NCBI RefSeq assembly: GCF_036409155.1
Contig: NZ_JAZGLW010000002.1
Span: forward strand, 434,001-498,000
DNA: 64,000 nucleotides
DNA from: Mycobacterium sp. 050128
GTDB taxonomy: Bacteria > Actinomycetota > Actinomycetes > Mycobacteriales > Mycobacteriaceae
Direction: 5' to 3'
Part shown: positions 1-64,000 of the stretch, in pieces
Layout of the letters: every line of letters begins with the position of its first letter
Numbering within the stretch: the first letter of the stretch is position 1
Program-made: the position numbers and the translations under genes
The notes under the pieces: generated by a model
Told to the model about the DNA's origin: nothing
What the model saw: the letters and a program-made list of their open reading frames with translations, nothing else
The model's database searches: none

Positions 1-70
1 CGACACGACGACAACGGGTGGCGTTGCGGCGAAAGGTAATACGGACGCGACGCGTCAGGCCAACCATCCG

Positions 71-3000
71 ATGATGGGGGCACTCAGCGTGCGCCGCCAG
101 CCGTCGTCGACGGCGGTGCTGTTGGTAGCGGCGTTCGGCGCCTTCCTTGCTTTCCTCGACTCGACGATCGTCAACGTCGCATTCCCGAACATCCAGCAGT
201 CCTTCCCCACCTACCCCATCGGCAGCCTGTCCTGGGTGCTCAACGCGTACAACATCGTGTTCGCGGCGTTCCTGGTGGCCGCGGGCAAACTCGCCGACTT
301 GCTCGGGCGCAAGCGGATGTTCATCTGGGGCGTCGTGCTGTTCACGGCGGCCTCGTGGCTGTGCGCGCTGGCCGCCACCGTTGAGCAACTGGTCGCGTTC
401 CGGATCCTGCAGGGCATCGGCGCCGCACTGCTGGTGCCGGCATCCCTCGCCCTGGTCGTCGAGGGCTTCGAGGTCGCGCGCCGCGCCCACGGCGTGGGGT
501 TGTGGGGCGCCGCGGCGGCCATCGCGTCGGGCCTGGGTCCGCCGATCGGCGGGGCGATCGTGCAGGTGTCCGATTGGCGCTGGGCGTTTTTGGTGAACGT
601 GCCGCTGGGCGTCGTCGCGGTGGTGGTGGCCCGACGCGAGCTGGTGGAAAGCCGTTCGCCCGGACAACGACGACTGCCCGATCTGCGCGGGGCGGTGCTG
701 CTCGCGGCCGCACTCGGCTTATTGACCCTCGGGTTGATCAAGGGCCCGGACTGGGGCTGGTCCAGCACCGGCACGATCGGGTCGTTCGTGGCCGCGGCCC
801 TCGCCCTGGTCGGGTTCGTGATCAGCTCCCGACACCACCCGTCGCCGCTGATCGAACCCGCCTACCTGCGGGTCCAGTCCTTCGTCGCGGGCAACGCCCT
901 GACGATCGTCGCGGGCGCGGGCTTCTACGGCTATCTCCTGACGCACGTGCTGTTCCTGAATTACGTGTGGGGATACAACCTGCTCGAGACCGGCCTCGCG
1001 GTCGCCCCCGCCGCGCTCGTCGCGGCCGTCGTCGCGGCGAAGCTGGGCAAGATCGCCGACCGGCGCGGACACCGCGCGATCATCTTCATCGGGGCGCTGA
1101 TCTGGGCCGGCAGCCTGGTCTGGTACTTCCAGCGCGTCGGAACGCATCCGAACTTCCTGCGCGAGTGGCTGCCCGGCCAGCTGCTGCAGGGGCTCGGCGT
1201 CGGCGCCACGCTGCCGCTGCTCGGCAGCGCCGCCTTGGCCCGGGTACCCAAGGGCGGCAGCTACGCGACCGCCTCGGCGGTGGTCAGCAGCTGCCGCCAA
1301 CTGGGCGCGGTGATCGGAATCGCGTTACTGGTCGTCCTGATCGGGACACCGGCACGCGGTGAGGCCGCGGAGGCGTTGCGACGAGGCTGGGTGATGGCAG
1401 CCATCTGCTTCGCGGCGGTAGCCATCGGGGCGTTGTTCCTCGGCCGCACCGGTCCACAGGCGGCGGATGCCGCCGTCGTCGCCGAACCGACACCGAAATT
1501 CGAACCACGTTCGCGCGCAACGGCTGTCGCGCGGCACGAACAGGTGCTTGCGGTCGACCGCAAAGACGACCTGCTGGAGACCCTGCCGCTGTTCGCCGGC
1601 CTGGATCCGGACGCTCTTGCCGATCTACGGCACAGCGCCGAGGAGATTGAACTCACGGCGGGCACCTATCTGTTCCACGAGGGCGACGCGGCCGATTCCC
1701 TGTACGTGGTGCGCAACGGCCGCGTGCAAGCGCTGCAGCAGGGCGTTGCGATCCGGGAACTGGGGCGCGGCGAAGTGATCGGCGAGCTCGGACTGTTCAC
1801 CGGCGCACCGCGGTCCGCGTCCATCCGGGCGGTGCGCGACTCCACCCTGGTACGGCTCACCAAGGCGCAGTTCGACAAGATCGCCGACGTCGGCATGCTC
1901 GGCGCCTTGGTGCGCTCGCTGGCCACCCGGCTGCACCAGTTGCCACCGCCGACAACGGCCAACCTGACGACCTGCGATGTGGTGGTCGCGATTGTCGGCG
2001 TCGACGCCGACGCGCCCGTGACGATGGTGGCCCACGAACTGGTGTACCTGCTGTCGGGCTACGTCCGCGCGGTGCGACCGGGCCGCGTCGACCGCGAGGG
2101 GCTGGAGCGGGCCGAGCGGGCCGCGGACAAGGTGGTGTTGCAGGCGCAGGTCGACGATGCGGAATGGCGAGACTTCTGCCTGCGCGTCGCCGATCGGATC
2201 GTGCTCGTCGCCGGAAATCCGGCGCCACCGGCCGATCCGCTGCCCGATCGCGCGGTCGGCGCAGATCTGCTGCTGGCCGGTCCGCCCGCCAGCCGGGAGC
2301 ATCGGCGCGCCTGGGAAGAACTGCTCACGCCGCGGTCGGTACTGACGTTGCGTACCTCCGGCTCTGCCGAGGACCTGCGGCCGCTCGCAGCGCGCATCGT
2401 CGGGCGTTCGATCGGTTTGGTCCTGGGCGGTGGGGGTGCTCGGGCGTTCGCCCATCTCGGCGTGCTCGAGGAGCTGGAAGCCGCCGGCGTCGTCGTCGAT
2501 CGATTCGCCGGCACCAGCATGGGCGCGATCGTCGCCGCGCTGGCGGCCAGCGGCCTGGACGCGGCGGGCGTCGACGCCTACGTGTACGAGTACTTCATCC
2601 GCACCAATCCGATCCGCGACTACACCGTGCCGATCAAGGGATTGACGCGCGGGCGGCGCATTCCGGCGCTGCTGCGTCGGGCCTACGGCGAGCGGCTGAT
2701 CGAGGAACTGCCCAAGGAGTTCCGGTGCGTCAGCGTCGACCTGCTGGGGCGGCGCACCGTGGTGCACCGCCGGGGCCCGGTTGCCGACGCCGTGGGGTGT
2801 TCGCTGCGCCTGCCGGGCATCTTCCCGCCCTACGTCTACGGCGGCACGCTGCACGTCGACGGAGGGGTACTCGACAACCTTCCCGTCTCGTCGCTGTCGA
2901 GCACCGAGGGCCCGCTGGTCGCGGTTGCCGTCGGTTTCGGCGGCGACGCGACGGCGTCCACGAGCGAATTCGTCGATCCCCCACGTGTTCCCGGGATCGG

Positions 3001-3199
3001 CGAGACCCTCATTCGCACGATGATGATGGGCAGCGGGCTGGCCGCCGCCGCGACGCTGGCTCAAGCCGACGTGGTGATCCGACCCAGCAGCCGCGGTGTC
3101 GGGCTGCTGGAGTTCCATCAGATCGACCAGGCCCGCGAGGCCGGCCGGGCCGCTGCCCGCGAAGCGTTGCCCCAGATCCTTGCGCTCGCACATCGCTGA
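71..3199 (+). CDS. MFS transporter / cyclic-nucleotide-binding / patatin-like phospholipase fusion
   Basis: A 1042-residue membrane protein with three modules. Residues about 10-460 form a DHA2-type (EmrB/QacA) drug:H+ antiporter region with many hydrophobic segments and a GKLADLLGRKR loop. Residues about 505-615 form a cNMP-binding (CAP_ED) domain (LFAGLDPDAL, FHEGDAADSLYVV, GEVIGELGLFTG). Residues about 780-1000 form a patatin/NTE phospholipase domain with the oxyanion motif GGGGARAF, nucleophile Ser816 in GTSMG and catalytic Asp930 in DGG. The same architecture is known from M. tuberculosis Rv3728 and Rv3239c. A lipid or lysolipid hydrolase gated by a nucleotide and coupled to export is plausible; substrates are unknown. 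The start is ATG-ATG without a clear ribosome site, so a GTG at about 89 is possible. Nothing recognisable precedes it in bases 1-70. Confidence 0.9.
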   Translation: MMGALSVRRQPSSTAVLLVAAFGAFLAFLDSTIVNVAFPNIQQSFPTYPIGSLSWVLNAYNIVFAAFLVAAGKLADLLGRKRMFIWGVVLFTAASWLCALAATVEQLVAFRILQGIGAALLVPASLALVVEGFEVARRAHGVGLWGAAAAIASGLGPPIGGAIVQVSDWRWAFLVNVPLGVVAVVVARRELVESRSPGQRRLPDLRGAVLLAAALGLLTLGLIKGPDWGWSSTGTIGSFVAAALALVGFVISSRHHPSPLIEPAYLRVQSFVAGNALTIVAGAGFYGYLLTHVLFLNYVWGYNLLETGLAVAPAALVAAVVAAKLGKIADRRGHRAIIFIGALIWAGSLVWYFQRVGTHPNFLREWLPGQLLQGLGVGATLPLLGSAALARVPKGGSYATASAVVSSCRQLGAVIGIALLVVLIGTPARGEAAEALRRGWVMAAICFAAVAIGALFLGRTGPQAADAAVVAEPTPKFEPRSRATAVARHEQVLAVDRKDDLLETLPLFAGLDPDALADLRHSAEEIELTAGTYLFHEGDAADSLYVVRNGRVQALQQGVAIRELGRGEVIGELGLFTGAPRSASIRAVRDSTLVRLTKAQFDKIADVGMLGALVRSLATRLHQLPPPTTANLTTCDVVVAIVGVDADAPVTMVAHELVYLLSGYVRAVRPGRVDREGLERAERAADKVVLQAQVDDAEWRDFCLRVADRIVLVAGNPAPPADPLPDRAVGADLLLAGPPASREHRRAWEELLTPRSVLTLRTSGSAEDLRPLAARIVGRSIGLVLGGGGARAFAHLGVLEELEAAGVVVDRFAGTSMGAIVAALAASGLDAAGVDAYVYEYFIRTNPIRDYTVPIKGLTRGRRIPALLRRAYGERLIEELPKEFRCVSVDLLGRRTVVHRRGPVADAVGCSLRLPGIFPPYVYGGTLHVDGGVLDNLPVSSLSSTEGPLVAVAVGFGGDATASTSEFVDPPRVPGIGETLIRTMMMGSGLAAAATLAQADVVIRPSSRGVGLLEFHQIDQAREAGRAAAREALPQILALAHR

Positions 3200-3466
3200 A
3201 CACGTCAAATATGATGCGGCACAAGGGATTTAGTGTTTCCGTTACGCCGGGTAGCAAAGCACGAACCCCTGCGTTGCCTGGAATTCACCAACCGTTCGCA
3301 GCGGCCGGCCGGGGCCCGCGAATAGCGGTGGCCTGTTGGACGAAAACACGGGCAGCCGCGGGGGTAACACGATCGCGCATTTGCCACCGTGATGTTGTAG
3401 TTTTCGAGCGGTGATATTGGTCGCGGCTTACCGTCATGGTTGCCGGACCGTGAATAGGAGTCAGCG

Positions 3467-5148
<1,682 letters not shown>

Positions 5149-5158
<10 letters not shown>

Positions 5159-6279
5159 TCGCCCACGGGCGACACCGGGACGAGCCCCGCCGGGTTCGGC
5201 GACACCAGCGCCGAGAGGCGTTTGAGGCACACGGACGGGTCGACGTCGTCCAGGTCGATCCCGGCGAACGTGTCCGCGTCGACCCGCGCACTGATCAAGC
5301 ACGGGCGGACCGGCTGATCCGTGTTCGGATCGGTCGTTTCGACGACACCGCTGAAAATCACCACCCTGAATCGGCGCTCGCCGTCGAGGGCGAAGACGGT
5401 CGCCAAAGCCAGCAGCGCCAGCCGTGCAATAGTGCTGGCGTACAACGCTTTCACCTGCCCTACCGGCCGCGCCGTCTCGACAACCGTGTCGCGGCTCTTG
5501 ACGTAGCGGTACGCCTTGGCCGACGGGACGACAGCCACGGTGGGCAGTTCATATTCGACGACCAATTGGCCTGTGGCCGGGGCATACTCGACTACGGGCT
5601 TGGGGGTGATGCCGCGTGGCAACGACATCGCCGCGAGCACCGATTCGACGTGGGCCGCCAACTCGGCCGGGGCGGGCGTCGGCGCGTCGGGCAGCTGGCG
5701 CAATCCTGTTCGCAGCAGATCGGTCAGGGCGGCTACCTGGGATTCGATTTTCGCGTTCTGCCGATCCACCTGCGCGGCCACGCCGTCGAGGTCGTAGACG
5801 TCGCGTTCCAGCACAACGCCTTTGGGCCAGCAGCTCTGCTGCCATTCACGCCGGCGGGCCAGCTCCGCGGCTTTAGCCCTCGCTTCGGCGGCCCGCACCG
5901 CCGCATAGAGCGCTTTGGTCGTTTCGAGTTCTTTCAATCGCTGCTGTTCGCGCACCGGGTGCCGCCGGCGGGCCAGCTGATATTGATAGCGGGCCTGCCC
6001 CAGTAGCCGCTCTGCGTCGGGCACTCGGTCGTAGGCCGGCGGCTGCACGAAGTCCGCAAGCCGGGGCAACGGTTCAGCGATCTCCAAGTAGTGGATCCGC
6101 ATTTCGCAGACTTCGGCGTTGTCCCGGGCTTTGCCGACGGTGTAGTAATTTTCGAGCATCTGGCACGCCGACTCCCAGTTCTCGATGTCGGATCGCCGCG
6201 CGGAACGCCACAGGTTCCACAGCGCCTGGTACGCCTCCAGTTCGGCGACACGACGCTGGGCGTCGTCAAATGGCCCCAT
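5149..6279 (-). CDS. Conserved hypothetical: restriction-endonuclease-associated domain without a nuclease
   Basis: A 376-residue soluble protein. The N-terminal two thirds are helical and charged (coiled-coil-like around 90-150), with KPVVEYAPATGQLVVEYELP near 230-250. The C-terminal part (about 280-370: ARLALLALATVFALD, DPNTDQPVRPCLISARV, IDLDDVDPSVCLKRL, VSPNPAGLVPV) resembles the region that, as I recall, precedes an Mrr-like nuclease in actinobacterial 'restriction endonuclease' proteins. Here the protein stops where the nuclease would begin, so it may be a stand-alone partner or a shortened form. Its stop overlaps the kinase gene convergently by 10 nt. Function unknown. Confidence 0.75.
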
Positions 6280-6427
6280 GCTTTCCCCTGACCGCGCGAC
6301 TTCGTCCCTTCAGAACTTAACGCGTCAGATGCGGCACGTGTAGCGGGATGTCGAGTCGCCGAGCGTGGGAGCCACGGATTACCAAGCCCCGCGAGCGCGC
6401 GGTCGACCCCCACGCCCGACGACGGAT

Positions 6428-8605
<2,178 letters not shown>

Positions 8606-8778
8606 TGGAGTTCCTATCGTGAGGGGGGCCTCTGCCTTCGCTTGCGGGAAGGTGGACCGCCCCACCCTAGGAAGTTTCGATGGCAAACTTGTTACGCACG
8701 CGTCAACGATGCGCTTCATCGGTTTCGAACATGAGACCCCGTATCGCCTACCCGTGCAGGCTCGCTTCCTGTGTCGGG

Positions 8779-9594
8779 TCAGGCGGCCGTAGCGCGTTTG
8801 CGGCGCACCAGCAGGGTCGTCTTGACGATCAGGAACAACACCGCGACGCCCATCATCAGCGTGGACAGCGCGTAGGCGCCGTACTCGGCCCCGCGGGCGT
8901 AGCGGTCGTTGACCAGTAGCGTCAAAGTTTGCGACTCCCCCGGCAAGTTGGACGACACCATGATGACCCCGCCGAACTCGCCGAGGGTGCGCGCGGTGGT
9001 CAGCACGGTTCCGTAGATCAGGCCCCACCGAATGGTCGGCAACGTGATCCGCCAAAACGTCTGCCACGGCCCCGAACCCAGGGTTGCCGCCGCCTGCTCC
9101 TGCTCGGTTCCCACCTCCTGCAGCACCGGTTGGACCTCACGCACCACGAAGGGCAAGGTCACGAAGATGCTGACGAGCACAAGCCCGGGAAGACCAATGA
9201 TGATTTTGATGCCGAGGTCGTTTTCAACGAAGCCCAAAGCCCCGGCCGAGCCCCACAGCAGGATCAGGGCGACCCCCACAATGATGGGCGACACGGCGAA
9301 GGGCAGGTCGACGAGCGCCTGGAGCACACCACGCCCGCGAAAACGGCCGCGCGCGAGCAGTAACGAGGTGAGTACACCAAAGACCACGTTCAGCGGCACC
9401 ACGATTGCGACGACGAGAAGTGACAGGTGCAGCGCCGAGATCGCGGCCGGTGTGGTGATCCACGCGAAGAACTGATCGAGCCCCGGCCGGAAGGTCCGCC
9501 ACAGGATGATCGACACGGGGACGATCAGCATCACGCCGACATAGGCCAGCGTCACGGATCGGGTGACGTAGCGAGCCCACGAAGACGACGTCAT
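8779..9594 (-). CDS. cysW: Sulfate/thiosulfate ABC transporter permease CysW
   Basis: A 271-residue inner-membrane permease with about six membrane helices and the EAA-type loop for ATPase contact ([23 protein letters not shown]). With CysT it forms the channel for sulfate brought by SubI. The ATG at 9594 overlaps the cysT stop as ATGA, so translation is coupled. No ATPase gene (cysA) follows: the next gene downstream is glutamine synthetase. The subunit must therefore use an ATPase encoded elsewhere. Length matches M. tuberculosis CysW (about 272). Confidence 0.95.
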
Positions 9595-10493
9595 GCCGCC
9601 TTTTCCTCGCGTTTGGCCGTGCGCCCGCCCACGATGCGCAGCAGCACCAGCACGGTGAACGAAATCGACAGCAGCACAATGGACATCGCGGCCGCCCCGG
9701 TGCGGTCGTCGTTTTCGATCAACGAGCGGATCCATTGCGAGGACACTTCGGTTTTGCCCGGCACGGCACCGCCGATGGTCACCACCGAGCCGAACTCGGC
9801 GATGCACCGCGAGAAGGCCAACCCGGCGCCGGTCAGCAATGAGGGAGCTACCGAGGGCAGCACGATAGTGGTGAAGACCTTCGTGCCGCTCGCCCCCAAT
9901 GATGCCGCCGCCTCTTCGACGTCGCGATCGATCTCCAGCAGCACCGGCTGCACGGCGCGCACCACCAACGGCAGCGTGACGAACGCCAGCGCCATCCCCA
10001 CTCCGGGCGGCGTGTGCTGCAGATGAATGTGCACCGGGCTGTTCTTGCCGTAGAGGGCCAGCATCACCAGGCTGGTCACTATGGTCGGCAGCGCGAACGG
10101 CAGATCGATGATCGCGTCGATCAGCCCTTTCCCGACGAAGTCGTCCCGCACCAACACCCACGCGGTCGCCAGCCCGAACACCACGTCGAGAATGGTTACC
10201 ACCAAGGAAATCCCGAACGTCACCTGAAACGACTGGACCGCGGCATGCGAGGTTACCGCCAGCCAAAAGGCCTGCCATCCGCCGCCGGCGGCCTGCCACG
10301 CGATGGCGACCAACGGCAGCAGCACGATCACCGACAGCCACAGGGTCGTCACCCCAACCCGAAGTGAGGTCAGACCCGGCCTGGTCGTCGGGCGCAGCCC
10401 CTCCGGCGGCTCCGGAAGTTCGCTACCGGGGGTGGCCAGCTCGGGCCGGATCGCCTCCGGACCGAGGCTTTCGCCTAAAAGGGATCCAGTCAT
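9591..10493 (-). CDS. cysT: Sulfate/thiosulfate ABC transporter permease CysT
   Basis: A 300-residue permease partner of CysW. About six membrane helices are visible after a Pro-rich cytosolic N-terminus of about 45 residues. The EAA loop is DVEEAAASLGASGTKVFTTIVLP. The core (DLPFALPTIVTSLVMLALYG; GAVPGKTEVSSQWIRSLIEND) is very close to what I remember of the M. tuberculosis protein. Its start overlaps the end of subI by 4 nt and its end overlaps cysW by 4 nt, giving a tightly coupled subI-cysT-cysW operon. Confidence 0.95.
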   Translation of the reverse strand: MTGSLLGESLGPEAIRPELATPGSELPEPPEGLRPTTRPGLTSLRVGVTTLWLSVIVLLPLVAIAWQAAGGGWQAFWLAVTSHAAVQSFQVTFGISLVVTILDVVFGLATAWVLVRDDFVGKGLIDAIIDLPFALPTIVTSLVMLALYGKNSPVHIHLQHTPPGVGMALAFVTLPLVVRAVQPVLLEIDRDVEEAAASLGASGTKVFTTIVLPSVAPSLLTGAGLAFSRCIAEFGSVVTIGGAVPGKTEVSSQWIRSLIENDDRTGAAAMSIVLLSISFTVLVLLRIVGGRTAKREEKAA

Positions 10494-11527
10494 CCGGTGG
10501 CCTGCATGTAGACCTTGGTGATGTTTCCGGTGTTCTTGTCGAACAGCTGCGAATCCGCCGTGCCCCAGCCTCCGAGGTCATCGATCGTCCAGAGTTTGAC
10601 AGGCACCGGATACTGACTCCGGAAGCTGGCGGTGACGGCGGGATCGATCGGCCGGAAACCTGCTTGCGCCCAAAGCTTCTGCGCGGCGGCGCTGTACTGG
10701 AAGTTCTTGAAGGCGGTCGCGACATCCAGGTGCGCGCTGGTGCTCACTACGGCCACCGGATTCTCGATCTTGAACGTCTGCGACGGGATGATGTGTTCGA
10801 CGGGCTTGCCCTGCCGCTCGGCGGCGATGGCCTCGTTCTCGTAGCTGATCAACACATCGCCACTGCCCTCGGCGAAAACAGACGTGGCAATCCGCCCCGA
10901 CCCGGGCCGCAACTTGACGTGCTCGTGCACCAACGTGCTGATGAAATCGATACCCGCCTGCGGATCCGCGCCGCCACGGCTCTTGGCGGCATACGGCGCG
11001 AGCAGATTCCATTTCGCCGAACCCGAACTCAGCGGGCTGGGCGTGATGACCTCGACGCCGGGCCTGAGCAGATCGTCCCAATCTCTGATGCCCTTCGGAT
11101 TACCCTTGCGCACAACCAAAGTCACGACCGACCCGAACGGGTTGCCATGGCCGGCGCCCTTGTCCCAATCCGCGGCCACCTTTCCCGCCTTCACCAAGCG
11201 GGTGATGTCGGGTTCGACGGAGAAGTTCACGATGTCGGCCGGTTTCCCTTCGACGACCCCGCGCGACTGGTCGGCTGACGCCGCGTAAGACGTGACCACC
11301 TGGACGCCTTTGCCTTCTGCCGAGGCATTGAAGGCCGGAATCACCTTGCTCCAGCCAGGTTCTGGAACCGAATAGGCCACCAGAGTGATCTTGGTGTCCG
11401 CGTTGTTCAGCCCGCTGCCGCCCACGGCATCGCTGGCGCCGCCCGCACATGCCGCGACCAGGCCGGCGGCCGACAGTATCGCGACGCCATGGCGCCACCG
11501 GGGTCCAATACCGATGTCGTCGAGCAT
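10490..11527 (-). CDS. subI: Sulfate-binding lipoprotein SubI
   Basis: A 345-residue lipoprotein that captures sulfate (or thiosulfate) outside the membrane and passes it to CysT/CysW. A signal peptide ends in the lipobox GLVAAC (residues about 22-27). The mature chain has family blocks ITLVAYSVPEPGW, DIVNFSVEPDI, SGSAKWNLLAPYAA, GSGDVLISYENEAI and AQKLWAQAGFRP. It is first in the operon. A 113-nt leader separates it from a short Cys-Cys open frame at 11641-11697, which suggests cysteine-responsive control. The absence of cysA next to it is unusual and may mark a second copy of the transporter. Confidence 0.93.
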   Translation of the reverse strand: MLDDIGIGPRWRHGVAILSAAGLVAACAGGASDAVGGSGLNNADTKITLVAYSVPEPGWSKVIPAFNASAEGKGVQVVTSYAASADQSRGVVEGKPADIVNFSVEPDITRLVKAGKVAADWDKGAGHGNPFGSVVTLVVRKGNPKGIRDWDDLLRPGVEVITPSPLSSGSAKWNLLAPYAAKSRGGADPQAGIDFISTLVHEHVKLRPGSGRIATSVFAEGSGDVLISYENEAIAAERQGKPVEHIIPSQTFKIENPVAVVSTSAHLDVATAFKNFQYSAAAQKLWAQAGFRPIDPAVTASFRSQYPVPVKLWTIDDLGGWGTADSQLFDKNTGNITKVYMQATG

Positions 11528-11640
11528 GAGCCGGCCTTCCAGTGCGGGACGTGGGTGCGTCGATCCCGTTGCTGCGGAAGGGCACTAAGGCATCCGAGGA
11601 ATTCGCCAACTCGAGACCAGACCGCGAACGGACAGCAGAG

Positions 11641-11697
11641 TCAGCGACAACAGCGCACGTCGGCAAAGCGTTCCAGAGAACCGGCTGCCGCATGCAT
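11641..11697 (-). CDS. Probable leaderless Cys-Cys leader peptide upstream of subI
   Basis: An 18-codon frame reading MHAAAGSLERFADVRCCR. A -10-like TACGCT lies six bases before the ATG, as in leaderless mycobacterial transcripts, and no ribosome site is visible. Two consecutive Cys codons sit just before the stop. Leaderless short frames rich in Cys codons upstream of sulfur-assimilation operons are known mycobacterial attenuators: ribosomes stall when Cys-tRNA is scarce and downstream expression rises. Placement (113 nt before subI) and the Cys pair fit that model. Only two Cys codons and an unverified transcript start keep confidence moderate. Confidence 0.5.
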   Translation of the reverse strand: MHAAAGSLERFADVRCCR

Positions 11698-12038
11698 GGC
11701 GCGAGCGTAGCAAAGCACGCGTACCCGTACGGCGCTGCTACAACACGGTATTCGTCGTTGCCAGGGCGGCGACGGAGCCCGCACACCGACTTAGCCGGGC
11801 GTGACGTCGACGTCGCGCGCTCCCATCAGCGGCACCGGCGTAAAAAGTCACGCTGATGAAAAGAGTCGGACACCGGGCGGTAGCGGGTGGATCGGCGCGG
11901 TCTCATGCCGGCAACATTTCGGCGCGTTGGCCCACGATCTTGGCCAACTTACCGTTTAATGCTCCGCAGAGGGCGACTAGCAACCCTTTTCTCAATACCG
12001 TTGCGCGCCGCCAGCCGCGGCTCGAGAAAAGGACGCCC
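11698..12038. other. Divergent intergenic region between subI leader and C39-peptidase gene
   Basis: 341 bases without a supported gene. It should contain the promoter of the sulfate operon on its left side and that of the secreted peptidase on its right. The open frame beginning at 11856 runs through it, but its first 61 codons do not resemble protein, and a signal peptide begins cleanly at 12039. No repeat, RNA gene or clear terminator is visible. Confidence 0.5.
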
Positions 12039-12695
12039 ATGGCCCGCACCCTGATGACGAGAGCCACCACGGCCGCTCTGGCATGGGTTACCGCCGCGGC
12101 GACATCGATCGCCTGGGCCGCGGCTGCCCACGCCACCCCCGGCCCGCCCGCGCCGGACGCCGACCACGAGGCGGGCATGTACGGCGACCCGGCGGCGGCC
12201 GCCCCGCATTGGCGTCGCCAACACTCTTCGGACTGCGGCGAGATCGCGGTCGCCGACGTGGTCGGCGAGCTCACCGGCCGCCAGCCTACCGAGTGGCAGA
12301 TCGCCGCCGTAGCCGAAAATACTTCGGGGGCAACGGGTTCCAAACCGATATGGAATCCTCCAGGCAACACCGACATCAGGGATCTGCCGCCGCTGCTCTG
12401 GCACTACTGGGTCAGGGCTGACAACGTCCAGACCAATATCGCTGCGTTACAACAGGATCTGGCCGACAAGCGCAAGGTGATCGCGCTGGTCAACGCCGAG
12501 ACCATCTGGAACCGCCCAGGCAATCGCGACGTCGGGAACCACTTTGTGGTTGTCACCGGCATCGACACCAAGGCCGGCGTCGTGCATCTCAACGACAGCG
12601 GCATCGATAGCGGCCGCGACGAGCAGATACCGATCGCCACCTTCGGACGGGCATGGGCGCCCAATCACAACTCCGCGGTCGTGACCCGGTCGTAG
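12039..12695 (+). CDS. Secreted C39-family-like cysteine peptidase domain protein
   Basis: A 218-residue exported protein. The ATG at 12039 follows a purine stretch (GAAAAGGA) and opens a Sec signal peptide ending near AAHA. The mature part has the papain-like Peptidase_C39_2 pattern: candidate nucleophile Cys in SSDCGEIAVADV, His in GNHFVVVTGID and Asp in VHLNDSG. Substrate and partners are unknown. Family members are often uncharacterised secreted proteins in mycobacteria. It stands alone, convergent with a small minus-strand gene, and divergent from the sulfate operon. Confidence 0.8.
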   Translation: MARTLMTRATTAALAWVTAAATSIAWAAAAHATPGPPAPDADHEAGMYGDPAAAAPHWRRQHSSDCGEIAVADVVGELTGRQPTEWQIAAVAENTSGATGSKPIWNPPGNTDIRDLPPLLWHYWVRADNVQTNIAALQQDLADKRKVIALVNAETIWNRPGNRDVGNHFVVVTGIDTKAGVVHLNDSGIDSGRDEQIPIATFGRAWAPNHNSAVVTRS

Positions 12696-12715
12696 CGAGG
12701 GAAGCCAAACCTGTT

Positions 12716-12982
12716 TCAGGACAGGCTTTTCATGGAGTCCGACGCGATCACTGCGGATCCGCGCCGACCCTTGGCGAGGCTGCACGACTGGGCCAGCTCG
12801 GGCCCATAGGTCGCCGCACCGCACTCACATTCCCAGCAGATATGCCGGCCGCAGGAACACGGCACGGTTGCCACGATCATGTGTCCGGGCAACAGCCAGT
12901 GACCACGTGCACACCGTTGTGGTGGTCTGTCCATCCATTGCGTGCGCGAGCCATGCGCCAGCTCGTTGACATGAACACTCAC
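12716..12982 (-). CDS. Small Cys-rich (zinc-ribbon-like) hypothetical protein
   Basis: An 88-residue protein with the Cys pattern RCARGHWLLPG, then PCSCGRHICWECECGAATYGP and a last Cys in AQSCSL. Paired Cys and His residues suggest one structural zinc or a zinc-ribbon. I remember similar small mycobacterial proteins of unknown function. Three in-frame GTG codons lie at the 5' end; the one at 12982 sits 9 nt after GGAGG and is chosen, though 12991 or 12988 are possible. Function unknown. Confidence 0.6.
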   Translation of the reverse strand: MSVHVNELAHGSRTQWMDRPPQRCARGHWLLPGHMIVATVPCSCGRHICWECECGAATYGPELAQSCSLAKGRRGSAVIASDSMKSLS

Positions 12983-13082
12983 GGGCACCACCCTCCCACT
13001 GGCATTGACGCCGTGCCAGGGTGATGTGCGAATCGTTATCGTCTCGTTGGCCGTGTCGTTGTCTGCAGATTCGCGTGAGCGA

Positions 13083-13850
13083 TCAGTTCTTCTCGAGGGT
13101 TACCTGGTTGACGTCGATCTGGCCGGTGCGAAACGCGTTGGCCCGACCGGTCAGGTAGTGCAGGTATCGCTCGTAGACCTCTTCGGACTGCATTGCGATG
13201 GCTTCGGCCCGGTGCGCCTCGAGCGCCTCGGCCCACAGGTCGAGGGTTCTGACGTAATGCGGCTGCAGCGGCTCGCGCAGCGTCAGGGTGAAACCCGCCC
13301 CGGCAGCGTGCTGCTCGACCGGGTCGATCGACGGCAGACCGGTGATCGTGTGCAAGAACATCACACCGTCGTCTGGCAGGACGGTGTAGGCCATCTCGAA
13401 GAAATCGTCGTAGCGGTCGAAGCGGCGCTGCTCGAACGCCCCGATGGACACGATCCGGTCGACGGGCTCGGTAAACTCTTCCCAGCCCTGCAGCAGCACC
13501 CACTTGCTGCGCTCGGTGTCCATCTCGTCGAACATTTTCTGGACGTGGGCGGCCTGATCGCTGGACCTTGTCAGTCCGACGACATTGACGTCGTACTTCT
13601 CGATTGCCCGTCGCATCGTGGTGCCCCAACCGCAGGCGACGTCGAGCAATGTCATGCCGGGCCGCAGATCCAGCTCGGCCAGCGCCAGATCGATCTTGGC
13701 GATTTGGGCCTCTTCCAGCGTCATGTCCTCGCGCTCGAAGTACGCGCAACTGTAGGTCTGAGTGCGATCGAGGAACAAGCGGAAGAAGTCGTCCGACAAG
13801 TCGTACCGCGCCTGCACGTCGTCGATGTTCGGGCTCAACCCCTGAGTCAT
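13083..13850 (-). CDS. Cyclopropane mycolic acid synthase-like methyltransferase with internal deletion
   Basis: A 255-residue SAM-dependent methyltransferase of the CmaA/MmaA family, which modifies meromycolate chains at double bonds. Seen: the family opening DDVQARYDLSDDFFRLF, TYSCAYFE, SAM motif LLDVACGWGTTMRR and the end SEEVYERYLHYLTG. Against remembered CmaA1 (287 residues), numbering is identical to about residue 172, after which some 33 residues (CmaA1 about 173-205, near the lid and substrate channel) are missing in frame. The bicarbonate ligands Cys35, Glu140, His167 and Tyr199 (CmaA1 Tyr232) remain, but EHFGHE reads EQRRFD, so His141 is lost. The start is the ATG at 13850 with GGAAAGG upstream. 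It may be inactive or have altered specificity. Confidence 0.85.
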   Translation of the reverse strand: MTQGLSPNIDDVQARYDLSDDFFRLFLDRTQTYSCAYFEREDMTLEEAQIAKIDLALAELDLRPGMTLLDVACGWGTTMRRAIEKYDVNVVGLTRSSDQAAHVQKMFDEMDTERSKWVLLQGWEEFTEPVDRIVSIGAFEQRRFDRYDDFFEMAYTVLPDDGVMFLHTITGLPSIDPVEQHAAGAGFTLTLREPLQPHYVRTLDLWAEALEAHRAEAIAMQSEEVYERYLHYLTGRANAFRTGQIDVNQVTLEKN

Positions 13851-14073
13851 CTTGCGTCGCCTTTCCGGACCCAGGGTCCCCCCGCGTGACATCTAAAGTT
13901 TGCACATAGATACCCCAGCGCGCGCGTCGCAAACCATATTCAAAGCGAGTTCTCAGCTGTGAACAGCGCTTTCGCACTCGCCGGCGCTCGCCGATGAATT
14001 CCGGGTGGACGAACGGTCAGACATCGAGCCGGAAAAAAACCGAGACCCTTCGACAGAAATGAAGGTGGATCCC

Positions 14074-14766
14074 ATGTCCCCGAACAACACGGCGCTACCG
14101 CCCATCGTCGACGCGCGGACCTGGCGCGTCGAGCTCGATGAACTGCGCAAACTCGAGAAGGCCGCCACCCGGGAACTGGATGCGATCGCCGCACAGCGGC
14201 GCCGGTTGCCGATGGTCGAGTTGCCCGATTACACCCTGATCGGCGCCGACGGGCCCATCCGCCTCGCCGACGTGTTCGATGGCCGATCGCAGCTCATCAC
14301 CTATCACCACATGTGGTCGGACGGCGCCCAATGGCAGTGCCCCGGGTGCACGGGTTTCACGTCGCAGTTCACCCGACTCGAATTCCTGGACAACTACGAC
14401 GCCCGGTTCGTCATTGTCACCAACGGCCCGATCGAGGAGGCGCTCGCCTACAAACAGCGAGTCGGTAATCGGATGCAGTGGTACTCGTCGTCGCAGAGCA
14501 GCTTCGGCGCCGACATGGACGCGCCGCCGGGCGGGGGCTTCGGGGTCAACGTGTTCCTGCGCGACGGCGACACGGTGTATCGCACCTGGCACACGAACGG
14601 GCGCGGCACCGAGCAACTCAGCCACTCGTTCGCGTTGATCGACCTCCTGCCGTGGGGCCGTCAGGAGGAATGGCTCGATTCGCCGGAAGGCTGGCCGTCA
14701 CGGCCCACCTACTCGGGTTGGCCGGACTCCCCCGACATCGCCCGCGCGTACGGAGCCGAGTCCTAA
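14074..14766 (+). CDS. DUF899 family thioredoxin-like protein
   Basis: A 230-residue protein of the DUF899 family, a thioredoxin-fold group of uncertain enzymology. Typical family blocks are visible: WRVELDELRKLEKAATRELDAIAAQRRRLPMVE at the N-terminus, YHHMWSDGAQWQCPGCTGFTSQF with a CPGC pair at the position of a thioredoxin active site, and GVNVFLRDGDTVYRTWHTNGRG toward the end. The ATG at 14074 follows AAGGTGG at 5-nt spacing and is preferred to upstream ATGs at 14005 and 14059. It ends in a 4-nt convergent overlap with the Fe-S gene. A redox role is inferred only from the CxxC pair. Confidence 0.85.
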   Translation: MSPNNTALPPIVDARTWRVELDELRKLEKAATRELDAIAAQRRRLPMVELPDYTLIGADGPIRLADVFDGRSQLITYHHMWSDGAQWQCPGCTGFTSQFTRLEFLDNYDARFVIVTNGPIEEALAYKQRVGNRMQWYSSSQSSFGADMDAPPGGGFGVNVFLRDGDTVYRTWHTNGRGTEQLSHSFALIDLLPWGRQEEWLDSPEGWPSRPTYSGWPDSPDIARAYGAES

Positions 14767-15788
14767 CGGTGCCCGCCGTCGACGACCTTCACCTGCTTGT
14801 GCGGATAGCGGCGTTGCGCGTATTCCTTCGCCTTGGAGTTCGGTAGCACGTACAGGGTTTCCTTCTTGTCCTGCAACGGTTTTAGCACCAGGTCCATAAA
14901 GCTCTTGCGGTTGTCCAGGTAGGGCTCGATCACGTCCTCGCCGGCCGGGCACACCGCCAGGCAGTAGGCCGCCTTGTAGTTGGGCTTGAACGCCAGGCTC
15001 TGCCACATCGACGCGTTCTCGGAATCGGTTACCCGCGAACGGAAGTCGGCCGCGTCGGTGCTGTCGGCAACGGTCTGCACCCAATCGGTGAAGCCGCCCA
15101 TGAACTCGCGGTAGTTGTGCGTCGAACACGCCAGCCAATCGAAGCTGCCGTCCTTGCCGATCGCGCCGACCGGGCACGCCGCGACACACAGCTTGCATTC
15201 CAGGCACGGGCTGTAGTCCAACGGCTCGCCGTAGCTGCTGATCGGGGTGTCCACCAAGATCGTGCCCAGCAAGATGAAATTGCCGAACTTGGGGTGGATC
15301 ACGTTGCGGTGGATGCCCATCACCCCGAGTCCGGCAGCGACCGCGACGGGTTTGTGCGCTACCACCCAGATGCGTCCCGGGTAGTTGTCCATCTCCATCG
15401 GAAAGGTCGCCGACGGGTTCAGCACCCGGTGGCCCGCGTCCTGCAGCCGCCGAACGATGCGGTAGGCCGCCTCGTTGAGCACCTCACCGCTGCGGTGAAA
15501 CTCCTGATTGGCGACGCTGCGCGCGGTCGAGCGGATGTTGTCGCGGTTCATCTTGACCACCAGCGAGATGTAGCTCTTGGTGCCGGGCAGCGCGGCCTCG
15601 ACGTGCTCGACCTCGGAGGCCAACTCGGGGTTGTCCACGCTGGCGAAAGCGACGTCGTCGACGCCGACGTCCAGGCACAGCTCGCGCAGCCAATCCGCGT
15701 CGAGCACTCCGGGTTTCTGTAACCGGCGCGTTCGCACCTCTCGCACGGTGGGGTGCTCCGCCAGCCGAGCCGGAAGTTTCTCACTCAT
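14763..15788 (-). CDS. 4Fe-4S iron-sulfur oxidoreductase (QueG / reductive-dehalogenase-like)
   Basis: A 341-residue cytoplasmic protein. An N-terminal region of about 200 residues is followed by a bacterial ferredoxin-type motif CLECKLCVAACPVGAIG and a second Cys pair (YCLAVCPAGED), enough for two clusters if the isolated Cys in LACSTHN is used. The arrangement resembles epoxyqueuosine reductase QueG and reductive dehalogenases, but no corrinoid motif or queuosine neighbour is visible, so the substrate is open. The ATG at 15788 lies ten bases after a TATACT box, consistent with a very short leader; the frame also extends upstream to an ATG at 15806 inside that box. Confidence 0.75.
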   Translation of the reverse strand: MSEKLPARLAEHPTVREVRTRRLQKPGVLDADWLRELCLDVGVDDVAFASVDNPELASEVEHVEAALPGTKSYISLVVKMNRDNIRSTARSVANQEFHRSGEVLNEAAYRIVRRLQDAGHRVLNPSATFPMEMDNYPGRIWVVAHKPVAVAAGLGVMGIHRNVIHPKFGNFILLGTILVDTPISSYGEPLDYSPCLECKLCVAACPVGAIGKDGSFDWLACSTHNYREFMGGFTDWVQTVADSTDAADFRSRVTDSENASMWQSLAFKPNYKAAYCLAVCPAGEDVIEPYLDNRKSFMDLVLKPLQDKKETLYVLPNSKAKEYAQRRYPHKQVKVVDGGHR

Positions 15789-15797
15789 CCTAGGTAT

Positions 15798-15810
15798 AGT
15801 ATACAATACT
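15798..15810 (-). promoter_or_regulatory. Promoter -10 (TATACT) embedded in a 13-bp inverted repeat
   Basis: AGTAT-TGT-ATACT on the minus strand is a perfect 5+5 bp inverted repeat. Its right arm overlaps TATACT, a near-consensus -10 box ten bases before the ATG of the Fe-S oxidoreductase. No good -35 element is seen at normal spacing. A regulator binding the repeat would block the promoter; no regulator gene is adjacent. Confidence 0.45.
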
Positions 15811-15815
15811 CAGGG

Positions 15816-17483
15816 TCAAGAGCCGGCCCTGCAGGCACAGGACGCGGTGATCGGGACGTCGGCGTGGGCGCGCGCCAGGGTCAGTTGCTGCTCGATGATC
15901 GTCGCTTCGGCGAAGCGACCAAGACGTCGCAGACACTCGTGGTACCCGTGCAGGCTCCACACATTGCCCGGATGTTGGCAGCATCGGCGCACGGACGGAT
16001 CCAGACCCAGATCGGCCGCGTACACGTCGGCCGCTTCTTTCACGTGACCCTGCTCGAGCAGCAGTGCACCGAGGGCGTGACGGGTCGGCTGCATCCAGCC
16101 CCATGGTTCGTCGTAGGGCAGGGCGTCGTCGAGTTCCACCGCGTGGCGCAGGTGCATGAAAGCCGAATCGAATTGCCGCTTCCGGTAAGCGATTTCACCG
16201 TCGAGCATCGCTTCGGCGACCGCGAGAATGTCACGACTGGTGTTGTTGAACAGATACCGCGATGCGGGGATGCGGGCATAGACATCGGTAAAGGCTTCCC
16301 GCGCGGAATCTGCCTGGGACAGTTGGCCGGTGGCCGCATAGGCAACGCCGCGGCCGTAGTACACGGTGGCCGCCGTGGTGCAGTACAAATCCTGGTCTGC
16401 GGGCAGTGGTTCGGTTATCAAGTCCTCCCAACGGCCGAACCGGATCAAGACGTGCACCCGAAGCGGCACAAAGGCTTCCAGCCAGTCGGCCATTGGGGGT
16501 GACTCGATCGACAGCACCTCCGGGGTGAGCTGCCCGGCGATCTCGTCGGCGGCCTCCAGTGCGACGGCCGACTGCCCCGAGAACATCGCCGCGTACACCA
16601 CGAAGTGCAGGTTGTGGGCACGGTAGGCCGAGTAAAAGTTCAGTGCGCCTTGGCGTTCGAGGAATTTGCGATCCGCGCGCACTGCCGAAAGGTTTGACAC
16701 CACCGCGTTGCGGTAGTCGCCGCACAGCACATCGATATGGGTGGGCATGTGTTCGAGGTGACCGGCGTCGGGTGCCAGCCCACGCAGCAGATCGGCCGCG
16801 GGCAGCGCCTCCTCGGGATGGGCGGACAACTCCATCGTGTGCAGGTAGAAGTGCAGGATGCCCGGATGGGCACGACCGGCAGGGGTCGTCAGGGCGGCCT
16901 GAAGAATGTGCTTGGCCTCCACCACCCGGGATCCTGGCGCCGGGTCACCGGTGCGGGTGTCCCATAGTGCCCAGGCCGTCACATTGACCAGCGCATCGGC
17001 CGCCAGAGCCGCGACATCGATGTCGTCCGGGTAGGCCGACGCCAACCTCGACATCGACTCCGCATACGTCGCGTTTCCGTCGGCCAGCGCAGCGGAGTCC
17101 GCGATGTCGAGGGTCGGAAAGCGAGCGGCCAGGGCGTCGATCAGGCCGCGCTCGGTGGCCGTGGCACGGCCCGCGGCGGCGAGGTGGAGCTCCTCGCGAG
17201 CCCGGGCCAGCGACGCTGCCAGATCGACGGGATCGAATGCGTCCCATGCCTTGTTGTAATTCGGGCCGACCGAGTACGCGACGCCCCATCGCGCGACCGC
17301 AAGGTCCGGGTCCAAGGCGAGCGCCTGGTCGAAGCATCGCACTGCCTCTTCATGGTTGAACGCATAGGCCCACACCATGCCGCGGTTGAACCACACCTGG
17401 GCATCCGGCGAGGGCGTATCGACGGCCCGGTGGTAGGAGCCGAGGTCGTAGTACGGATCGACGTCGCCGCGCGGGACCGTCAC
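15816..17483 (-). CDS. Tetratricopeptide-repeat protein
   Basis: A 555-residue soluble helical protein built of TPR-like pairs. Clear units are QVWFNRGMVWAYAFNHEEAVRCFDQALALDPDLAVARWG near the N-terminus and RHALGALLLEQGHVKEAADVYAADLGLDP near the C-terminus. A conserved-looking GHLEHMPTHIDVLCGDYRNAV segment lies centrally. TPR arrays are protein-binding scaffolds; the partner is unknown. The GTG at 17483 is chosen because the upstream frame is Arg-rich and overlaps the MFS gene. It lies 35 nt downstream of that MFS gene, so the two are probably co-transcribed. Confidence 0.8.
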   Translation of the reverse strand: MTVPRGDVDPYYDLGSYHRAVDTPSPDAQVWFNRGMVWAYAFNHEEAVRCFDQALALDPDLAVARWGVAYSVGPNYNKAWDAFDPVDLAASLARAREELHLAAAGRATATERGLIDALAARFPTLDIADSAALADGNATYAESMSRLASAYPDDIDVAALAADALVNVTAWALWDTRTGDPAPGSRVVEAKHILQAALTTPAGRAHPGILHFYLHTMELSAHPEEALPAADLLRGLAPDAGHLEHMPTHIDVLCGDYRNAVVSNLSAVRADRKFLERQGALNFYSAYRAHNLHFVVYAAMFSGQSAVALEAADEIAGQLTPEVLSIESPPMADWLEAFVPLRVHVLIRFGRWEDLITEPLPADQDLYCTTAATVYYGRGVAYAATGQLSQADSAREAFTDVYARIPASRYLFNNTSRDILAVAEAMLDGEIAYRKRQFDSAFMHLRHAVELDDALPYDEPWGWMQPTRHALGALLLEQGHVKEAADVYAADLGLDPSVRRCCQHPGNVWSLHGYHECLRRLGRFAEATIIEQQLTLARAHADVPITASCACRAGS

Positions 17484-17518
17484 GTCGCCGACGATAGCCC
17501 CGCCGCCGTGGTCGCTTC

Positions 17519-18979
17519 TTATTGGTGCTCGGCGTCGGCCACTGTCAACGGCAACGCCAGGTCTTCCAGGGCGCGTTGCTCGGCGGCGATCCCGAGCCAC
17601 AGCTCGACCAGGCCCGCGATCGCCATCACGATCGCCCCGATCAGGAACGACCACAGCACCTGGCCCCGATCGCCCGAGTTGATCAGCTCACCGAACAGCA
17701 CGGGGCCGGTGATGCCGCCGATCGCGGTGCCCACCGCGTAGAAGAACGCGATCGCCAGCGCCCGGGTCTCCATCGGGAAGATCTCGCTGACGGTCAGGTA
17801 GGCCGCGCTGGCGCCCGCGGACGCCAGGAAGAACGCCGCCGCCAGCACGGCGATGAAGGTCCACACACCGCCGACCTGATCCACGAATAACACTGCGAGG
17901 ATAACCGCGATCACCGCGGAGCCGATGTAGGTGCCGGTGATCATCGGTTTGCGGCCGATGGTGTCGAACAGCCGCCCGAGAACCAACGGGCCAAGGAAAT
18001 TGCTCATCGCCCAGAAGATGAAGAACACCGGCACTTCTCCGGATGGAATGCCGTAGAACGCGCTCAACAGCGTGCCCAGATTGAACGTGACGCCGTTGTA
18101 CAGGAACGCTTGGCCGATGAACAGCGCCAGCCCCAGGACCGCGCGCTTGGGATAGAGCTTGAACGCCACCCGGGCGATCTCCATGAACGAAATCGCATGG
18201 CGCTGACGAATTCTCAGCGGCTCGCCGTCCGGCTCGGGCAGCGGCTGTCCGGTTTCGCGCTGCACGTCTTGTTCGATCTCGCCGACGATCTGCTCGGCTT
18301 CCTCGTCGCGCCCGTGAATGAACAGCCAGCGCGGGCTTTCCGGAATATTGCGCCGGACCAGCAGGACGAAGATGCCGAAGATGGCTCCGATGCCGAAGGC
18401 AAGCCGCCAACCGACGTTCGCGGGGAAGTTCGACGTGTCCAGCAGGACCAATGCGCCGGCGGCTCCGGCGGCTGAACCCAACCAGTAGGTGCCGTTGATG
18501 ATCAGGTCGACCCGGCCGCGCACCCGGGCCGGAATCAACTCGTCGATCGCCGAGTTGATCGCCGCGTATTCGCCGCCTATGCCGGCGCCGGTGAAAAAGC
18601 GGGCGATGAAGAAATACCACGGCGCGAAGGCGAATGCGGTCGCGACGGTGGCGACGAGGTAGACCGCCAGGGTCAGAATGAACAGATTGCGCCGTCCGAA
18701 CCGGTCGGTCAGGTGACCGAAGAACAAGGCGCCCAAGCATGCCCCGGTGATGTAGATCGCCGCCGCGTAGCCGATCTGCGCCGGGTTGAGCTCGATGCCG
18801 CTGCCCTTCTCGGTGAGCCGGGCCGAGACGTTGCCGACCATGGTGACCTCGAGCCCATCGAGGATCCATACCCCGCCCAGCCCCACCACGACGCGCCAGT
18901 GAAATCTCGACCACGGCAGCCGGTCCAGCCGCGCCGGAACATGCGTCGTGATCGTTTTCGTTTGCGCGCCTGGGCTCAT
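17519..18979 (-). CDS. MFS transporter (sugar-porter type)
   Basis: A 486-residue inner-membrane transporter with about twelve hydrophobic segments and two family loops: GHLTDRFGRRNLF after the second segment and LGRLFDTIGRKPMITG in the second half. NIPESPRWLFIHGR in the central loop is a sugar-porter hallmark (PESPRWL), though the family also moves aromatic acids and other substrates. A charged central loop (DEEAEQIVGEIEQDVQ) separates the halves. The ATG at 18979 follows GGAGAC; the frame could start at 19018. Substrate unknown. Confidence 0.88.
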   Translation of the reverse strand: MSPGAQTKTITTHVPARLDRLPWSRFHWRVVVGLGGVWILDGLEVTMVGNVSARLTEKGSGIELNPAQIGYAAAIYITGACLGALFFGHLTDRFGRRNLFILTLAVYLVATVATAFAFAPWYFFIARFFTGAGIGGEYAAINSAIDELIPARVRGRVDLIINGTYWLGSAAGAAGALVLLDTSNFPANVGWRLAFGIGAIFGIFVLLVRRNIPESPRWLFIHGRDEEAEQIVGEIEQDVQRETGQPLPEPDGEPLRIRQRHAISFMEIARVAFKLYPKRAVLGLALFIGQAFLYNGVTFNLGTLLSAFYGIPSGEVPVFFIFWAMSNFLGPLVLGRLFDTIGRKPMITGTYIGSAVIAVILAVLFVDQVGGVWTFIAVLAAAFFLASAGASAAYLTVSEIFPMETRALAIAFFYAVGTAIGGITGPVLFGELINSGDRGQVLWSFLIGAIVMAIAGLVELWLGIAAEQRALEDLALPLTVADAEHQ

Positions 18980-19193
18980 ACTGTCTCCGTTCTCGGTGGA
19001 TAGAGAGATACCCGCCACCGCGCGTCGTACGCCGCGGAAAATCCAGCCCTCGGGTCGGTCGCGACCTGCGTGAGAAATGCCGAAACGGATGGCCGCGCGC
19101 AGCCTGGCATCCTCGCGGACCCTACCAGCCGGGGCGGTTCACACCGATCGACCCGGCGCGGCGTATCTGCCTGCCCGCGGGCAGGTCTGGCTC

Positions 19194-19415
19194 TCAGGCC
19201 GAGGGGTGAGCGTGGACGACCATCGGAGGAAATTCGGGTCGCAGCGAGGTGTGCGGATCCTCATTCTCGATGCGTGCCCACTGGTGGGACGAGAAGTACC
19301 ACGTCCACTTGCCCGTGGAAGGCCCGATCTTGAGCACCGCACCATCGGTGTCGAAATGGAATTCGTCACCGTACGTAATTTCGGTGCCATCTGCCCAGGT
19401 CACTGTGAAAGCCAT
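19194..19415 (-). CDS. Small hypothetical protein
   Basis: A 73-residue soluble protein rich in aromatic residues (VTWADGTEITYGDEFHF, TGKWTWYFSSHQWARIE). Composition and codon use look like real protein, and it is predicted to be a small beta-sheet domain. No family or function is recognised. It lies alone between the MFS gene and a maleylpyruvate-isomerase-like gene; the 215 nt beyond its end, up to the MFS start, show nothing clear. Confidence 0.6.
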   Translation of the reverse strand: MAFTVTWADGTEITYGDEFHFDTDGAVLKIGPSTGKWTWYFSSHQWARIENEDPHTSLRPEFPPMVVHAHPSA

Positions 19416-19493
19416 GGGGGCACGCTACCCGGCTGACCTATCCAATACCTGTACAAAGGCCGACAACTTATTTCTTCGGTGGGCGGTCCCGGT

Positions 19494-20408
19494 TCAACAT
19501 TCTTGGTGTTCGTGGTGGGTCACACGGTGCGGATTTGGCCGCAGCATCGTGATGACGGCGTCGACCATTTTCGGGTCACCGACGGGAGTCAGTAGATCGG
19601 GTCCCGGGCAGCGTCCCCAAATCAATAGGGTCCGTGCCGCCGGGTGACATTCCACGACGGGATGTAAATGGTCGGCAGAGGCGAGTTCGATTTTCGTCAC
19701 CGGACCACCGGTAACGGTGATGTCGGAGGCACCCGCTGAGCGCAGGATGAGCGACTCGTATTCGCCTCCGCGGGGAGGAAACACGTTCGGCTTCATGGCG
19801 GCGACCGTCGTCGCGGCATGGACGCCGATACGTACGTCGCTCAGTGCCCGGATGCTGGTTTCGTCGCCGCCGACGATATCCCATCGGTGCAGTATCAATT
19901 CACTTTCGACGTGCAGCGTCAACGCTCGTGCGTCCAGCACAGTACCCGTGAATGCCACGCTGCGCCCGGTGCACTGCCGCAGCCGCTCCACGGCAACCGT
20001 CGCCTTGAGTGCTTCCTCAAAGAACCTGCGACGCAATTGTTTTGGACTAAGTGCCCGGTATGGTGCCTCGCGCTCTTCGAAGTCGCGGGTGGGGCGGGAA
20101 CCAGCCCCGGAGAGCTCGAGCGCAACCAGATCGGCGATTTCGGCAGACCCCGCGGCCATATGCGCGGTGAGCTCGTGGACGGTCCATCCGGCACACCGCG
20201 TGGGTGCGTCGGGGTCGGCCGCGAGCATGGCCTCCACGAAGGCGATGAACGCCCCCTGCGCCGGGGTGTTGGCGAGCCGCAGCAGCCTGGGGCCGCCCGG
20301 AATGTCGGCAAGCACACGAACGAAACCGGCTTGCACCGGATGCCGCCCAAGAATTTTGGTCAAGATTGTGTTCACAGGTGCCACAAGATCACGCTCAGAT
20401 GCCCACAT
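19494..20408 (-). CDS. Maleylpyruvate isomerase N-terminal (DinB-like, mycothiol-dependent) domain protein
   Basis: A 304-residue protein of the DinB_2/MDMPI superfamily common in actinobacteria. The N-terminal helical domain has the typical TRCAGWTVHELTAHMAAGSAEIADL with a metal-type His (TAHMAAG). A second His occurs in LTLHVESELILHRWDIVG. The C-terminal part (about 210-300) resembles the beta-sheet tail of these proteins. Many family members are mycothiol-dependent transferases or isomerases, but the substrate cannot be read from the sequence. It is divergent from the GGDEF gene. Confidence 0.75.
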   Translation of the reverse strand: MWASERDLVAPVNTILTKILGRHPVQAGFVRVLADIPGGPRLLRLANTPAQGAFIAFVEAMLAADPDAPTRCAGWTVHELTAHMAAGSAEIADLVALELSGAGSRPTRDFEEREAPYRALSPKQLRRRFFEEALKATVAVERLRQCTGRSVAFTGTVLDARALTLHVESELILHRWDIVGGDETSIRALSDVRIGVHAATTVAAMKPNVFPPRGGEYESLILRSAGASDITVTGGPVTKIELASADHLHPVVECHPAARTLLIWGRCPGPDLLTPVGDPKMVDAVITMLRPNPHRVTHHEHQEC

Positions 20409-20575
20409 GCTGGCGCTTTTGCGACATCAAAGTGGGCCGCCATTACTACGCGGACCAGCCCGGGAGCGCATATTATCGGCGGAATTAGCGCGGCGAGACG
20501 ATCGATGAATGTTAGTGTTGGCGACCGCTTGTGGAGCCGCGAGGGTACCTGCGGCCTTTTCGCTCGGAGGTAGGC

Positions 20576-21688
20576 ATGGAACCCTCGTTCCTGCCCGGGC
20601 TGCCGGCAACCGCGGCGCCCGCGCCCCGATTCGGCGATGCCGAGTATCTCGAAGGTATGGAGCGCCTGTTGCAGGCCGTCCAGGACCTCTCCTTGGCTCG
20701 CAGCCAGGCCGACATCCAGCTGCTCGTCTCGTCATCGGCGCGCGAACTCACCAGCTGTGACGGCGCCACATTGGTGCTGCGCGATAACGGCAAGTGCTTT
20801 TACGCCGAAGAGAACGCGATCGGCCCGCTGTGGAAGGGTCTGCGCTTTCCGATGACGTCGTGCATCAGCGGGTGGGCGATGCTCAACCAGGATGCGGCGA
20901 TCATCCCGGACATCTATCTCGATTCGCGTATCCCGCACGACCTGTACCGCCCGACGTTCGTCAAGAGCCTGGTGATGGTTCCGATCCGCAGGCGCGACCC
21001 GATCGGCGCGATCGGTAATTACTGGGCCGACGAACATCAGCCGACCGAGCACGAGGTCCGCTTACTGCAGGCCCTGGCCGATTCGACCTCGATCGCCATG
21101 GAGAACATCCAGGTCTACTCCGAATTGGAACAGCGGGTTCGCGACCGCACCGCCGCGCTCGAGCAGGCCAACGAAGAGATCCGCCAGCTCTCGGTGACCG
21201 ACGAAATGACCGGGCTCACCAACCGTCGCGGTTTCTACCTGTTGGCAGCGCAAAAGCTCCGCGGGGCGCACTTCCTCGGCCACGACAGCGTGGTCGCTTT
21301 CCTCGACGTCGACGGTCTCAAACGAGTCAACGACGAACACGGCCACGAGGTGGGCGACATGCTGATCAAAGATGTCGCCTACGTGCTGGGCGAGACACTG
21401 TGCGAGTCCGACATCCTCGCCCGCTTGGGCGGTGACGAGTTCTGCATCATGGTGACCGAAAACGCAAGCGGCACCTCGACGCTGCGGGAGCGGGTGGCCC
21501 GGGCATTTCGGGCCTTCAACGAGACCAGCGATCGGCCCTATCGTCTTTCGGCCAGCATCGGTCTGGTGCGCGCGTCCGCTGACGGGCCCACCACCACCGT
21601 GGACGAGCTGCTCACCCAAGCCGACGAGTTGATGTACGAGGAAAAGAAGTCCAACGCGAACTCGCGCGGGTGGGCCGGCGAGGTCTGA
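20576..21688 (+). CDS. GAF-GGDEF diguanylate cyclase
   Basis: A 370-residue cytoplasmic protein predicted to make cyclic di-GMP from two GTP. Residues about 35-185 form a GAF sensor domain (FPMTSCISGWAMLNQDAAIIPD; KSLVMVPIRR). A short coiled coil (ELEQRVRDRTAALEQANEEI) links to the GGDEF domain with an intact active-site loop GGDEF at 285-289 and DVDGLKRVND for metal and base binding. The usual RxxD product-inhibition site reads CESD, so feedback control is probably absent. The ATG at 20576 follows GGAGG at 5 nt. The arrangement resembles the front half of M. tuberculosis Rv1354c, without an EAL domain. Confidence 0.92.
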   Translation: MEPSFLPGLPATAAPAPRFGDAEYLEGMERLLQAVQDLSLARSQADIQLLVSSSARELTSCDGATLVLRDNGKCFYAEENAIGPLWKGLRFPMTSCISGWAMLNQDAAIIPDIYLDSRIPHDLYRPTFVKSLVMVPIRRRDPIGAIGNYWADEHQPTEHEVRLLQALADSTSIAMENIQVYSELEQRVRDRTAALEQANEEIRQLSVTDEMTGLTNRRGFYLLAAQKLRGAHFLGHDSVVAFLDVDGLKRVNDEHGHEVGDMLIKDVAYVLGETLCESDILARLGGDEFCIMVTENASGTSTLRERVARAFRAFNETSDRPYRLSASIGLVRASADGPTTTVDELLTQADELMYEEKKSNANSRGWAGEV

Positions 21689-21730
21689 TCCGGCCCTGAC
21701 TTCGCTTGGCCGCGAGCGGGATTCGGCTAA

Positions 21731-22471
21731 CTACCCGGCACCCTTGCCATTGTCGACCCGATAGACCGCGCCGTGGATGGCCACCGCGGCGTCGCTGGCC
21801 AGGAACGCGACCACATTCGCGACATCGAGGGGCTGCATCATGCCGCGTGGCGAGGCCGTTCGCATGATCAGGTCGTAGTTCGGATTCTCCGGCGCGGTGA
21901 ACTGTTCCAGTTGCGGTGTGAGCATGCCGCCCGGGCATACCGCGTTGACGCGCAAGCGGTCCGCGGTGTACTCCACCGCCAATGCTCGGGTCAGCCCGAT
22001 GAGTCCATGCTTGGCCGCGCAGTAGCCGGCCGAATAGGCCTGCCCTTCGACACCGGCGATGGAGGCGACGTTGACGATGTTGCCGCCCCGTTCCAGCAGC
22101 GCAGGCAGCGCGGCCCGGCACAGGTAGAACGGGCCGCTCAGATTGACGGCGAGATCCGCTGTCCAGTCGTCGTCCGTCATCGATTCGGTTCGGCGCATCT
22201 GGTGCTTGCCGGCGATGTTGATCAGGACGTCGAGACCGCCGAACTCGCGGACGCACTGCTCGACGGCGTCCTTGCACGCCTGCGCCGAGCTGACGTCCAC
22301 CGAAGCGTAGGAACCCCGCTCGACGTCGGCGAAGACCTCGGCCAGGCGTGCGCTATCCCGGGCTATGCCGAAAACCGTTGCGCCCTGCCGGGAAAGCAGC
22401 TTGGCCGTTTCGGCGCCCAGGCCCGACGACGCGCCCGTCACGAACGCGACCTTGCCCTGCAATGCCGTCAT
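21731..22471 (-). CDS. Short-chain dehydrogenase/reductase
   Basis: A 246-residue classical SDR. The cofactor motif is TGASSGLG at the N-terminus, with NIAG, catalytic Ser in VASIAGVEG, and the YCAAKHG pair (Tyr-x3-Lys) present. The end shows the usual DVANVVAFLASDAA...YRVDNG. No Asp is seen at the end of the second strand (FGIARDSARL), so NADP is as likely as NAD. Substrate unknown. It is convergent with the GGDEF gene. Confidence 0.88.
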   Translation of the reverse strand: MTALQGKVAFVTGASSGLGAETAKLLSRQGATVFGIARDSARLAEVFADVERGSYASVDVSSAQACKDAVEQCVREFGGLDVLINIAGKHQMRRTESMTDDDWTADLAVNLSGPFYLCRAALPALLERGGNIVNVASIAGVEGQAYSAGYCAAKHGLIGLTRALAVEYTADRLRVNAVCPGGMLTPQLEQFTAPENPNYDLIMRTASPRGMMQPLDVANVVAFLASDAAVAIHGAVYRVDNGKGAG

Positions 22472-22577
22472 CTTCGTCCTCTCAAACCGCGGTCGCAGAC
22501 GCGCCGCGGTTCGCGGGGCGCGCGACTAGCAAATCAACTGTCACGCCGGCGCATACCACCAGGGCCCCCGAGGCGCC

Positions 22578-22874
22578 TCACACCAAGCTGGTGCGCCTCA
22601 GTACGAACGCGACGCCGCCACGCACGAGTTCAAGCGGCTCAACGGATCTCAGACCCGACGTGCCCGTCACGTTGCGGATCAGGCGGTGCGCCACGACGGT
22701 GCGCCGGATCCGGCGCGCGGCCACCACCATGACGAAGCTCATCGCGAGCCTGCCTATCGCGACCCGACTGGTGCGTCGTCTCCAGGTCGGCGGCGACGAG
22801 CTCGCGCGCCGGCCCGCGTAATAGCCGACGCACGTCGTCGTCGCGAGCGCGCAGACCAGCACCAGAACCGCCAT
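22578..22874 (-). CDS. Small basic membrane-anchored hypothetical protein
   Basis: A 98-residue protein with an N-terminal membrane helix (VLVLVCALATTTCVGYYAGRR) followed by a very basic stretch (PPTWRRRTSRVAIGRLAMSFVMVVAARRIRRTVV) and a possible second hydrophobic segment. I remember similar mycobacterial proteins with GYYAGRR...RRTSRVALGRLA. Function unknown. It is divergent from heme oxygenase, with a 176-nt gap between starts. Confidence 0.6.
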   Translation of the reverse strand: MAVLVLVCALATTTCVGYYAGRRASSSPPTWRRRTSRVAIGRLAMSFVMVVAARRIRRTVVAHRLIRNVTGTSGLRSVEPLELVRGGVAFVLRRTSLV

Positions 22875-23050
22875 GGTGACGAGCGTCCATTGCCGTGGTC
22901 GCGGTCAGGTCACGCGCGGGATACACCTCGGTCAACAACCGTTTAGCCGGCGCGCTCGATGTCGGCTAACGGAAGGTTCAACCTGCCACCGTGGGTGGTG
23001 GCTCGGTAGCATCCAAGACGATGGTGCCGCCACGTCGAGGAGAGCACACA

Positions 23051-23701
23051 ATGCCGGTGAACGTCGCTGAGACGGGCCGGCCGCTTTCCGTCGCGATGAA
23101 GGAAGGCTCGGCCGAAGAGCACGCCCGGGCGGAGCAGTCGCCGTTCGTGACCGAGTTGCTGGCGGGACGGGTCAACAATCACGGCTACGCCGATTACCTG
23201 CTTCGGCTGCGTGTGGTTTATGCCGCCTTGGAGGATGCCGTCCGCAGCCGTCGCGACGATCCGATGGTGGCCGCGGTGTACGACCCCTTGTTGGAGCGCC
23301 TGCCGGCCATCGAGGAAGACCTCAAACACTGGAAACCCAACGGCGGCAGCGAGATCCAGTCACCCGCCGCGCAGGCCTACCGCGACCGTATCGAGACGGC
23401 CTCGTGGGGCGGAGCGCTGGTGGCCCACCACTACACCCGCTATCTCGGGGACCTCTCCGGCGGCCAGGCCATCGGCAGAATTCTCGACCGCACGTTCTCG
23501 CTCGGGGGTGCCGGGTTGGCAATGTACCGATTCCCGGTGCGGCCCAAGCCTTTCAAAGAACGCTATCGGGCTCGCCTCGATGCGCTGCGTCTCGGTCCCG
23601 ACGCCGTTCGTCGTGCAGTCGACGAGGTCAAGATCGCGTTCGGCCTCAATCAGGCGGTGTTCGACGAATTGTCGGACAACCTGCCGGTCTACCAGCAGTA
23701 G
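23051..23701 (+). CDS. hmuO: Heme oxygenase (biliverdin-producing)
   Basis: A 216-residue cytoplasmic enzyme that opens heme to biliverdin, CO and ferrous iron. The proximal His lies in GSAEEHARAEQ and the distal helix shows the family glycine motif YLGDLSGGQAIGRI. Length and both motifs match the HmuO family. The ATG at 23051 follows GAGGAG at 8 nt; the frame extends upstream without support. It stands alone, with no heme transporter beside it. An imperfect inverted repeat upstream (22940-22949 with 22963-22971, TTAGCCG/CGGCTAA core) could be a regulatory site but does not match an IdeR box well. Confidence 0.9.
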   Translation: MPVNVAETGRPLSVAMKEGSAEEHARAEQSPFVTELLAGRVNNHGYADYLLRLRVVYAALEDAVRSRRDDPMVAAVYDPLLERLPAIEEDLKHWKPNGGSEIQSPAAQAYRDRIETASWGGALVAHHYTRYLGDLSGGQAIGRILDRTFSLGGAGLAMYRFPVRPKPFKERYRARLDALRLGPDAVRRAVDEVKIAFGLNQAVFDELSDNLPVYQQ

Positions 23702-23787
23702 GCACCGCGAAAGTTCAGGGACGCCAGAGGGCGACGATCGCGAATTCGGCGCCAAAAATGGGTGCCGAATTTGAATCGCCGACCAAT

Positions 23788-24549
23788 TCAGACTTGGTTG
23801 AATCCGCCGTCCGCGGTGAGCGTCGACCCGGTGGTAAAGCTCGACAGATCGCTGGCGAGAAACACCGCGGCGTGGGCGATTTCGACGGGGTCGGCGAAGC
23901 GTCCCAACGGGATCGATGCGACACGACCCGCGCGAAACTCTTCGATCGACGCGTTGGGGTCGGTTTGAGCCGCCAGCGCGTCGCTTCCCGGGGTAGCGGT
24001 GGAGCCGGCGACGACGACATTGACCCGAATGTTGCGGTAAGCGAGTTCGCTGGCCCAGGTGCGGGCAAACGACCGTACGGCTGCTTTGGTGGCGGCGTAG
24101 ATGCTGAGCCCGGGGCGGCCGCGGTCGGCGGTGGTGGACCCGGTCAAAATGATCGAAGCGTTGTCGTTGAGTAGCGGCAGCGCCTTTTGGACCGTGTAAA
24201 CGACGCCTTTGACGTTCGTCGTCAACAGCGTGTCGAGATCGTCATCGCTGATCTCACCCAGGCGGGAGACCCTGGTGGCGCCGGCGTTGGCCACGACGAT
24301 GTCCAGACCCTTGCCGGCCTCCTCGACCGTGGCGTAGAGGCGGTCGAGGTCCTCGGGCCTCCCGACGTCGCCGCACACGGCGACTGCGCGAGGGCCCAGT
24401 TGCATTGCCGCGGAGTCTAATTCGGTTTGGCGCCGACCCGTGATGAACACTCGGTGCACACCTTCGGCTATGAAGCGCTCGGCGGTGGCTAGGCCGATAC
24501 CCGAGTTGGCACCGGTAACGACAGCGGTCTTGTGGTCGAGCAGTCCCAT
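23788..24549 (-). CDS. Short-chain dehydrogenase/reductase
   Basis: A 253-residue classical SDR: cofactor motif TGANSGIG, NAGATR, catalytic Ser in LTGSTTADRG, and YAATKAAVRSFART with Tyr-x3-Lys. The N-terminal FITGRRQTELD segment has Arg residues after the second strand, favouring NADP. The C-terminus (PVEIAHAAVFLASDLSSFTTGSTLTADGG) is canonical. Substrate unknown. It is convergent with heme oxygenase, with an 86-nt gap. Confidence 0.9.
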   Translation of the reverse strand: MGLLDHKTAVVTGANSGIGLATAERFIAEGVHRVFITGRRQTELDSAAMQLGPRAVAVCGDVGRPEDLDRLYATVEEAGKGLDIVVANAGATRVSRLGEISDDDLDTLLTTNVKGVVYTVQKALPLLNDNASIILTGSTTADRGRPGLSIYAATKAAVRSFARTWASELAYRNIRVNVVVAGSTATPGSDALAAQTDPNASIEEFRAGRVASIPLGRFADPVEIAHAAVFLASDLSSFTTGSTLTADGGFNQV

Positions 24550-24627
24550 CGAGGTCTCCTAAGGCAGGGCAGCGCTCTGCGTTGCAACGCGCACGCTGCT
24601 GCCGGCCTTCCCGTGCCGGTGCTCCTG

Positions 24628-24924
24628 CTATTCGGCGTCAATGGCAGCGAGGCGCTCGCTCACCCGAGCCAGCGCCTCGTCGAAGATCTCCACTTTTTCG
24701 CCGCGCTTTTCGTTGGCGGGCTGCGCGGCCCCGCGGGCGCCTTCGGCCTCGACCCGAGCCGCACCCTGACGCCGCAACAGGCTGAAGTTCTTCTCACGCG
24801 CTTGCCGGAGCCTGGTCTGTAAGTCCTTCAGCGACTGCTCGTCCATGCGCTGGAGAACCTCGGGATGACTCTCGCCGATCAACGTGCTTTCCTGCTGGGT
24901 CAGGTTCACATGGTGGGTGCTCAC
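24628..24924 (-). CDS. Small charged helical hypothetical protein
   Basis: A 98-residue protein, almost wholly helical and strongly charged (ESHPEVLQRMDEQSLKDLQTRLRQAREKNFSLLRRQ; ANEKRGEKVEIFDEALARVSERLAAID), predicted to form a coiled coil. I recall similar actinobacterial proteins without known function. The chosen GTG at 24924 starts a Ser-Thr-His-His N-terminus; a GTG at 24951 is also possible. It is upstream of the SDR in the same direction (78 nt), and divergent from the TetR gene. Confidence 0.65.
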   Translation of the reverse strand: MSTHHVNLTQQESTLIGESHPEVLQRMDEQSLKDLQTRLRQAREKNFSLLRRQGAARVEAEGARGAAQPANEKRGEKVEIFDEALARVSERLAAIDAE

Positions 24925-25030
24925 CGTAGATTCATAGCCTGCGCCGCACACCCCGGCGCGTCGAATCGCCAGACGTCATGCCGAACCGTCACCCCGGAGA
25001 CACTTCACGTTCACATCGTCGGGCGCGGTT

Positions 25031-25054
25031 ATAACAGAGCGGTTGCTCTGTTAT
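25031..25054. promoter_or_regulatory. Probable TetR operator: perfect 10+10 bp palindrome
   Basis: ATAACAGAGC, a 4-base spacer GGTT, then GCTCTGTTAT: a perfect inverted repeat ending nine bases before the ATG of the TetR gene. The position is typical of autorepression and would also control the overlapping enoyl-CoA hydratase gene. The divergent coiled-coil gene starts about 110 nt away on the other side. Confidence 0.75.
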
Positions 25055-25063
25055 GGTGTCGAC

Positions 25064-25717
25064 ATGCCTCGCCCCAGGGTGCTCGATCTGTCCCAGTTGA
25101 TGGATATGGCCGAGCGGCTGGCCGCGGAATCCGGACCTCGTGCCGTCACCATTCGCGCTCTTTCGGAGGCAACGTCGATATCGAATGGGGCGATCTACCA
25201 CGCATTTGGATCCCGCGCCGGGTTGCTGGGTCACGTATGGCTGCGTGCCGCGAAGCGATATCTCAGCGTCCAACGTACGGCGGTCGCGCAAGCACTGTCG
25301 TCCGGCACCTCGCGGGAGCCCGTTGTCGACGCGGTGGTCGCCGCCGCCCGATGTCCCGCGACCTTCTTCAGTCAGGACCCCGTCTCGGCCCGATTCCTGC
25401 TCGCGGTGCACCGCGACGACCTCTTCGAATCCGGTGACTTACCCGCCGAGTTGGCCGATGATTTGCGTCGGCTCGATCACGAGCTGGGCGGTTTGCTCAT
25501 CGAGCTCAGCGAGCGCATGTGGAACAGACGCGACCGCTGCGCGGTGGCCGCCATTCGCGCCTGCGTCGTCGAATTGCCAACTGCGCTGGTGATTCGCGGC
25601 CAGGAGCCGCCCGACACCGCGGCGTTGCAACGACTCGAGGTCGCCGTGCGTGCGGTGCTGACGCTAACACCCCCGATCAAGGCATCCACCAAAAAGAAGC
25701 AAGGGAACACACCATGA
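25064..25717 (+). CDS. TetR family transcriptional regulator
   Basis: A 217-residue DNA-binding repressor. The N-terminal helix-turn-helix is AVTIRALSEATSISNGAIYHAFGSRAGLLGHVW (residues about 28-60), followed by a helical ligand-binding domain. The ATG at 25064 lies just after a perfect palindrome, probably its own operator. Its stop overlaps the next start as ATGA, so it is translated together with the enoyl-CoA hydratase and most likely responds to a related acyl-CoA or acid. The ligand is unknown. Confidence 0.92.
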   Translation: MPRPRVLDLSQLMDMAERLAAESGPRAVTIRALSEATSISNGAIYHAFGSRAGLLGHVWLRAAKRYLSVQRTAVAQALSSGTSREPVVDAVVAAARCPATFFSQDPVSARFLLAVHRDDLFESGDLPAELADDLRRLDHELGGLLIELSERMWNRRDRCAVAAIRACVVELPTALVIRGQEPPDTAALQRLEVAVRAVLTLTPPIKASTKKKQGNTP

Positions 25718-26373
25718 CCGTGACGATTGAACGCGATGGGTCGATCGCCATTTTGACCTTGGGAGACGACGAAAACCGTTTCTCACCAGAATGGCTCGAT
25801 ACCGTCGACTCTCGCCTGACGGACATCGAGAACAACGCCGAGGCTCTGGTTACGGTGGGCACCGGCAAGTTCTACTCCAACGGTCTCGACCTCGATTGGC
25901 TGTCCGCGAACAGCACTCGCGCCGATTGGTACATCGACGCGGTGCAAGGTCTGCTTGCTCGCCTGCTTACCTTTCCGCGGCCCACGGTCGCAGCGGTCAA
26001 CGGCCACGCCTTCGGCGCGGGCGCCATGTTGGGCATCGCCCACGACTACCGCGTGATGCGGTCGGACCGCGGCTACTACTGCTTTCCCGAAGTCGACATC
26101 AAGATCCCCTTCACCAAGGGCATGGCGGCACTGGTGCAAGCCAAACTGTCGCCGCAGACGGCGGTGACGGCCATGACGACCGGCCGCCGTTTTACCGGAC
26201 CCGATGCACAGGCCGCCGGCCTCGTCGACGACACCGCCTCAGACGGGGAGTTGGTCAGTGCCGCGGTCAACCGGCTGCAGCCGCTACTCGGGAAAGACCG
26301 CGGCACCCTCGGAGCGATCAAAACGACGATGTACGCCTCGGTCACCGCGGCCCTGCGCCCGGTGGGCGACTAA
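25714..26373 (+). CDS. Enoyl-CoA hydratase/isomerase family protein
   Basis: A 219-residue crotonase-fold protein, shorter than the usual 255-290. The first oxyanion-hole region reads GTGKFYSNGLDLDW and the second AVNGHAFGAGAMLGIAHDYRVM. The usual catalytic Glu pair is not both evident: FPEVDIKIPF supplies one acidic residue. The C-terminal helices are reduced, ending IKTTMYASVTAAL. It is more likely an isomerase or divergent member than a standard beta-oxidation hydratase; eukaryotic peroxisomal enoyl isomerases look similar. Translation is coupled to the TetR gene by an ATGA overlap. Confidence 0.82.
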   Translation: MTVTIERDGSIAILTLGDDENRFSPEWLDTVDSRLTDIENNAEALVTVGTGKFYSNGLDLDWLSANSTRADWYIDAVQGLLARLLTFPRPTVAAVNGHAFGAGAMLGIAHDYRVMRSDRGYYCFPEVDIKIPFTKGMAALVQAKLSPQTAVTAMTTGRRFTGPDAQAAGLVDDTASDGELVSAAVNRLQPLLGKDRGTLGAIKTTMYASVTAALRPVGD

Positions 26374-26573
26374 CGCCAGCGCTACCGCATGCAGGGCCAG
26401 ACGAAGACCCAACCAATGGAGTAGTGGACTACTCGTGCCGTCGCGCACGATCTGGCGTGACAATTCTCTAACCGAAAGTAGATGCCAAGAGCAAGAGCGC
26501 TATGTGCGCACAGGCCGGGTTGCGTACCCAATGTCGTTGTGCGCGAGAAGCTCTGCGTTTTGGAGGTAGAGCG

Positions 26574-27164
26574 ATGTTGGGAATCGGTGGACACAAAGGA
26601 AACGGCCCGGGCGACTCCGTGGCGACGGCGGCCAAGATAACGGGACTCTTCGCGCTGTGTGCGGCCATTATCACCGCGATCCCGCCGTCCATCAATTTGC
26701 TCAGCAGCGACAAGCAACCGCCGTTGCTGACAAACACGGCGCCGACGACCACCACGTTGCTCAAAGTGCCGGATAGCGGGCTCACGTTCGGTCCGCTCAA
26801 GAACGGGAAACTTCCCGTGTCGGGCTCTGCCCAAAAAGACGTCGTCGGCATGTACGTGATGATCGGTCCGAAGCCGCCGGGTGGCTACGACACCGGCTGC
26901 GGGGTTGTAACCGACGGGCGGTGGCAAGTCGAGGTCCCCACCGATTCATCGTGGCCGAAATACCCATTGATGACCGTCCCCGCCTATGGATCCTGCGCCG
27001 GTGCCGGAAGCGCGACTGGCCTCAACTTCACTTTCCAGGGCACCGGAACGACCACGCCGACACCACCGCCGGGTCAAATATTGGATTGCACCAAACAAAA
27101 CGGCCCCAGCTGCCTTACCGGCCCGGGCTTCGGACCGCCGACGGTCTACCAGCCGAATCAATGA
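26574..27164 (+). CDS. Membrane-anchored exported hypothetical protein
   Basis: A 196-residue protein with one N-terminal membrane helix (ATAAKITGLFALCAAIITAIP, about 18-38), a Thr/Pro-rich linker, and an extracytoplasmic beta-like domain (LKNGKLPVSGSAQKDVVGMYVMI; DTGCGVVTDGRWQVEVPTD) with four Cys residues likely to form disulfides. The C-terminus is Pro/Gly-rich. The ATG at 26574 follows GGAGG at 8 nt. The pattern of a Cys pair around TDGRWQ is reminiscent of bacterial surface modules, but no family is recognised. Function unknown. Confidence 0.7.
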   Translation: MLGIGGHKGNGPGDSVATAAKITGLFALCAAIITAIPPSINLLSSDKQPPLLTNTAPTTTTLLKVPDSGLTFGPLKNGKLPVSGSAQKDVVGMYVMIGPKPPGGYDTGCGVVTDGRWQVEVPTDSSWPKYPLMTVPAYGSCAGAGSATGLNFTFQGTGTTTPTPPPGQILDCTKQNGPSCLTGPGFGPPTVYQPNQ

Positions 27165-27178
27165 CGACGTCTGACGTG

Positions 27179-28360
27179 CTACTCGGTTGTGATTCCCGCC
27201 AATTCCCTTGCCACCGCGTCGAATGCGTGCAGCGTGTCCCACAGCATCTGCGGATCCCCGGCATCCGGCTGAGTGGATAGCTTGGCGGCGACCAGCTCGG
27301 CGCCCCGGTTGACGTAGATCATCTGGCCACACATTCCCTGGCACAACACAATGTTGTTGCCCGGGTAGGGAAACCACACTTGATTGCGGTACATGCCGCC
27401 GGGCATTTGGGTGTCGTCGGGGCTGGCGGCAAACGCTTCACGTGAGTCCGGACCGCCGTCGATTGTGTCGGCGATCCAGGCGGCCGGCACCACAGTCTGT
27501 CCGGTCAACGAGACACCGTCGTGCAAGAACAGCGACCCGAACCGGATCATGTCCGTAAGACAGGCGTTGATGCCGCCGTCGAAGAATCCGGTACCGGCGG
27601 CGTCGACGGCGATGGTGGCATCGCATTGGGCGCCAATGCGGCTCCACACCAACTCTGACATCAGCCCGGGCATCCGCTGGGCACCGGCCACTTCGCAGAT
27701 CCAACCGAGCACATCGGTTTCACACGAGCGATATTCGAACGGGCCGCCGTGCGCCGACTTCTGCTGCAGGGTCAGCAGGAAGTCGCGCAGCGTGGACGGG
27801 ACGTCGGAGCTGCTCGTGGGTGCCCATCCCATCGCCTGATCGAGAACGTGGATCTCCGCGGTCGGGTGAAGGTAGTTGTCCGAGAACGCGATACCGGACC
27901 TCATGTCCAGCAGGTGGCGCACCGTCGCTCCGGCGTAACCGCAGTTCTCAAGGGCAGGAACGTATTTCGTGACCGGCGCGTCCAGCTCGATCGCACCGGC
28001 GCTGTGCAACGCGCCAACCACCGCACCCACCAGCGACTTGCTCACCGAGAACAGCAGGTGCCGGGTCTCGGCACCCATACCGTCGAGGTACTCCTCGGCC
28101 ACGATCGTCCCGCGGTGGGCGACGGCCCACCCGTCGGTAGCGGTGCCGGCCATCACCGCGCCCACGGTGGTGGCCGTCCCCTCGGTGCTGGTCACCGGGA
28201 TCTCGGCGATCGGGGCACCGGCTGCGGGCAACACCGCAACCGGTCCGTCCCCGCGCGAGATCACCGCGGTCGGCACGAAGTCTTCGATGTGCTGGAACGA
28301 CCAATGCGCATACGGCGGCGACAGCCAATTGTCCAGCGAAATACCGGCCGGGCGGCTCAC
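27179..28360 (-). CDS. Serine hydrolase (class C beta-lactamase fold)
   Basis: A 393-residue penicillin-binding-like hydrolase. The SxxK motif is FSVSKSLVGAV (Ser nucleophile), the second motif region is EYRSCETDVLGWICE, and CQGMCGQMIYVNRGAELV takes the place of the HxG block. The closest look is to 6-aminohexanoate-dimer hydrolase and similar esterases or amidases rather than true beta-lactamases. No signal peptide is seen, so it should act in the cytoplasm. The GTG at 28360 overlaps the ATP-grasp stop (GTGA), and the two are surely made together; an amide-forming plus amide-cleaving pair is suggested. Confidence 0.82.
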   Translation of the reverse strand: MSRPAGISLDNWLSPPYAHWSFQHIEDFVPTAVISRGDGPVAVLPAAGAPIAEIPVTSTEGTATTVGAVMAGTATDGWAVAHRGTIVAEEYLDGMGAETRHLLFSVSKSLVGAVVGALHSAGAIELDAPVTKYVPALENCGYAGATVRHLLDMRSGIAFSDNYLHPTAEIHVLDQAMGWAPTSSSDVPSTLRDFLLTLQQKSAHGGPFEYRSCETDVLGWICEVAGAQRMPGLMSELVWSRIGAQCDATIAVDAAGTGFFDGGINACLTDMIRFGSLFLHDGVSLTGQTVVPAAWIADTIDGGPDSREAFAASPDDTQMPGGMYRNQVWFPYPGNNIVLCQGMCGQMIYVNRGAELVAAKLSTQPDAGDPQMLWDTLHAFDAVARELAGITTE

Positions 28361-29826
28361 GCTCGTGCGACGAGCCGCGAGACGATCGGCGCGGCCGGCG
28401 TCAGGGGCGTCGAGACGAACTTCGCCTTCATCCCCTTGACCCAGCGTTGGCAGCGGTCGCTGAGCTGATAGTCGTCGGTCTGCAGGTGTGAGCGCGTGAC
28501 GAGCACGCCGAGTTGGGCGCCCTCGGACCGTAAGTCGCCGGGCGCCGCGACACGCATGTAAAAGGCCTCGGAGCCGTCGAGCAGCGTGGCCCAGTCGTTG
28601 GCGGTGCGCGAAAAGGAGACCCGGCCATCGTCGTCGATGCGCCATACCCCGGTGCGTGGCGTCGCGGTGAAGATCTCCAGATCCGGCGACGTCTCCGTGA
28701 TGATCACCTGGCCCCAGACCTCGTCCTCGCCGTAACCGCGCTCCCAGCGCGCGTTGATGTCGTCGATGTCGAGCTCGTAGTCCACGTCCATGTACTCGAG
28801 CAGATGAAAGAGGAACAGCGGCATGTCGGCGTACGCCTCGGTGGTCAGGTTCGTCATCGGGCTGGCGCCAGACAGACGCGGATTCACCTCGCCGAGGTAC
28901 AGCTCGTCGGAGTCGAGGTCATGCAGAAGATCGACCTCGAAGTAGCCCAGGTAACCCTCCCGGCGCATGACGTCGCCCAGCTTGGTCACCATTTCTCGCG
29001 CGGCGTGGGTCTGGGCAGGCGGCAGCACCTCGTGCCAGATGTCATTGCCACACCAGCTGCCCCGGCTCGGAGTGAGCTCCGAATAACCGACGAGGCTCGT
29101 CATCGCGGGGCCGACCACGGTGCCATGGCGGGTGACGGCGCCCTCGAGGCACACCTCGACGTTGCGGATGCGCTTCATGACTTTGAGTTCCTGGCCGACC
29201 ATGTCGCCGCCGTGCTCGTCCCAGTCACGCTGACCGTGCACAAAGAACGTCCCGCTGCCGGCGTTGCCGTAGGCGATCGAGATGACCAGGTCGTCTCCTA
29301 ATCCGGCGTCTTGTGCGAGCGCCAGCAGTTCGTCGTAGGAGCCGGCCCGCCCGATCGTGTTGGGCACGCTAGGTATGCCCGCCTCGTTGGCCAGGCGCGT
29401 CATGACGATCTTGGAGCCCAGGCGATTGCGCAACTCGATCGGCGGGTGCATGACCTCGAGACCCGCCTGTCGTGCGAGGCCCTGGATTTCCTCGTTCATC
29501 ATCACAAAGCAACATTTGCCGCCGGGACCTTTACCCCCGATGAAGTCGAGCGTTTCAGGATCGGACAGCAGGTGACTGCACACCTCGTCCATCGAATCGA
29601 AATCACGGCGGTCGCGTCGCCGAGGCACGAACACGCGCGAATGGGTGCCCTCGAAAGAGTCAAAGTAGGTGAGGTAGAAGAAGTTTCGTATCCAGCGGTC
29701 AACGCCGAGCAGATTGAACGGAGTCGGCGAGATGAAGTACAGCGGCACCTTGTTCGTGTGAAAGAACGCACGTATGTCGGACAGGCCGTTCAGCACGCGA
29801 CGCTCGGGCTCCGGCGCCACGATCAC
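28357..29826 (-). CDS. ATP-grasp ligase-like protein (biotin-carboxylase-type)
   Basis: A 489-residue cytoplasmic enzyme with an ATP-grasp fold. Visible are the lid/ATP region NRLGSKIVMTRLANEAGIPSVPNTIG, the glycine loop ISIAYGNAGSGTFFV, and the metal-binding end YFEVDLLHDLDSDELYLGEVNPRLSGASPM (acid-rich with EVNPRLSG). Such enzymes activate a carboxylate as acyl phosphate for ligation to an amine or thiol. The substrate is unknown. The C-terminal 130 residues are a separate domain. The GTG at 29826 is the only reasonable start in frame after an upstream stop. It is followed by an overlapping serine hydrolase gene. Confidence 0.82.
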   Translation of the reverse strand: MIVAPEPERRVLNGLSDIRAFFHTNKVPLYFISPTPFNLLGVDRWIRNFFYLTYFDSFEGTHSRVFVPRRRDRRDFDSMDEVCSHLLSDPETLDFIGGKGPGGKCCFVMMNEEIQGLARQAGLEVMHPPIELRNRLGSKIVMTRLANEAGIPSVPNTIGRAGSYDELLALAQDAGLGDDLVISIAYGNAGSGTFFVHGQRDWDEHGGDMVGQELKVMKRIRNVEVCLEGAVTRHGTVVGPAMTSLVGYSELTPSRGSWCGNDIWHEVLPPAQTHAAREMVTKLGDVMRREGYLGYFEVDLLHDLDSDELYLGEVNPRLSGASPMTNLTTEAYADMPLFLFHLLEYMDVDYELDIDDINARWERGYGEDEVWGQVIITETSPDLEIFTATPRTGVWRIDDDGRVSFSRTANDWATLLDGSEAFYMRVAAPGDLRSEGAQLGVLVTRSHLQTDDYQLSDRCQRWVKGMKAKFVSTPLTPAAPIVSRLVARA

Positions 29827-29962
29827 GCCTGTCGCGGTGACGTCGAGGCTCGGGCGGCTTCGGTCAACACGGTGTGCTCACGTATCTGCATGCCCCCCAG
29901 TGTGCCCGCGCCACTGGCCGTGCGCAGCGTCTCGGAGCATCCGGGTTCTGGCATCGTCTGTC

Positions 29963-30466
29963 TCAGGGCGAGAGCTGGACATGGCCCCCCGGCGGCCGCG
30001 GCGACGGGGGAGGTTGCGGCGGCGGCGGCGGCGGTGGAGGCGGCGGCGGAGCCTGAGGCGGAGGCGCATCCGGTGCCGGTGCGGGTCCTTGTTCTTGCGG
30101 TGCGGGTGCTTGCGGTTTAGGGACTTGCGGCTGTTGTGCTCGCGGTGGCGGCGCCGCCACGGGTGGCTCGAGCGGTCTGGCCGTCGGTGCCGGGATGCCT
30201 GGCGGCGGGTCCGGTGTGATGTCCCCCAAGGGAGCCGGCCGGATCAGTCCGGTGAGCAGCAAGCCGCGCTCGCCATATGACGAAATAATTGCCGAATGAG
30301 CCCCGTTCGGCACGCTCGCGACGGCCCAGTGCATCGGCCCGCTGGTCGCACCGGCCACACTCGAGCCGATCAGGGCGGCGATCACCACAACCAGAGCGGG
30401 TATCGGCCGCCGGCCGATAGCCATCGCGCTGAACGGCCCCATCTCGCGACGGTTCGATTCGGTCAT
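29963..30466 (-). CDS. Exported proline-rich protein
   Basis: A 167-residue protein. An N-terminal signal or anchor (RRPIPALVVVIAALIGSSVAGATSG) is followed by a short globular stretch (HWAVASVPNGAHSAIISSYGERGLL) and then about 80 residues very rich in Pro, Ala and Gln, including a run of consecutive prolines near the end. Such tails span or attach to the cell wall in mycobacteria. The ATG at 30466 is chosen because residues before it (Arg-rich) do not fit a signal peptide. No catalytic domain; function unknown. Confidence 0.65.
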   Translation of the reverse strand: MTESNRREMGPFSAMAIGRRPIPALVVVIAALIGSSVAGATSGPMHWAVASVPNGAHSAIISSYGERGLLLTGLIRPAPLGDITPDPPPGIPAPTARPLEPPVAAPPPRAQQPQVPKPQAPAPQEQGPAPAPDAPPPQAPPPPPPPPPPPQPPPSPRPPGGHVQLSP

Positions 30467-30651
30467 ACCCCTGCGCGACCGTCGCGCCCCTCCCCTCATC
30501 TGCGAGTGCGCGCGAAAGCCGAGTGGTGATTCACGGTTATAGCCAGTTACGATTTCCATCATTGCAGGCGCTGGTTGCCTCCATTGTTACCGGTTGGTGT
30601 CGATCTAATGAGACGCCGCGCAGGTGACACCGACGAAGCGGGAAACTTGCC

Positions 30652-31020
30652 GTGCGCATCCACATCACCAGGGTTGCAGGCGCTGTGGTTAGCGCGTCGG
30701 CGTTGCTTGCCGCCGCAATCACGTGTGCCGGCGCGGCGGGCGCCGACGCGCAGGAAGATCAGTTTGTGGCGACGCTCGCGCAGCTACAGATTCCCGTCAT
30801 CGACAACGTGCCCGGGCTGGTCTACCGGGCTCGCGAAATCTGCGGCGAACTCGATCGCGGCGGGTCGTTCCAGTCCGTCGTAGACGAGGAGACGAACACG
30901 ACGTACGCGGGCAGTCCGTCCTTACACCTGGTTCCCGATCGCGTGACCCGCACCGCCGTCAAATTCGTCACGGCGTCAGTGACGGTCTACTGCCCTAGCC
31001 ATCAAGGCCAAATTCCCTAA
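30652..31020 (+). CDS. DUF732 family secreted protein
   Basis: A 122-residue secreted protein, typical of the mycobacterial DUF732 family. It has a Sec signal peptide (RVAGAVVSASALLAAAITCAGAAGADA), then the family domain: DQFVATLAQLQIPVIDNVPGLVYRAREICGELDRGGSF, ending in VKFVTASVTVYCPSHQG with the conserved Cys pair (REIC and VYCP) likely disulfide-linked. The start is GTG at 30652 after GCGGGAA. The role is unknown for the family. An AT-rich inverted repeat (TATTGT/ACAATA, 31023-31040) lies right after the stop. Confidence 0.88.
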   Translation: MRIHITRVAGAVVSASALLAAAITCAGAAGADAQEDQFVATLAQLQIPVIDNVPGLVYRAREICGELDRGGSFQSVVDEETNTTYAGSPSLHLVPDRVTRTAVKFVTASVTVYCPSHQGQIP

Positions 31021-31162
31021 CATATTGTTGCAGCACAATAGGTTTCATACTTGCTGTTGGTTGCGGGCATGAATCAAGGGCCGCCAGCCTCCGAAACTCC
31101 CTGTGCCTTGTCATGATTCGTGCAAGCGGCCGCAGCGTAGAGCTGCATTGCATCTCCGGGGA

Positions 31163-31465
31163 TTATCGCTCGACCTCGTCATCGACCGGCCAGCCGACTG
31201 CGGCCAACCGCCGCATTACCCGCTCGGTATCTTCGGGCGACGGCATCTCGTCGGTGAGCTTTGTGATTGCGACTCGCACGTCTGTGCCGTCGACCGACTT
31301 GTCGCTGCCGGAGATCACCGCCGCGGCGACAGCGATGACATCGTCGTCGGAAAGGCGGCGACGAAGCAGGGCGAGTAGCGGCACGTAGTCGCGGGTCGGA
31401 ATACCTTCTGGGTAGCCGGCACGCAGGAAACCAACAGCCCGCATCACCACATCCGACAGCGACAT
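31163..31465 (-). CDS. DUF3349 family protein
   Basis: A 100-residue cytoplasmic all-helical protein of the mycobacterial DUF3349 family, close by eye to M. tuberculosis Rv0543c in length and sequence: SDVVMRAVGFLRAGYPEGIPTRDYVPLLALLRRRLSDDDV, then VDGTDVRVAITKLTDEMPSPEDTERV. The ATG at 31465 follows GGGGGAG, so the longer frame to 31543 is not used. Family function unknown. It is divergent from the phoU-like gene, with a 146-nt gap. Confidence 0.88.
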   Translation of the reverse strand: MSLSDVVMRAVGFLRAGYPEGIPTRDYVPLLALLRRRLSDDDVIAVAAAVISGSDKSVDGTDVRVAITKLTDEMPSPEDTERVMRRLAAVGWPVDDEVER

Positions 31466-31611
31466 CGACTCCCCCGCTCTTCGACTCCCTGGGTTAACAA
31501 CCCTTGCTCGTCCCGCCACCAGCAGGGAACCCCTTTCACCCATCAGAAACAGCCTGTTAATAGTTTGTCCGACGGGGCCACCGTTTGTACTCGTCCGCTT
31601 AAGGTTGCGAC

Positions 31612-32259
31612 ATGCGCACAGCGTTCCATGAGCAGCTCGATTCGCTCAGCGAAACACTGAGCGAGATGTGCGGCCTGGCAGGTGAGGCGATGGAGGGGGC
31701 GACTCACGCACTACTACAGGCGGATCTGACGATGGCCGAAGCTGTGATCGCCAGCCACGCGCGCCTTGCCCAGATGCGAAGTGAGGCCGAGGAGGCCGCA
31801 TTTGTGTTGCTGGCTCTACAAGCGCCCGTCGCAAGCGATCTACGAACCGTGGTCGGGTCCATGCAGAGCGTCGCGGATGCCGAGCGGATGGGAGGCTTGG
31901 CGCTGCACGTCGCCAGGATCGCGCGCCGCCGCCACCCAGACCGCGCACTACCTAAAGAAGTGACCGGCGACTTCGCCGAGATGGGCCGGATTGCGGTGGA
32001 TTTGGGCCGAAGCGCAAGAGATGTCGTGCTCTCACGCGATCCGGAGCAGGCCGCACAGATCAGCCGGGATGACGAAGAGATGAACCGGCTTCACCAACAC
32101 CTATTCACCGTCCTCAAAGAGAAAGACTGGCCGCACGGCGTATCGACCGCCGTCGATGTCACTCTGTTAGGTCGCTTTTACGAGCGCTTCGCCGACCACG
32201 CCGTCGAAATCGGACGTCGTGTCATATTTCAGGCAACCGGAGAGGCCCCCGGTGAATGA
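31612..32259 (+). CDS. phoU: PhoU-like phosphate-signalling regulator
   Basis: A 215-residue protein of two three-helix PhoU repeats. Each repeat carries its acidic metal-binding face: one around [19 protein letters not shown] and one near [22 protein letters not shown], matching the E/DxxxD pattern of PhoU. PhoU links the Pst transporter to SenX3/RegX3-type phosphate signalling. No pst genes are beside it, as for phoY1/phoY2 in M. tuberculosis, so it is one of possibly two paralogues. The start is the ATG at 31612. Confidence 0.9.
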
Positions 32260-32469
32260 CGGCTTACCGCACCCCAGTCGAGTCTGCTTGCACGACAGTC
32301 GATTTAGAGCGCGGACGGTCGCGTCGGATCGTAGGTGACCCTGTTCGCCGACTCAACGTCCGGACGCGCCCGGTTTTCTGGCCCTTCAGGATTTCGTCGA
32401 TGACAGAATAAACTCGGCTGCACGGTTTCCGGCCGCCGATCGTTGTTCAGCAAAGGGGAGCTCGAGCGG

Positions 32470-33678
32470 ATGGATCGCCCAAACAAGGGGATCAGCCGAC
32501 GCGGATTGATTTTCGCGGTCGCGGGCGCCATCGCGCTCACCGCGGTGAACCAGCCGACGCAAGCGGCGGCGATTATGCAGAAGTCGTCCCCCGGCCCGGT
32601 GGGGCCCGCGGAGCGCGCGGACCTGGCGGAGCGGGCTGTCATGGAGCGGCACGTGCACACGCTTTGGTGGCAGTCGGGGATGCAACTGGGCACGCTGCAC
32701 TGGCCGTCGTCCCTGTTCGACCAATTGTTGTTGTTCCGTTGGTGTTACTGGTGGCAGGCGCACCTGCTGGACTGCGCAGTGGATGCCGCGTACCGCGCGC
32801 GCACCACCGAACGCATCGACCGCATCGGCGCCATCGCGCGCGGCATTCACACCCGCAATCTCGCCACCTGGACCAACTCCTACTGCGACGACATGTCGTG
32901 GCTGGTGCTGGCGCTCGAACGCGCCGACAGGCTGCTCGGCGTCCGATTCGACGACGCCATTCCGAAGCTGCGGACCGCGCTGCTCGACGGCTGGAACCCG
33001 GCCGTCGGCGCGGTGCCCTGGAAGATCGGCCACGATTACTACAGCACCTCCGGGATCGGTCCGACCGGCATCGCGATGGCGCGCCTGGGCAACCTGTCCC
33101 GCGCCGAGCGGCTCGCCGATTACCTGCACACCCGGTTGCGCGACAGCCAAAGCGGCCTCATCTTCGACGGCGTGCACGAACCCAGCGGGCGGATGGATCG
33201 CTCCCTGCTGACCTACTGTCAGGGCGTGGCCATCGGCCTGGAGACCGAATTAGCGCTGCGCACAAACGATTCGATCCATCGTGACCGCGCGGCAGCGCTC
33301 GTCGCCCGTACCGCCGACAGGCTGGCCGACGGGGGTGTGATCGCCGGGTGCGCCGGGAACGACTCCGGGCTGTTCATGGGCATCCTCGCCAGGTATCTCG
33401 CTCAGACCGCGCTGGCCCTGGGCGACACCACCGCCGCGCAGCTCGTGCACGCCTCGGCGCGGGCCGCCTGGGACAACCGCGCCGAAGTGGACGGCCTGCC
33501 ACTGTTCGGTGCGCATTGGAACCGCCCGGTCACCGCGCCGGCTGGTCTGGAAACCTTTACCCAGCTTGCGGACTCGTCGCACGCGTCCCCGCCGAACCCG
33601 GGCCGCGATCTCTCGATACAGCTGAGCGCGTGGATGCTGCTCGAGGCGGATTACCAGCTCACCGCCGCGGGGCACTGA
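32470..33678 (+). CDS. Tat-exported GH76-like glycoside hydrolase
   Basis: A 402-residue exported protein. The N-terminus ISRRGLIFAVAGAIALTAVNQPTQAAA is a twin-arginine signal peptide. The mature chain is helical (alpha6-barrel-like) and carries the adjacent Asp pair expected of GH76 alpha-1,6-mannanases (YCDDMSWLVLALERADRL, Asp140-Asp141), plus GVIAGCAGNDSGLFMGILARYL late in the chain. GH76 enzymes cut alpha-1,6-mannan, the backbone of mycobacterial lipomannan, which is a plausible envelope substrate. The ATG at 32470 is preceded by GGGGAG at about 10 nt. The 210 nt between phoU and this start show nothing clear. Confidence 0.75.
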   Translation: MDRPNKGISRRGLIFAVAGAIALTAVNQPTQAAAIMQKSSPGPVGPAERADLAERAVMERHVHTLWWQSGMQLGTLHWPSSLFDQLLLFRWCYWWQAHLLDCAVDAAYRARTTERIDRIGAIARGIHTRNLATWTNSYCDDMSWLVLALERADRLLGVRFDDAIPKLRTALLDGWNPAVGAVPWKIGHDYYSTSGIGPTGIAMARLGNLSRAERLADYLHTRLRDSQSGLIFDGVHEPSGRMDRSLLTYCQGVAIGLETELALRTNDSIHRDRAAALVARTADRLADGGVIAGCAGNDSGLFMGILARYLAQTALALGDTTAAQLVHASARAAWDNRAEVDGLPLFGAHWNRPVTAPAGLETFTQLADSSHASPPNPGRDLSIQLSAWMLLEADYQLTAAGH

Positions 33679-33706
33679 GCCCGCGGCGGCTCCGAGTGGC
33701 GCATCC

Positions 33707-34723
33707 TCAGTGCCCGCTCAGCGTCAGCGTTCCCTTCGTTTGAAGCACTTTGCTGGCGATGATTTTCTCGGTCTTACGCGCCTCGCGCTCCAGATAGCGC
33801 TGCTTGGATTCGTCGAATTTGTCGGAGGCTTCTTCGAGTTCCTTGACCAGCAAGGCGAGGTCGTCACGCATCCTTGCGGCCTCGCCGGTGAAGTCTTCCC
33901 GTTCGAAGATGCGCCACTTCTTGAGCACGGGCATGACCACCTCGTTGAGATGGATGCGCGGGTCGTAAACACCGCCAACGGCGATGATTACCGCCTTGCG
34001 CCGAAACTCCGGGACCGTGAACCCGGGCATCTTGAAGTTGCGCAGGATTCGGTGCACCGATTTCATCGCTTGATTGGGCGCGATGTCCAGACCTGCCGCG
34101 CTGACATCCCGATAAAAGATCATGTGCAGGTTCTCGTCGTGCGACACCCTGGCCATCAACTGTTCTGCGATCGTGTCATTGCTGACTTTGCCCGTGTTGC
34201 GGTGCGAGACGCGGGTGGCCAATTCTTGAAACGAGACATACATGACGGAATCAAACAAGCTCTCAGCAAACGTATCGCCCTGCCGATTCTGGCCGGGGCT
34301 GAAGCCCCGCGTCATTTGCTCCATGCGGAGCTTTTCCAGCTCTACCGGGTCGACGGAGCGGGTGACCACCAGGTAGTCGCGGAGCGCCGTGCTGTGCCTG
34401 GCCTCTTCCGCGGTCCACCGATTCACCCATTGCCCCCACGGGCCGTCCATGCTGAAGTTCATCGCGATCTCACGGTGATAGGACGGTAAATTGTCCTCGG
34501 TCAGCAGGTTTTGCACCATCGCCACCTGGGCGACGTCAGGCAATCGGGTCTGTCCAGGCTCCCAATCTTGGCCGTCCAGCGCATAGAAATTTCTGCCATC
34601 CGACCAGGGCACGTAATCGTGCGGATTCCATTCCTTGAACATCGACAGGTGGCGGTTGAATAGCTGTTCAACGACCGGTTCAAGTTCGCGGAGTAGCTGC
34701 ACGTTCGTCAGGTCCTTGGACAC
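33707..34723 (-). CDS. desA1: Acyl-ACP desaturase, DesA1-like
   Basis: A 338-residue soluble di-iron desaturase that puts a double bond into long acyl chains on ACP, feeding mycolic acid synthesis. The length equals remembered M. tuberculosis DesA1 and the sequence follows it closely: QLLRELEPVVEQLFNRHLSMFKEWNPHDYVPWSDG, TEDNLPSYHREIA, WTAEEARHSTALRDYL (iron ligands Glu and His) and VSHDENLHMIFYRD (second Glu-x2-His). The start is GTG at 34723 after GAGGAGG. A palindromic site upstream (34759-34783) may bind a lipid regulator. It could be a second desA1-type copy rather than the main one. Confidence 0.88.
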   Translation of the reverse strand: MSKDLTNVQLLRELEPVVEQLFNRHLSMFKEWNPHDYVPWSDGRNFYALDGQDWEPGQTRLPDVAQVAMVQNLLTEDNLPSYHREIAMNFSMDGPWGQWVNRWTAEEARHSTALRDYLVVTRSVDPVELEKLRMEQMTRGFSPGQNRQGDTFAESLFDSVMYVSFQELATRVSHRNTGKVSNDTIAEQLMARVSHDENLHMIFYRDVSAAGLDIAPNQAMKSVHRILRNFKMPGFTVPEFRRKAVIIAVGGVYDPRIHLNEVVMPVLKKWRIFEREDFTGEAARMRDDLALLVKELEEASDKFDESKQRYLEREARKTEKIIASKVLQTKGTLTLSGH

Positions 34724-34758
34724 GAAACCTCCTCAGTTATCTATCTATCGCTGGCGCA

Positions 34759-34783
34759 ATGTACATGTGTCATGCGGTTACAT
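34759..34783. promoter_or_regulatory. Possible operator between desA1-like and permease genes
   Basis: Outer arms ATGTA and TACAT with an inner CATG-ACA-CATG repeat form an imperfect 25-bp palindrome 36 nt before the desaturase GTG. TetR-type lipid regulators use sites of this size. No regulator gene is adjacent, so this is only suggestive. Confidence 0.3.
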
Positions 34784-34957
34784 TAAGATTGCACACGCGC
34801 GGATGAAGGAAATAGGGTCCAAAGTCCTTACGACCAGAACAGTGAGCAGACGGCCACTGCCGCAGTCACTTTCGGCCCCGGGAGGAGTCGCTTCTCGCCC
34901 GTCTCGGCGAATTCGGCCTCATGGCCGCGCCGGTGGAATGTGGTGCGGAGCGGTGCG

Positions 34958-36577
34958 ATGAGCAAGGGTGAGGTCATGACCGGTCCGGAGAGCGGGGCTG
35001 CGGCGGCGACCGTCGAGAGTAAAGGCCTCCGGGGCGGTGCACTCGGGCTGCTCTCCAGCGTGGTCGTCGGGTTGGCGTCCATGGCGCCGGCCTATAGCCT
35101 CGCCGCGACGCTGGGTCTGATCGTAGCCAGTGGCGGCGCCCAACTCTGCGGCGTCAAAGCCCCAGCCGTCGTGCTCATTTCATTCATCCCGATGTACTTG
35201 ATCGCCACCGCCTACCAGGAACTCAACAGGGCCATACCGGACTGCGGCACCACGTTCACCTGGTCGTCGCGGGCATTTGGACCCATCGTCGGCTGGCTGG
35301 GCGGCTGGGGCATCATCGCGGCAGAAGTGATCGTGATGGCCAACCTGGCCGAGATCTCCGCGGATTATTCGTTCAGATTCGCCGCAGACCTGGGCTGGCT
35401 TTCGCTCGCGGACGTGACCAACGACAGGGTCTGGCCGACGGTGGTAGGCGTCTTCTGGATCGTGACGATGACCTATATCTGCTACCGCGGAACCCAGGTC
35501 TCGGCCAGAGTGCTGCACGCGCTGCTGGCCTTTCAGATCGTGGTGCTGGTCGCCTTTTCGGTGGTCGCACTGGTCAAGACGTATTCTCTTGACGCCCAAG
35601 GGGTTTCGCTGCACCCATCGCTGTCCTGGTTCTGGCCCGGCGGTCTTGATTTCGGGTCGACCATCGCCCCAGCAGCCCTGATGGCGATCTTCATGTACTG
35701 GGGCTGGGACACCGCCGTGGCATGCAACGAGGAATCCGACGACCCCAGCCGCACACCTGGCCGCGCCGCCATCATCTCGGCTCTGCTGCTGCTGGCGACC
35801 TACACCCTGGTGACCGTGTCGGCCATCGCGTTCGCCGGTGTCGGGACCCAGGGCATCGGGCTGAGCAACCCCCACAACTCGAAAGACAGCTTCGCAGCCA
35901 TCGGCCCAGCACTGTTCGGCAACGGCGTCCCCGGAAGGATCGCACTGCTGTTGCTCGCGACGTCGATCCTGACGTCGGCCCTGGCGTCGACGCAGACGAC
36001 AATCTTGAAGACGGCGCGCACCACCCTATCGATGGGCGTGTTCAAGGCGCTGCCGGAGTCGTTCGCCAAGACCCACCATCGCTACCTCACGCCGACCACC
36101 TCCACCGTCGCGGTCGGCGTCGTGTCCATCCTTTTCTACGTCCTTTTCACACTCATCAGCGAGAACCTGCTCGCCGCGCTGATCGGATCGGTGGGGCTGA
36201 TGATCGCGTTTTACTACGGGCTCACCGGATTTGCGTGCGCGTGGTACTACCGCAACACCCTGACCAGATCGGTGCGAAATCTTGTGGCGCGCGGCGTCGT
36301 CCCGTTGCTGGGCGGCGTGACGCTACTGATCGTGCTCATCTACGGGCTCAACCAGTACGCCCGGCCCGAGTGGCTGACCGACGACAACGGCAACAACATC
36401 ACGATCCTCGGAGTCGGCGCCGTCGCGGCGGTCGGCATCGGCGCGATGCTGCTGGGATCGATCCTGATGGTGATGTGGTGGGCGATATCCCCGGACTTCT
36501 TCCGCGGCCGCACCATGACGCGCGGCAGCACCGCAGCGGATTCCGGCGGGGAGGTCGCTCAAGCGGGAGGCCCTTGA
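34958..36577 (+). CDS. APC family amino acid permease
   Basis: A 539-residue inner-membrane transporter with about twelve to fourteen hydrophobic helices. The N-terminal substrate-site region GALGLLSSVVVGLASMAPAYSLAATLG and the consensus segment GTTFTWSSRAFGPIVGWLGGWGIIAAEVIVMANLAE mark the amino acid/polyamine/organocation superfamily. DTAVACNEESDDPSRTPGRAAIIS matches the conserved loop of bacterial permeases. The ATG at 34958 follows GCGGAG at 7 nt; an ATG at 34976 is also possible. Substrate not readable. It ends 250 nt before the RiPP-like operon and need not belong to it. Confidence 0.88.
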   Translation: MSKGEVMTGPESGAAAATVESKGLRGGALGLLSSVVVGLASMAPAYSLAATLGLIVASGGAQLCGVKAPAVVLISFIPMYLIATAYQELNRAIPDCGTTFTWSSRAFGPIVGWLGGWGIIAAEVIVMANLAEISADYSFRFAADLGWLSLADVTNDRVWPTVVGVFWIVTMTYICYRGTQVSARVLHALLAFQIVVLVAFSVVALVKTYSLDAQGVSLHPSLSWFWPGGLDFGSTIAPAALMAIFMYWGWDTAVACNEESDDPSRTPGRAAIISALLLLATYTLVTVSAIAFAGVGTQGIGLSNPHNSKDSFAAIGPALFGNGVPGRIALLLLATSILTSALASTQTTILKTARTTLSMGVFKALPESFAKTHHRYLTPTTSTVAVGVVSILFYVLFTLISENLLAALIGSVGLMIAFYYGLTGFACAWYYRNTLTRSVRNLVARGVVPLLGGVTLLIVLIYGLNQYARPEWLTDDNGNNITILGVGAVAAVGIGAMLLGSILMVMWWAISPDFFRGRTMTRGSTAADSGGEVAQAGGP

Positions 36578-36764
36578 GTTTGCCGGGCTGATATCGCAAG
36601 TTCCTCAGGCGATCTGTTGCCTAGCCTGTGGTGTCCAACCCGTCTATTCGGTCCTCGTCCGGCGACCTGCGGTCCATCCGCTGCGCGGGCTCGCCAACTC
36701 ATGGGACCAACGGCCCTAGCCCCAAGGTGTGCTAACGCGCACGCTCACTTCGTGCGGTGAAGTT

Positions 36765-36790
36765 GAGACGGCCGTCTCGAAGCTGCAGCT
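36765..36790. promoter_or_regulatory. Paired palindromes upstream of the radical SAM operon
   Basis: GAGACGGCCGTCTC (36765-36778) is a perfect 14-bp palindrome, followed two bases later by AGCTGCAGCT (36781-36790), a perfect 10-bp palindrome. They lie 38-63 nt before the ATG of the first operon gene, a normal operator position. No regulator gene is adjacent. The rest of the 36578-36827 gap holds nothing recognisable. Confidence 0.4.
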
Positions 36791-36827
36791 GCGGCGCATA
36801 GTTCGACCACCCGGGTAGGAGGAGATT

Positions 36828-37445
36828 ATGGGGGAATTACGGCAATTGGACCTGGTGTCCACATACATGCAAGCGCCCGTGCTAGGCGCCCACACTATCT
36901 CGCTTCGGCTCGACGAGTCAGAAGCAGGGCATATGAACGGCCAGCTCACTCTTGACCCGAATACTTGCACTCTCGACGGCTGGGGTGACCACGGCGGATG
37001 CACCAAGATGGCCGTTATGCGTCGAGATGCGACGGCGACAGCGATGAAAGCTCTTGACCCCCAAGGCCATAACCGAGTCCTGTGGGTTCTGGACGCTCGC
37101 GGAGCATCAACGGACGATGTCAAGCTGATCGAGTACCCGCAAGCAAACCTGTGGTACTTGACAGTGGGTGAGGCGTCGGTGGTGCCACTTTTTGATTCCC
37201 GGCTCTTCGCTGCCGATCCAGCGGGCACCATCCAGATGCGTTACGGCATGCCGCTTCGGGATCTCACCCAGCGTGGCGATGTCAATGAAATGCGAGCCGA
37301 GGCTGAGGTCGTTCGAAACGCGTTGGGCGCGCTAGATGCACATCCCGAGCTCGGTCAAGCCTGCGCACTTGACGCCGGCCACGTCGCCGATGTTCGCGCT
37401 GCCCTGGCAGACCTCGACGACGCGCTGGCGAATCTGAAGGATTGA
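36828..37445 (+). CDS. GDL-motif (DUF1843-like) protein, candidate RiPP precursor or partner
   Basis: A 205-residue protein opening the operon, with a strong ribosome site (GGAGGAG, 6 nt from the ATG). Residues 1-135 form a globular region of unknown fold (LTLDPNTCTLDGWGDHGGCTKM; NRVLWVLDARG; ANLWYLTVGEASVVPLFDSRLF). Residues 139-152 read YGMPLRDLTQRGDV: Tyr, ten residues, then Gly-Asp-Val. This matches the Y-x(10)-GDL signature of short peptides next to a known group of radical SAM/SPASM maturases. The tail HVADVRAALADLDDALANL also looks like DUF1843. Known partners are, as I recall, much shorter, so a 205-residue form with its own N-terminal domain is unusual. Whether it is modified is inference. 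Confidence 0.7.
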   Translation: MGELRQLDLVSTYMQAPVLGAHTISLRLDESEAGHMNGQLTLDPNTCTLDGWGDHGGCTKMAVMRRDATATAMKALDPQGHNRVLWVLDARGASTDDVKLIEYPQANLWYLTVGEASVVPLFDSRLFAADPAGTIQMRYGMPLRDLTQRGDVNEMRAEAEVVRNALGALDAHPELGQACALDAGHVADVRAALADLDDALANLKD

Positions 37446-37448
37446 CGC

Positions 37449-38936
37449 GTGACGCAACCGACGCGGTTGCCGAGCGCGCAGGACTGGACGGCCGCACGGC
37501 CCGTATATGTGGTGTGGGAGCTGACACTGGCCTGCAACCAGCACTGTGGCCACTGCGGTTCTCGAGCGGGAAGCAAACGCAGTGGCGAGCTCACGTTGGA
37601 CGAATGCCGCGACGTGATCGAGCAGCTCGCGGCACTGGGCACCCGGGAGATCACGCTCATCGGCGGAGAGGCTTATCTGCGACGTGACTGGGTCGAGGTG
37701 GTTCGCGCCATCTCCGAGCACGGGATCCTCGCCACCATGCAGACCGGTGGCCGTGGGCTTCACCCACACGTTCTCGACGCCGCAATCGCCGCTGGTCTGC
37801 GTTCGGTTGGGGTATCAATCGACGGACCCGATGATGTGCACGACGCGCTGCGCGGCGTCCCGCGATCCGCCGCATCGGCGTGGCGCCTGCTGACGTTGTG
37901 CCGTGATCGCGGACTACCGACGACTGTGAACACAACTGTGACGCCCCCGGCGTTGACGCGACTGGAGGAGATGTTCGAGCGGCTTATCCAAGCCGGTGTA
38001 TCCACCTGGCAGGTCGGCATCAACGTGGCCATGGGTCGGGCAGCCGACGACCCGACTCTGCTGCTGCAACCGTATGACTTGCTCGAGCTGGTTCCGCGGC
38101 TGGCGGCGCTGGCCCGTGCCGGTCAACTCCGCGGCCTGGTCATCATGCCGGGAAACACCATGGGCTACTTCGGCCCCGACGAGGCGCTGCTACGACAGGG
38201 CGGCGATACGCGCGTGCACTGGACAGGTTGCAACGCCGGTCGCAACGGCATGGGTCTGGAATCCGATGGCACGCTCAAAGCCTGTCCGTCGCTGCCTCGC
38301 GAAGACTACGCCGCCGGTAACGTGCGCGAATTCCCGATCGAACAACTCTGGCAACGCTCCGACGGGGCACGATACCTCCGCACCCGGACCGTAGACGATC
38401 TGTGGGGATTCTGTCGCACGTGCGTGTACGCCGCCGACTGCCTGGCCGGGTGTACTTGGGTCAGTCATTCCTTCCTGGGCCGGCCGGGCAACAATCCGTA
38501 CTGCCACCACCGGGCGCTCGCGCTTCAGCAGCAGGGTTTTCGCGAGCGGGTGCAACGGGTCAGCGCACCGCCGGGTGAGCCGTTCGATATGGGCGAATTC
38601 ATTTTGATCCTTGAACCCGAGGATGGGCGCGGTCTCGGCGAGGTTCAGGTCCCGCCGGTCTGGTCTCGCCCCGACACGCGTGATCGCGCCGAGCGACCTG
38701 TGCCGCGAAGACTCGCGCTGTGTCCCGATTGCGGGCGGTATTCGGATCCGGTGCATGGGGAATGCGTCTACTGCGGCTGCGATTTGGCTCAAGCAAATTT
38801 CGAGCGGGCGCGGCATTTGGCTCAGGCCCGTCAAGCGCTGGTCCACCTTCGCAATACACTCGACGAATCGTCTTGGTGGTCTGACGGGCGAGCGGCTTTT
38901 TTCTCATCGTCTAGGCAACGTCAACAGGAAAGGTGA
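37449..38936 (+). CDS. Radical SAM/SPASM maturase (GDL-peptide-associated type) with C-terminal zinc ribbon
   Basis: A 495-residue enzyme. The radical SAM cluster motif CNQHCGHC (Cys29, 33, 36) sits in VWELTLACNQHCGHCGSRAG. The barrel follows with LIGGEAYLRRDWVEVV, SVSIDGPDDVHDALRG and NPYCHHRALALQ. SPASM cysteines are in HWTGCNAGRNGMGLESDGTLKACPS and FCRTCVYAADCLAGCTW, for auxiliary Fe-S clusters. By eye this is the group annotated as GDL-motif peptide-associated maturases. An added tail (about 415-495) holds a zinc-ribbon pattern (CPDCGRYSD...CVYCGC) and a helical end, perhaps for substrate binding. The GTG start is 3 nt after the upstream stop: one operon. The chemistry performed on the substrate is unknown. 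Confidence 0.87.
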   Translation: MTQPTRLPSAQDWTAARPVYVVWELTLACNQHCGHCGSRAGSKRSGELTLDECRDVIEQLAALGTREITLIGGEAYLRRDWVEVVRAISEHGILATMQTGGRGLHPHVLDAAIAAGLRSVGVSIDGPDDVHDALRGVPRSAASAWRLLTLCRDRGLPTTVNTTVTPPALTRLEEMFERLIQAGVSTWQVGINVAMGRAADDPTLLLQPYDLLELVPRLAALARAGQLRGLVIMPGNTMGYFGPDEALLRQGGDTRVHWTGCNAGRNGMGLESDGTLKACPSLPREDYAAGNVREFPIEQLWQRSDGARYLRTRTVDDLWGFCRTCVYAADCLAGCTWVSHSFLGRPGNNPYCHHRALALQQQGFRERVQRVSAPPGEPFDMGEFILILEPEDGRGLGEVQVPPVWSRPDTRDRAERPVPRRLALCPDCGRYSDPVHGECVYCGCDLAQANFERARHLAQARQALVHLRNTLDESSWWSDGRAAFFSSSRQRQQER

Positions 38937-39078
38937 CGCATCTCCGTTGCATCACGAGGCCAACGGCTTTCGTGGTCCGGGCCGGCGCGCCGATGCACAT
39001 CGATCACCATGGCACGTGTCAGGAATACGCGCCTGATTTGAACTCAGGTCCGCGTGGAGCTACTAGTGCACGGTAACG

Positions 39079-39684
39079 CTAGCACTCAAAAGTGCACGCT
39101 TCTTCTCCACCAGCCCACGGCTGCTTGTAGTCAGCCGTAATGGTAGTTGTGCCTGCCTTCAAAGCCTTGAACATCCAGACATCTTGGCCCGGTTCCCCCA
39201 GAACCAGCGGCGGGCCGATCGGTCCTTCCCACTCGTGACTGGTTTGCTGTACGACGGTGGAATCGCCGATCTCTGTGTCGGTTGTCCAACTGTATCCGGT
39301 GGTTGGATTCGAGCCTAGGCGGATTTTCAGCATGTCACCGACAGCCACGTCAATATTGGAGAGAATGGATCGCTCCATCACGTTCATCACATCGCCGTAG
39401 TAGACATCGATAGCTGCAGCAGGATCCCCACCCGGCCCGCCCAGGTCCCGGCCACGTAGAGGCGGCAGGGCGACCACTCGAATGAAGTTGGGCTTCTCGA
39501 GCTCCCCCTCTAACTCCACGACGTGGCGGTTGTAGAACTCCAGCTCGAAATCCGGGAGGGAGAGTTCTCGCTCATGGAAATGGAGCAGGCAATCGCCGTC
39601 ACGCGTCTGCAGCCAGTAGTCCGGTCCCTCGCTTTTCGTCCCGACCCGACCAAGCTTGACGTAGAGAAATCCCTCAAACTTCAT
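39079..39684 (-). CDS. Chagasin-like (I42) cysteine-protease inhibitor domain protein
   Basis: A 201-residue protein with no signal peptide. Residues 1-75 form a small beta domain (LQTRDGDCLLHFHERELSL) of unknown type. Residues about 108-201 match the inhibitor family I42: the loops that enter the protease cleft are visible as NPTTGYSW (126-133), GEPGQDVWMF (163-172) and KQPW (187-190), in order and at normal spacing. Chagasin-type proteins block papain-like proteases with tight binding. In this place it could protect against a host or rival protease, or an unseen toxin. The start overlaps the stop of the upstream membrane-protein gene as ATGA. Confidence 0.75.
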   Translation of the reverse strand: MKFEGFLYVKLGRVGTKSEGPDYWLQTRDGDCLLHFHERELSLPDFELEFYNRHVVELEGELEKPNFIRVVALPPLRGRDLGGPGGDPAAAIDVYYGDVMNVMERSILSNIDVAVGDMLKIRLGSNPTTGYSWTTDTEIGDSTVVQQTSHEWEGPIGPPLVLGEPGQDVWMFKALKAGTTTITADYKQPWAGGEEACTFEC

Positions 39685-40175
39685 GCTTCGCTGCCTTCTT
39701 GGCGACGCTGTGCATTTATCAAAGTGACCTGTTTAACGGCGTCTGCCCCGAAATAACCGCCAACAACGATCCCGGTCAGCACCGTGAAGTTTGGAATCAA
39801 ATTTTCAGCCAAGGCAGACAATGTTCTGTCCTTCGACGTGATCAAAAACGCCGCCCAACCGGCAGTGACAAGATAGGTGACAACGAACGCGGCAGCAATG
39901 CCATCGCGCATCGAGTTCTTATCATGCCGGCCGGCCCCCGCGTTCCGCTGCAGAAGCCAAACACCCAGAAAGGTGGTGACCGCAATCACCGCAGCGCCTA
40001 CCTGCAGCGCCGTGTCAGATTCCGTGAAGTATTGATCCCACAGCGGAGCGCCCGCCGCGACTACCACATCTGCTACCACCAGAATTGCGGTACCAAAACT
40101 CACGGAACGACGTCGCGCATCGTTCTGTAAGACGCCTTCGACGTCGGAGGCGGCGTGGGCCAATGCGTCAGCCAT
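39681..40175 (-). CDS. Small membrane protein of unknown function
   Basis: A 164-residue protein with four probable membrane helices (SFGTAILVVADVVVAAGA; VGAAVIAVTTFLGVWLLQ; GIAAAFVVTYLVTAGWAAFLIT; FTVLTGIVVGGYFGADAVKQV) after a helical cytosolic start (DALAHAASDVEGVLQNDARRR). The ATG at 40175 follows GGGAGGG at 5 nt. Its stop overlaps the chagasin-domain gene, so both are made together. No family is recognised; a small scaffold, or a holin-like or immunity-type membrane partner, are possibilities only. Confidence 0.7.
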   Translation of the reverse strand: MADALAHAASDVEGVLQNDARRRSVSFGTAILVVADVVVAAGAPLWDQYFTESDTALQVGAAVIAVTTFLGVWLLQRNAGAGRHDKNSMRDGIAAAFVVTYLVTAGWAAFLITSKDRTLSALAENLIPNFTVLTGIVVGGYFGADAVKQVTLINAQRRQEGSEA

Positions 40176-40837
40176 AGGTACCCTCCCTGTTCCTATTTGG
40201 TGGATGTCACCAGCCTCCCCAGATGGTGCGCGCCGATATAGGGCCAAAAGCCCATCGACGCTAGAGACGAACGGCCCCAGTCCTCGAAGCCGCGAAGAAT
40301 AGGGTCAGCAGACCGTGCGAATCAGCGTATTACGGGGCTTGGGCTATACGTGCTGATTGGTCGGTTCATTCGACGAATTTTCCTCGAATTCGATTCGTCA
40401 AGATCGAGCCCCCGAGTGAGGCGATCGTTTGGGACTCTCGCGGCGAAAGGAAAGAATAACTCTATGTAGCATAATACGTCCAAATTGATATATCACAAAT
40501 GAGGATTTTCCAAAAAACGCCTCCTAGGGAAACACACGCTCAGCCCCGTGTGCCCACGCCGGTCGAGGCACCAAGGGTGGGTCGGTAGTGGGGCGGGAAA
40601 CTACAGGTGTCGTTCGTCGAGACACTTGGGGCCTAAAGTCCCTTGGTCGGGGTGACGCCCAAGCCAAGACTCGAGGGCAACACGTGAAGGCTAAAAACGT
40701 GTTACGCGGGAAACAATCTGTTTTGTTCGTACTTGCGGAGATTTTCCGCAGTAGGACAGGAGAGCAGGCGCGGAGCGGAACGGCGTCGCAAAAACTTGGA
40801 AATCACGCAAATCGTTTGCCTTCGGCAAGGGGAAATT
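40176..40837. other. AT-rich divergent intergenic region in the island
   Basis: 662 bases between divergent starts. Around 40440-40515 the sequence is strikingly AT-rich for this genome (TATGTAGCATAATACG, TTGATATATCACAAATGAGG), likely promoter DNA and probably silenced by a xenogeneic silencer such as Lsr2. The open frames crossing it (40588 and the first 35 codons from 40733) do not look like protein. No RNA gene or repeat is recognised. Confidence 0.5.
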
Positions 40838-43501
40838 GTGAAGCTCATCGATTTTTCTGCCCATCAAATCCCACCAGACGCCATCAAAGCTGCCGGGTAT
40901 CGCGGCGTGATCGCCTATGTGTCGGAATCGCGTCCCGGCACCGCCTTCGGCGCAAAGCCCGTAGCCCGCGAGTACGCCGACGCGCTACGCGCTCAGGGTC
41001 TGCAAATTGTGAGCAACTTCCAATATGGCAAGCCGGGCGGATCCGCGCCCTCAGATTTTACCCGCGGTTTCGCTGGCGGGGTTGCTGATGCGCAGACCGC
41101 GATGCGGCTTCACAAAGCTGCCGGGGGGCCAGACTCGGCGCCAATCTTCTTCACGATCGATGAGGACATCGATCTCGATCGCTGGAACAGCGTGGCCGTC
41201 GAGTGGTTCCGCGGGATCAACTCTGTTCTGGGAGTTGACCGTACCGGTATCTACGGCAACTCCCGCGTATGCGCCTGGGCGATCGACGACGGCGTCGTAG
41301 GGTACTCGACGACGCCGGGTCGTCGTTGGGTCTGGCAAACGAAAGCCTGGTCGTGCGGTTACCGGGAGCCCTCGGCGGTGCTCTACCAGGACGTCATCGA
41401 CACCGCGTCACACCCCGGTCCCCGCGTGACCGACATCGCTGTCGACGAAGACGAAGTTCTCGCAGACGATTTCGGCCAGTGGAGTCTTGACCGACCAGAC
41501 CACGCGACAGTGCCGAAACCCGACTTCGACGAGCACACTGACATGGAAAGCCCCTATTTCGATTCCCGCAAGGCCGAGGTCTTGTGGTTCGTGCTGCACA
41601 CCGAGGACGGGTACAGCAAGTCTGCGCGAAATCTCGCCAACTATCTGTGCAACAACGACTCTGAGGTTTCGTACCATTACACCGTCGACAACGACGGACA
41701 GTTGTACAACGTCGTTGACACCGACAATCTCGCCAACGCGGTGTTTGAGCCCGGCAACTCTAAATCCATCAATTTGGCTTTCGCAGGGTCGTTCGCACGG
41801 TGGTCCCGCCAGGACTGGTTGGACAGGATGCGGCACGCCATCGAGGTGGCTGCCTACATCGCGGTTCGTGATGCGCGCCGGTATGGCCTGCAGCCAAGGG
41901 TAATCAGTCCCGCCGACGCGGCGAGGGGAGAACCGGGCATCACAGATCACAACGGCGTGCGGATCGCAACCGGAAAGGGTGACCATACCGACGTGGGCCC
42001 GGGCTTTCCCTGGGATTTCTTCCGGCAAAAGCTGAGCGAATATGTTGGCGAAGTAACAACTGCGGCGGCAAACATGGGGACTCATTTAGAACAGGTCGAG
42101 CCTATTGGCCGCGGGTCTGTCAGCGACCATGTCGCTCACATTCAGGACCGATTGAACACGGTCTTCCATGCGGGTCTGCTCCCCGATGGTGAATTCGGTG
42201 AGAAGACGCATGCTGCGGTCGCAGAGTTTCAGACCAGCCGTGGCCTTATCCCCGACGGCCGAGTCGGGCCTCATACATGGCTGCAATTGTTCTCCGATCG
42301 GGATCGTCTCGCGAAAGCCATGAACAGCGGATGGCGCCCACCACTCCCCGAAGCACTAGTCCTGCCGAAGCCAATTGAACCTGGACCACCGGTGTCCCTA
42401 TCAAGCAAGGTCAAAGATGTCACCGGCCCTGGCGGCCTAACCGATCAGTTCAGCATGGCGGCAACGGATCTGGGCGTCATGGCCCGCACCCCCTCGGGCC
42501 GCATCTTGGCGGTATTCGGCGACACGTTCCGCGAGCCACGGGTGGCCGGCAGCGACTGGCGTGCACCTGTCGCCTTGTTCTCCGATACCAAAAATTTGGA
42601 CCAGGGCATCGTTTGGAGCGAGGCGGCCGGCGGAGACCCGAACTACGCTCGACAACTCTGGCCGTACCCCCACCACCTCCCCTCGGGTGACACCACGGTG
42701 TTGCCCTCGGACGTCATGACGATCGGCAATGCGATGTACCTCCACGCGAGCGCGCACTTCCCGTTCGGAAACGTCGGATTCACCGAAATCTGGAAATCCA
42801 CCGATGATGGCCACACTTGGTTCCGCCCAGGGCCCCGCTTCGACGGCGGGATCCACAACGGGCTGGCGCAGCTGTGGACCTGGGACGTTGGTGACGACGG
42901 GTTCGTCTACGTGATGTCTACAGCCTTCCGCGTCGCACGCGACGCGCCGATCATTTTGCGTCGCGTTCCCGCCGACCGGCTTACCGACCCGGGCGCCTAT
43001 GAGGGGTGGGGCTTCGGCGCAAACGGATGGGCATGGGGCAACGAACCGACGCCGGTCCTTGACGGCGGCTACGGCGAGATGTGCCTTCGGCGCATTCAGG
43101 GTCAATGGGTGTTCGTGGTTTTCAACAACTTCGCATATCGGCTTGAGCTGCGGGTGTTCCCCGACATCACCTCCAACCTCTACAACGTGCCGATGAACGT
43201 CCCGATCCACGGCGCCGACTGGGGCGCCGAGGGCGGTGACGCCGTGGCCCAGCTGTACGGACCTTCCATCGTCCCGGGTTCGCGCCTAGACGCCGGCTTC
43301 CATCTCCTCGTCAGCCAGTGGAAAGCACCCGGTCCCTGGCCCTACCACGTAATGCAGTTCAAAATCCCGCTACCCCCGGATACGGCGCCAGGTCAGACTT
43401 TGGAACGCGCCGTCGGCTCGATTAATGGTCGAAAGCGACCCTCAATCAACCCCAACAGGCAGCCCAAAAAGGCTGCGGCGAAGGCTCAGTCCCGTCGATG
43501 A
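40838..43501 (+). CDS. Multi-domain lysin: DUF1906 + amidase + peptidoglycan-binding + DUF4185
   Basis: An 887-residue protein without a signal peptide. Residues about 1-215 form a DUF1906 glycoside-hydrolase-like TIM barrel (LIDFSAHQIPPDAIKAAGYRGVIAYVS; FFTIDEDIDLDRW). Residues about 250-400 form an N-acetylmuramoyl-L-alanine amidase (WFVLHTEDG, SYHYTVDNDG, ITDHNGV with GDHTDVGP supplying zinc His). Residues about 427-485 form a peptidoglycan-binding domain (HIQDRLN, GLLPDGEFGEKTHAAVAEFQ). Residues about 528-857 are DUF4185, sialidase-like (GRILAVFGDTF; STDDGHTW). The parts recall mycobacteriophage lysins joined to a surface hydrolase. The GTG at 40838 follows AAGGGGAAA. The tail is basic (KKAAAKAQSRR). 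A cell-wall-attacking effector is likely; the export route is not visible. Confidence 0.85.
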   Translation: MKLIDFSAHQIPPDAIKAAGYRGVIAYVSESRPGTAFGAKPVAREYADALRAQGLQIVSNFQYGKPGGSAPSDFTRGFAGGVADAQTAMRLHKAAGGPDSAPIFFTIDEDIDLDRWNSVAVEWFRGINSVLGVDRTGIYGNSRVCAWAIDDGVVGYSTTPGRRWVWQTKAWSCGYREPSAVLYQDVIDTASHPGPRVTDIAVDEDEVLADDFGQWSLDRPDHATVPKPDFDEHTDMESPYFDSRKAEVLWFVLHTEDGYSKSARNLANYLCNNDSEVSYHYTVDNDGQLYNVVDTDNLANAVFEPGNSKSINLAFAGSFARWSRQDWLDRMRHAIEVAAYIAVRDARRYGLQPRVISPADAARGEPGITDHNGVRIATGKGDHTDVGPGFPWDFFRQKLSEYVGEVTTAAANMGTHLEQVEPIGRGSVSDHVAHIQDRLNTVFHAGLLPDGEFGEKTHAAVAEFQTSRGLIPDGRVGPHTWLQLFSDRDRLAKAMNSGWRPPLPEALVLPKPIEPGPPVSLSSKVKDVTGPGGLTDQFSMAATDLGVMARTPSGRILAVFGDTFREPRVAGSDWRAPVALFSDTKNLDQGIVWSEAAGGDPNYARQLWPYPHHLPSGDTTVLPSDVMTIGNAMYLHASAHFPFGNVGFTEIWKSTDDGHTWFRPGPRFDGGIHNGLAQLWTWDVGDDGFVYVMSTAFRVARDAPIILRRVPADRLTDPGAYEGWGFGANGWAWGNEPTPVLDGGYGEMCLRRIQGQWVFVVFNNFAYRLELRVFPDITSNLYNVPMNVPIHGADWGAEGGDAVAQLYGPSIVPGSRLDAGFHLLVSQWKAPGPWPYHVMQFKIPLPPDTAPGQTLERAVGSINGRKRPSINPNRQPKKAAAKAQSRR

Positions 43502-43639
43502 AATGCCCCCGAAGACTGTGCGGAGCCCGCCTGGAAACGAGCGGCGGCGGGTTGTGAAGTGAAGACTTGCGTGCTTAACCAACCTTGCTCTGCACGTCCA
43601 CCTACACGAGCCGTCTACTTAGGGAGGTTTGCGCGCTTC

Positions 43640-44782
43640 ATGGACACCGATTATGGCTGGCCTGATCTCAGCGATGCGTATGCCGACCTTGAGAGCCAAA
43701 TCCAGCACGTCCACTCCGACTATCCGGAAACAGAAGATGAGGACCCTACTTCTGATCAGGACAGCCAGACTCCGACTTATACGCAAGACCCGGGCCAGAT
43801 CCAACCGCCAGCTGAAAGCCAAGTTCACAAAGACGTCAGGGAGCGGCAAAAAGGTCTCAGCGTTATTCGGGCCGATCTTGCTCACCGCGGAGGACTGCTC
43901 CTTAACGCACTGGAACAACTGGAAAGCAAACGCGACTGGCAAGGAGAACTCGACTACTGGGTGCAGGAAAGCCAGGAAGCGCAGACAGGTGCTGTGATGA
44001 CCTGCTTAGATCTGCTGGTCGGGGTTGGCGGCCCTGTTGCCGAAGCACTACAGACTCACCATTTCAATAGCGGCATCCTATGGTCAAGATATCTCGAAAA
44101 GAAAGGCCGATTGGAATCCCTTCAACTTGCGCTGAATTCGCATAGATTATCAAGTGCCGAAGCGCGCCAGGCCGCGCAAGAACTCACGGTGGAAATTGGC
44201 GAACTTGCGACGACAATCTCAAAAGAGTCCGCCCTAATCAGTGTGTATAGCGTTCTTGATAGGTGGGCCTTCAGGGTTGAGAAAGCGGTCCAAATAATCG
44301 AAGCAGTAAATTCTAGCGCCGAGAAGCATAATCTTCTCTTGGCCGCACATCGCGTTGGAGAGTTTTTTACCAGCCAAATCGCCGACATGGGCATGGTCAA
44401 AATCGAACAAACCCTGATCAAAGAGGGACTGCTTCCCTGGGAACGAGGACTGCTCCTGGCAAACTTCTTTGTCGGGTACGGTTACAACAGCTTTAGATTT
44501 TATACGGCATTCAACAATGTCCATACCATTCTGGCCGACATCGACAACTCTTCTGCAACGGCAGCAAGGTTAAGGAAACTTCATAGCGAAACGGTCAGCC
44601 AGATAAGAAACATCGACAAGCAATTGAATCAATTGAAACAGGTTCAAGACAATGACGCGCAGGCGGCAAAACTCCTCCAGCAGCTAAAAGCCAATCGGAG
44701 GAAAACAGCATTCAACGCGGGCATCGGGACCGCTTACGCGCTCACAGCTGTCCCAGAATTCCGGCGCCAACATGACAATTAA
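43640..44782 (+). CDS. Helical hypothetical protein
   Basis: A 380-residue, largely alpha-helical protein in the island. It has an acidic, disordered N-terminus of about 70 residues (SDYPETEDEDPTSDQDSQ), then coiled-coil-like helices (RLESLQLALNSHRLSSAEARQAAQELTVEIGELATTI; ARLRKLHSETVSQIRNIDKQLNQLKQVQ) and two short hydrophobic stretches (TCLDLLVGVGGPVAEAL; RGLLLANFFVGYGY). The ATG at 43640 is preceded by AGGGAGG about 12 nt away; the frame is open back to 43559. No family recognised. Hydrophobic hairpins within long helices are a feature of some alpha pore-forming toxins, but this is only a possibility. Confidence 0.65.
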   Translation: MDTDYGWPDLSDAYADLESQIQHVHSDYPETEDEDPTSDQDSQTPTYTQDPGQIQPPAESQVHKDVRERQKGLSVIRADLAHRGGLLLNALEQLESKRDWQGELDYWVQESQEAQTGAVMTCLDLLVGVGGPVAEALQTHHFNSGILWSRYLEKKGRLESLQLALNSHRLSSAEARQAAQELTVEIGELATTISKESALISVYSVLDRWAFRVEKAVQIIEAVNSSAEKHNLLLAAHRVGEFFTSQIADMGMVKIEQTLIKEGLLPWERGLLLANFFVGYGYNSFRFYTAFNNVHTILADIDNSSATAARLRKLHSETVSQIRNIDKQLNQLKQVQDNDAQAAKLLQQLKANRRKTAFNAGIGTAYALTAVPEFRRQHDN

Positions 44783-44891
44783 TCTGCACCCCGAGGGGCG
44801 ATTGCCCTTGCGGGTATTACGCACAATCCGGCCCGCGGGCCGTGCCGTCCACCGCCGGAACCTGACGAGTAACTAATGGAGGTCCATTGCC

Positions 44892-45806
44892 ATGACTACG
44901 GAAAATGCTGAACCTCAGGGCAATTGCGTCGAATCCGAGGCCCGAAGCGACCTCGCCGACTCTGCCCCCGCCGGAACGCCCGCCGAGACGCCGAAGACAG
45001 TGCACGTAGCCTGTCGTCACCTCGAGATTTATACGCAACCGCCCGGGGCTGATGTGTTCGTGGATCTTCGCATTCTGGGCTGGGTGCACATCGGTAAGAC
45101 CGGAGTGGATACGCCCGCCCAGTGGGATTACCAAGAGATTGTCGAATGGGATGCCGAGAAGAGCACTTGGGCGATACCGGAATTTTTTCTCTCTGACGGA
45201 AATGTCAACATCACTCTGTCCGCAGGATTACCTGATTACGGCGATGCGGTTGTCCGATTAGTACGCGCCCCGGAGGATTTCCAGTACTTTTCGGATCCTC
45301 CAGACGTTCTCGCTGCTCAAGGAAAGATCGGAAAGTGCCCAGAAGCAAACCCCGCGTACACCAGCGCCGTTACCATAGTTATTACTCAAACAATGAAATA
45401 TGCAATCGCTTGGTACTATCTCAAAGTCTATTCCGATCCGCCGGGCGCTCACATCTACAATGCTCAAGATAATAGCTACTGGGGAAAGACCGGGTTGGAC
45501 AAGCCCGTATTCATACATCTGGCATTGCCCGTAATGTGGAACGAACAGGGCAAAAAGTGGACTTGGAAAGATCCGCATTTCGTTGGCGGATGCCATGAAG
45601 CAACTGTCATTGCGAGGAGGGTGGGTTACAGCGACGCAAAGCAGACATTACGGATTCCCTCAACCCACTTCACCTGCTTTCCAGATCCGCCGGACGAGCT
45701 CACCGCTCAGGGCAAACTCGGCAGGTCTGACCAGCCAAACCCGAGTAATACGAGTGAAATGATGATCGTTTTACAATCGGGCGCTGGTGACGTCCTCGCG
45801 GGGTAG
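44892..45806 (+). CDS. Protein with two PEGA-like repeats
   Basis: A 304-residue protein with an internal duplication. Repeat A starts at about residue 43 (HLEIYTQPPGADVFVD...GKTGVDTP) and repeat B at about 175 (YLKVYSDPPGAHIYN...GKTGLDKP). Each is a PEGA-like beta unit followed by an acidic/aromatic strand region and the sequence DPPDxLxAQGKxGR/K (about 135-148 and 265-281). PEGA modules are usually surface or extracytoplasmic beta domains; no signal peptide is visible here. GGAGGT lies 7-8 nt before the ATG. It sits in the same direction as the lysin and helical genes and convergent with the MACPF-like gene. Confidence 0.7.
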   Translation: MTTENAEPQGNCVESEARSDLADSAPAGTPAETPKTVHVACRHLEIYTQPPGADVFVDLRILGWVHIGKTGVDTPAQWDYQEIVEWDAEKSTWAIPEFFLSDGNVNITLSAGLPDYGDAVVRLVRAPEDFQYFSDPPDVLAAQGKIGKCPEANPAYTSAVTIVITQTMKYAIAWYYLKVYSDPPGAHIYNAQDNSYWGKTGLDKPVFIHLALPVMWNEQGKKWTWKDPHFVGGCHEATVIARRVGYSDAKQTLRIPSTHFTCFPDPPDELTAQGKLGRSDQPNPSNTSEMMIVLQSGAGDVLAG

Positions 45807-45844
45807 GACCGCCGATCATCGCGCGGGTTGGCCTTCAGCGAGCG

Positions 45845-48490
45845 TCACCTCGATTGGTCGTCGACGAGTTCGTTCAACTTTGTCACTAGCTCATCGGTCC
45901 GGGGCTGCATCCACATAGGGCCTCCCCCGGACTTGACACTGTACGGCGAGTTTTCGCCGGGTTTGACACCGTTGGCATTCCTTACCGCGTTGTAGTCGAT
46001 TGGGACCAGGCGAATGTCGCGCTGGTCGAAGAGGTCCCATCCTTCTGGCCCGGGTCCCCAGAAAAACATCGCACCGTGCTTGCGGGAATAGGCCGCCTTC
46101 GTCGCCGTCCCTTCTTTCGGGATAAGCAAGGGCCAGCCGTTTTCATATTCACCGGTTATGTCGGGAAGCACTTTTCCGTGGCGGCTTGCTTCTTTGGCAA
46201 GCTGCCCCGCTTTCTGGAGCAGAAATTTTGCGCCGAAGCCGTCTTCTTTGTCGAAGCCGGGGTACAGATTTATCCCGTACATCGCTATCCGATTGTCCCA
46301 TCTTTCCTTCAATTTCTGCTGGCCATCGGCGGGCCAGGCGAAGAATTTAGGAAATTCATTCTCGGCCCAAGCGAGGGCGTCGGCGCCGTCTTTGCTCTGC
46401 TGGATCAGCACCGGCAAGGTTGTCTCATCAAAGTCGCCGACAGTGTTGCCTGGCTTGTACGATGGGTGTTCCCACGGCTGAGGGTAAAAAGACAATAGTC
46501 CACTGAACCTGAGGACTGCGTCGTCATGATTGCCAGTGAGCCGGGACGGCTCTCCGACCCAAATGAAGTAGGGTTCTCCATTGATGTCTGCGGAGATAAT
46601 CGGATAGAGGCGATAGGCATTACGCCGCACCAACTCTCCGGCCAACGGGAAGATATCCAGCGTTTGGGTGGTTTTGTTTTCATCGCGCTTGCTCAGCAAT
46701 GGGCAGTCCGGATAGGGATTTTCCTGATAAACGTATTTTCCTTCGTGTTCGATAATAGCCACTACGCCGAAGGGTATTTCTTTGAGCCATGTGTAGTTAT
46801 CGATCCAGAACTCATAGTGTTGGTACATCGGAAACTGGTTCGGGTCATGGGGATCGATATGAAGTTCTTGCTTCAGTTTAACTTCCAAACGCTGGACGAA
46901 GGAGAGGTCCTTTTTAGTCTTATCGATCTTGAGTTTGTCGGTTAGAAAGTCGCCGACGTTCTTCAGCGCGTACCGGAATTGGTTGGCTGAAATTGCGATA
47001 ACTGGGCCGAGCATATCCTCGTACTGGGCGCAGTAGTCGAGGTACTGGGCGAAAACAGCCCGGATCGAAAACCAGACCAGGGCTTGGCCGAACACGACCT
47101 GGGCGGGTGTGCACATCTTGCTAATGTCGCCCAGCTCAGGGAACCGATACGACCAGGGCTGGTAGACGTAGCTACGCGGGGTATATGCGGAAGATGGGTC
47201 CCGCGCACCCTCCACGGCCGCGCCGGCGGAATAGACCGCATCGACGTTGAGCAGGGATCGTGCCGTGGGGCCGGGCGAGAGCGCCGCCGGGTTGGACTGT
47301 AGCCGTCGGGCTGCTAGGTCGTTGATCTCTTCCGCGGTGCGCGCCTGGCTCTGCAGCGTGGCGAACTCGGCCCGCAACGCCTGCTTGCGGTTCGAGTACT
47401 TGTTCTGGATCTCAGGATCTAGCCGCTCGTACTGAATCATTTCGATCGCGGTGCTGATCGCGGCCCTGATCGCATCTGTCTGCACAGCTTCTGTCACATC
47501 TTCTCTCGCATAGACCGACTCCGCCGCCAGGGACATGTCAGCTGAGAGGAAGGTCTTGGATAGGCCCGTCCCAGAAGGAAGATCCTTCGGGGCGTTTTCC
47601 GGCACCTCCGACACCGGAGGCTTCTCGAACACCGCCTCCCACACCTCGGGATTGGCGCACTTTTCAATGCCGTTATTTTCAAAGCGGTCGGCCTGGGTCT
47701 GCGCCCAATCCAGGGGCGTGCAGCCGAGGGGACGGCCGGCAGCCCGCACCGTGAATTTCTTCGCGGCGGTGGCGTTCCTTAGCTTCTTCAAGTAGTCCGC
47801 CGCAATCCCCGCACTGACCAAAGGAAGGGACACCGAGACGCCACCCCCGATACCGAAGGTGTCCTCCGTGAGGACACTGGTGTCTTGCAAAGTGCCTTCG
47901 AAGATCCCCACGCCCGCCTCATCGAGCTCGTCAACATAACCCGTGCCGAAGGTGTCGTAGAAGTCGGCCAGTGCACCGATTAGGACTGAGACGCTGGCGA
48001 GGTCACGCTCATTGAAGGCCTCGGCGGCCTTCAACACGTAATCCATCTTCTCGGCGAACAGTTTCGTTCTGCAGTCCAATAATTGTTGGTGGGTGCCCTT
48101 TTTAAATGTGATGGCTGTCGAATTTATCCTCCTCCCGAAGACCTTCATTCGCGATGAACGCCGGCAGGCGTTGAGGGATTGTTGAACGTAAAACTTCGCG
48201 GAAGCATCGATAATGCCGGTTTTCAGAGTCAGGGACCCAGATACACTCCACGCCCATGCGTCTTGCGATTCGGTGCTAGAACCGTCGCCGTACACATCGG
48301 TCACCGACTTACCGGGGCCACGGTCTAGCAGGCCCGCTTGTTCCAAAAGTTGCGTATCGAATGCCTCGGCACCGGCGAGGAGGCGATTGGTATCTGCATT
48401 GATCGCCGTGCCGATGTGAAGGAACTCAAACTCCTCTGGATACGGATCATTCAAGGGATCGAAGGCGTTATCTTTTTCGCTGTCAGACAT
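45845..48490 (-). CDS. Large protein with MACPF-like region, candidate pore-former
   Basis: An 881-residue protein with no signal peptide. The N-terminal third resembles a membrane-attack-complex/perforin domain: LHIGTAINADTNRLLAGAEAFD (about 24-45), a central stretch with KFYVQQSL, then the signature region FYDTFGTGYVDELDEAGVG (177-195), to be compared with YGTH[FY]...GG where the glycine is eight residues after the aromatic. His is replaced by Gly here and only one Gly of the pair is present. TFGIGGGVSVSLPLVSAGIAADYL (211-234) could be a membrane-inserting hairpin. The C-terminal two thirds match nothing I recognise. Pore formation is a hypothesis from this motif. Confidence 0.6.
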   Translation of the reverse strand: MSDSEKDNAFDPLNDPYPEEFEFLHIGTAINADTNRLLAGAEAFDTQLLEQAGLLDRGPGKSVTDVYGDGSSTESQDAWAWSVSGSLTLKTGIIDASAKFYVQQSLNACRRSSRMKVFGRRINSTAITFKKGTHQQLLDCRTKLFAEKMDYVLKAAEAFNERDLASVSVLIGALADFYDTFGTGYVDELDEAGVGIFEGTLQDTSVLTEDTFGIGGGVSVSLPLVSAGIAADYLKKLRNATAAKKFTVRAAGRPLGCTPLDWAQTQADRFENNGIEKCANPEVWEAVFEKPPVSEVPENAPKDLPSGTGLSKTFLSADMSLAAESVYAREDVTEAVQTDAIRAAISTAIEMIQYERLDPEIQNKYSNRKQALRAEFATLQSQARTAEEINDLAARRLQSNPAALSPGPTARSLLNVDAVYSAGAAVEGARDPSSAYTPRSYVYQPWSYRFPELGDISKMCTPAQVVFGQALVWFSIRAVFAQYLDYCAQYEDMLGPVIAISANQFRYALKNVGDFLTDKLKIDKTKKDLSFVQRLEVKLKQELHIDPHDPNQFPMYQHYEFWIDNYTWLKEIPFGVVAIIEHEGKYVYQENPYPDCPLLSKRDENKTTQTLDIFPLAGELVRRNAYRLYPIISADINGEPYFIWVGEPSRLTGNHDDAVLRFSGLLSFYPQPWEHPSYKPGNTVGDFDETTLPVLIQQSKDGADALAWAENEFPKFFAWPADGQQKLKERWDNRIAMYGINLYPGFDKEDGFGAKFLLQKAGQLAKEASRHGKVLPDITGEYENGWPLLIPKEGTATKAAYSRKHGAMFFWGPGPEGWDLFDQRDIRLVPIDYNAVRNANGVKPGENSPYSVKSGGGPMWMQPRTDELVTKLNELVDDQSR

Positions 48491-48549
48491 TGATTTGCCC
48501 GTCTGCTCTAATGTCCCTGTTGTAAACCTGCTGAAACGCTTTCAACGTT

Positions 48550-48864
48550 ATGCATGCAAAAGCGCAGCCCACTAGTGTCAAAAGTCCCTCACGTCGAGCC
48601 CTTTGGCTAGCGCCAGCCTTGTCACCGGCAAGAGGTGTGGGCGGATCACCACGGCCACGCTTCGGATGCAACTTGCTGGGAGGAGGTCGTACCACGCTTA
48701 GCTACGAGGAGCTCAAGCATCACAGCCTGCGGCACACAGGGCTGACGTGGATGGCTGGCACCGGCGTGCCCGGGCACGTACTCCGGAAGATCGCTGGTCA
48801 TGCGGACCTGCGCACGACGCTGCGTTTCCTGCACCCGGATCGCCCACTGTGCGGGTGCCGGTGA
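48550..48864 (+). pseudogene. Tyrosine recombinase (phage integrase) remnant
   Basis: Only the C-terminal end of a site-specific integrase survives. From about 48706 the frame reads HHSLRHTGLTWMAGTGV, VLRKIAGHADLRTTLRFLHPD, the normal Arg-His-x-x and Gly-His blocks. The nucleophile Tyr expected in TQRYLHPD is Phe (LRFLHPD). Just before, the expected W(D/E)EVV segment is present in another frame (WEEVVPRL at 48677), showing a frameshift. N-terminal domains are missing. It lies about 100 nt from the tRNA-Pro 3' end, so it is likely the enzyme that once inserted the island. Confidence 0.75.
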
Positions 48865-48968
48865 GCTGCTGTCGAAGCACTTGTGGTCTCAGACAAGCCC
48901 AAGCAAGCGCCGGGTCGTCTGAACTACTGCTCAAGACATCAAAGCAGCTCAGAGCCTATTTTCTATGG

Positions 48969-49042
48969 TCGGGCTGACAGGATTTGAACCTGCGACCACT
49001 TGACCCCCAGTCAAGTGCGCTACCAAACTGCGCCACAGCCCG
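48969..49042 (-). tRNA. tRNA-Pro (anticodon GGG)
   Basis: The 74-nt gene on the minus strand folds as a cloverleaf: acceptor CGGGCTG pairs with CAGCCCG, the D-arm contains AGTTTGGTAG, the anticodon loop holds GGG flanked by a TTGACT/GTCAA-type stem, and the T-loop is TTCAAAT. No CCA is encoded. It reads CCC and CCU proline codons. Its 3' end is the probable attachment site of the island to the left. Confidence 0.95.
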
Positions 49043-49102
49043 TGTGCCGATGAGTCCACCAGCAGCAGGTCGAAAGCCTACCGCAGCCGCGGCGCCGAAC
49101 CG

Positions 49103-49903
49103 CTATTGCCCGGCTGACCTGCGAGCCTCGTGGTCGCCGGCTTTGGCGAACCAGGCGTCGACCTTTTCGACCCAGGCCAGCAGCGCCTGGGCAAGCTCGG
49201 ATTCGCGGCGGTAGAACCGCTGCGACGGAACGGGCACGCTCACCGCGACCATCTCGTCGCCCACGTTCTTCAGTACCGCACCCACCGCGCAGATCCCTTC
49301 GCTCTGCTCTTCGCGGTCATACGCCACGCCTTCGGCTTTGACGCGGTCGAGCTCTTTGCGCAACGCCGCCGGCGTCGTGATCGTGTTCGCGGTGAGCTTG
49401 GCGAGCCGACTCGGCAGCGCACGGGCTTGCTCCTCGGCCGACAGATTGGCCAGCAGCGCCTTGCCGTTGGCGCAACAGTGCAGCGGAAACGACTCACCCA
49501 CCGCGCTGATCGCCCGCAGCCGGTGCGGCGAGACCACCTGGTCGACGAAGGTCGCGCGGTCGCCGTCCAGGATCGACAGGTCGACGGTCTCCTCCAGTTC
49601 CCGGGACAGCTCCTCGATGAACGGGTGTACGTCGAACACGACGCTGCGGCGCACGGTGGTGGCCATGCGGGCGATCTCGGGTCCCAGCCGATAGCGACCC
49701 CGCGCCGCTCGCGAGGCCACCAGCCCCTCGTCGTCGAGCGCATTGAGGATCCGGCTCACGGTCGAACGCGCCATGCCCAGCCGCTCGCCGATCTCGGCCT
49801 GGTTCAGCCCGCCGGGATGCGCCTGCAGCAGCCGCAGCATCTCGGCCGCGCGCGCGATGACCTGAATTCCGCTGCCGCGGGCCTCTTCTGCGTCCACACT
49901 CAT
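49103..49903 (-). CDS. IclR family transcriptional regulator
   Basis: A 266-residue regulator. The N-terminal winged helix (IQVIARAAEMLRLLQAHPGGLNQAEIGERLGMARSTVSRILNALDDEGLV) is followed by the IclR ligand domain (FPLHCCANGKALLANL; GICAVGAVLKNVGDEMVAVSVPVP). It corresponds in place and size to M. tuberculosis Rv1719. The ATG at 49903 directly precedes the end of the cyclase gene (about 1-nt gap), so the regulator is co-transcribed with the cyclase and SDR and probably controls them in response to a small acid. Confidence 0.9.
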   Translation of the reverse strand: MSVDAEEARGSGIQVIARAAEMLRLLQAHPGGLNQAEIGERLGMARSTVSRILNALDDEGLVASRAARGRYRLGPEIARMATTVRRSVVFDVHPFIEELSRELEETVDLSILDGDRATFVDQVVSPHRLRAISAVGESFPLHCCANGKALLANLSAEEQARALPSRLAKLTANTITTPAALRKELDRVKAEGVAYDREEQSEGICAVGAVLKNVGDEMVAVSVPVPSQRFYRRESELAQALLAWVEKVDAWFAKAGDHEARRSAGQ

Positions 49904-49904
49904 G

Positions 49905-50729
49905 TCAGGCTCCGGTCTCGAGCCGATAGGTGCCGCTGGGGTCGGTGATCGCCACCAGCCGCACGATACAGCCGTCGCCACCGACCCAGCGCCACGGGAA
50001 AGCCGCGAAGGTGACCCGCTTGCCGGTGACCTTGTCCACGTCGCCACCCACGTTCTCGAAGCCGTAGATCCCCTTGGACAGAATCGCGCGGTGGCAGGGC
50101 TCCCATTCCGGGAAGTCGTCAAGCACCTTGTGGCCGGTTTGCTCTTCGTATTCCTTTACCGCCCAAGGCAATAGACCACCCGTGTGTTCGGCGGGGCCGT
50201 GCGGACCGATCGAGGTGGCCAACGGATGATCGAGAGCCTGGGTATCCGTGCCGACGGCTTTGACGCCCTTGGCCGCGAACCACTCCCCGGCTTCCTTGTA
50301 AAAGCCCGGCGAATACGCGTAGTACTCGGCGCTGTCGGCGTAGTTGTGGTGCCAGCCGGTGTTGACGATGACGATGTCGCCCGGCCGGATCTGCGGCGTG
50401 GCCCTCTCCAGGTCCTCGGCCGTGACGACCTCCCACTTCTTCTTCGGGATCGACACCACAACCCCGGTGCCGAAGAATGCGCTCAGTGGGATCTCGTCGA
50501 GCAGTGGCGTGCCTTCGATCACGTGGCCCGGCGCGTCGATGTGCGTGCCGGAATGCATTACCGTGGTGATCTTTTGGGTGAGGACGCGGCTTCTGGCCAT
50601 GTTGTGCAGTCGTTCGATCTTGACGTCCTCGAAGTACGGCCACGCCGGCACACCATGTCCCCAGGGGTGCGACAGATCGTAGAACTCCAGCTTCGATTCG
50701 GCGTCGCCAAGCGGCCAGCTCATTGGCAC
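49905..50729 (-). CDS. Cyclase-family (kynurenine-formamidase-like) metal-dependent hydrolase
   Basis: A 274-residue enzyme of the Cyclase superfamily. The metal motif HSGTHIDAPGH is complete, with EFYDLSHPWGHGVPAWP at the N-terminus, GDIVIVNTGWHHNY in the centre and a late His/Glu (GPHGPAEHTGGLLPW). Members are arylformamidases or hydrolases of cyclic esters and amides. It is the orthologue, by place, of Rv1716. The neighbouring SDR and IclR suggest a small catabolic operon, but the substrate is unknown. Confidence 0.87.
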   Translation of the reverse strand: MPMSWPLGDAESKLEFYDLSHPWGHGVPAWPYFEDVKIERLHNMARSRVLTQKITTVMHSGTHIDAPGHVIEGTPLLDEIPLSAFFGTGVVVSIPKKKWEVVTAEDLERATPQIRPGDIVIVNTGWHHNYADSAEYYAYSPGFYKEAGEWFAAKGVKAVGTDTQALDHPLATSIGPHGPAEHTGGLLPWAVKEYEEQTGHKVLDDFPEWEPCHRAILSKGIYGFENVGGDVDKVTGKRVTFAAFPWRWVGGDGCIVRLVAITDPSGTYRLETGA

Positions 50730-50745
50730 GACAGTTCCTTTCGTA

Positions 50746-51521
50746 TCAGCATGCGGTGTAGCCGCCGTCCAGGTACATCACCTGGCCGGTATAGAAACTC
50801 GACGCGTCGCTGAGCAGATAGATCAACGCGCCGATGAAGTCTTCCGGTTCGGCGAAGCGGCGCAACGGGATTCGTGCGAACATCGCCTCGCGGGTCTTGC
50901 GTCCCTTCTCGTCGTCGGCATACATCCACTCGGTCAACTCCGAGCGGAAAACCGTTGGCGCCAGGGCATTTACCCGTATTCCCTGTGCGCCCCACTCGGC
51001 GGCCAACGACTTGGCCAGCAGGTCGGTCGCCGCTTTCGACGGGCAGTAGGCGCTGTAGCCGGCGGGATGACCGAGGCTGCCGCGCACCGAGGAAACCAGC
51101 ACGACGCTGCCTCCCCCGCCCTGCTCTAGCAGCACGCGTCCGGCCGCCTGGCATACCAGCCAGGCGCCGCGCGCGTTGGCCTTCATCACGTCGTCGAAGT
51201 CGTCGACGGCCATCTCGGTGATCGGCTGGACGTGGTTCATGCCCGAGGCAACCAGGACGCCGTCGAGCCGGCCGTGCTTGGCCACCGCGGCATCGACCAT
51301 GGCCTGGGCGTCGGCCGGGTATCGGGGCGGCGGACCACCACCGCCAGGTCGTGCCGGCCCGTCTCGGCAGCGAGCTCGGCCAGCCGCTCGGTGTTGCCTC
51401 CGGTCAGTGTCAGCCGCGCCCCGGCCTCGGCCAGGGCCCGGGTCGCCGCGCTGCCCAAGGAGCCGGTCGCGCCGGTGATCAGGATCGACTTGTCCTGCAC
51501 GCTGAATCGCGACGCGTTCAC
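50746..51521 (-). pseudogene. Short-chain dehydrogenase, frameshifted (Rv1714-like)
   Basis: The SDR is split over two frames. The first part (GTG at 51521 after GGAGG) has SILITGATGSLGSAATRALAEAG and reads to RHDLAVVVRRPDTR. The rest continues in another frame as ADAQAMVDAAVAKHGRLDGVLVASG, catalytic Ser in VLVSSVRGS and YSAYCPSKAATDLL. Adding one G in the GG at about 51314-51318 would restore a normal 258-residue protein. This is either a real inactivating mutation or a sequencing error. It sits 16 nt upstream of the cyclase gene. In M. tuberculosis fadB3 lies between these two, as I recall; it is absent here. Confidence 0.82.
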
Positions 51522-51660
51522 GATGCCTCCACTAAGTCCCGCATCACGGGTATTGCATCCCGTTATACAAGAAGACGTTAGTGCTGAGTCGTCGCTGAAG
51601 TCAACGTTGATTCCTGTGATGTAGACATCATCAGCCGCATTGTGGGAAGTAGCGCCTGAG

Positions 51661-51720
51661 GGGTCGCCGAGTGCGCGGTCAGGGCGGCGAGTGGGCGGTC
51701 AGGGTGGCGAGTGGTCGCTC
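51661..51720. repeat. Three 20-bp tandem repeats
   Basis: Three consecutive 20-base units of the form (G/A)GG(T/C/G)(C/G)GCGAGTG(C/G)GCGGTC, each differing at a few positions (the third is most divergent), lie in the 255-nt gap between the SDR pseudogene and der. It is similar to short GC-rich intergenic tandem repeats of other mycobacteria. No coding or RNA role is seen. Confidence 0.7.
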
Positions 51721-51776
51721 GGGGCGCCTTGGACGCGCACTCGACGCGAAGGGACGGGGGCGTTACAGCCCGACAG

Positions 51777-53177
51777 TCAGCGGCGCTTGGCGGTGCGCTT
51801 TTCGCGGACCCGCACGTTGATACGGATCGGGCTGCCGTCGAACCCGAACGTCTCGCGCAGCCGCCGCTCCAGGAACCGTCGGTAGCCGGCCTCGAGGAAG
51901 CCGGTGGCGAACAGGACGAAAGTCGGCGGCCGGGCAGTGGCCTGGGTGGCGAACAGGATGCGGGGCTGCTTGCCGCCGCGCACCGGAGGCGGCGTGGCCG
52001 CCACGACTTCCTTGAGCCAGGCGTTCAGCGGGCCGGTCGCAATCCGGGCATCCCACGATGCCAGCGCGGTCTCCATCGCCGGCACCAGCTTCTGCACGGC
52101 CCGTCCCGTCTTGGCGGAGATGTTGACCCGCTCGGCCCACTGCAGCTGCGCCAGTTCGCGGTCGATCTCGCGGTCCAGCAACTCGCGGCGGTCCTCGTCG
52201 ACCAGATCCCACTTGTTGAAGGCCAGCACCAGCGCCCGGCCGGCCTCGATCACCATGCTCAGCACCCGCTGGTCCTGTTCTGTCAGCGGCTGCGACGCGT
52301 CGATCAGCACGAGCACCACCTCGGCCGAATCGATGGCCGAGTGCGTGCGCACCGACGCGTAGAACTCGTGCCCGCTGGCCTGCCCGACCTTGCGGCGCAA
52401 GCCCGCGGTGTCGACGAAACGCCATATCTTGCCGCCCAATTCGATCAGCGAGTCCACCGGATCGACCGTGGTTCCCGCGACGTCGTGCACGACCGAGCGC
52501 TCGTCGCCGGCCAGCTTGTTCAGCAGCGAGCTCTTGCCGACGTTGGGCTTGCCGACCAGCGCCACCCGGCGCGGACCGCCGGGCGCCGGTGCCGCCTCGG
52601 ACACCTCGGGCAACACGGCGAGCACGTCGTCGAGCAGATCGGCCACACCGCGGCCGTGGATCGCACTGACCGCATGTGGCTCGCCCAGACCCAGCGACCA
52701 CAGCGCGGCCGCGTCGGATTCGACCTTCTCGCTGTCAACTTTGTTGGCGGCCAAGAAGACTGGCTTGCCGGAGCGCAGCAGGATGCGGGCAGCGGCCTCG
52801 TCGGCGCTGGTGGCACCGACCGTGGCGTCGACCACCAGGATGATCGCGTCGGCGGTACGCATCGCCACCGACGCCTGCTCGGCCACCAGCTGTTGCAGGC
52901 CCTTGGCGTCGGGCTCCCAGCCCCCGGTGTCCTGCACGACGAACCGGCGACCGGTCCACAGCGCGTCGTAGGAAACCCGGTCCCGAGTCACGCCCGGAAT
53001 GTCCTGCACCACCGCTTCGCGCCGGCCCAGGATCCGGTTGACCAAGGTCGACTTGCCGACGTTGGGCCGGCCGACAATGGCCACCACCGGCGCTGGACCG
53101 GGCTCGTCGAAGTCTCCCGAATCGGAATCGACGACCTCCCAATCGCTTTCGTCGGACCAGGTACCGTCCTGACTCAC
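51777..53177 (-). CDS. der: Ribosome-assembly GTPase Der (EngA)
   Basis: A 466-residue GTPase with two G domains in tandem, acting in 50S ribosome assembly. Domain 1: [28 protein letters not shown]. Domain 2: [31 protein letters not shown]-terminal KH-like domain (about 380-460: [25 protein letters not shown] end) binds RNA. The N-terminus has an acidic extension of about 25 residues. The ATG overlaps the cmk stop as ATGA. Orthologue of Rv1713. Confidence 0.97.
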
Positions 53178-53920
53178 CGCACTGCCTCGCTTCGCTGCTT
53201 GACCAACTCCAGCAGGTGATCGATCACCTGCGCCTCGGTCATGTCGCTGGTGTCGACGATCACCGCGTCCGCCGCCGGTCGCAACGGCGACAGCGTGCGG
53301 GTAGAGTCCAGATGATCCCGGCGGCGCACATCGGCCAGGACCCCGTCGTAATCGTCGGCCAAACCCGCGGCGATGTTCTGGTCATTGCGCCGACGGGCGC
53401 GGGTCTCGGCCGACGCGGTCAAGAAGATCTTCACCGGCGCGTCCGGCAACACCACCGTCCCGATGTCGCGGCCCTCAACGACGACATCGCCCGGCCCTTG
53501 TGCCATTTCGCGCTGCAAGGCGACCAGCCGGGTCCGTACGGCGGCAACCGAGGACACCGCCGACACCGCACCGGTAACCTCGTCGCCGCGAATCTCGGCC
53601 GAGACATCCTCTCCGGCAAGGAAATAACGATCGCCCTCGGGGCGGTAGTCGACCGACATCTGCACCGTCTCGGCGACCCCTGCGACCGCTTCTGCGTCGG
53701 CGGGGTCGATCCCGGCGCGCAACACGGCCAACGTCACCATTCGGTACATCCCGCCGGTGTCCAGGTAGCGCGCCCTCAGCGCTTCCGCCAATCCCTTTGA
53801 CACCGAAGACTTTCCGGTTCCAGCCGGGCCGTCGATCGCCACCACGACACCGCCCGTCACAGGCCGATGGTTCGCTCCACTCCCGTCACTCACTGCGTTT
53901 GTTCCGCTCGTTCCGCTCAC
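53174..53920 (-). CDS. cmk: Cytidylate kinase
   Basis: A 248-residue kinase that converts CMP/dCMP to the diphosphate. The P-loop is [16 protein letters not shown], followed by [31 protein letters not shown] and RARRRNDQ with Arg residues for the lid and phosphate. The length is slightly above that of M. tuberculosis Rv1712 because of the Ser/Gly-rich start; an internal GTG about residue 21 is possible. The start overlaps the rluB stop by 4 nt and the end overlaps der by 4 nt. Confidence 0.95.
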
Positions 53921-54660
53921 AAGCCCACCGCTTGGTACAGTTGGCCGATCTCGCCCTGACTCAGCGCCCGGATGCTGCCCGGCCGCTGCTTACCCAGCGC
54001 GATCCCACCGAGCTCGGTGCGTACCAGCGACTCCACCGGGAAACCCACCGCCGCCAGCATCCGGCGCACAATCCGATTGCGGCCTTCGTGCAACGTCAAG
54101 CGCACCAACGTTTTTCCGGGAATGGCGTCCACCACCGCGAAGTCGTCGACACGCGCGGGGCCGTCCTCCAACTCGATTCCGGCCCGCAATTGCTTGCCCA
54201 GACCGCGCGGTACCGTTCCAGCGACCGTGGCCAGATATGTCTTGGGCACTTCGTGGGAGGGGTGCATCAAACGGTGCGCCAGCTCACCGTCGTTGGTCAG
54301 CAGGATCAGCCCCTCGGTGTCGGCGTCCAACCGTCCCACGTGAAAGAGCTTCTTGTTCCCTCGCACTCGCCGTTCGACCAGGTCGCCGATGCACGGCCGG
54401 CCGCGGTCGTCGGACATCGTCGACTGCATCCCCAGCGGCTTGTTCAGCGCTAGATAAACCTGCGTCTCGTCGACGGCGATCCTGGCGCCGTCCACGCGGA
54501 TCACGGAAGCGTCGGGGTCGACGCGGGTGCCCAGCTCGGTCACCACCTGCCCGTCCACTTCGACGCGACCGTCGATGATCAACTTCTCGGCGGCTCGGCG
54601 TGACGCAATTCCGGCCTGGGACAACACTTTTTGCAGCCGGATCCCCTGATCGTCGGCCAT
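53917..54660 (-). CDS. rluB: 23S rRNA pseudouridine synthase (RluB family)
   Basis: A 247-residue RNA-modifying enzyme. An S4 domain at the N-terminus ([30 protein letters not shown]) binds RNA; the catalytic domain has the RsuA/RluB motif [19 protein letters not shown] with the catalytic Asp, and [19 protein letters not shown]. It isomerises uridine in 23S rRNA. The ATG at 54660 shares its A with the scpB stop (TGATG), so translation is coupled. Orthologue of Rv1711. Confidence 0.95.
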
Positions 54661-55364
54661 CAATCCTGGTCCACGTCAAACGAAAGCGACTGTTCGGGCG
54701 TCTGGCCACCCGCCAGTTTGATGAAACGTGGCTCGCTGTCCAGGGATTCGCTCAGGTCCTCGATCGAGTCGACGTCGGGAAGCAGCGGCGCGATGTCGGG
54801 CAGGTCGGTCAACGACTCCAGCCCCAGCCGCTCCAAGAACAGCTCGGTGGTGGCGAAGGTGGCCGCGCCGCTGTCCTCGTCGACGCCGGCCTCGGTGATC
54901 AGGCCGCGCGCCAACAGGGTTCGGATGACGGCGTCGACGTTGACCCCGCGCACCGCGCTGACCCGCGCACGGGTCACGGGCTGGCGGTAGGCCACCACGG
55001 CCAGGGTCTCCAGCGCGGCCCGGGTGAGCTTGGAGCGAGCGCCGTCCAGCAGCAGCTTCTCCACGTAGGGCGCGTACTTGGCGCGGGTGTACATCCGCCA
55101 CCCCTCGCCGGTCTTACGCAGGTCGATGCCGCTGTCGCGTTGCGTGAGCTCCTCGGCCATCAGCTGCAGTTTCGCGGCTATCCGATAGACGGGCTGCCCG
55201 GTGGCGGCGCCCAGCGCCTCCTCGGCGACCGGGGTGTCCACCACCAGCAACAGCGCCTCCAGCACGCCGCGCAGCTCCTCGTCGTCCAGCGGCGCTGCTT
55301 CGGCGATGTCGGGGATGCCTTCGATACCCGGGTCGAGATCGAGGTCGGGCAAGTCTTCAGTCAC
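54660..55364 (-). CDS. scpB: Segregation and condensation protein ScpB
   Basis: A 234-residue partner of SMC and ScpA in chromosome condensation. The winged-helix units are visible: RGVLEALLLVVDTPVAEEAL at the start and LTRAALETLAVVAYRQPVTRARVSAVRGVNVDAVIRTLLARGLI in the middle. The C-terminus is acidic. The GTG at 55364 follows GAGGAGG at 8 nt and is preferred to the TTG at 55388. It is separated from scpA by 76 nt and overlaps rluB. Orthologue of Rv1710. Confidence 0.95.
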   Translation of the reverse strand: MTEDLPDLDLDPGIEGIPDIAEAAPLDDEELRGVLEALLLVVDTPVAEEALGAATGQPVYRIAAKLQLMAEELTQRDSGIDLRKTGEGWRMYTRAKYAPYVEKLLLDGARSKLTRAALETLAVVAYRQPVTRARVSAVRGVNVDAVIRTLLARGLITEAGVDEDSGAATFATTELFLERLGLESLTDLPDIAPLLPDVDSIEDLSESLDSEPRFIKLAGGQTPEQSLSFDVDQD

Positions 55365-55440
55365 GAGCGCCCCTCCTCTCCCCCGCAAGCGGGCGGTACC
55401 CCCACATCGCTGCGCTCTGCATCGTCACGGCGCGAGTCAT

Positions 55441-56256
55441 TTATTCGTCCCGTATTTCGGTGGTCGGACGCTCCCCGGTCCACGAAATCTGGAGCACGCC
55501 AAGCGGCTCCGACTGGTCGAATGCTACCGCCCGGGAGCGATACAGCTCGAGCAGCGCCAGGAAGCGTCCTACCACTTCCATCGGTACCTCACAGTCGGCG
55601 ACCAGCTCGGAGAACGTGGCCCAGTGGCCGCTGCCCCGAGCTTCGAGCATCGACAGCAGCTTCTGGGCCTGCTCGGGCACCGAGACCTGAAGCTCGTGCA
55701 GGTGGCCGATGGACACCGTCGGCACCGGCCGCGGGCTGAACGCGACCGCGGCGATCTGGGCGAAACGCTCGGCGTCGACACCGATCATCACTTCCGGCAG
55801 CAGTTCGGTGAACCGGTCCTCCAGCGACACCGCACGCGGGTAGCTGCGTAGCGCGGTGGCTTCCAGCTCGGCGAACATCTCCGCGACGTGCTTGAACGCG
55901 CGGTACTGCAGCAGCCGGGCGAAGAGCAGGTCGCGCACCTCGAGCAGGGCGAGGTCTTCCTCGTCGTCGATCTGTCCGGCCGGCAGCAGCCGCGCGGCCT
56001 TGAGATCCAGCAGGGTGGCGGCGACCACGAGGAACGCGGTGGTCTCCTCGAGGTCGAGCTGGGCGCCGATCTCGCGGGTGTAGGCGATGAAGTCGTCGGT
56101 GACCTGGTGCAGCGCCACCTCGGTCACGTCGAGACGATGCGCGAAGATCAGCTGCAGCAGCAGATCGAACGGCCCCTCGAAGTTGGTGAGGCGGACTTGG
56201 AAACCGGTCGAGGAGCCGTTCTGCGCAGCCGCCTCACCATTGGCTGTGTCGTTCAC
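55441..56256 (-). CDS. scpA: Segregation and condensation protein ScpA
   Basis: A 271-residue kleisin that bridges SMC heads. The N-terminal helix FQVRLTNFEGPFDLLLQLIFAHRLDVTEVALHQVTDDF is the family hallmark, followed by LVVAATLLDLKAARLLP and the C-terminal winged helix (VVGRFLALLELYRSRAVAFDQSEPLGVLQISW). The start overlaps the parA stop by 4 nt, making parA-scpA one coupled unit. Orthologue of Rv1709. Confidence 0.96.
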   Translation of the reverse strand: MNDTANGEAAAQNGSSTGFQVRLTNFEGPFDLLLQLIFAHRLDVTEVALHQVTDDFIAYTREIGAQLDLEETTAFLVVAATLLDLKAARLLPAGQIDDEEDLALLEVRDLLFARLLQYRAFKHVAEMFAELEATALRSYPRAVSLEDRFTELLPEVMIGVDAERFAQIAAVAFSPRPVPTVSIGHLHELQVSVPEQAQKLLSMLEARGSGHWATFSELVADCEVPMEVVGRFLALLELYRSRAVAFDQSEPLGVLQISWTGERPTTEIRDE

Positions 56257-57116
56257 GCGCCGAATCGGTCGATGAACTCGCGGGCCAAAGCGCGATAGGC
56301 GATGGCGCCCGTCGACTTCGGCGCCCAGGTGGTGATGGGTTCGCCCGCCACACTGGTCTCCGGGAAACGCACGGTCCGGGTGATCACGGTGTCGAACACC
56401 AGGTCACCGAAGCGTTCGACGACCCGGGCCATCACCTCACGGGCGTTGACCGTGCGCGGGTCGTAGCGGGTCAGCAGGATGCCGCTGATCTCGAGCTTCG
56501 GGTTGAGCCGGTCGCGCACCTTGTCCACGGTATCGGTGAGCAGCGCCAGGCCGCGCAGCGAGAAGAACTCGCACTCGGTCGGAATGACCACGCCGTCGGA
56601 GCAGGCCAGCCCGTTGACCGTGAGCAGGCCGAGCGACGGCTGGCAGTCGATCAAGACATAGTCGTAGCGGTCCAGCACCGGATGCAGCGCGCGACCCAGC
56701 GTCTGCTCCCGGCCCACCTCGTTGACCAGCTGGATCTCGGCGGCCGACAGGTCGATGTTGCTGGGCACCAGGTCCAGGTATTTGACCCGGGTGGACAGCA
56801 GCACGTCTTCAATCGACACCCGCGGCTCGACCAGCACGTTGTGAATGGTCTTTTCCAGCTCGTAGTGCGGGACGCCGAGGCCCGCGGACAGCGCGCCCTG
56901 CGGATCCATGTCCACCAGCAACACCCGCCGGCCGTACTCGGCGAGCGCGGCACCCAGGTTGATCGTCGAGGTGGTTTTGCCGACGCCACCCTTCTGGTTG
57001 CACATCGCAATCACCTTGGCCGGGCCGTGCGAGGTGCGTGGCTGGGGCTCCGGGATCGCCCGCGGCGGGCGCCCAGTAAGGCCAATCTCGACGCCGCCGT
57101 CAGGCTGGTCGGTCAT
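56253..57116 (-). CDS. ParA/Soj-family ATPase
   Basis: A 287-residue P-loop ATPase of the ParA/MinD family, the second such protein of mycobacteria (Rv1708), not the origin-linked ParA because no parB is beside it. Visible are the deviant Walker A KGGVGKTTSTINL, LLVDMDPQGALSAGLG and Walker B VLIDCQPSLGLLTVN. An N-terminal Pro-rich tail of about 30 residues precedes the fold. The ATG at 57116 is chosen; the frame stays open to 57257. Its coupling with scpA supports a role in chromosome organisation. Confidence 0.92.
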   Translation of the reverse strand: MTDQPDGGVEIGLTGRPPRAIPEPQPRTSHGPAKVIAMCNQKGGVGKTTSTINLGAALAEYGRRVLLVDMDPQGALSAGLGVPHYELEKTIHNVLVEPRVSIEDVLLSTRVKYLDLVPSNIDLSAAEIQLVNEVGREQTLGRALHPVLDRYDYVLIDCQPSLGLLTVNGLACSDGVVIPTECEFFSLRGLALLTDTVDKVRDRLNPKLEISGILLTRYDPRTVNAREVMARVVERFGDLVFDTVITRTVRFPETSVAGEPITTWAPKSTGAIAYRALAREFIDRFGA

Positions 57117-57330
57117 GCCCGGGGTGTTGCGAAGGTGAACATCGTCCGAAAGTCTATCGGGTAGGCGCGCGTAAACCGGCCGACCCGCAGGGTGTTTTAC
57201 CAGCGAATATGTGCGGATATCGCGGGCGTGGTGCCGTTGAATTCGCATGCTTAACACCAGTCACACGAGCACCAGCCGAAGGGGAGACGGACGCTACCCG
57301 CCGCGCGTCACTGCCGGCCGGTCTGGGTGG

Positions 57331-59235
57331 TCACGCCAGTTCCAGCGACTCCCGCGCGCCGGGCTCCAGGGTCAGGACGGGCCGCAGCGCATGGAGCACG
57401 TCGGGGTCCTCGATGGTGGACGGCATCTCATCGTCGTGGCCGTGCGCGATGCGGCGCATCGCCTTGCGGAGAATCTTGCCGGAGCGCGTCTTCGGCAACG
57501 CCGAGACGATGTCGACCCGCTTCAGACACGCCAGCGCACCGATCTGGTCGCGAACCAGCGCCACCAACTCGTCGGCGAGCCCGTCCCCCGGCGCCCCGGC
57601 CTGCAGGACGACGAACCCGCGCGGGATCTGGCCCTTGATCTCGTCGGCGACGGCGATGACCGCCACTTCCGCCACCGCAGGGTGCGACGCCAGCACCTCT
57701 TCTATCGCGCCGGTGGAGAGTCGGTGACCGGCCACGTTGATGACATCGTCGATGCGGCCCATCACGAACAGATAGCCGTCCTGATCGACATATCCGCCGT
57801 CGCCGGTCAGGTAATAGCCGGGATGCTCGCACAAGTACGAGGCTTCGTACCGCGCGTCATCCTGCCAAAGCGTCGGGAAGGCACCGGGCGGGAGCGGCAG
57901 ACTCAGGCAAATGGCGCCCTCCTCACCAGGCGAGCAGGCCGCCCCGTCCGGATTGAGGATCGCGACCTCGTAACCCGGCATCGGCACGCCCGGCGAACCG
58001 GGCTTGATCGGCAGCGGTTCGGCGCCTATCGGAATGGCTGCGATCGCCCAACCGGTCTCGGTCTGCCACCAGTGGTCGATGACTCGAACGCCGACTTTGT
58101 CGGACACCCATGAGTAGGTGTCGGGGTCGAGCCGCTCACCGGCGAGGAACACCGATTCCAGATGGGCGCGGTCATAGCGCTGTAGCCAGGTGCCGTCGGG
58201 ATCGTCCCGGCGGATTGCGCGGATGGCGGTCGGCGCGGTGAAGAAAACCTTCACCTCATGCTCGGTGATCACACGCCAGAAAGCACCCGGGTCGGGCGTG
58301 CCCACCGGCTTTCCCTCGTAGAGCACCGTGGTGGCCCCCGCGAACAGTGGTCCGTAGACGATGTAGGAGTGCCCGACCACCCAGCCGACGTCCGACGCCG
58401 CCCAGAAGACATCGCCGGGACTGACGTCGTAGATGTGGCGCATGCTCCACAGCAGCGCTACCGCGTGACCACCGTTGTCCCGCACCACACCTTTGGGCCG
58501 GCCGGTCGTACCCGAGGTGTAAAGGATGTACAGCGGATCCGTTGCGGCCACCGCGACTGCCGGCACGGGCTCGGCGGTGCTCATCAGCTCCTGCCAGTCT
58601 CTGTCACGGCCGTCGATCATGCTGCAGCGCAGCCGGTCCCGCTGCACGATGACGCAGTGCCGCGGCGGATGCGCGCTGGCGGCGATCGCCGCATCGAGCA
58701 TGGGCTTGTACTCGACAACCCGGGTCGGTTCGATGCCGCACGACGCCGAGACGATCACGGCAGGACGAGCGTCGTCGATGCGAGTGGCGAGCTCGTGGGC
58801 GGCGAATCCACCGAAGACCACGGAATGCACCGCACCGATGCGGGCACACGCCAGCATGGCGACCACCGTTTCCGGGATCATCGGCATGTAGATGACCACG
58901 CGGTCGCCTTTGCTCACCCCCAAGCTGCGCAGCACCCCGGCGAAACGCGATGTGAGATCTAGCAATTCGGCATAGGAGAGGGTGCACTTCGTCGCCGTCA
59001 CGGGTGAGTCGTAAATCAGCGCCGGCGTGCCGCCGCGGCCGGCATCGACGTGCCGGTCGAGCGCGTTGACGCAGGTGTTGAGTTCCGCGTCGGGAAACCA
59101 GCGATAGAAAGGCGGTCGGCTGTCGTCGAGGATCTGCCTCGGCGCTTGCGTCCATGTCACCGCCTCCGCGGCCTGCGCCCAGAATGTCCTCGGATCGTCG
59201 AGGCTGACCTGGTGAAGCTCGCGATAACCGTTCAT
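57331..59235 (-). CDS. prpE: Acyl-CoA synthetase, propionyl/acetyl-CoA type
   Basis: A 634-residue AMP-forming ligase activating a short acid (acetate or propionate) through an acyl-adenylate. The P-loop YTSGTTGRPKGVVRDNGGHAVAL is of the PrpE type, followed by WAASDVGWVVGHSYIVYGPL, WWQTETGW and GRIDDVINVAGHRLSTGAIEEVL. The catalytic Lys is in TRSGKILRKAMRRIA. The gene stands apart (95-214-nt gaps). At this place M. tuberculosis has cycA and PPE genes, as I recall, so this is a lineage difference. Acetate versus propionate cannot be decided by eye. Confidence 0.9.
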   Translation of the reverse strand: MNGYRELHQVSLDDPRTFWAQAAEAVTWTQAPRQILDDSRPPFYRWFPDAELNTCVNALDRHVDAGRGGTPALIYDSPVTATKCTLSYAELLDLTSRFAGVLRSLGVSKGDRVVIYMPMIPETVVAMLACARIGAVHSVVFGGFAAHELATRIDDARPAVIVSASCGIEPTRVVEYKPMLDAAIAASAHPPRHCVIVQRDRLRCSMIDGRDRDWQELMSTAEPVPAVAVAATDPLYILYTSGTTGRPKGVVRDNGGHAVALLWSMRHIYDVSPGDVFWAASDVGWVVGHSYIVYGPLFAGATTVLYEGKPVGTPDPGAFWRVITEHEVKVFFTAPTAIRAIRRDDPDGTWLQRYDRAHLESVFLAGERLDPDTYSWVSDKVGVRVIDHWWQTETGWAIAAIPIGAEPLPIKPGSPGVPMPGYEVAILNPDGAACSPGEEGAICLSLPLPPGAFPTLWQDDARYEASYLCEHPGYYLTGDGGYVDQDGYLFVMGRIDDVINVAGHRLSTGAIEEVLASHPAVAEVAVIAVADEIKGQIPRGFVVLQAGAPGDGLADELVALVRDQIGALACLKRVDIVSALPKTRSGKILRKAMRRIAHGHDDEMPSTIEDPDVLHALRPVLTLEPGARESLELA

Positions 59236-59341
59236 CTGGCTCCTCTGCCGGCCGTCACCAATGGCCGGACGGTATAGCCGGGACCGCGGGGACGCAAGTC
59301 TTGGACACCACCGTTGGGTCGACGATGCCTATGGTGGGCGT

Positions 59342-60094
59342 ATGGATCTCAAACGACGGATACCGCTGCTGCGGTGGTCGGTATGGCGGATGGCCGCCGG
59401 AGCGCGCAACATCACCACGACGGGCCAGATCGGCGACGGACGCGAGGCGGCCGCGGTCGACTACGTCGTCAACAACGCCCGGGCCGGCGACATCGACGAC
59501 GTGATCGCCACCATCGACAAGTTCGCCTACGAGAAGTCGATGCTGATCAACGTCGGCGACGAGAAGGGTCTGCTGCTCGACGCCGCCGTACGCCGGGCCG
59601 ACCCCGCGCTCGCGCTGGAGTTGGGCACCTACTGCGGCTACGGCGCGCTGCGGATCGCCCGGGCCGCGCCGAACGCCAAGGTGTTTTCCGTCGAGCTCGC
59701 CGAGGCCAACGCCGCTAACGCCCGGCGGATCTGGGCGCATGCCGGCGTCGCCGATCGGGTGACCTGCGTCGTCGGCACCATCGGTGACGGCGGGCGCACC
59801 CTCGACGCGCTCGCCAACGAGCACGGATTCGCTTCTGGCGCACTTGATTTGCTGTTCCTCGACCACGACAAGGACGCCTACCTCGACGATTTGAAGAGCA
59901 TCATGGACCGGGGCTGGCTGCATAAGGGCTCGATCGCGGTCGCCGACAACGTGCGGGTGCCCGGGGCGCCGAAGTACCGCGAGTACATGCGCCAACAGCA
60001 GGGCAAGTTGTGGAACACCGTCGAGCACAAGGCTCACCTCGAGTACCAGTCGATGGTGTCCGACCTGGTGCTGGAGTCCGACTACCTGGGCTGA
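59342..60094 (+). CDS. O-methyltransferase, catechol type (Rv1703c-like)
   Basis: A 250-residue SAM-dependent methyltransferase of the catechol-O-methyltransferase family. The SAM-binding glycine loop ALELGTYCGYGALRIARA, the acidic strand VFSVELAEANAANARR, and DLLFLDHDKDAYLDDLKSIM with metal-binding Asp residues are visible, plus ADNVRVPGAPKYREYM, the catechol-side Asp-Asn. The ATG at 59342 is preceded by no strong ribosome site. It is the only plus-strand gene in this block. Substrate in the cell unknown. Confidence 0.9.
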   Translation: MDLKRRIPLLRWSVWRMAAGARNITTTGQIGDGREAAAVDYVVNNARAGDIDDVIATIDKFAYEKSMLINVGDEKGLLLDAAVRRADPALALELGTYCGYGALRIARAAPNAKVFSVELAEANAANARRIWAHAGVADRVTCVVGTIGDGGRTLDALANEHGFASGALDLLFLDHDKDAYLDDLKSIMDRGWLHKGSIAVADNVRVPGAPKYREYMRQQQGKLWNTVEHKAHLEYQSMVSDLVLESDYLG

Positions 60095-60105
60095 AATTCG
60101 GCCGA

Positions 60106-61046
60106 CTATTGGGCGCGCGGGTGGGCTCCGGCCCACACTTCGCGCAGCGCGTGCACGGTGACCAACGTGTAGATCTGCGTGGTCGTCACCGAGGCGTGAC
60201 CGAGCAGCTCCTGCACAACGCGCACGTCGGCCCCGCCCTCGAGCAGATGCGTGGCGAACGAGTGCCGCAGCATGTGCGGCGACACCCCCGAGGTGATCCC
60301 GGCGCGCTCGGCGGCGTCCTGCAACACCTGCCATGCGCTTTGCCGCGACAGCCGTCCGCCGCGGGCGTTGAGGAAGATCGCGGCCGTTCCGCGGCCCCGG
60401 CGCGCCAGCTCCGAGCGTCCGCGCACCAGGTAGGCATCCAGCGCCTGCACGGCGGGACGCCCGATCGGCACCAGCCGCTGCTTGCCGCCCTTGCCGCGCA
60501 GCAGCACCGAGCGGGCCTGGGTGTCGATGTCGTCGACGTCGAGGCCGACGGCTTCGGAGATGCGTGATCCGGTGGAGTACAACAGCTCCAGCAGCGCCCG
60601 GTTGCGCAGCGTCAGCGGACCGTCGGACGGGCTCTCCCCGCCCGCGCCTTCGAGCAGCGCGAGCACTTCGTCGACGGTCAGGCTTTTCGGCAGCCGGCGG
60701 CCCGGGGTCGGCGGTCGCACCGCGCGCGCCACGTCCAGTTCGGTCAGCCCCTCGGCGGCGGCGAAGCGATGCAGTCCGCGCACCGCGATCAACGCCCGCG
60801 CGGCCGACACCGCCGACAAGCCCACCGCCCCGGAATCGGGATCACCGCGGCGCAGTGCGACCAGGAATTCGCTGACGTCGTCCTCGCCGACCTTGGCAAG
60901 ATCGTGAATTCCACGGTCTTCCAAGTGCTTTGAATAGCGGCGCAGGTCGCGCCGGTAGGAGCTGAGCGTGTTGGCCGCTACCCCCCGCTCGATCGTCAGG
61001 TGGTCGAGATAGCCCTGCATTTGCGACTCGAGCGTCAGCGCGGTCG

Positions 61047-61050
<4 letters not shown>
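60106..61050 (-). CDS. xerD: Tyrosine recombinase XerD
   Basis: A 314-residue recombinase that, with XerC, resolves chromosome dimers at dif. The N-terminal SAM-like domain ([37 protein letters not shown]) and catalytic domain are intact: first Arg in [13 protein letters not shown], Lys in [44 protein letters not shown] with the nucleophile Tyr. The start overlaps the NUDIX stop by 4 nt. Orthologue of Rv1701. Confidence 0.96.
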
Positions 61051-63564
<2,514 letters not shown>

Positions 63565-64000
63565 CTACTGCGCAACAGTGATCGACGTGGCGCCGTGACC
63601 GGTGCCGTACTGCCCGACATGCCCGCCATTGAGCAGGTCATGCAGGCCGAGGATCGCGGTGATCCGACCGGGCGCGGCGTCGACGTCGTCGACGGTGCTG
63701 ATCGCGGAGTTGATGCCGGCGTCGGCGCGTGCGACCGCGACCGCGGCACCGCCCGTCGACGATCCGTCGCGCCCGGCCAGCAGCGTGCCCGAGCCGTGCG
63801 GCGCCAGCGCCGCGGCGAAGCGGGCCACGCTGACTCCCTGATTGCCGGCGTCTTGCGGCAGCGCGCCACCGGTGACGATCAGCGCGGCGTTGGCCGCGGC
63901 CATGTGGTCGCTGGGTTGATATGTGACGAACCCGGTCTCGCGCAGCGCCGCCAGCACGGTGTCGCGCTGCGTCTCTGTGATTTCTGGGACGGGTGGGACC
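63565..64000 (-). CDS. mctB: Copper transporter MctB, C-terminal part (runs off window)
   Basis: About 145 C-terminal residues of a Rv1698-type protein; the N-terminus lies beyond 64000. Visible are AALRETGFVTYQPSDHMAAANAALIVTGGALPQDAGNQGVSVARFAAALAPHGSGTLLAGRDGSS and a final region with GRITAILGLHDLLNGGHVGQYG. MctB limits copper inside mycobacteria, working at or across the outer membrane. It sits next to pyrG as in M. tuberculosis, with a 147-nt gap. Partial because of the window edge. Confidence 0.88.
   Translation of the reverse strand, partial: VPPVPEITETQRDTVLAALRETGFVTYQPSDHMAAANAALIVTGGALPQDAGNQGVSVARFAAALAPHGSGTLLAGRDGSSTGGAAVAVARADAGINSAISTVDDVDAAPGRITAILGLHDLLNGGHVGQYGTGHGATSITVAQ

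Follow-up and report, generated by a model that had tools for sequence, protein, structure and literature searches.

A divergent GDL-group radical SAM maturase beside a two-domain partner protein in Mycobacterium sp. 050128: a candidate tyrosine-splicing pair

What does a radical SAM/SPASM enzyme do when the gene directly upstream encodes a two-domain protein in place of a short precursor peptide? The question is raised by a gene pair in a 64,000-nucleotide stretch of the Mycobacterium sp. 050128 genome (contig NZ_JAZGLW010000002.1, positions 434,001 to 498,000; hereafter the window), in which an ATG-initiated ORF of 205 residues is followed, 3 nt after its stop codon, by a GTG-initiated ORF of 495 residues (Table 1). 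The original prediction described the first product as a protein with Tyr139, ten residues and then Gly150-Asp151-Val152, and the second as a radical SAM/SPASM enzyme with Cys29, Cys33 and Cys36. Both descriptions agree with the sequence, and Pfam assigns PF04055 (Radical_SAM, 83.6 bits) and PF13186 (SPASM, 30.8 bits against a cut-off of 21.5) to the enzyme. A search for a sigma-70-type promoter gave 0 matches (0.3 in shuffled sequences), and terminator-like sites occur at a frequency near chance (3, compared to 1.4 with a standard deviation of 1.2 in shuffles). Third-position GC is 0.65 and 0.72 in the two genes, below the value of 0.85 for the upstream permease gene, which was the only gene compared, and this difference in composition suggests that the pair was acquired from elsewhere. 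A 47-codon GTG frame (window 38933-39076, + strand) overlaps the stop codon of the enzyme gene and may be due to chance.

Table 1. Positions of the gene pair and its sequence features within the window.
Feature	Position	Strand	Basis
Shine-Dalgarno-like AGGAGG, 5 nt before ATG	36817..36822	+	read from sequence
Two-domain partner, 205 residues, putative substrate	36828..37445	+	ORF; 57 database relatives
N-terminal beta-barrel module, residues 6-123, ten strand segments in model	36843..37196	+	
Arg138-Tyr139-Gly140, putative X-Y-G splice site	37239..37247	+	R-Y-G in 30/30 tail-bearing members
Gly150-Asp151 of Y-x(10)-GD signature	37275..37280	+	G 30/30, D 29/30
DUF1843-like helical tail, residues 139-205	37242..37442	+	relatives' PF08898 matches, hhalign, predicted model
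Radical SAM/SPASM maturase, divergent TIGR03913, 495 residues	37449..38936	+	Pfam, NCBIfam, trees
Radical SAM CxxxCxxC, Cys29/33/36	37533..37556	+	read from sequence
SPASM domain, residues 261-325	38229..38423	+	PF13186, 30.8 bits
C-terminal zinc ribbon, Cys425/428/439/442, family-wide	38721..38774	+	sequence; pattern in 117/120 listed relatives

The enzyme is a divergent TIGR03913 maturase; the pair adds a new branch to a known family and does not amount to a new kind of system. Its best match in NCBIfam is TIGR03913 ("GDL motif peptide-associated"; 498.7 bits, under the equivalog cut-off of 591.75), followed by TIGR04103, nif11-class maturase 3 (408.4 bits, under the cut-off of 725), which we take to be the PlpX family (the paper on PlpX gives IPR026482); the third family reaches only 143.9 bits. 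The TIGR03913 alignment is close to full length (protein residues 3-466, model positions 3-471 of 477) and includes the zinc ribbon, which had been predicted to be an added feature of this maturase. This view of the ribbon has to be abandoned because it lies within the model and because, among the 120 relatives listed, 117 have the pattern CxxC...CxxC after residue 380 (18 of the 20 in the clade described below, and 99 of the 100 others). Identity is 67-93% for the 20 nearest of these 120 relatives and at most 54% for the rest; the larger set retrieved at E <= 1e-30 (6822 of 7999 scored candidates) may include other SPASM families. In trees of 47 rows and of 43 rows, the latter obtained by removing four of the longest rows from the former, the window enzyme and its 20 nearest relatives form one group (support 100/100), giving a clade of 21. 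Two clade members, P0011 and P0030, score 496.1 and 457.2 bits against TIGR03913, both under the cut-off, and the neighbor of the clade in the tree, P0031, lies above it (597.5 bits). Since long branches are flagged among the outer rows of both trees, the deeper branching order is uncertain.

Two protein-database searches (10 and then 57 relatives) gave a partner family of 58 when the window protein is included. A profile of residues 153 onward, built from nine members and leaving out the motif, finds the tail in 30 of these 58 proteins, all of which contain R-Y-G and Gly150; Asp151 is present in 29 (P0006 has Glu) and Pro at +3 in 24. Tails in the motif-pattern count were selected by Y-G and G-D/E, so the counts for those residues hold by construction, but Arg138 was never selected for. 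Moreover, the motif-free profile scores R-Y-G at the expected place in 28 of the 30 proteins; the other two, P0007 and P0131, were positioned from a different, weak match, and both carry R-Y-G by the motif pattern. Given that 30 of 58 members have the tail and every one of the 30 has R-Y-G, the link between the two is, judged from these sequences, in excess of chance. Free variation of the Tyr and Gly-Asp residues, which the original prediction had named as the outcome that would count against it, is therefore not seen among the tail-bearing proteins. The associated expectation that the Y-x10-GD segment would be the most conserved part is correct in that its mean column entropy is low (0.96 bits for Y139-D151, in which motif positions were selected for, against 1.48 for residues 18-130 and 1.45 for residues 157-205), but this conservation is not unique because the family alignment shows that the barrel holds invariant residues of its own outside the motif. 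Among the 28 members without the tail, 11 have a different C-terminal domain; the other 17 either stop close to where the barrel does or show no recognizable tail, and some of these were probably cut by contig ends. One barrel protein, P0167, ends in THDGVP where relatives read TRYGVP, with no tail after it, and possibly preserves a decayed splice site.

The proposed resemblance of the tail to DUF1843 is evident in the relatives of the window protein, which itself matches 0 Pfam families at E <= 10. Thus, PF08898 (DUF1843) matches 19 of the 58 members at E <= 10, the best at 4.8e-5, and one of ten members scanned singly exceeds the curated cut-off (P0141, 24.3 against 23.3 bits). In addition, a single hhalign comparison of 13 members with nine short DUF1843 peptides, taken from three plasmids (two of Azospirillum, one of Aureibacter), gives a probability of 94.6 (E 6.6e-8), with the Tyr residues aligned to each other and likewise the Gly-Asp pairs. 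The nine short peptides retain Tyr and Asp throughout (9/9 each) and Gly before Asp in six; the residue after Tyr is Gly in five, Met in two and Ala in two, and the residue before it is L, M or P, never the invariant Arg of the tail-bearing partners. At the Azospirillum and Aureibacter loci these tail-only peptides lie directly upstream of related TIGR03913-type enzymes. The placement of the window enzyme in the maturase group that accompanies Y-x(10)-GDL peptides, next to a probable substrate, is borne out by its best-matching family and by the constancy of the motif. We consider it very probable, from sequence comparison, that the two genes encode an enzyme-substrate pair in which the 205-residue protein is the substrate. 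If it were instead a binding partner or carrier helping the enzyme to act on something else, its predicted folded, two-domain structure, unlike that of a typical short precursor, would be readily understood, and the search of the own genome covered only homologs of the 205-residue protein (1 match, itself); this reading is nevertheless quite improbable given the conservation of R-Y-G and the tail, and the tail-only peptides found in the corresponding upstream position beside related enzymes.

The predicted model shows the partner to be a folded two-domain protein, and its length had been put forward as unusual for this group. This is not so, since the 212-residue protein Q63NT7 is described as a DUF1842 barrel joined to a DUF1843 tail (PMC10994174), and in Chromobacterium a GDL maturase is reported to be co-expressed with a cluster of two DUF1842 proteins and one DUF1843 protein (PMC12114271). 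In contrast to such DUF1842-DUF1843 proteins of Burkholderia and Chromobacterium, DUF1842 (PF08896) is not listed for any of the 58 members of the partner family at E <= 10, with filters that drop most matches above 0.1. A DUF1842 search at E <= 0.001 likewise found nothing in the own genome, and hhalign gave no match between the barrel family and the one actinobacterial DUF1842 protein found. Assignment of the barrel to DUF1842 by sequence has no support in the 58-member scan or in hhalign, and any likeness would be in fold only. Even there, the unrelated barrels GID4 (9.4) and avidin (8.5) score as high as the DUF1842-type barrel; 8t0b is absent among the 50 Foldseek rows listed and present in a second comparison. 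Of the sequence searches of the PDB with the partner, one returned nothing and another just two keratins (E 0.62 and 2.3), and no match to a viral fold library was obtained at E <= 0.001.

The barrel appears to be a mobile module, since it is also joined to the different C-terminal domain, of about 110 residues, in P0009, P0148, P0149, P0151, P0153, P0157, P0158, P0162, P0166, P0171 and P0172. Ten of these proteins are recognized by the pattern KRTSI and P0151 reads RRTSI; no Pfam match to this domain was obtained for P0148, P0153 and P0166, each scanned singly. Cys47, Cys58 and the residues around them are nearly invariant across all 58 members, those without the tail included, as might be expected if the DUF1843 tail were a recognition handle and the modification took place elsewhere, for example in the L-D-P-N-x-C ... 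W-G-D ... C-T segment of the barrel. We regard this as unlikely. The absence of the tail from 28 of the 58 members, even if some are probably cut by contig ends, implies that barrel conservation may serve another role, and the related enzymes of Azospirillum and Aureibacter adjoin peptides that consist of the tail only.

Whether homologous pairs keep the two genes together, as had been anticipated, can be answered indirectly in the affirmative for the clade. For 9 of the 20 clade maturases, the longest contig is exactly as long as that of a tail-bearing partner from the same data source, the two having been found in independent searches (enzyme/partner sets P0012/P0002, P0013/P0003, P0014/P0008, P0015/P0005, P0016/P0154, P0019/P0010, P0021/P0139, P0028/P0138 and P0030/P0137). 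On one contig of 2206 bases the two genes would fill 2058 and must therefore be adjacent if both are located on it. This evidence, indirect as it is, suggests that the enzyme and partner genes stay together in the clade. The same matching outside the clade links 3 of 100 enzymes to a partner: one match is impossible without overlap (1959 coding bases on 1772), a second joins different sources, and the third, P0132/P0045, may be true. Named holders of the clade are Mycobacterium sp. 050272 (enzyme), Mycobacterium sp. SMC-2 (both genes) and Myxococcales bins (P0030, P0137). The suggestion of a mycobacterial subtype fails because the clade extends to Myxococcales and because, of 396 genomes of the same genus, only the window's own contains the partner. 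A similar pattern is seen for the enzyme, which at E <= 1e-60 is present in 1 of 61 relatives (the own genome) and, among 383 genomes of the genus with a completeness floor of 99%, in two, the own genome and G285; across 396 genomes of the phylum, TIGR03913 at E <= 1e-90 again occurs in the own one only. The G285 enzyme (L015 5276-6550) is TIGR04103-like and of splicease type (608.1 bits, cut-off 725), and no obvious Y-G-x-P precursor lies beside it. Scanning genome contigs with a single-sequence query yielded two distant enzymes, and searches of viral contigs with P0137 and of plasmids with P0141 returned nothing. No clean insertion point can be drawn around the pair because the permease upstream has a patchy distribution, being present at E <= 1e-150 in 6 of 40 other genomes (five from the genus), and because the downstream protein is matched by partial relatives only, in 6 of 40 others.

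Tyr139 is likely to be the site of modification. For the reaction itself we propose, by analogy and with a probability of about 0.5, a PlpX-type excision of tyramine at Tyr139 that leaves an arginine alpha-ketoamide. PlpX and PlpY are reported to excise tyramine at X-Y-G and to rejoin the chain as an alpha-ketoamide (PMC11002830, PMC10533398), and X-Y-G is met in the partner as R138-Y139-G140. The enzyme would accordingly act on the DUF1843-like tail at Tyr139, cut the tyramine part out of Arg138-Tyr139-Gly140 and join the Tyr carbonyl to the Arg carbonyl, so that a backbone arginine alpha-ketoamide would be placed just after the barrel, which would remain attached as a carrier or targeting domain. 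Consistent with this proposal, TIGR03913 and TIGR04103 score far above the third family; a Nostoc TIGR04103 enzyme (853.1 bits, cut-off 725) that shares 45% identity with the window enzyme over 378 columns has an upstream Nif11 precursor ending in ...ALYGLPPELF; and the tail aligns Tyr-on-Tyr with peptides located beside TIGR03913-type enzymes. The PlpXY leader is reported to be dispensable and tags can be placed inside proteins (PMC11002830, PMC10533398), but only 2 of 16 rows in a table of FtsZ tags are marked as modified, and internal placement is thus not always tolerated by PlpXY (PMC10533398). Accepted tags contain PGYGLPI (PMC10533398, PMC11002830); the site here is MRYGMPL, and the cores YGMPL and YGLPI match at Y-G-x-P. 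Against splicing are the shortness of this likeness beyond Y-G and the position of the enzyme under both family cut-offs. We hold the proposal at even odds because no reaction of a TIGR03913 member was found in the open-licence literature searched, and because some of the short peptides lack Gly after Tyr.

This last observation, together with the retention of Tyr and Asp in all nine peptides, would also suit other radical SAM chemistry at or near Tyr139, such as a C-C or C-O crosslink to a nearby residue or epimerization, with Gly-Asp being structural or recognized by the enzyme. SPASM enzymes are described as catalyzing many reaction types (PMC8326336). We nevertheless consider such chemistry somewhat unlikely, given that clade partners have Arg before and Gly after Tyr in 30 of 30 cases and that the second-best family of the enzyme is TIGR04103. 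The system resembles the TIGR03913 GDL maturases in its nearly full-length match, ribbon included, in having a partner with a DUF1843-like tail directly upstream, and in the position of its clade beside P0031, but differs in having one long partner instead of three short peptides at each of the three plasmid loci, an enzyme below the equivalog cut-off, and Arg in place of L, M or P before Tyr. With the spliceotide system PlpX/PlpY and TIGR04103 it shares the second-best family match, the identity to the Nostoc enzyme and X-Y-G in the partner, but it has no Nif11 or NHLP leader, a folded carrier protein in place of the leader peptide, and an extra zinc ribbon. In addition, no PlpY-like gene was recognized beside the enzyme, the gaps next to the pair holding only ORFs of at most 47 residues. 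The 71-residue protein encoded after the Nostoc enzyme, a putative PlpY counterpart, gave no match at E <= 1 when the own genome was searched without a positive control.

Cyclotheonamides, which act on trypsin-like proteases through an alpha-ketoamide group, carry arginine as their P1 residue. They are reported to inhibit serine proteases, forming a hemiketal with the active serine in the trypsin complex (PMC8154582), and the group left by splicing is reported to have served as a protease-inhibiting moiety (PMC11002830). By analogy, a spliced partner might act as a protein-borne inhibitor in which an arginine alpha-ketoamide after the folded barrel would reversibly and covalently capture trypsin-like serine proteases or Arg-specific cysteine proteases, a role that we regard as rather unlikely. 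The invariant Arg, in place of the L, M or P of the nine short peptides, would suit a trypsin-like P1 site. DUF1842/DUF1843 genes elsewhere are reported to rise strongly in stationary-phase or quorum-sensing cultures (PMC12114271, PMC12322963), which fits a protective or a competitive product and does not choose between the two. The enzyme has many relatives, yet we found no description of the clade, or of a product of the GDL group, in the searchable, open-licence literature; the main splicease survey, Scott et al. 2022 (doi 10.1016/j.chempr.2022.09.017), which is cited for 939 predicted splicease systems, lies outside that coverage and may list the clade. If R-Y-G is spliced, ketoamide electrophiles would occur on folded native proteins and not on short peptides only, and the invariant arginine would predict the target class. 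Because this is a two-gene system with one recognized substrate, TIGR03913 chemistry is directly testable by co-expression.

Several other features were noted. Downstream of the pair (window 39079-39684, - strand) lies the gene for a 201-residue protein with a chagasin-type Inhibitor_I42 domain at residues 113-199 (PF09394, 78.9 bits), and this peptidase-inhibitor gene may be a chance neighbor. On a Tropicibacter plasmid (L011 3725-6533), a maturase relative with an N-terminal zinc-ribbon-like CPDC...CPFC is encoded by a gene that overlaps a trypsin-like peptidase gene. The window also contains the small RNA ASdes (RF01781, 65.2 bits; 34338-34405, + strand), antisense to a fatty acid desaturase gene (33707-34723), and a gene (40733-43501, + strand) for a 922-residue protein that combines an Rv2525c-like glycoside hydrolase with Amidase_2, peptidoglycan-binding and DUF4185 domains.
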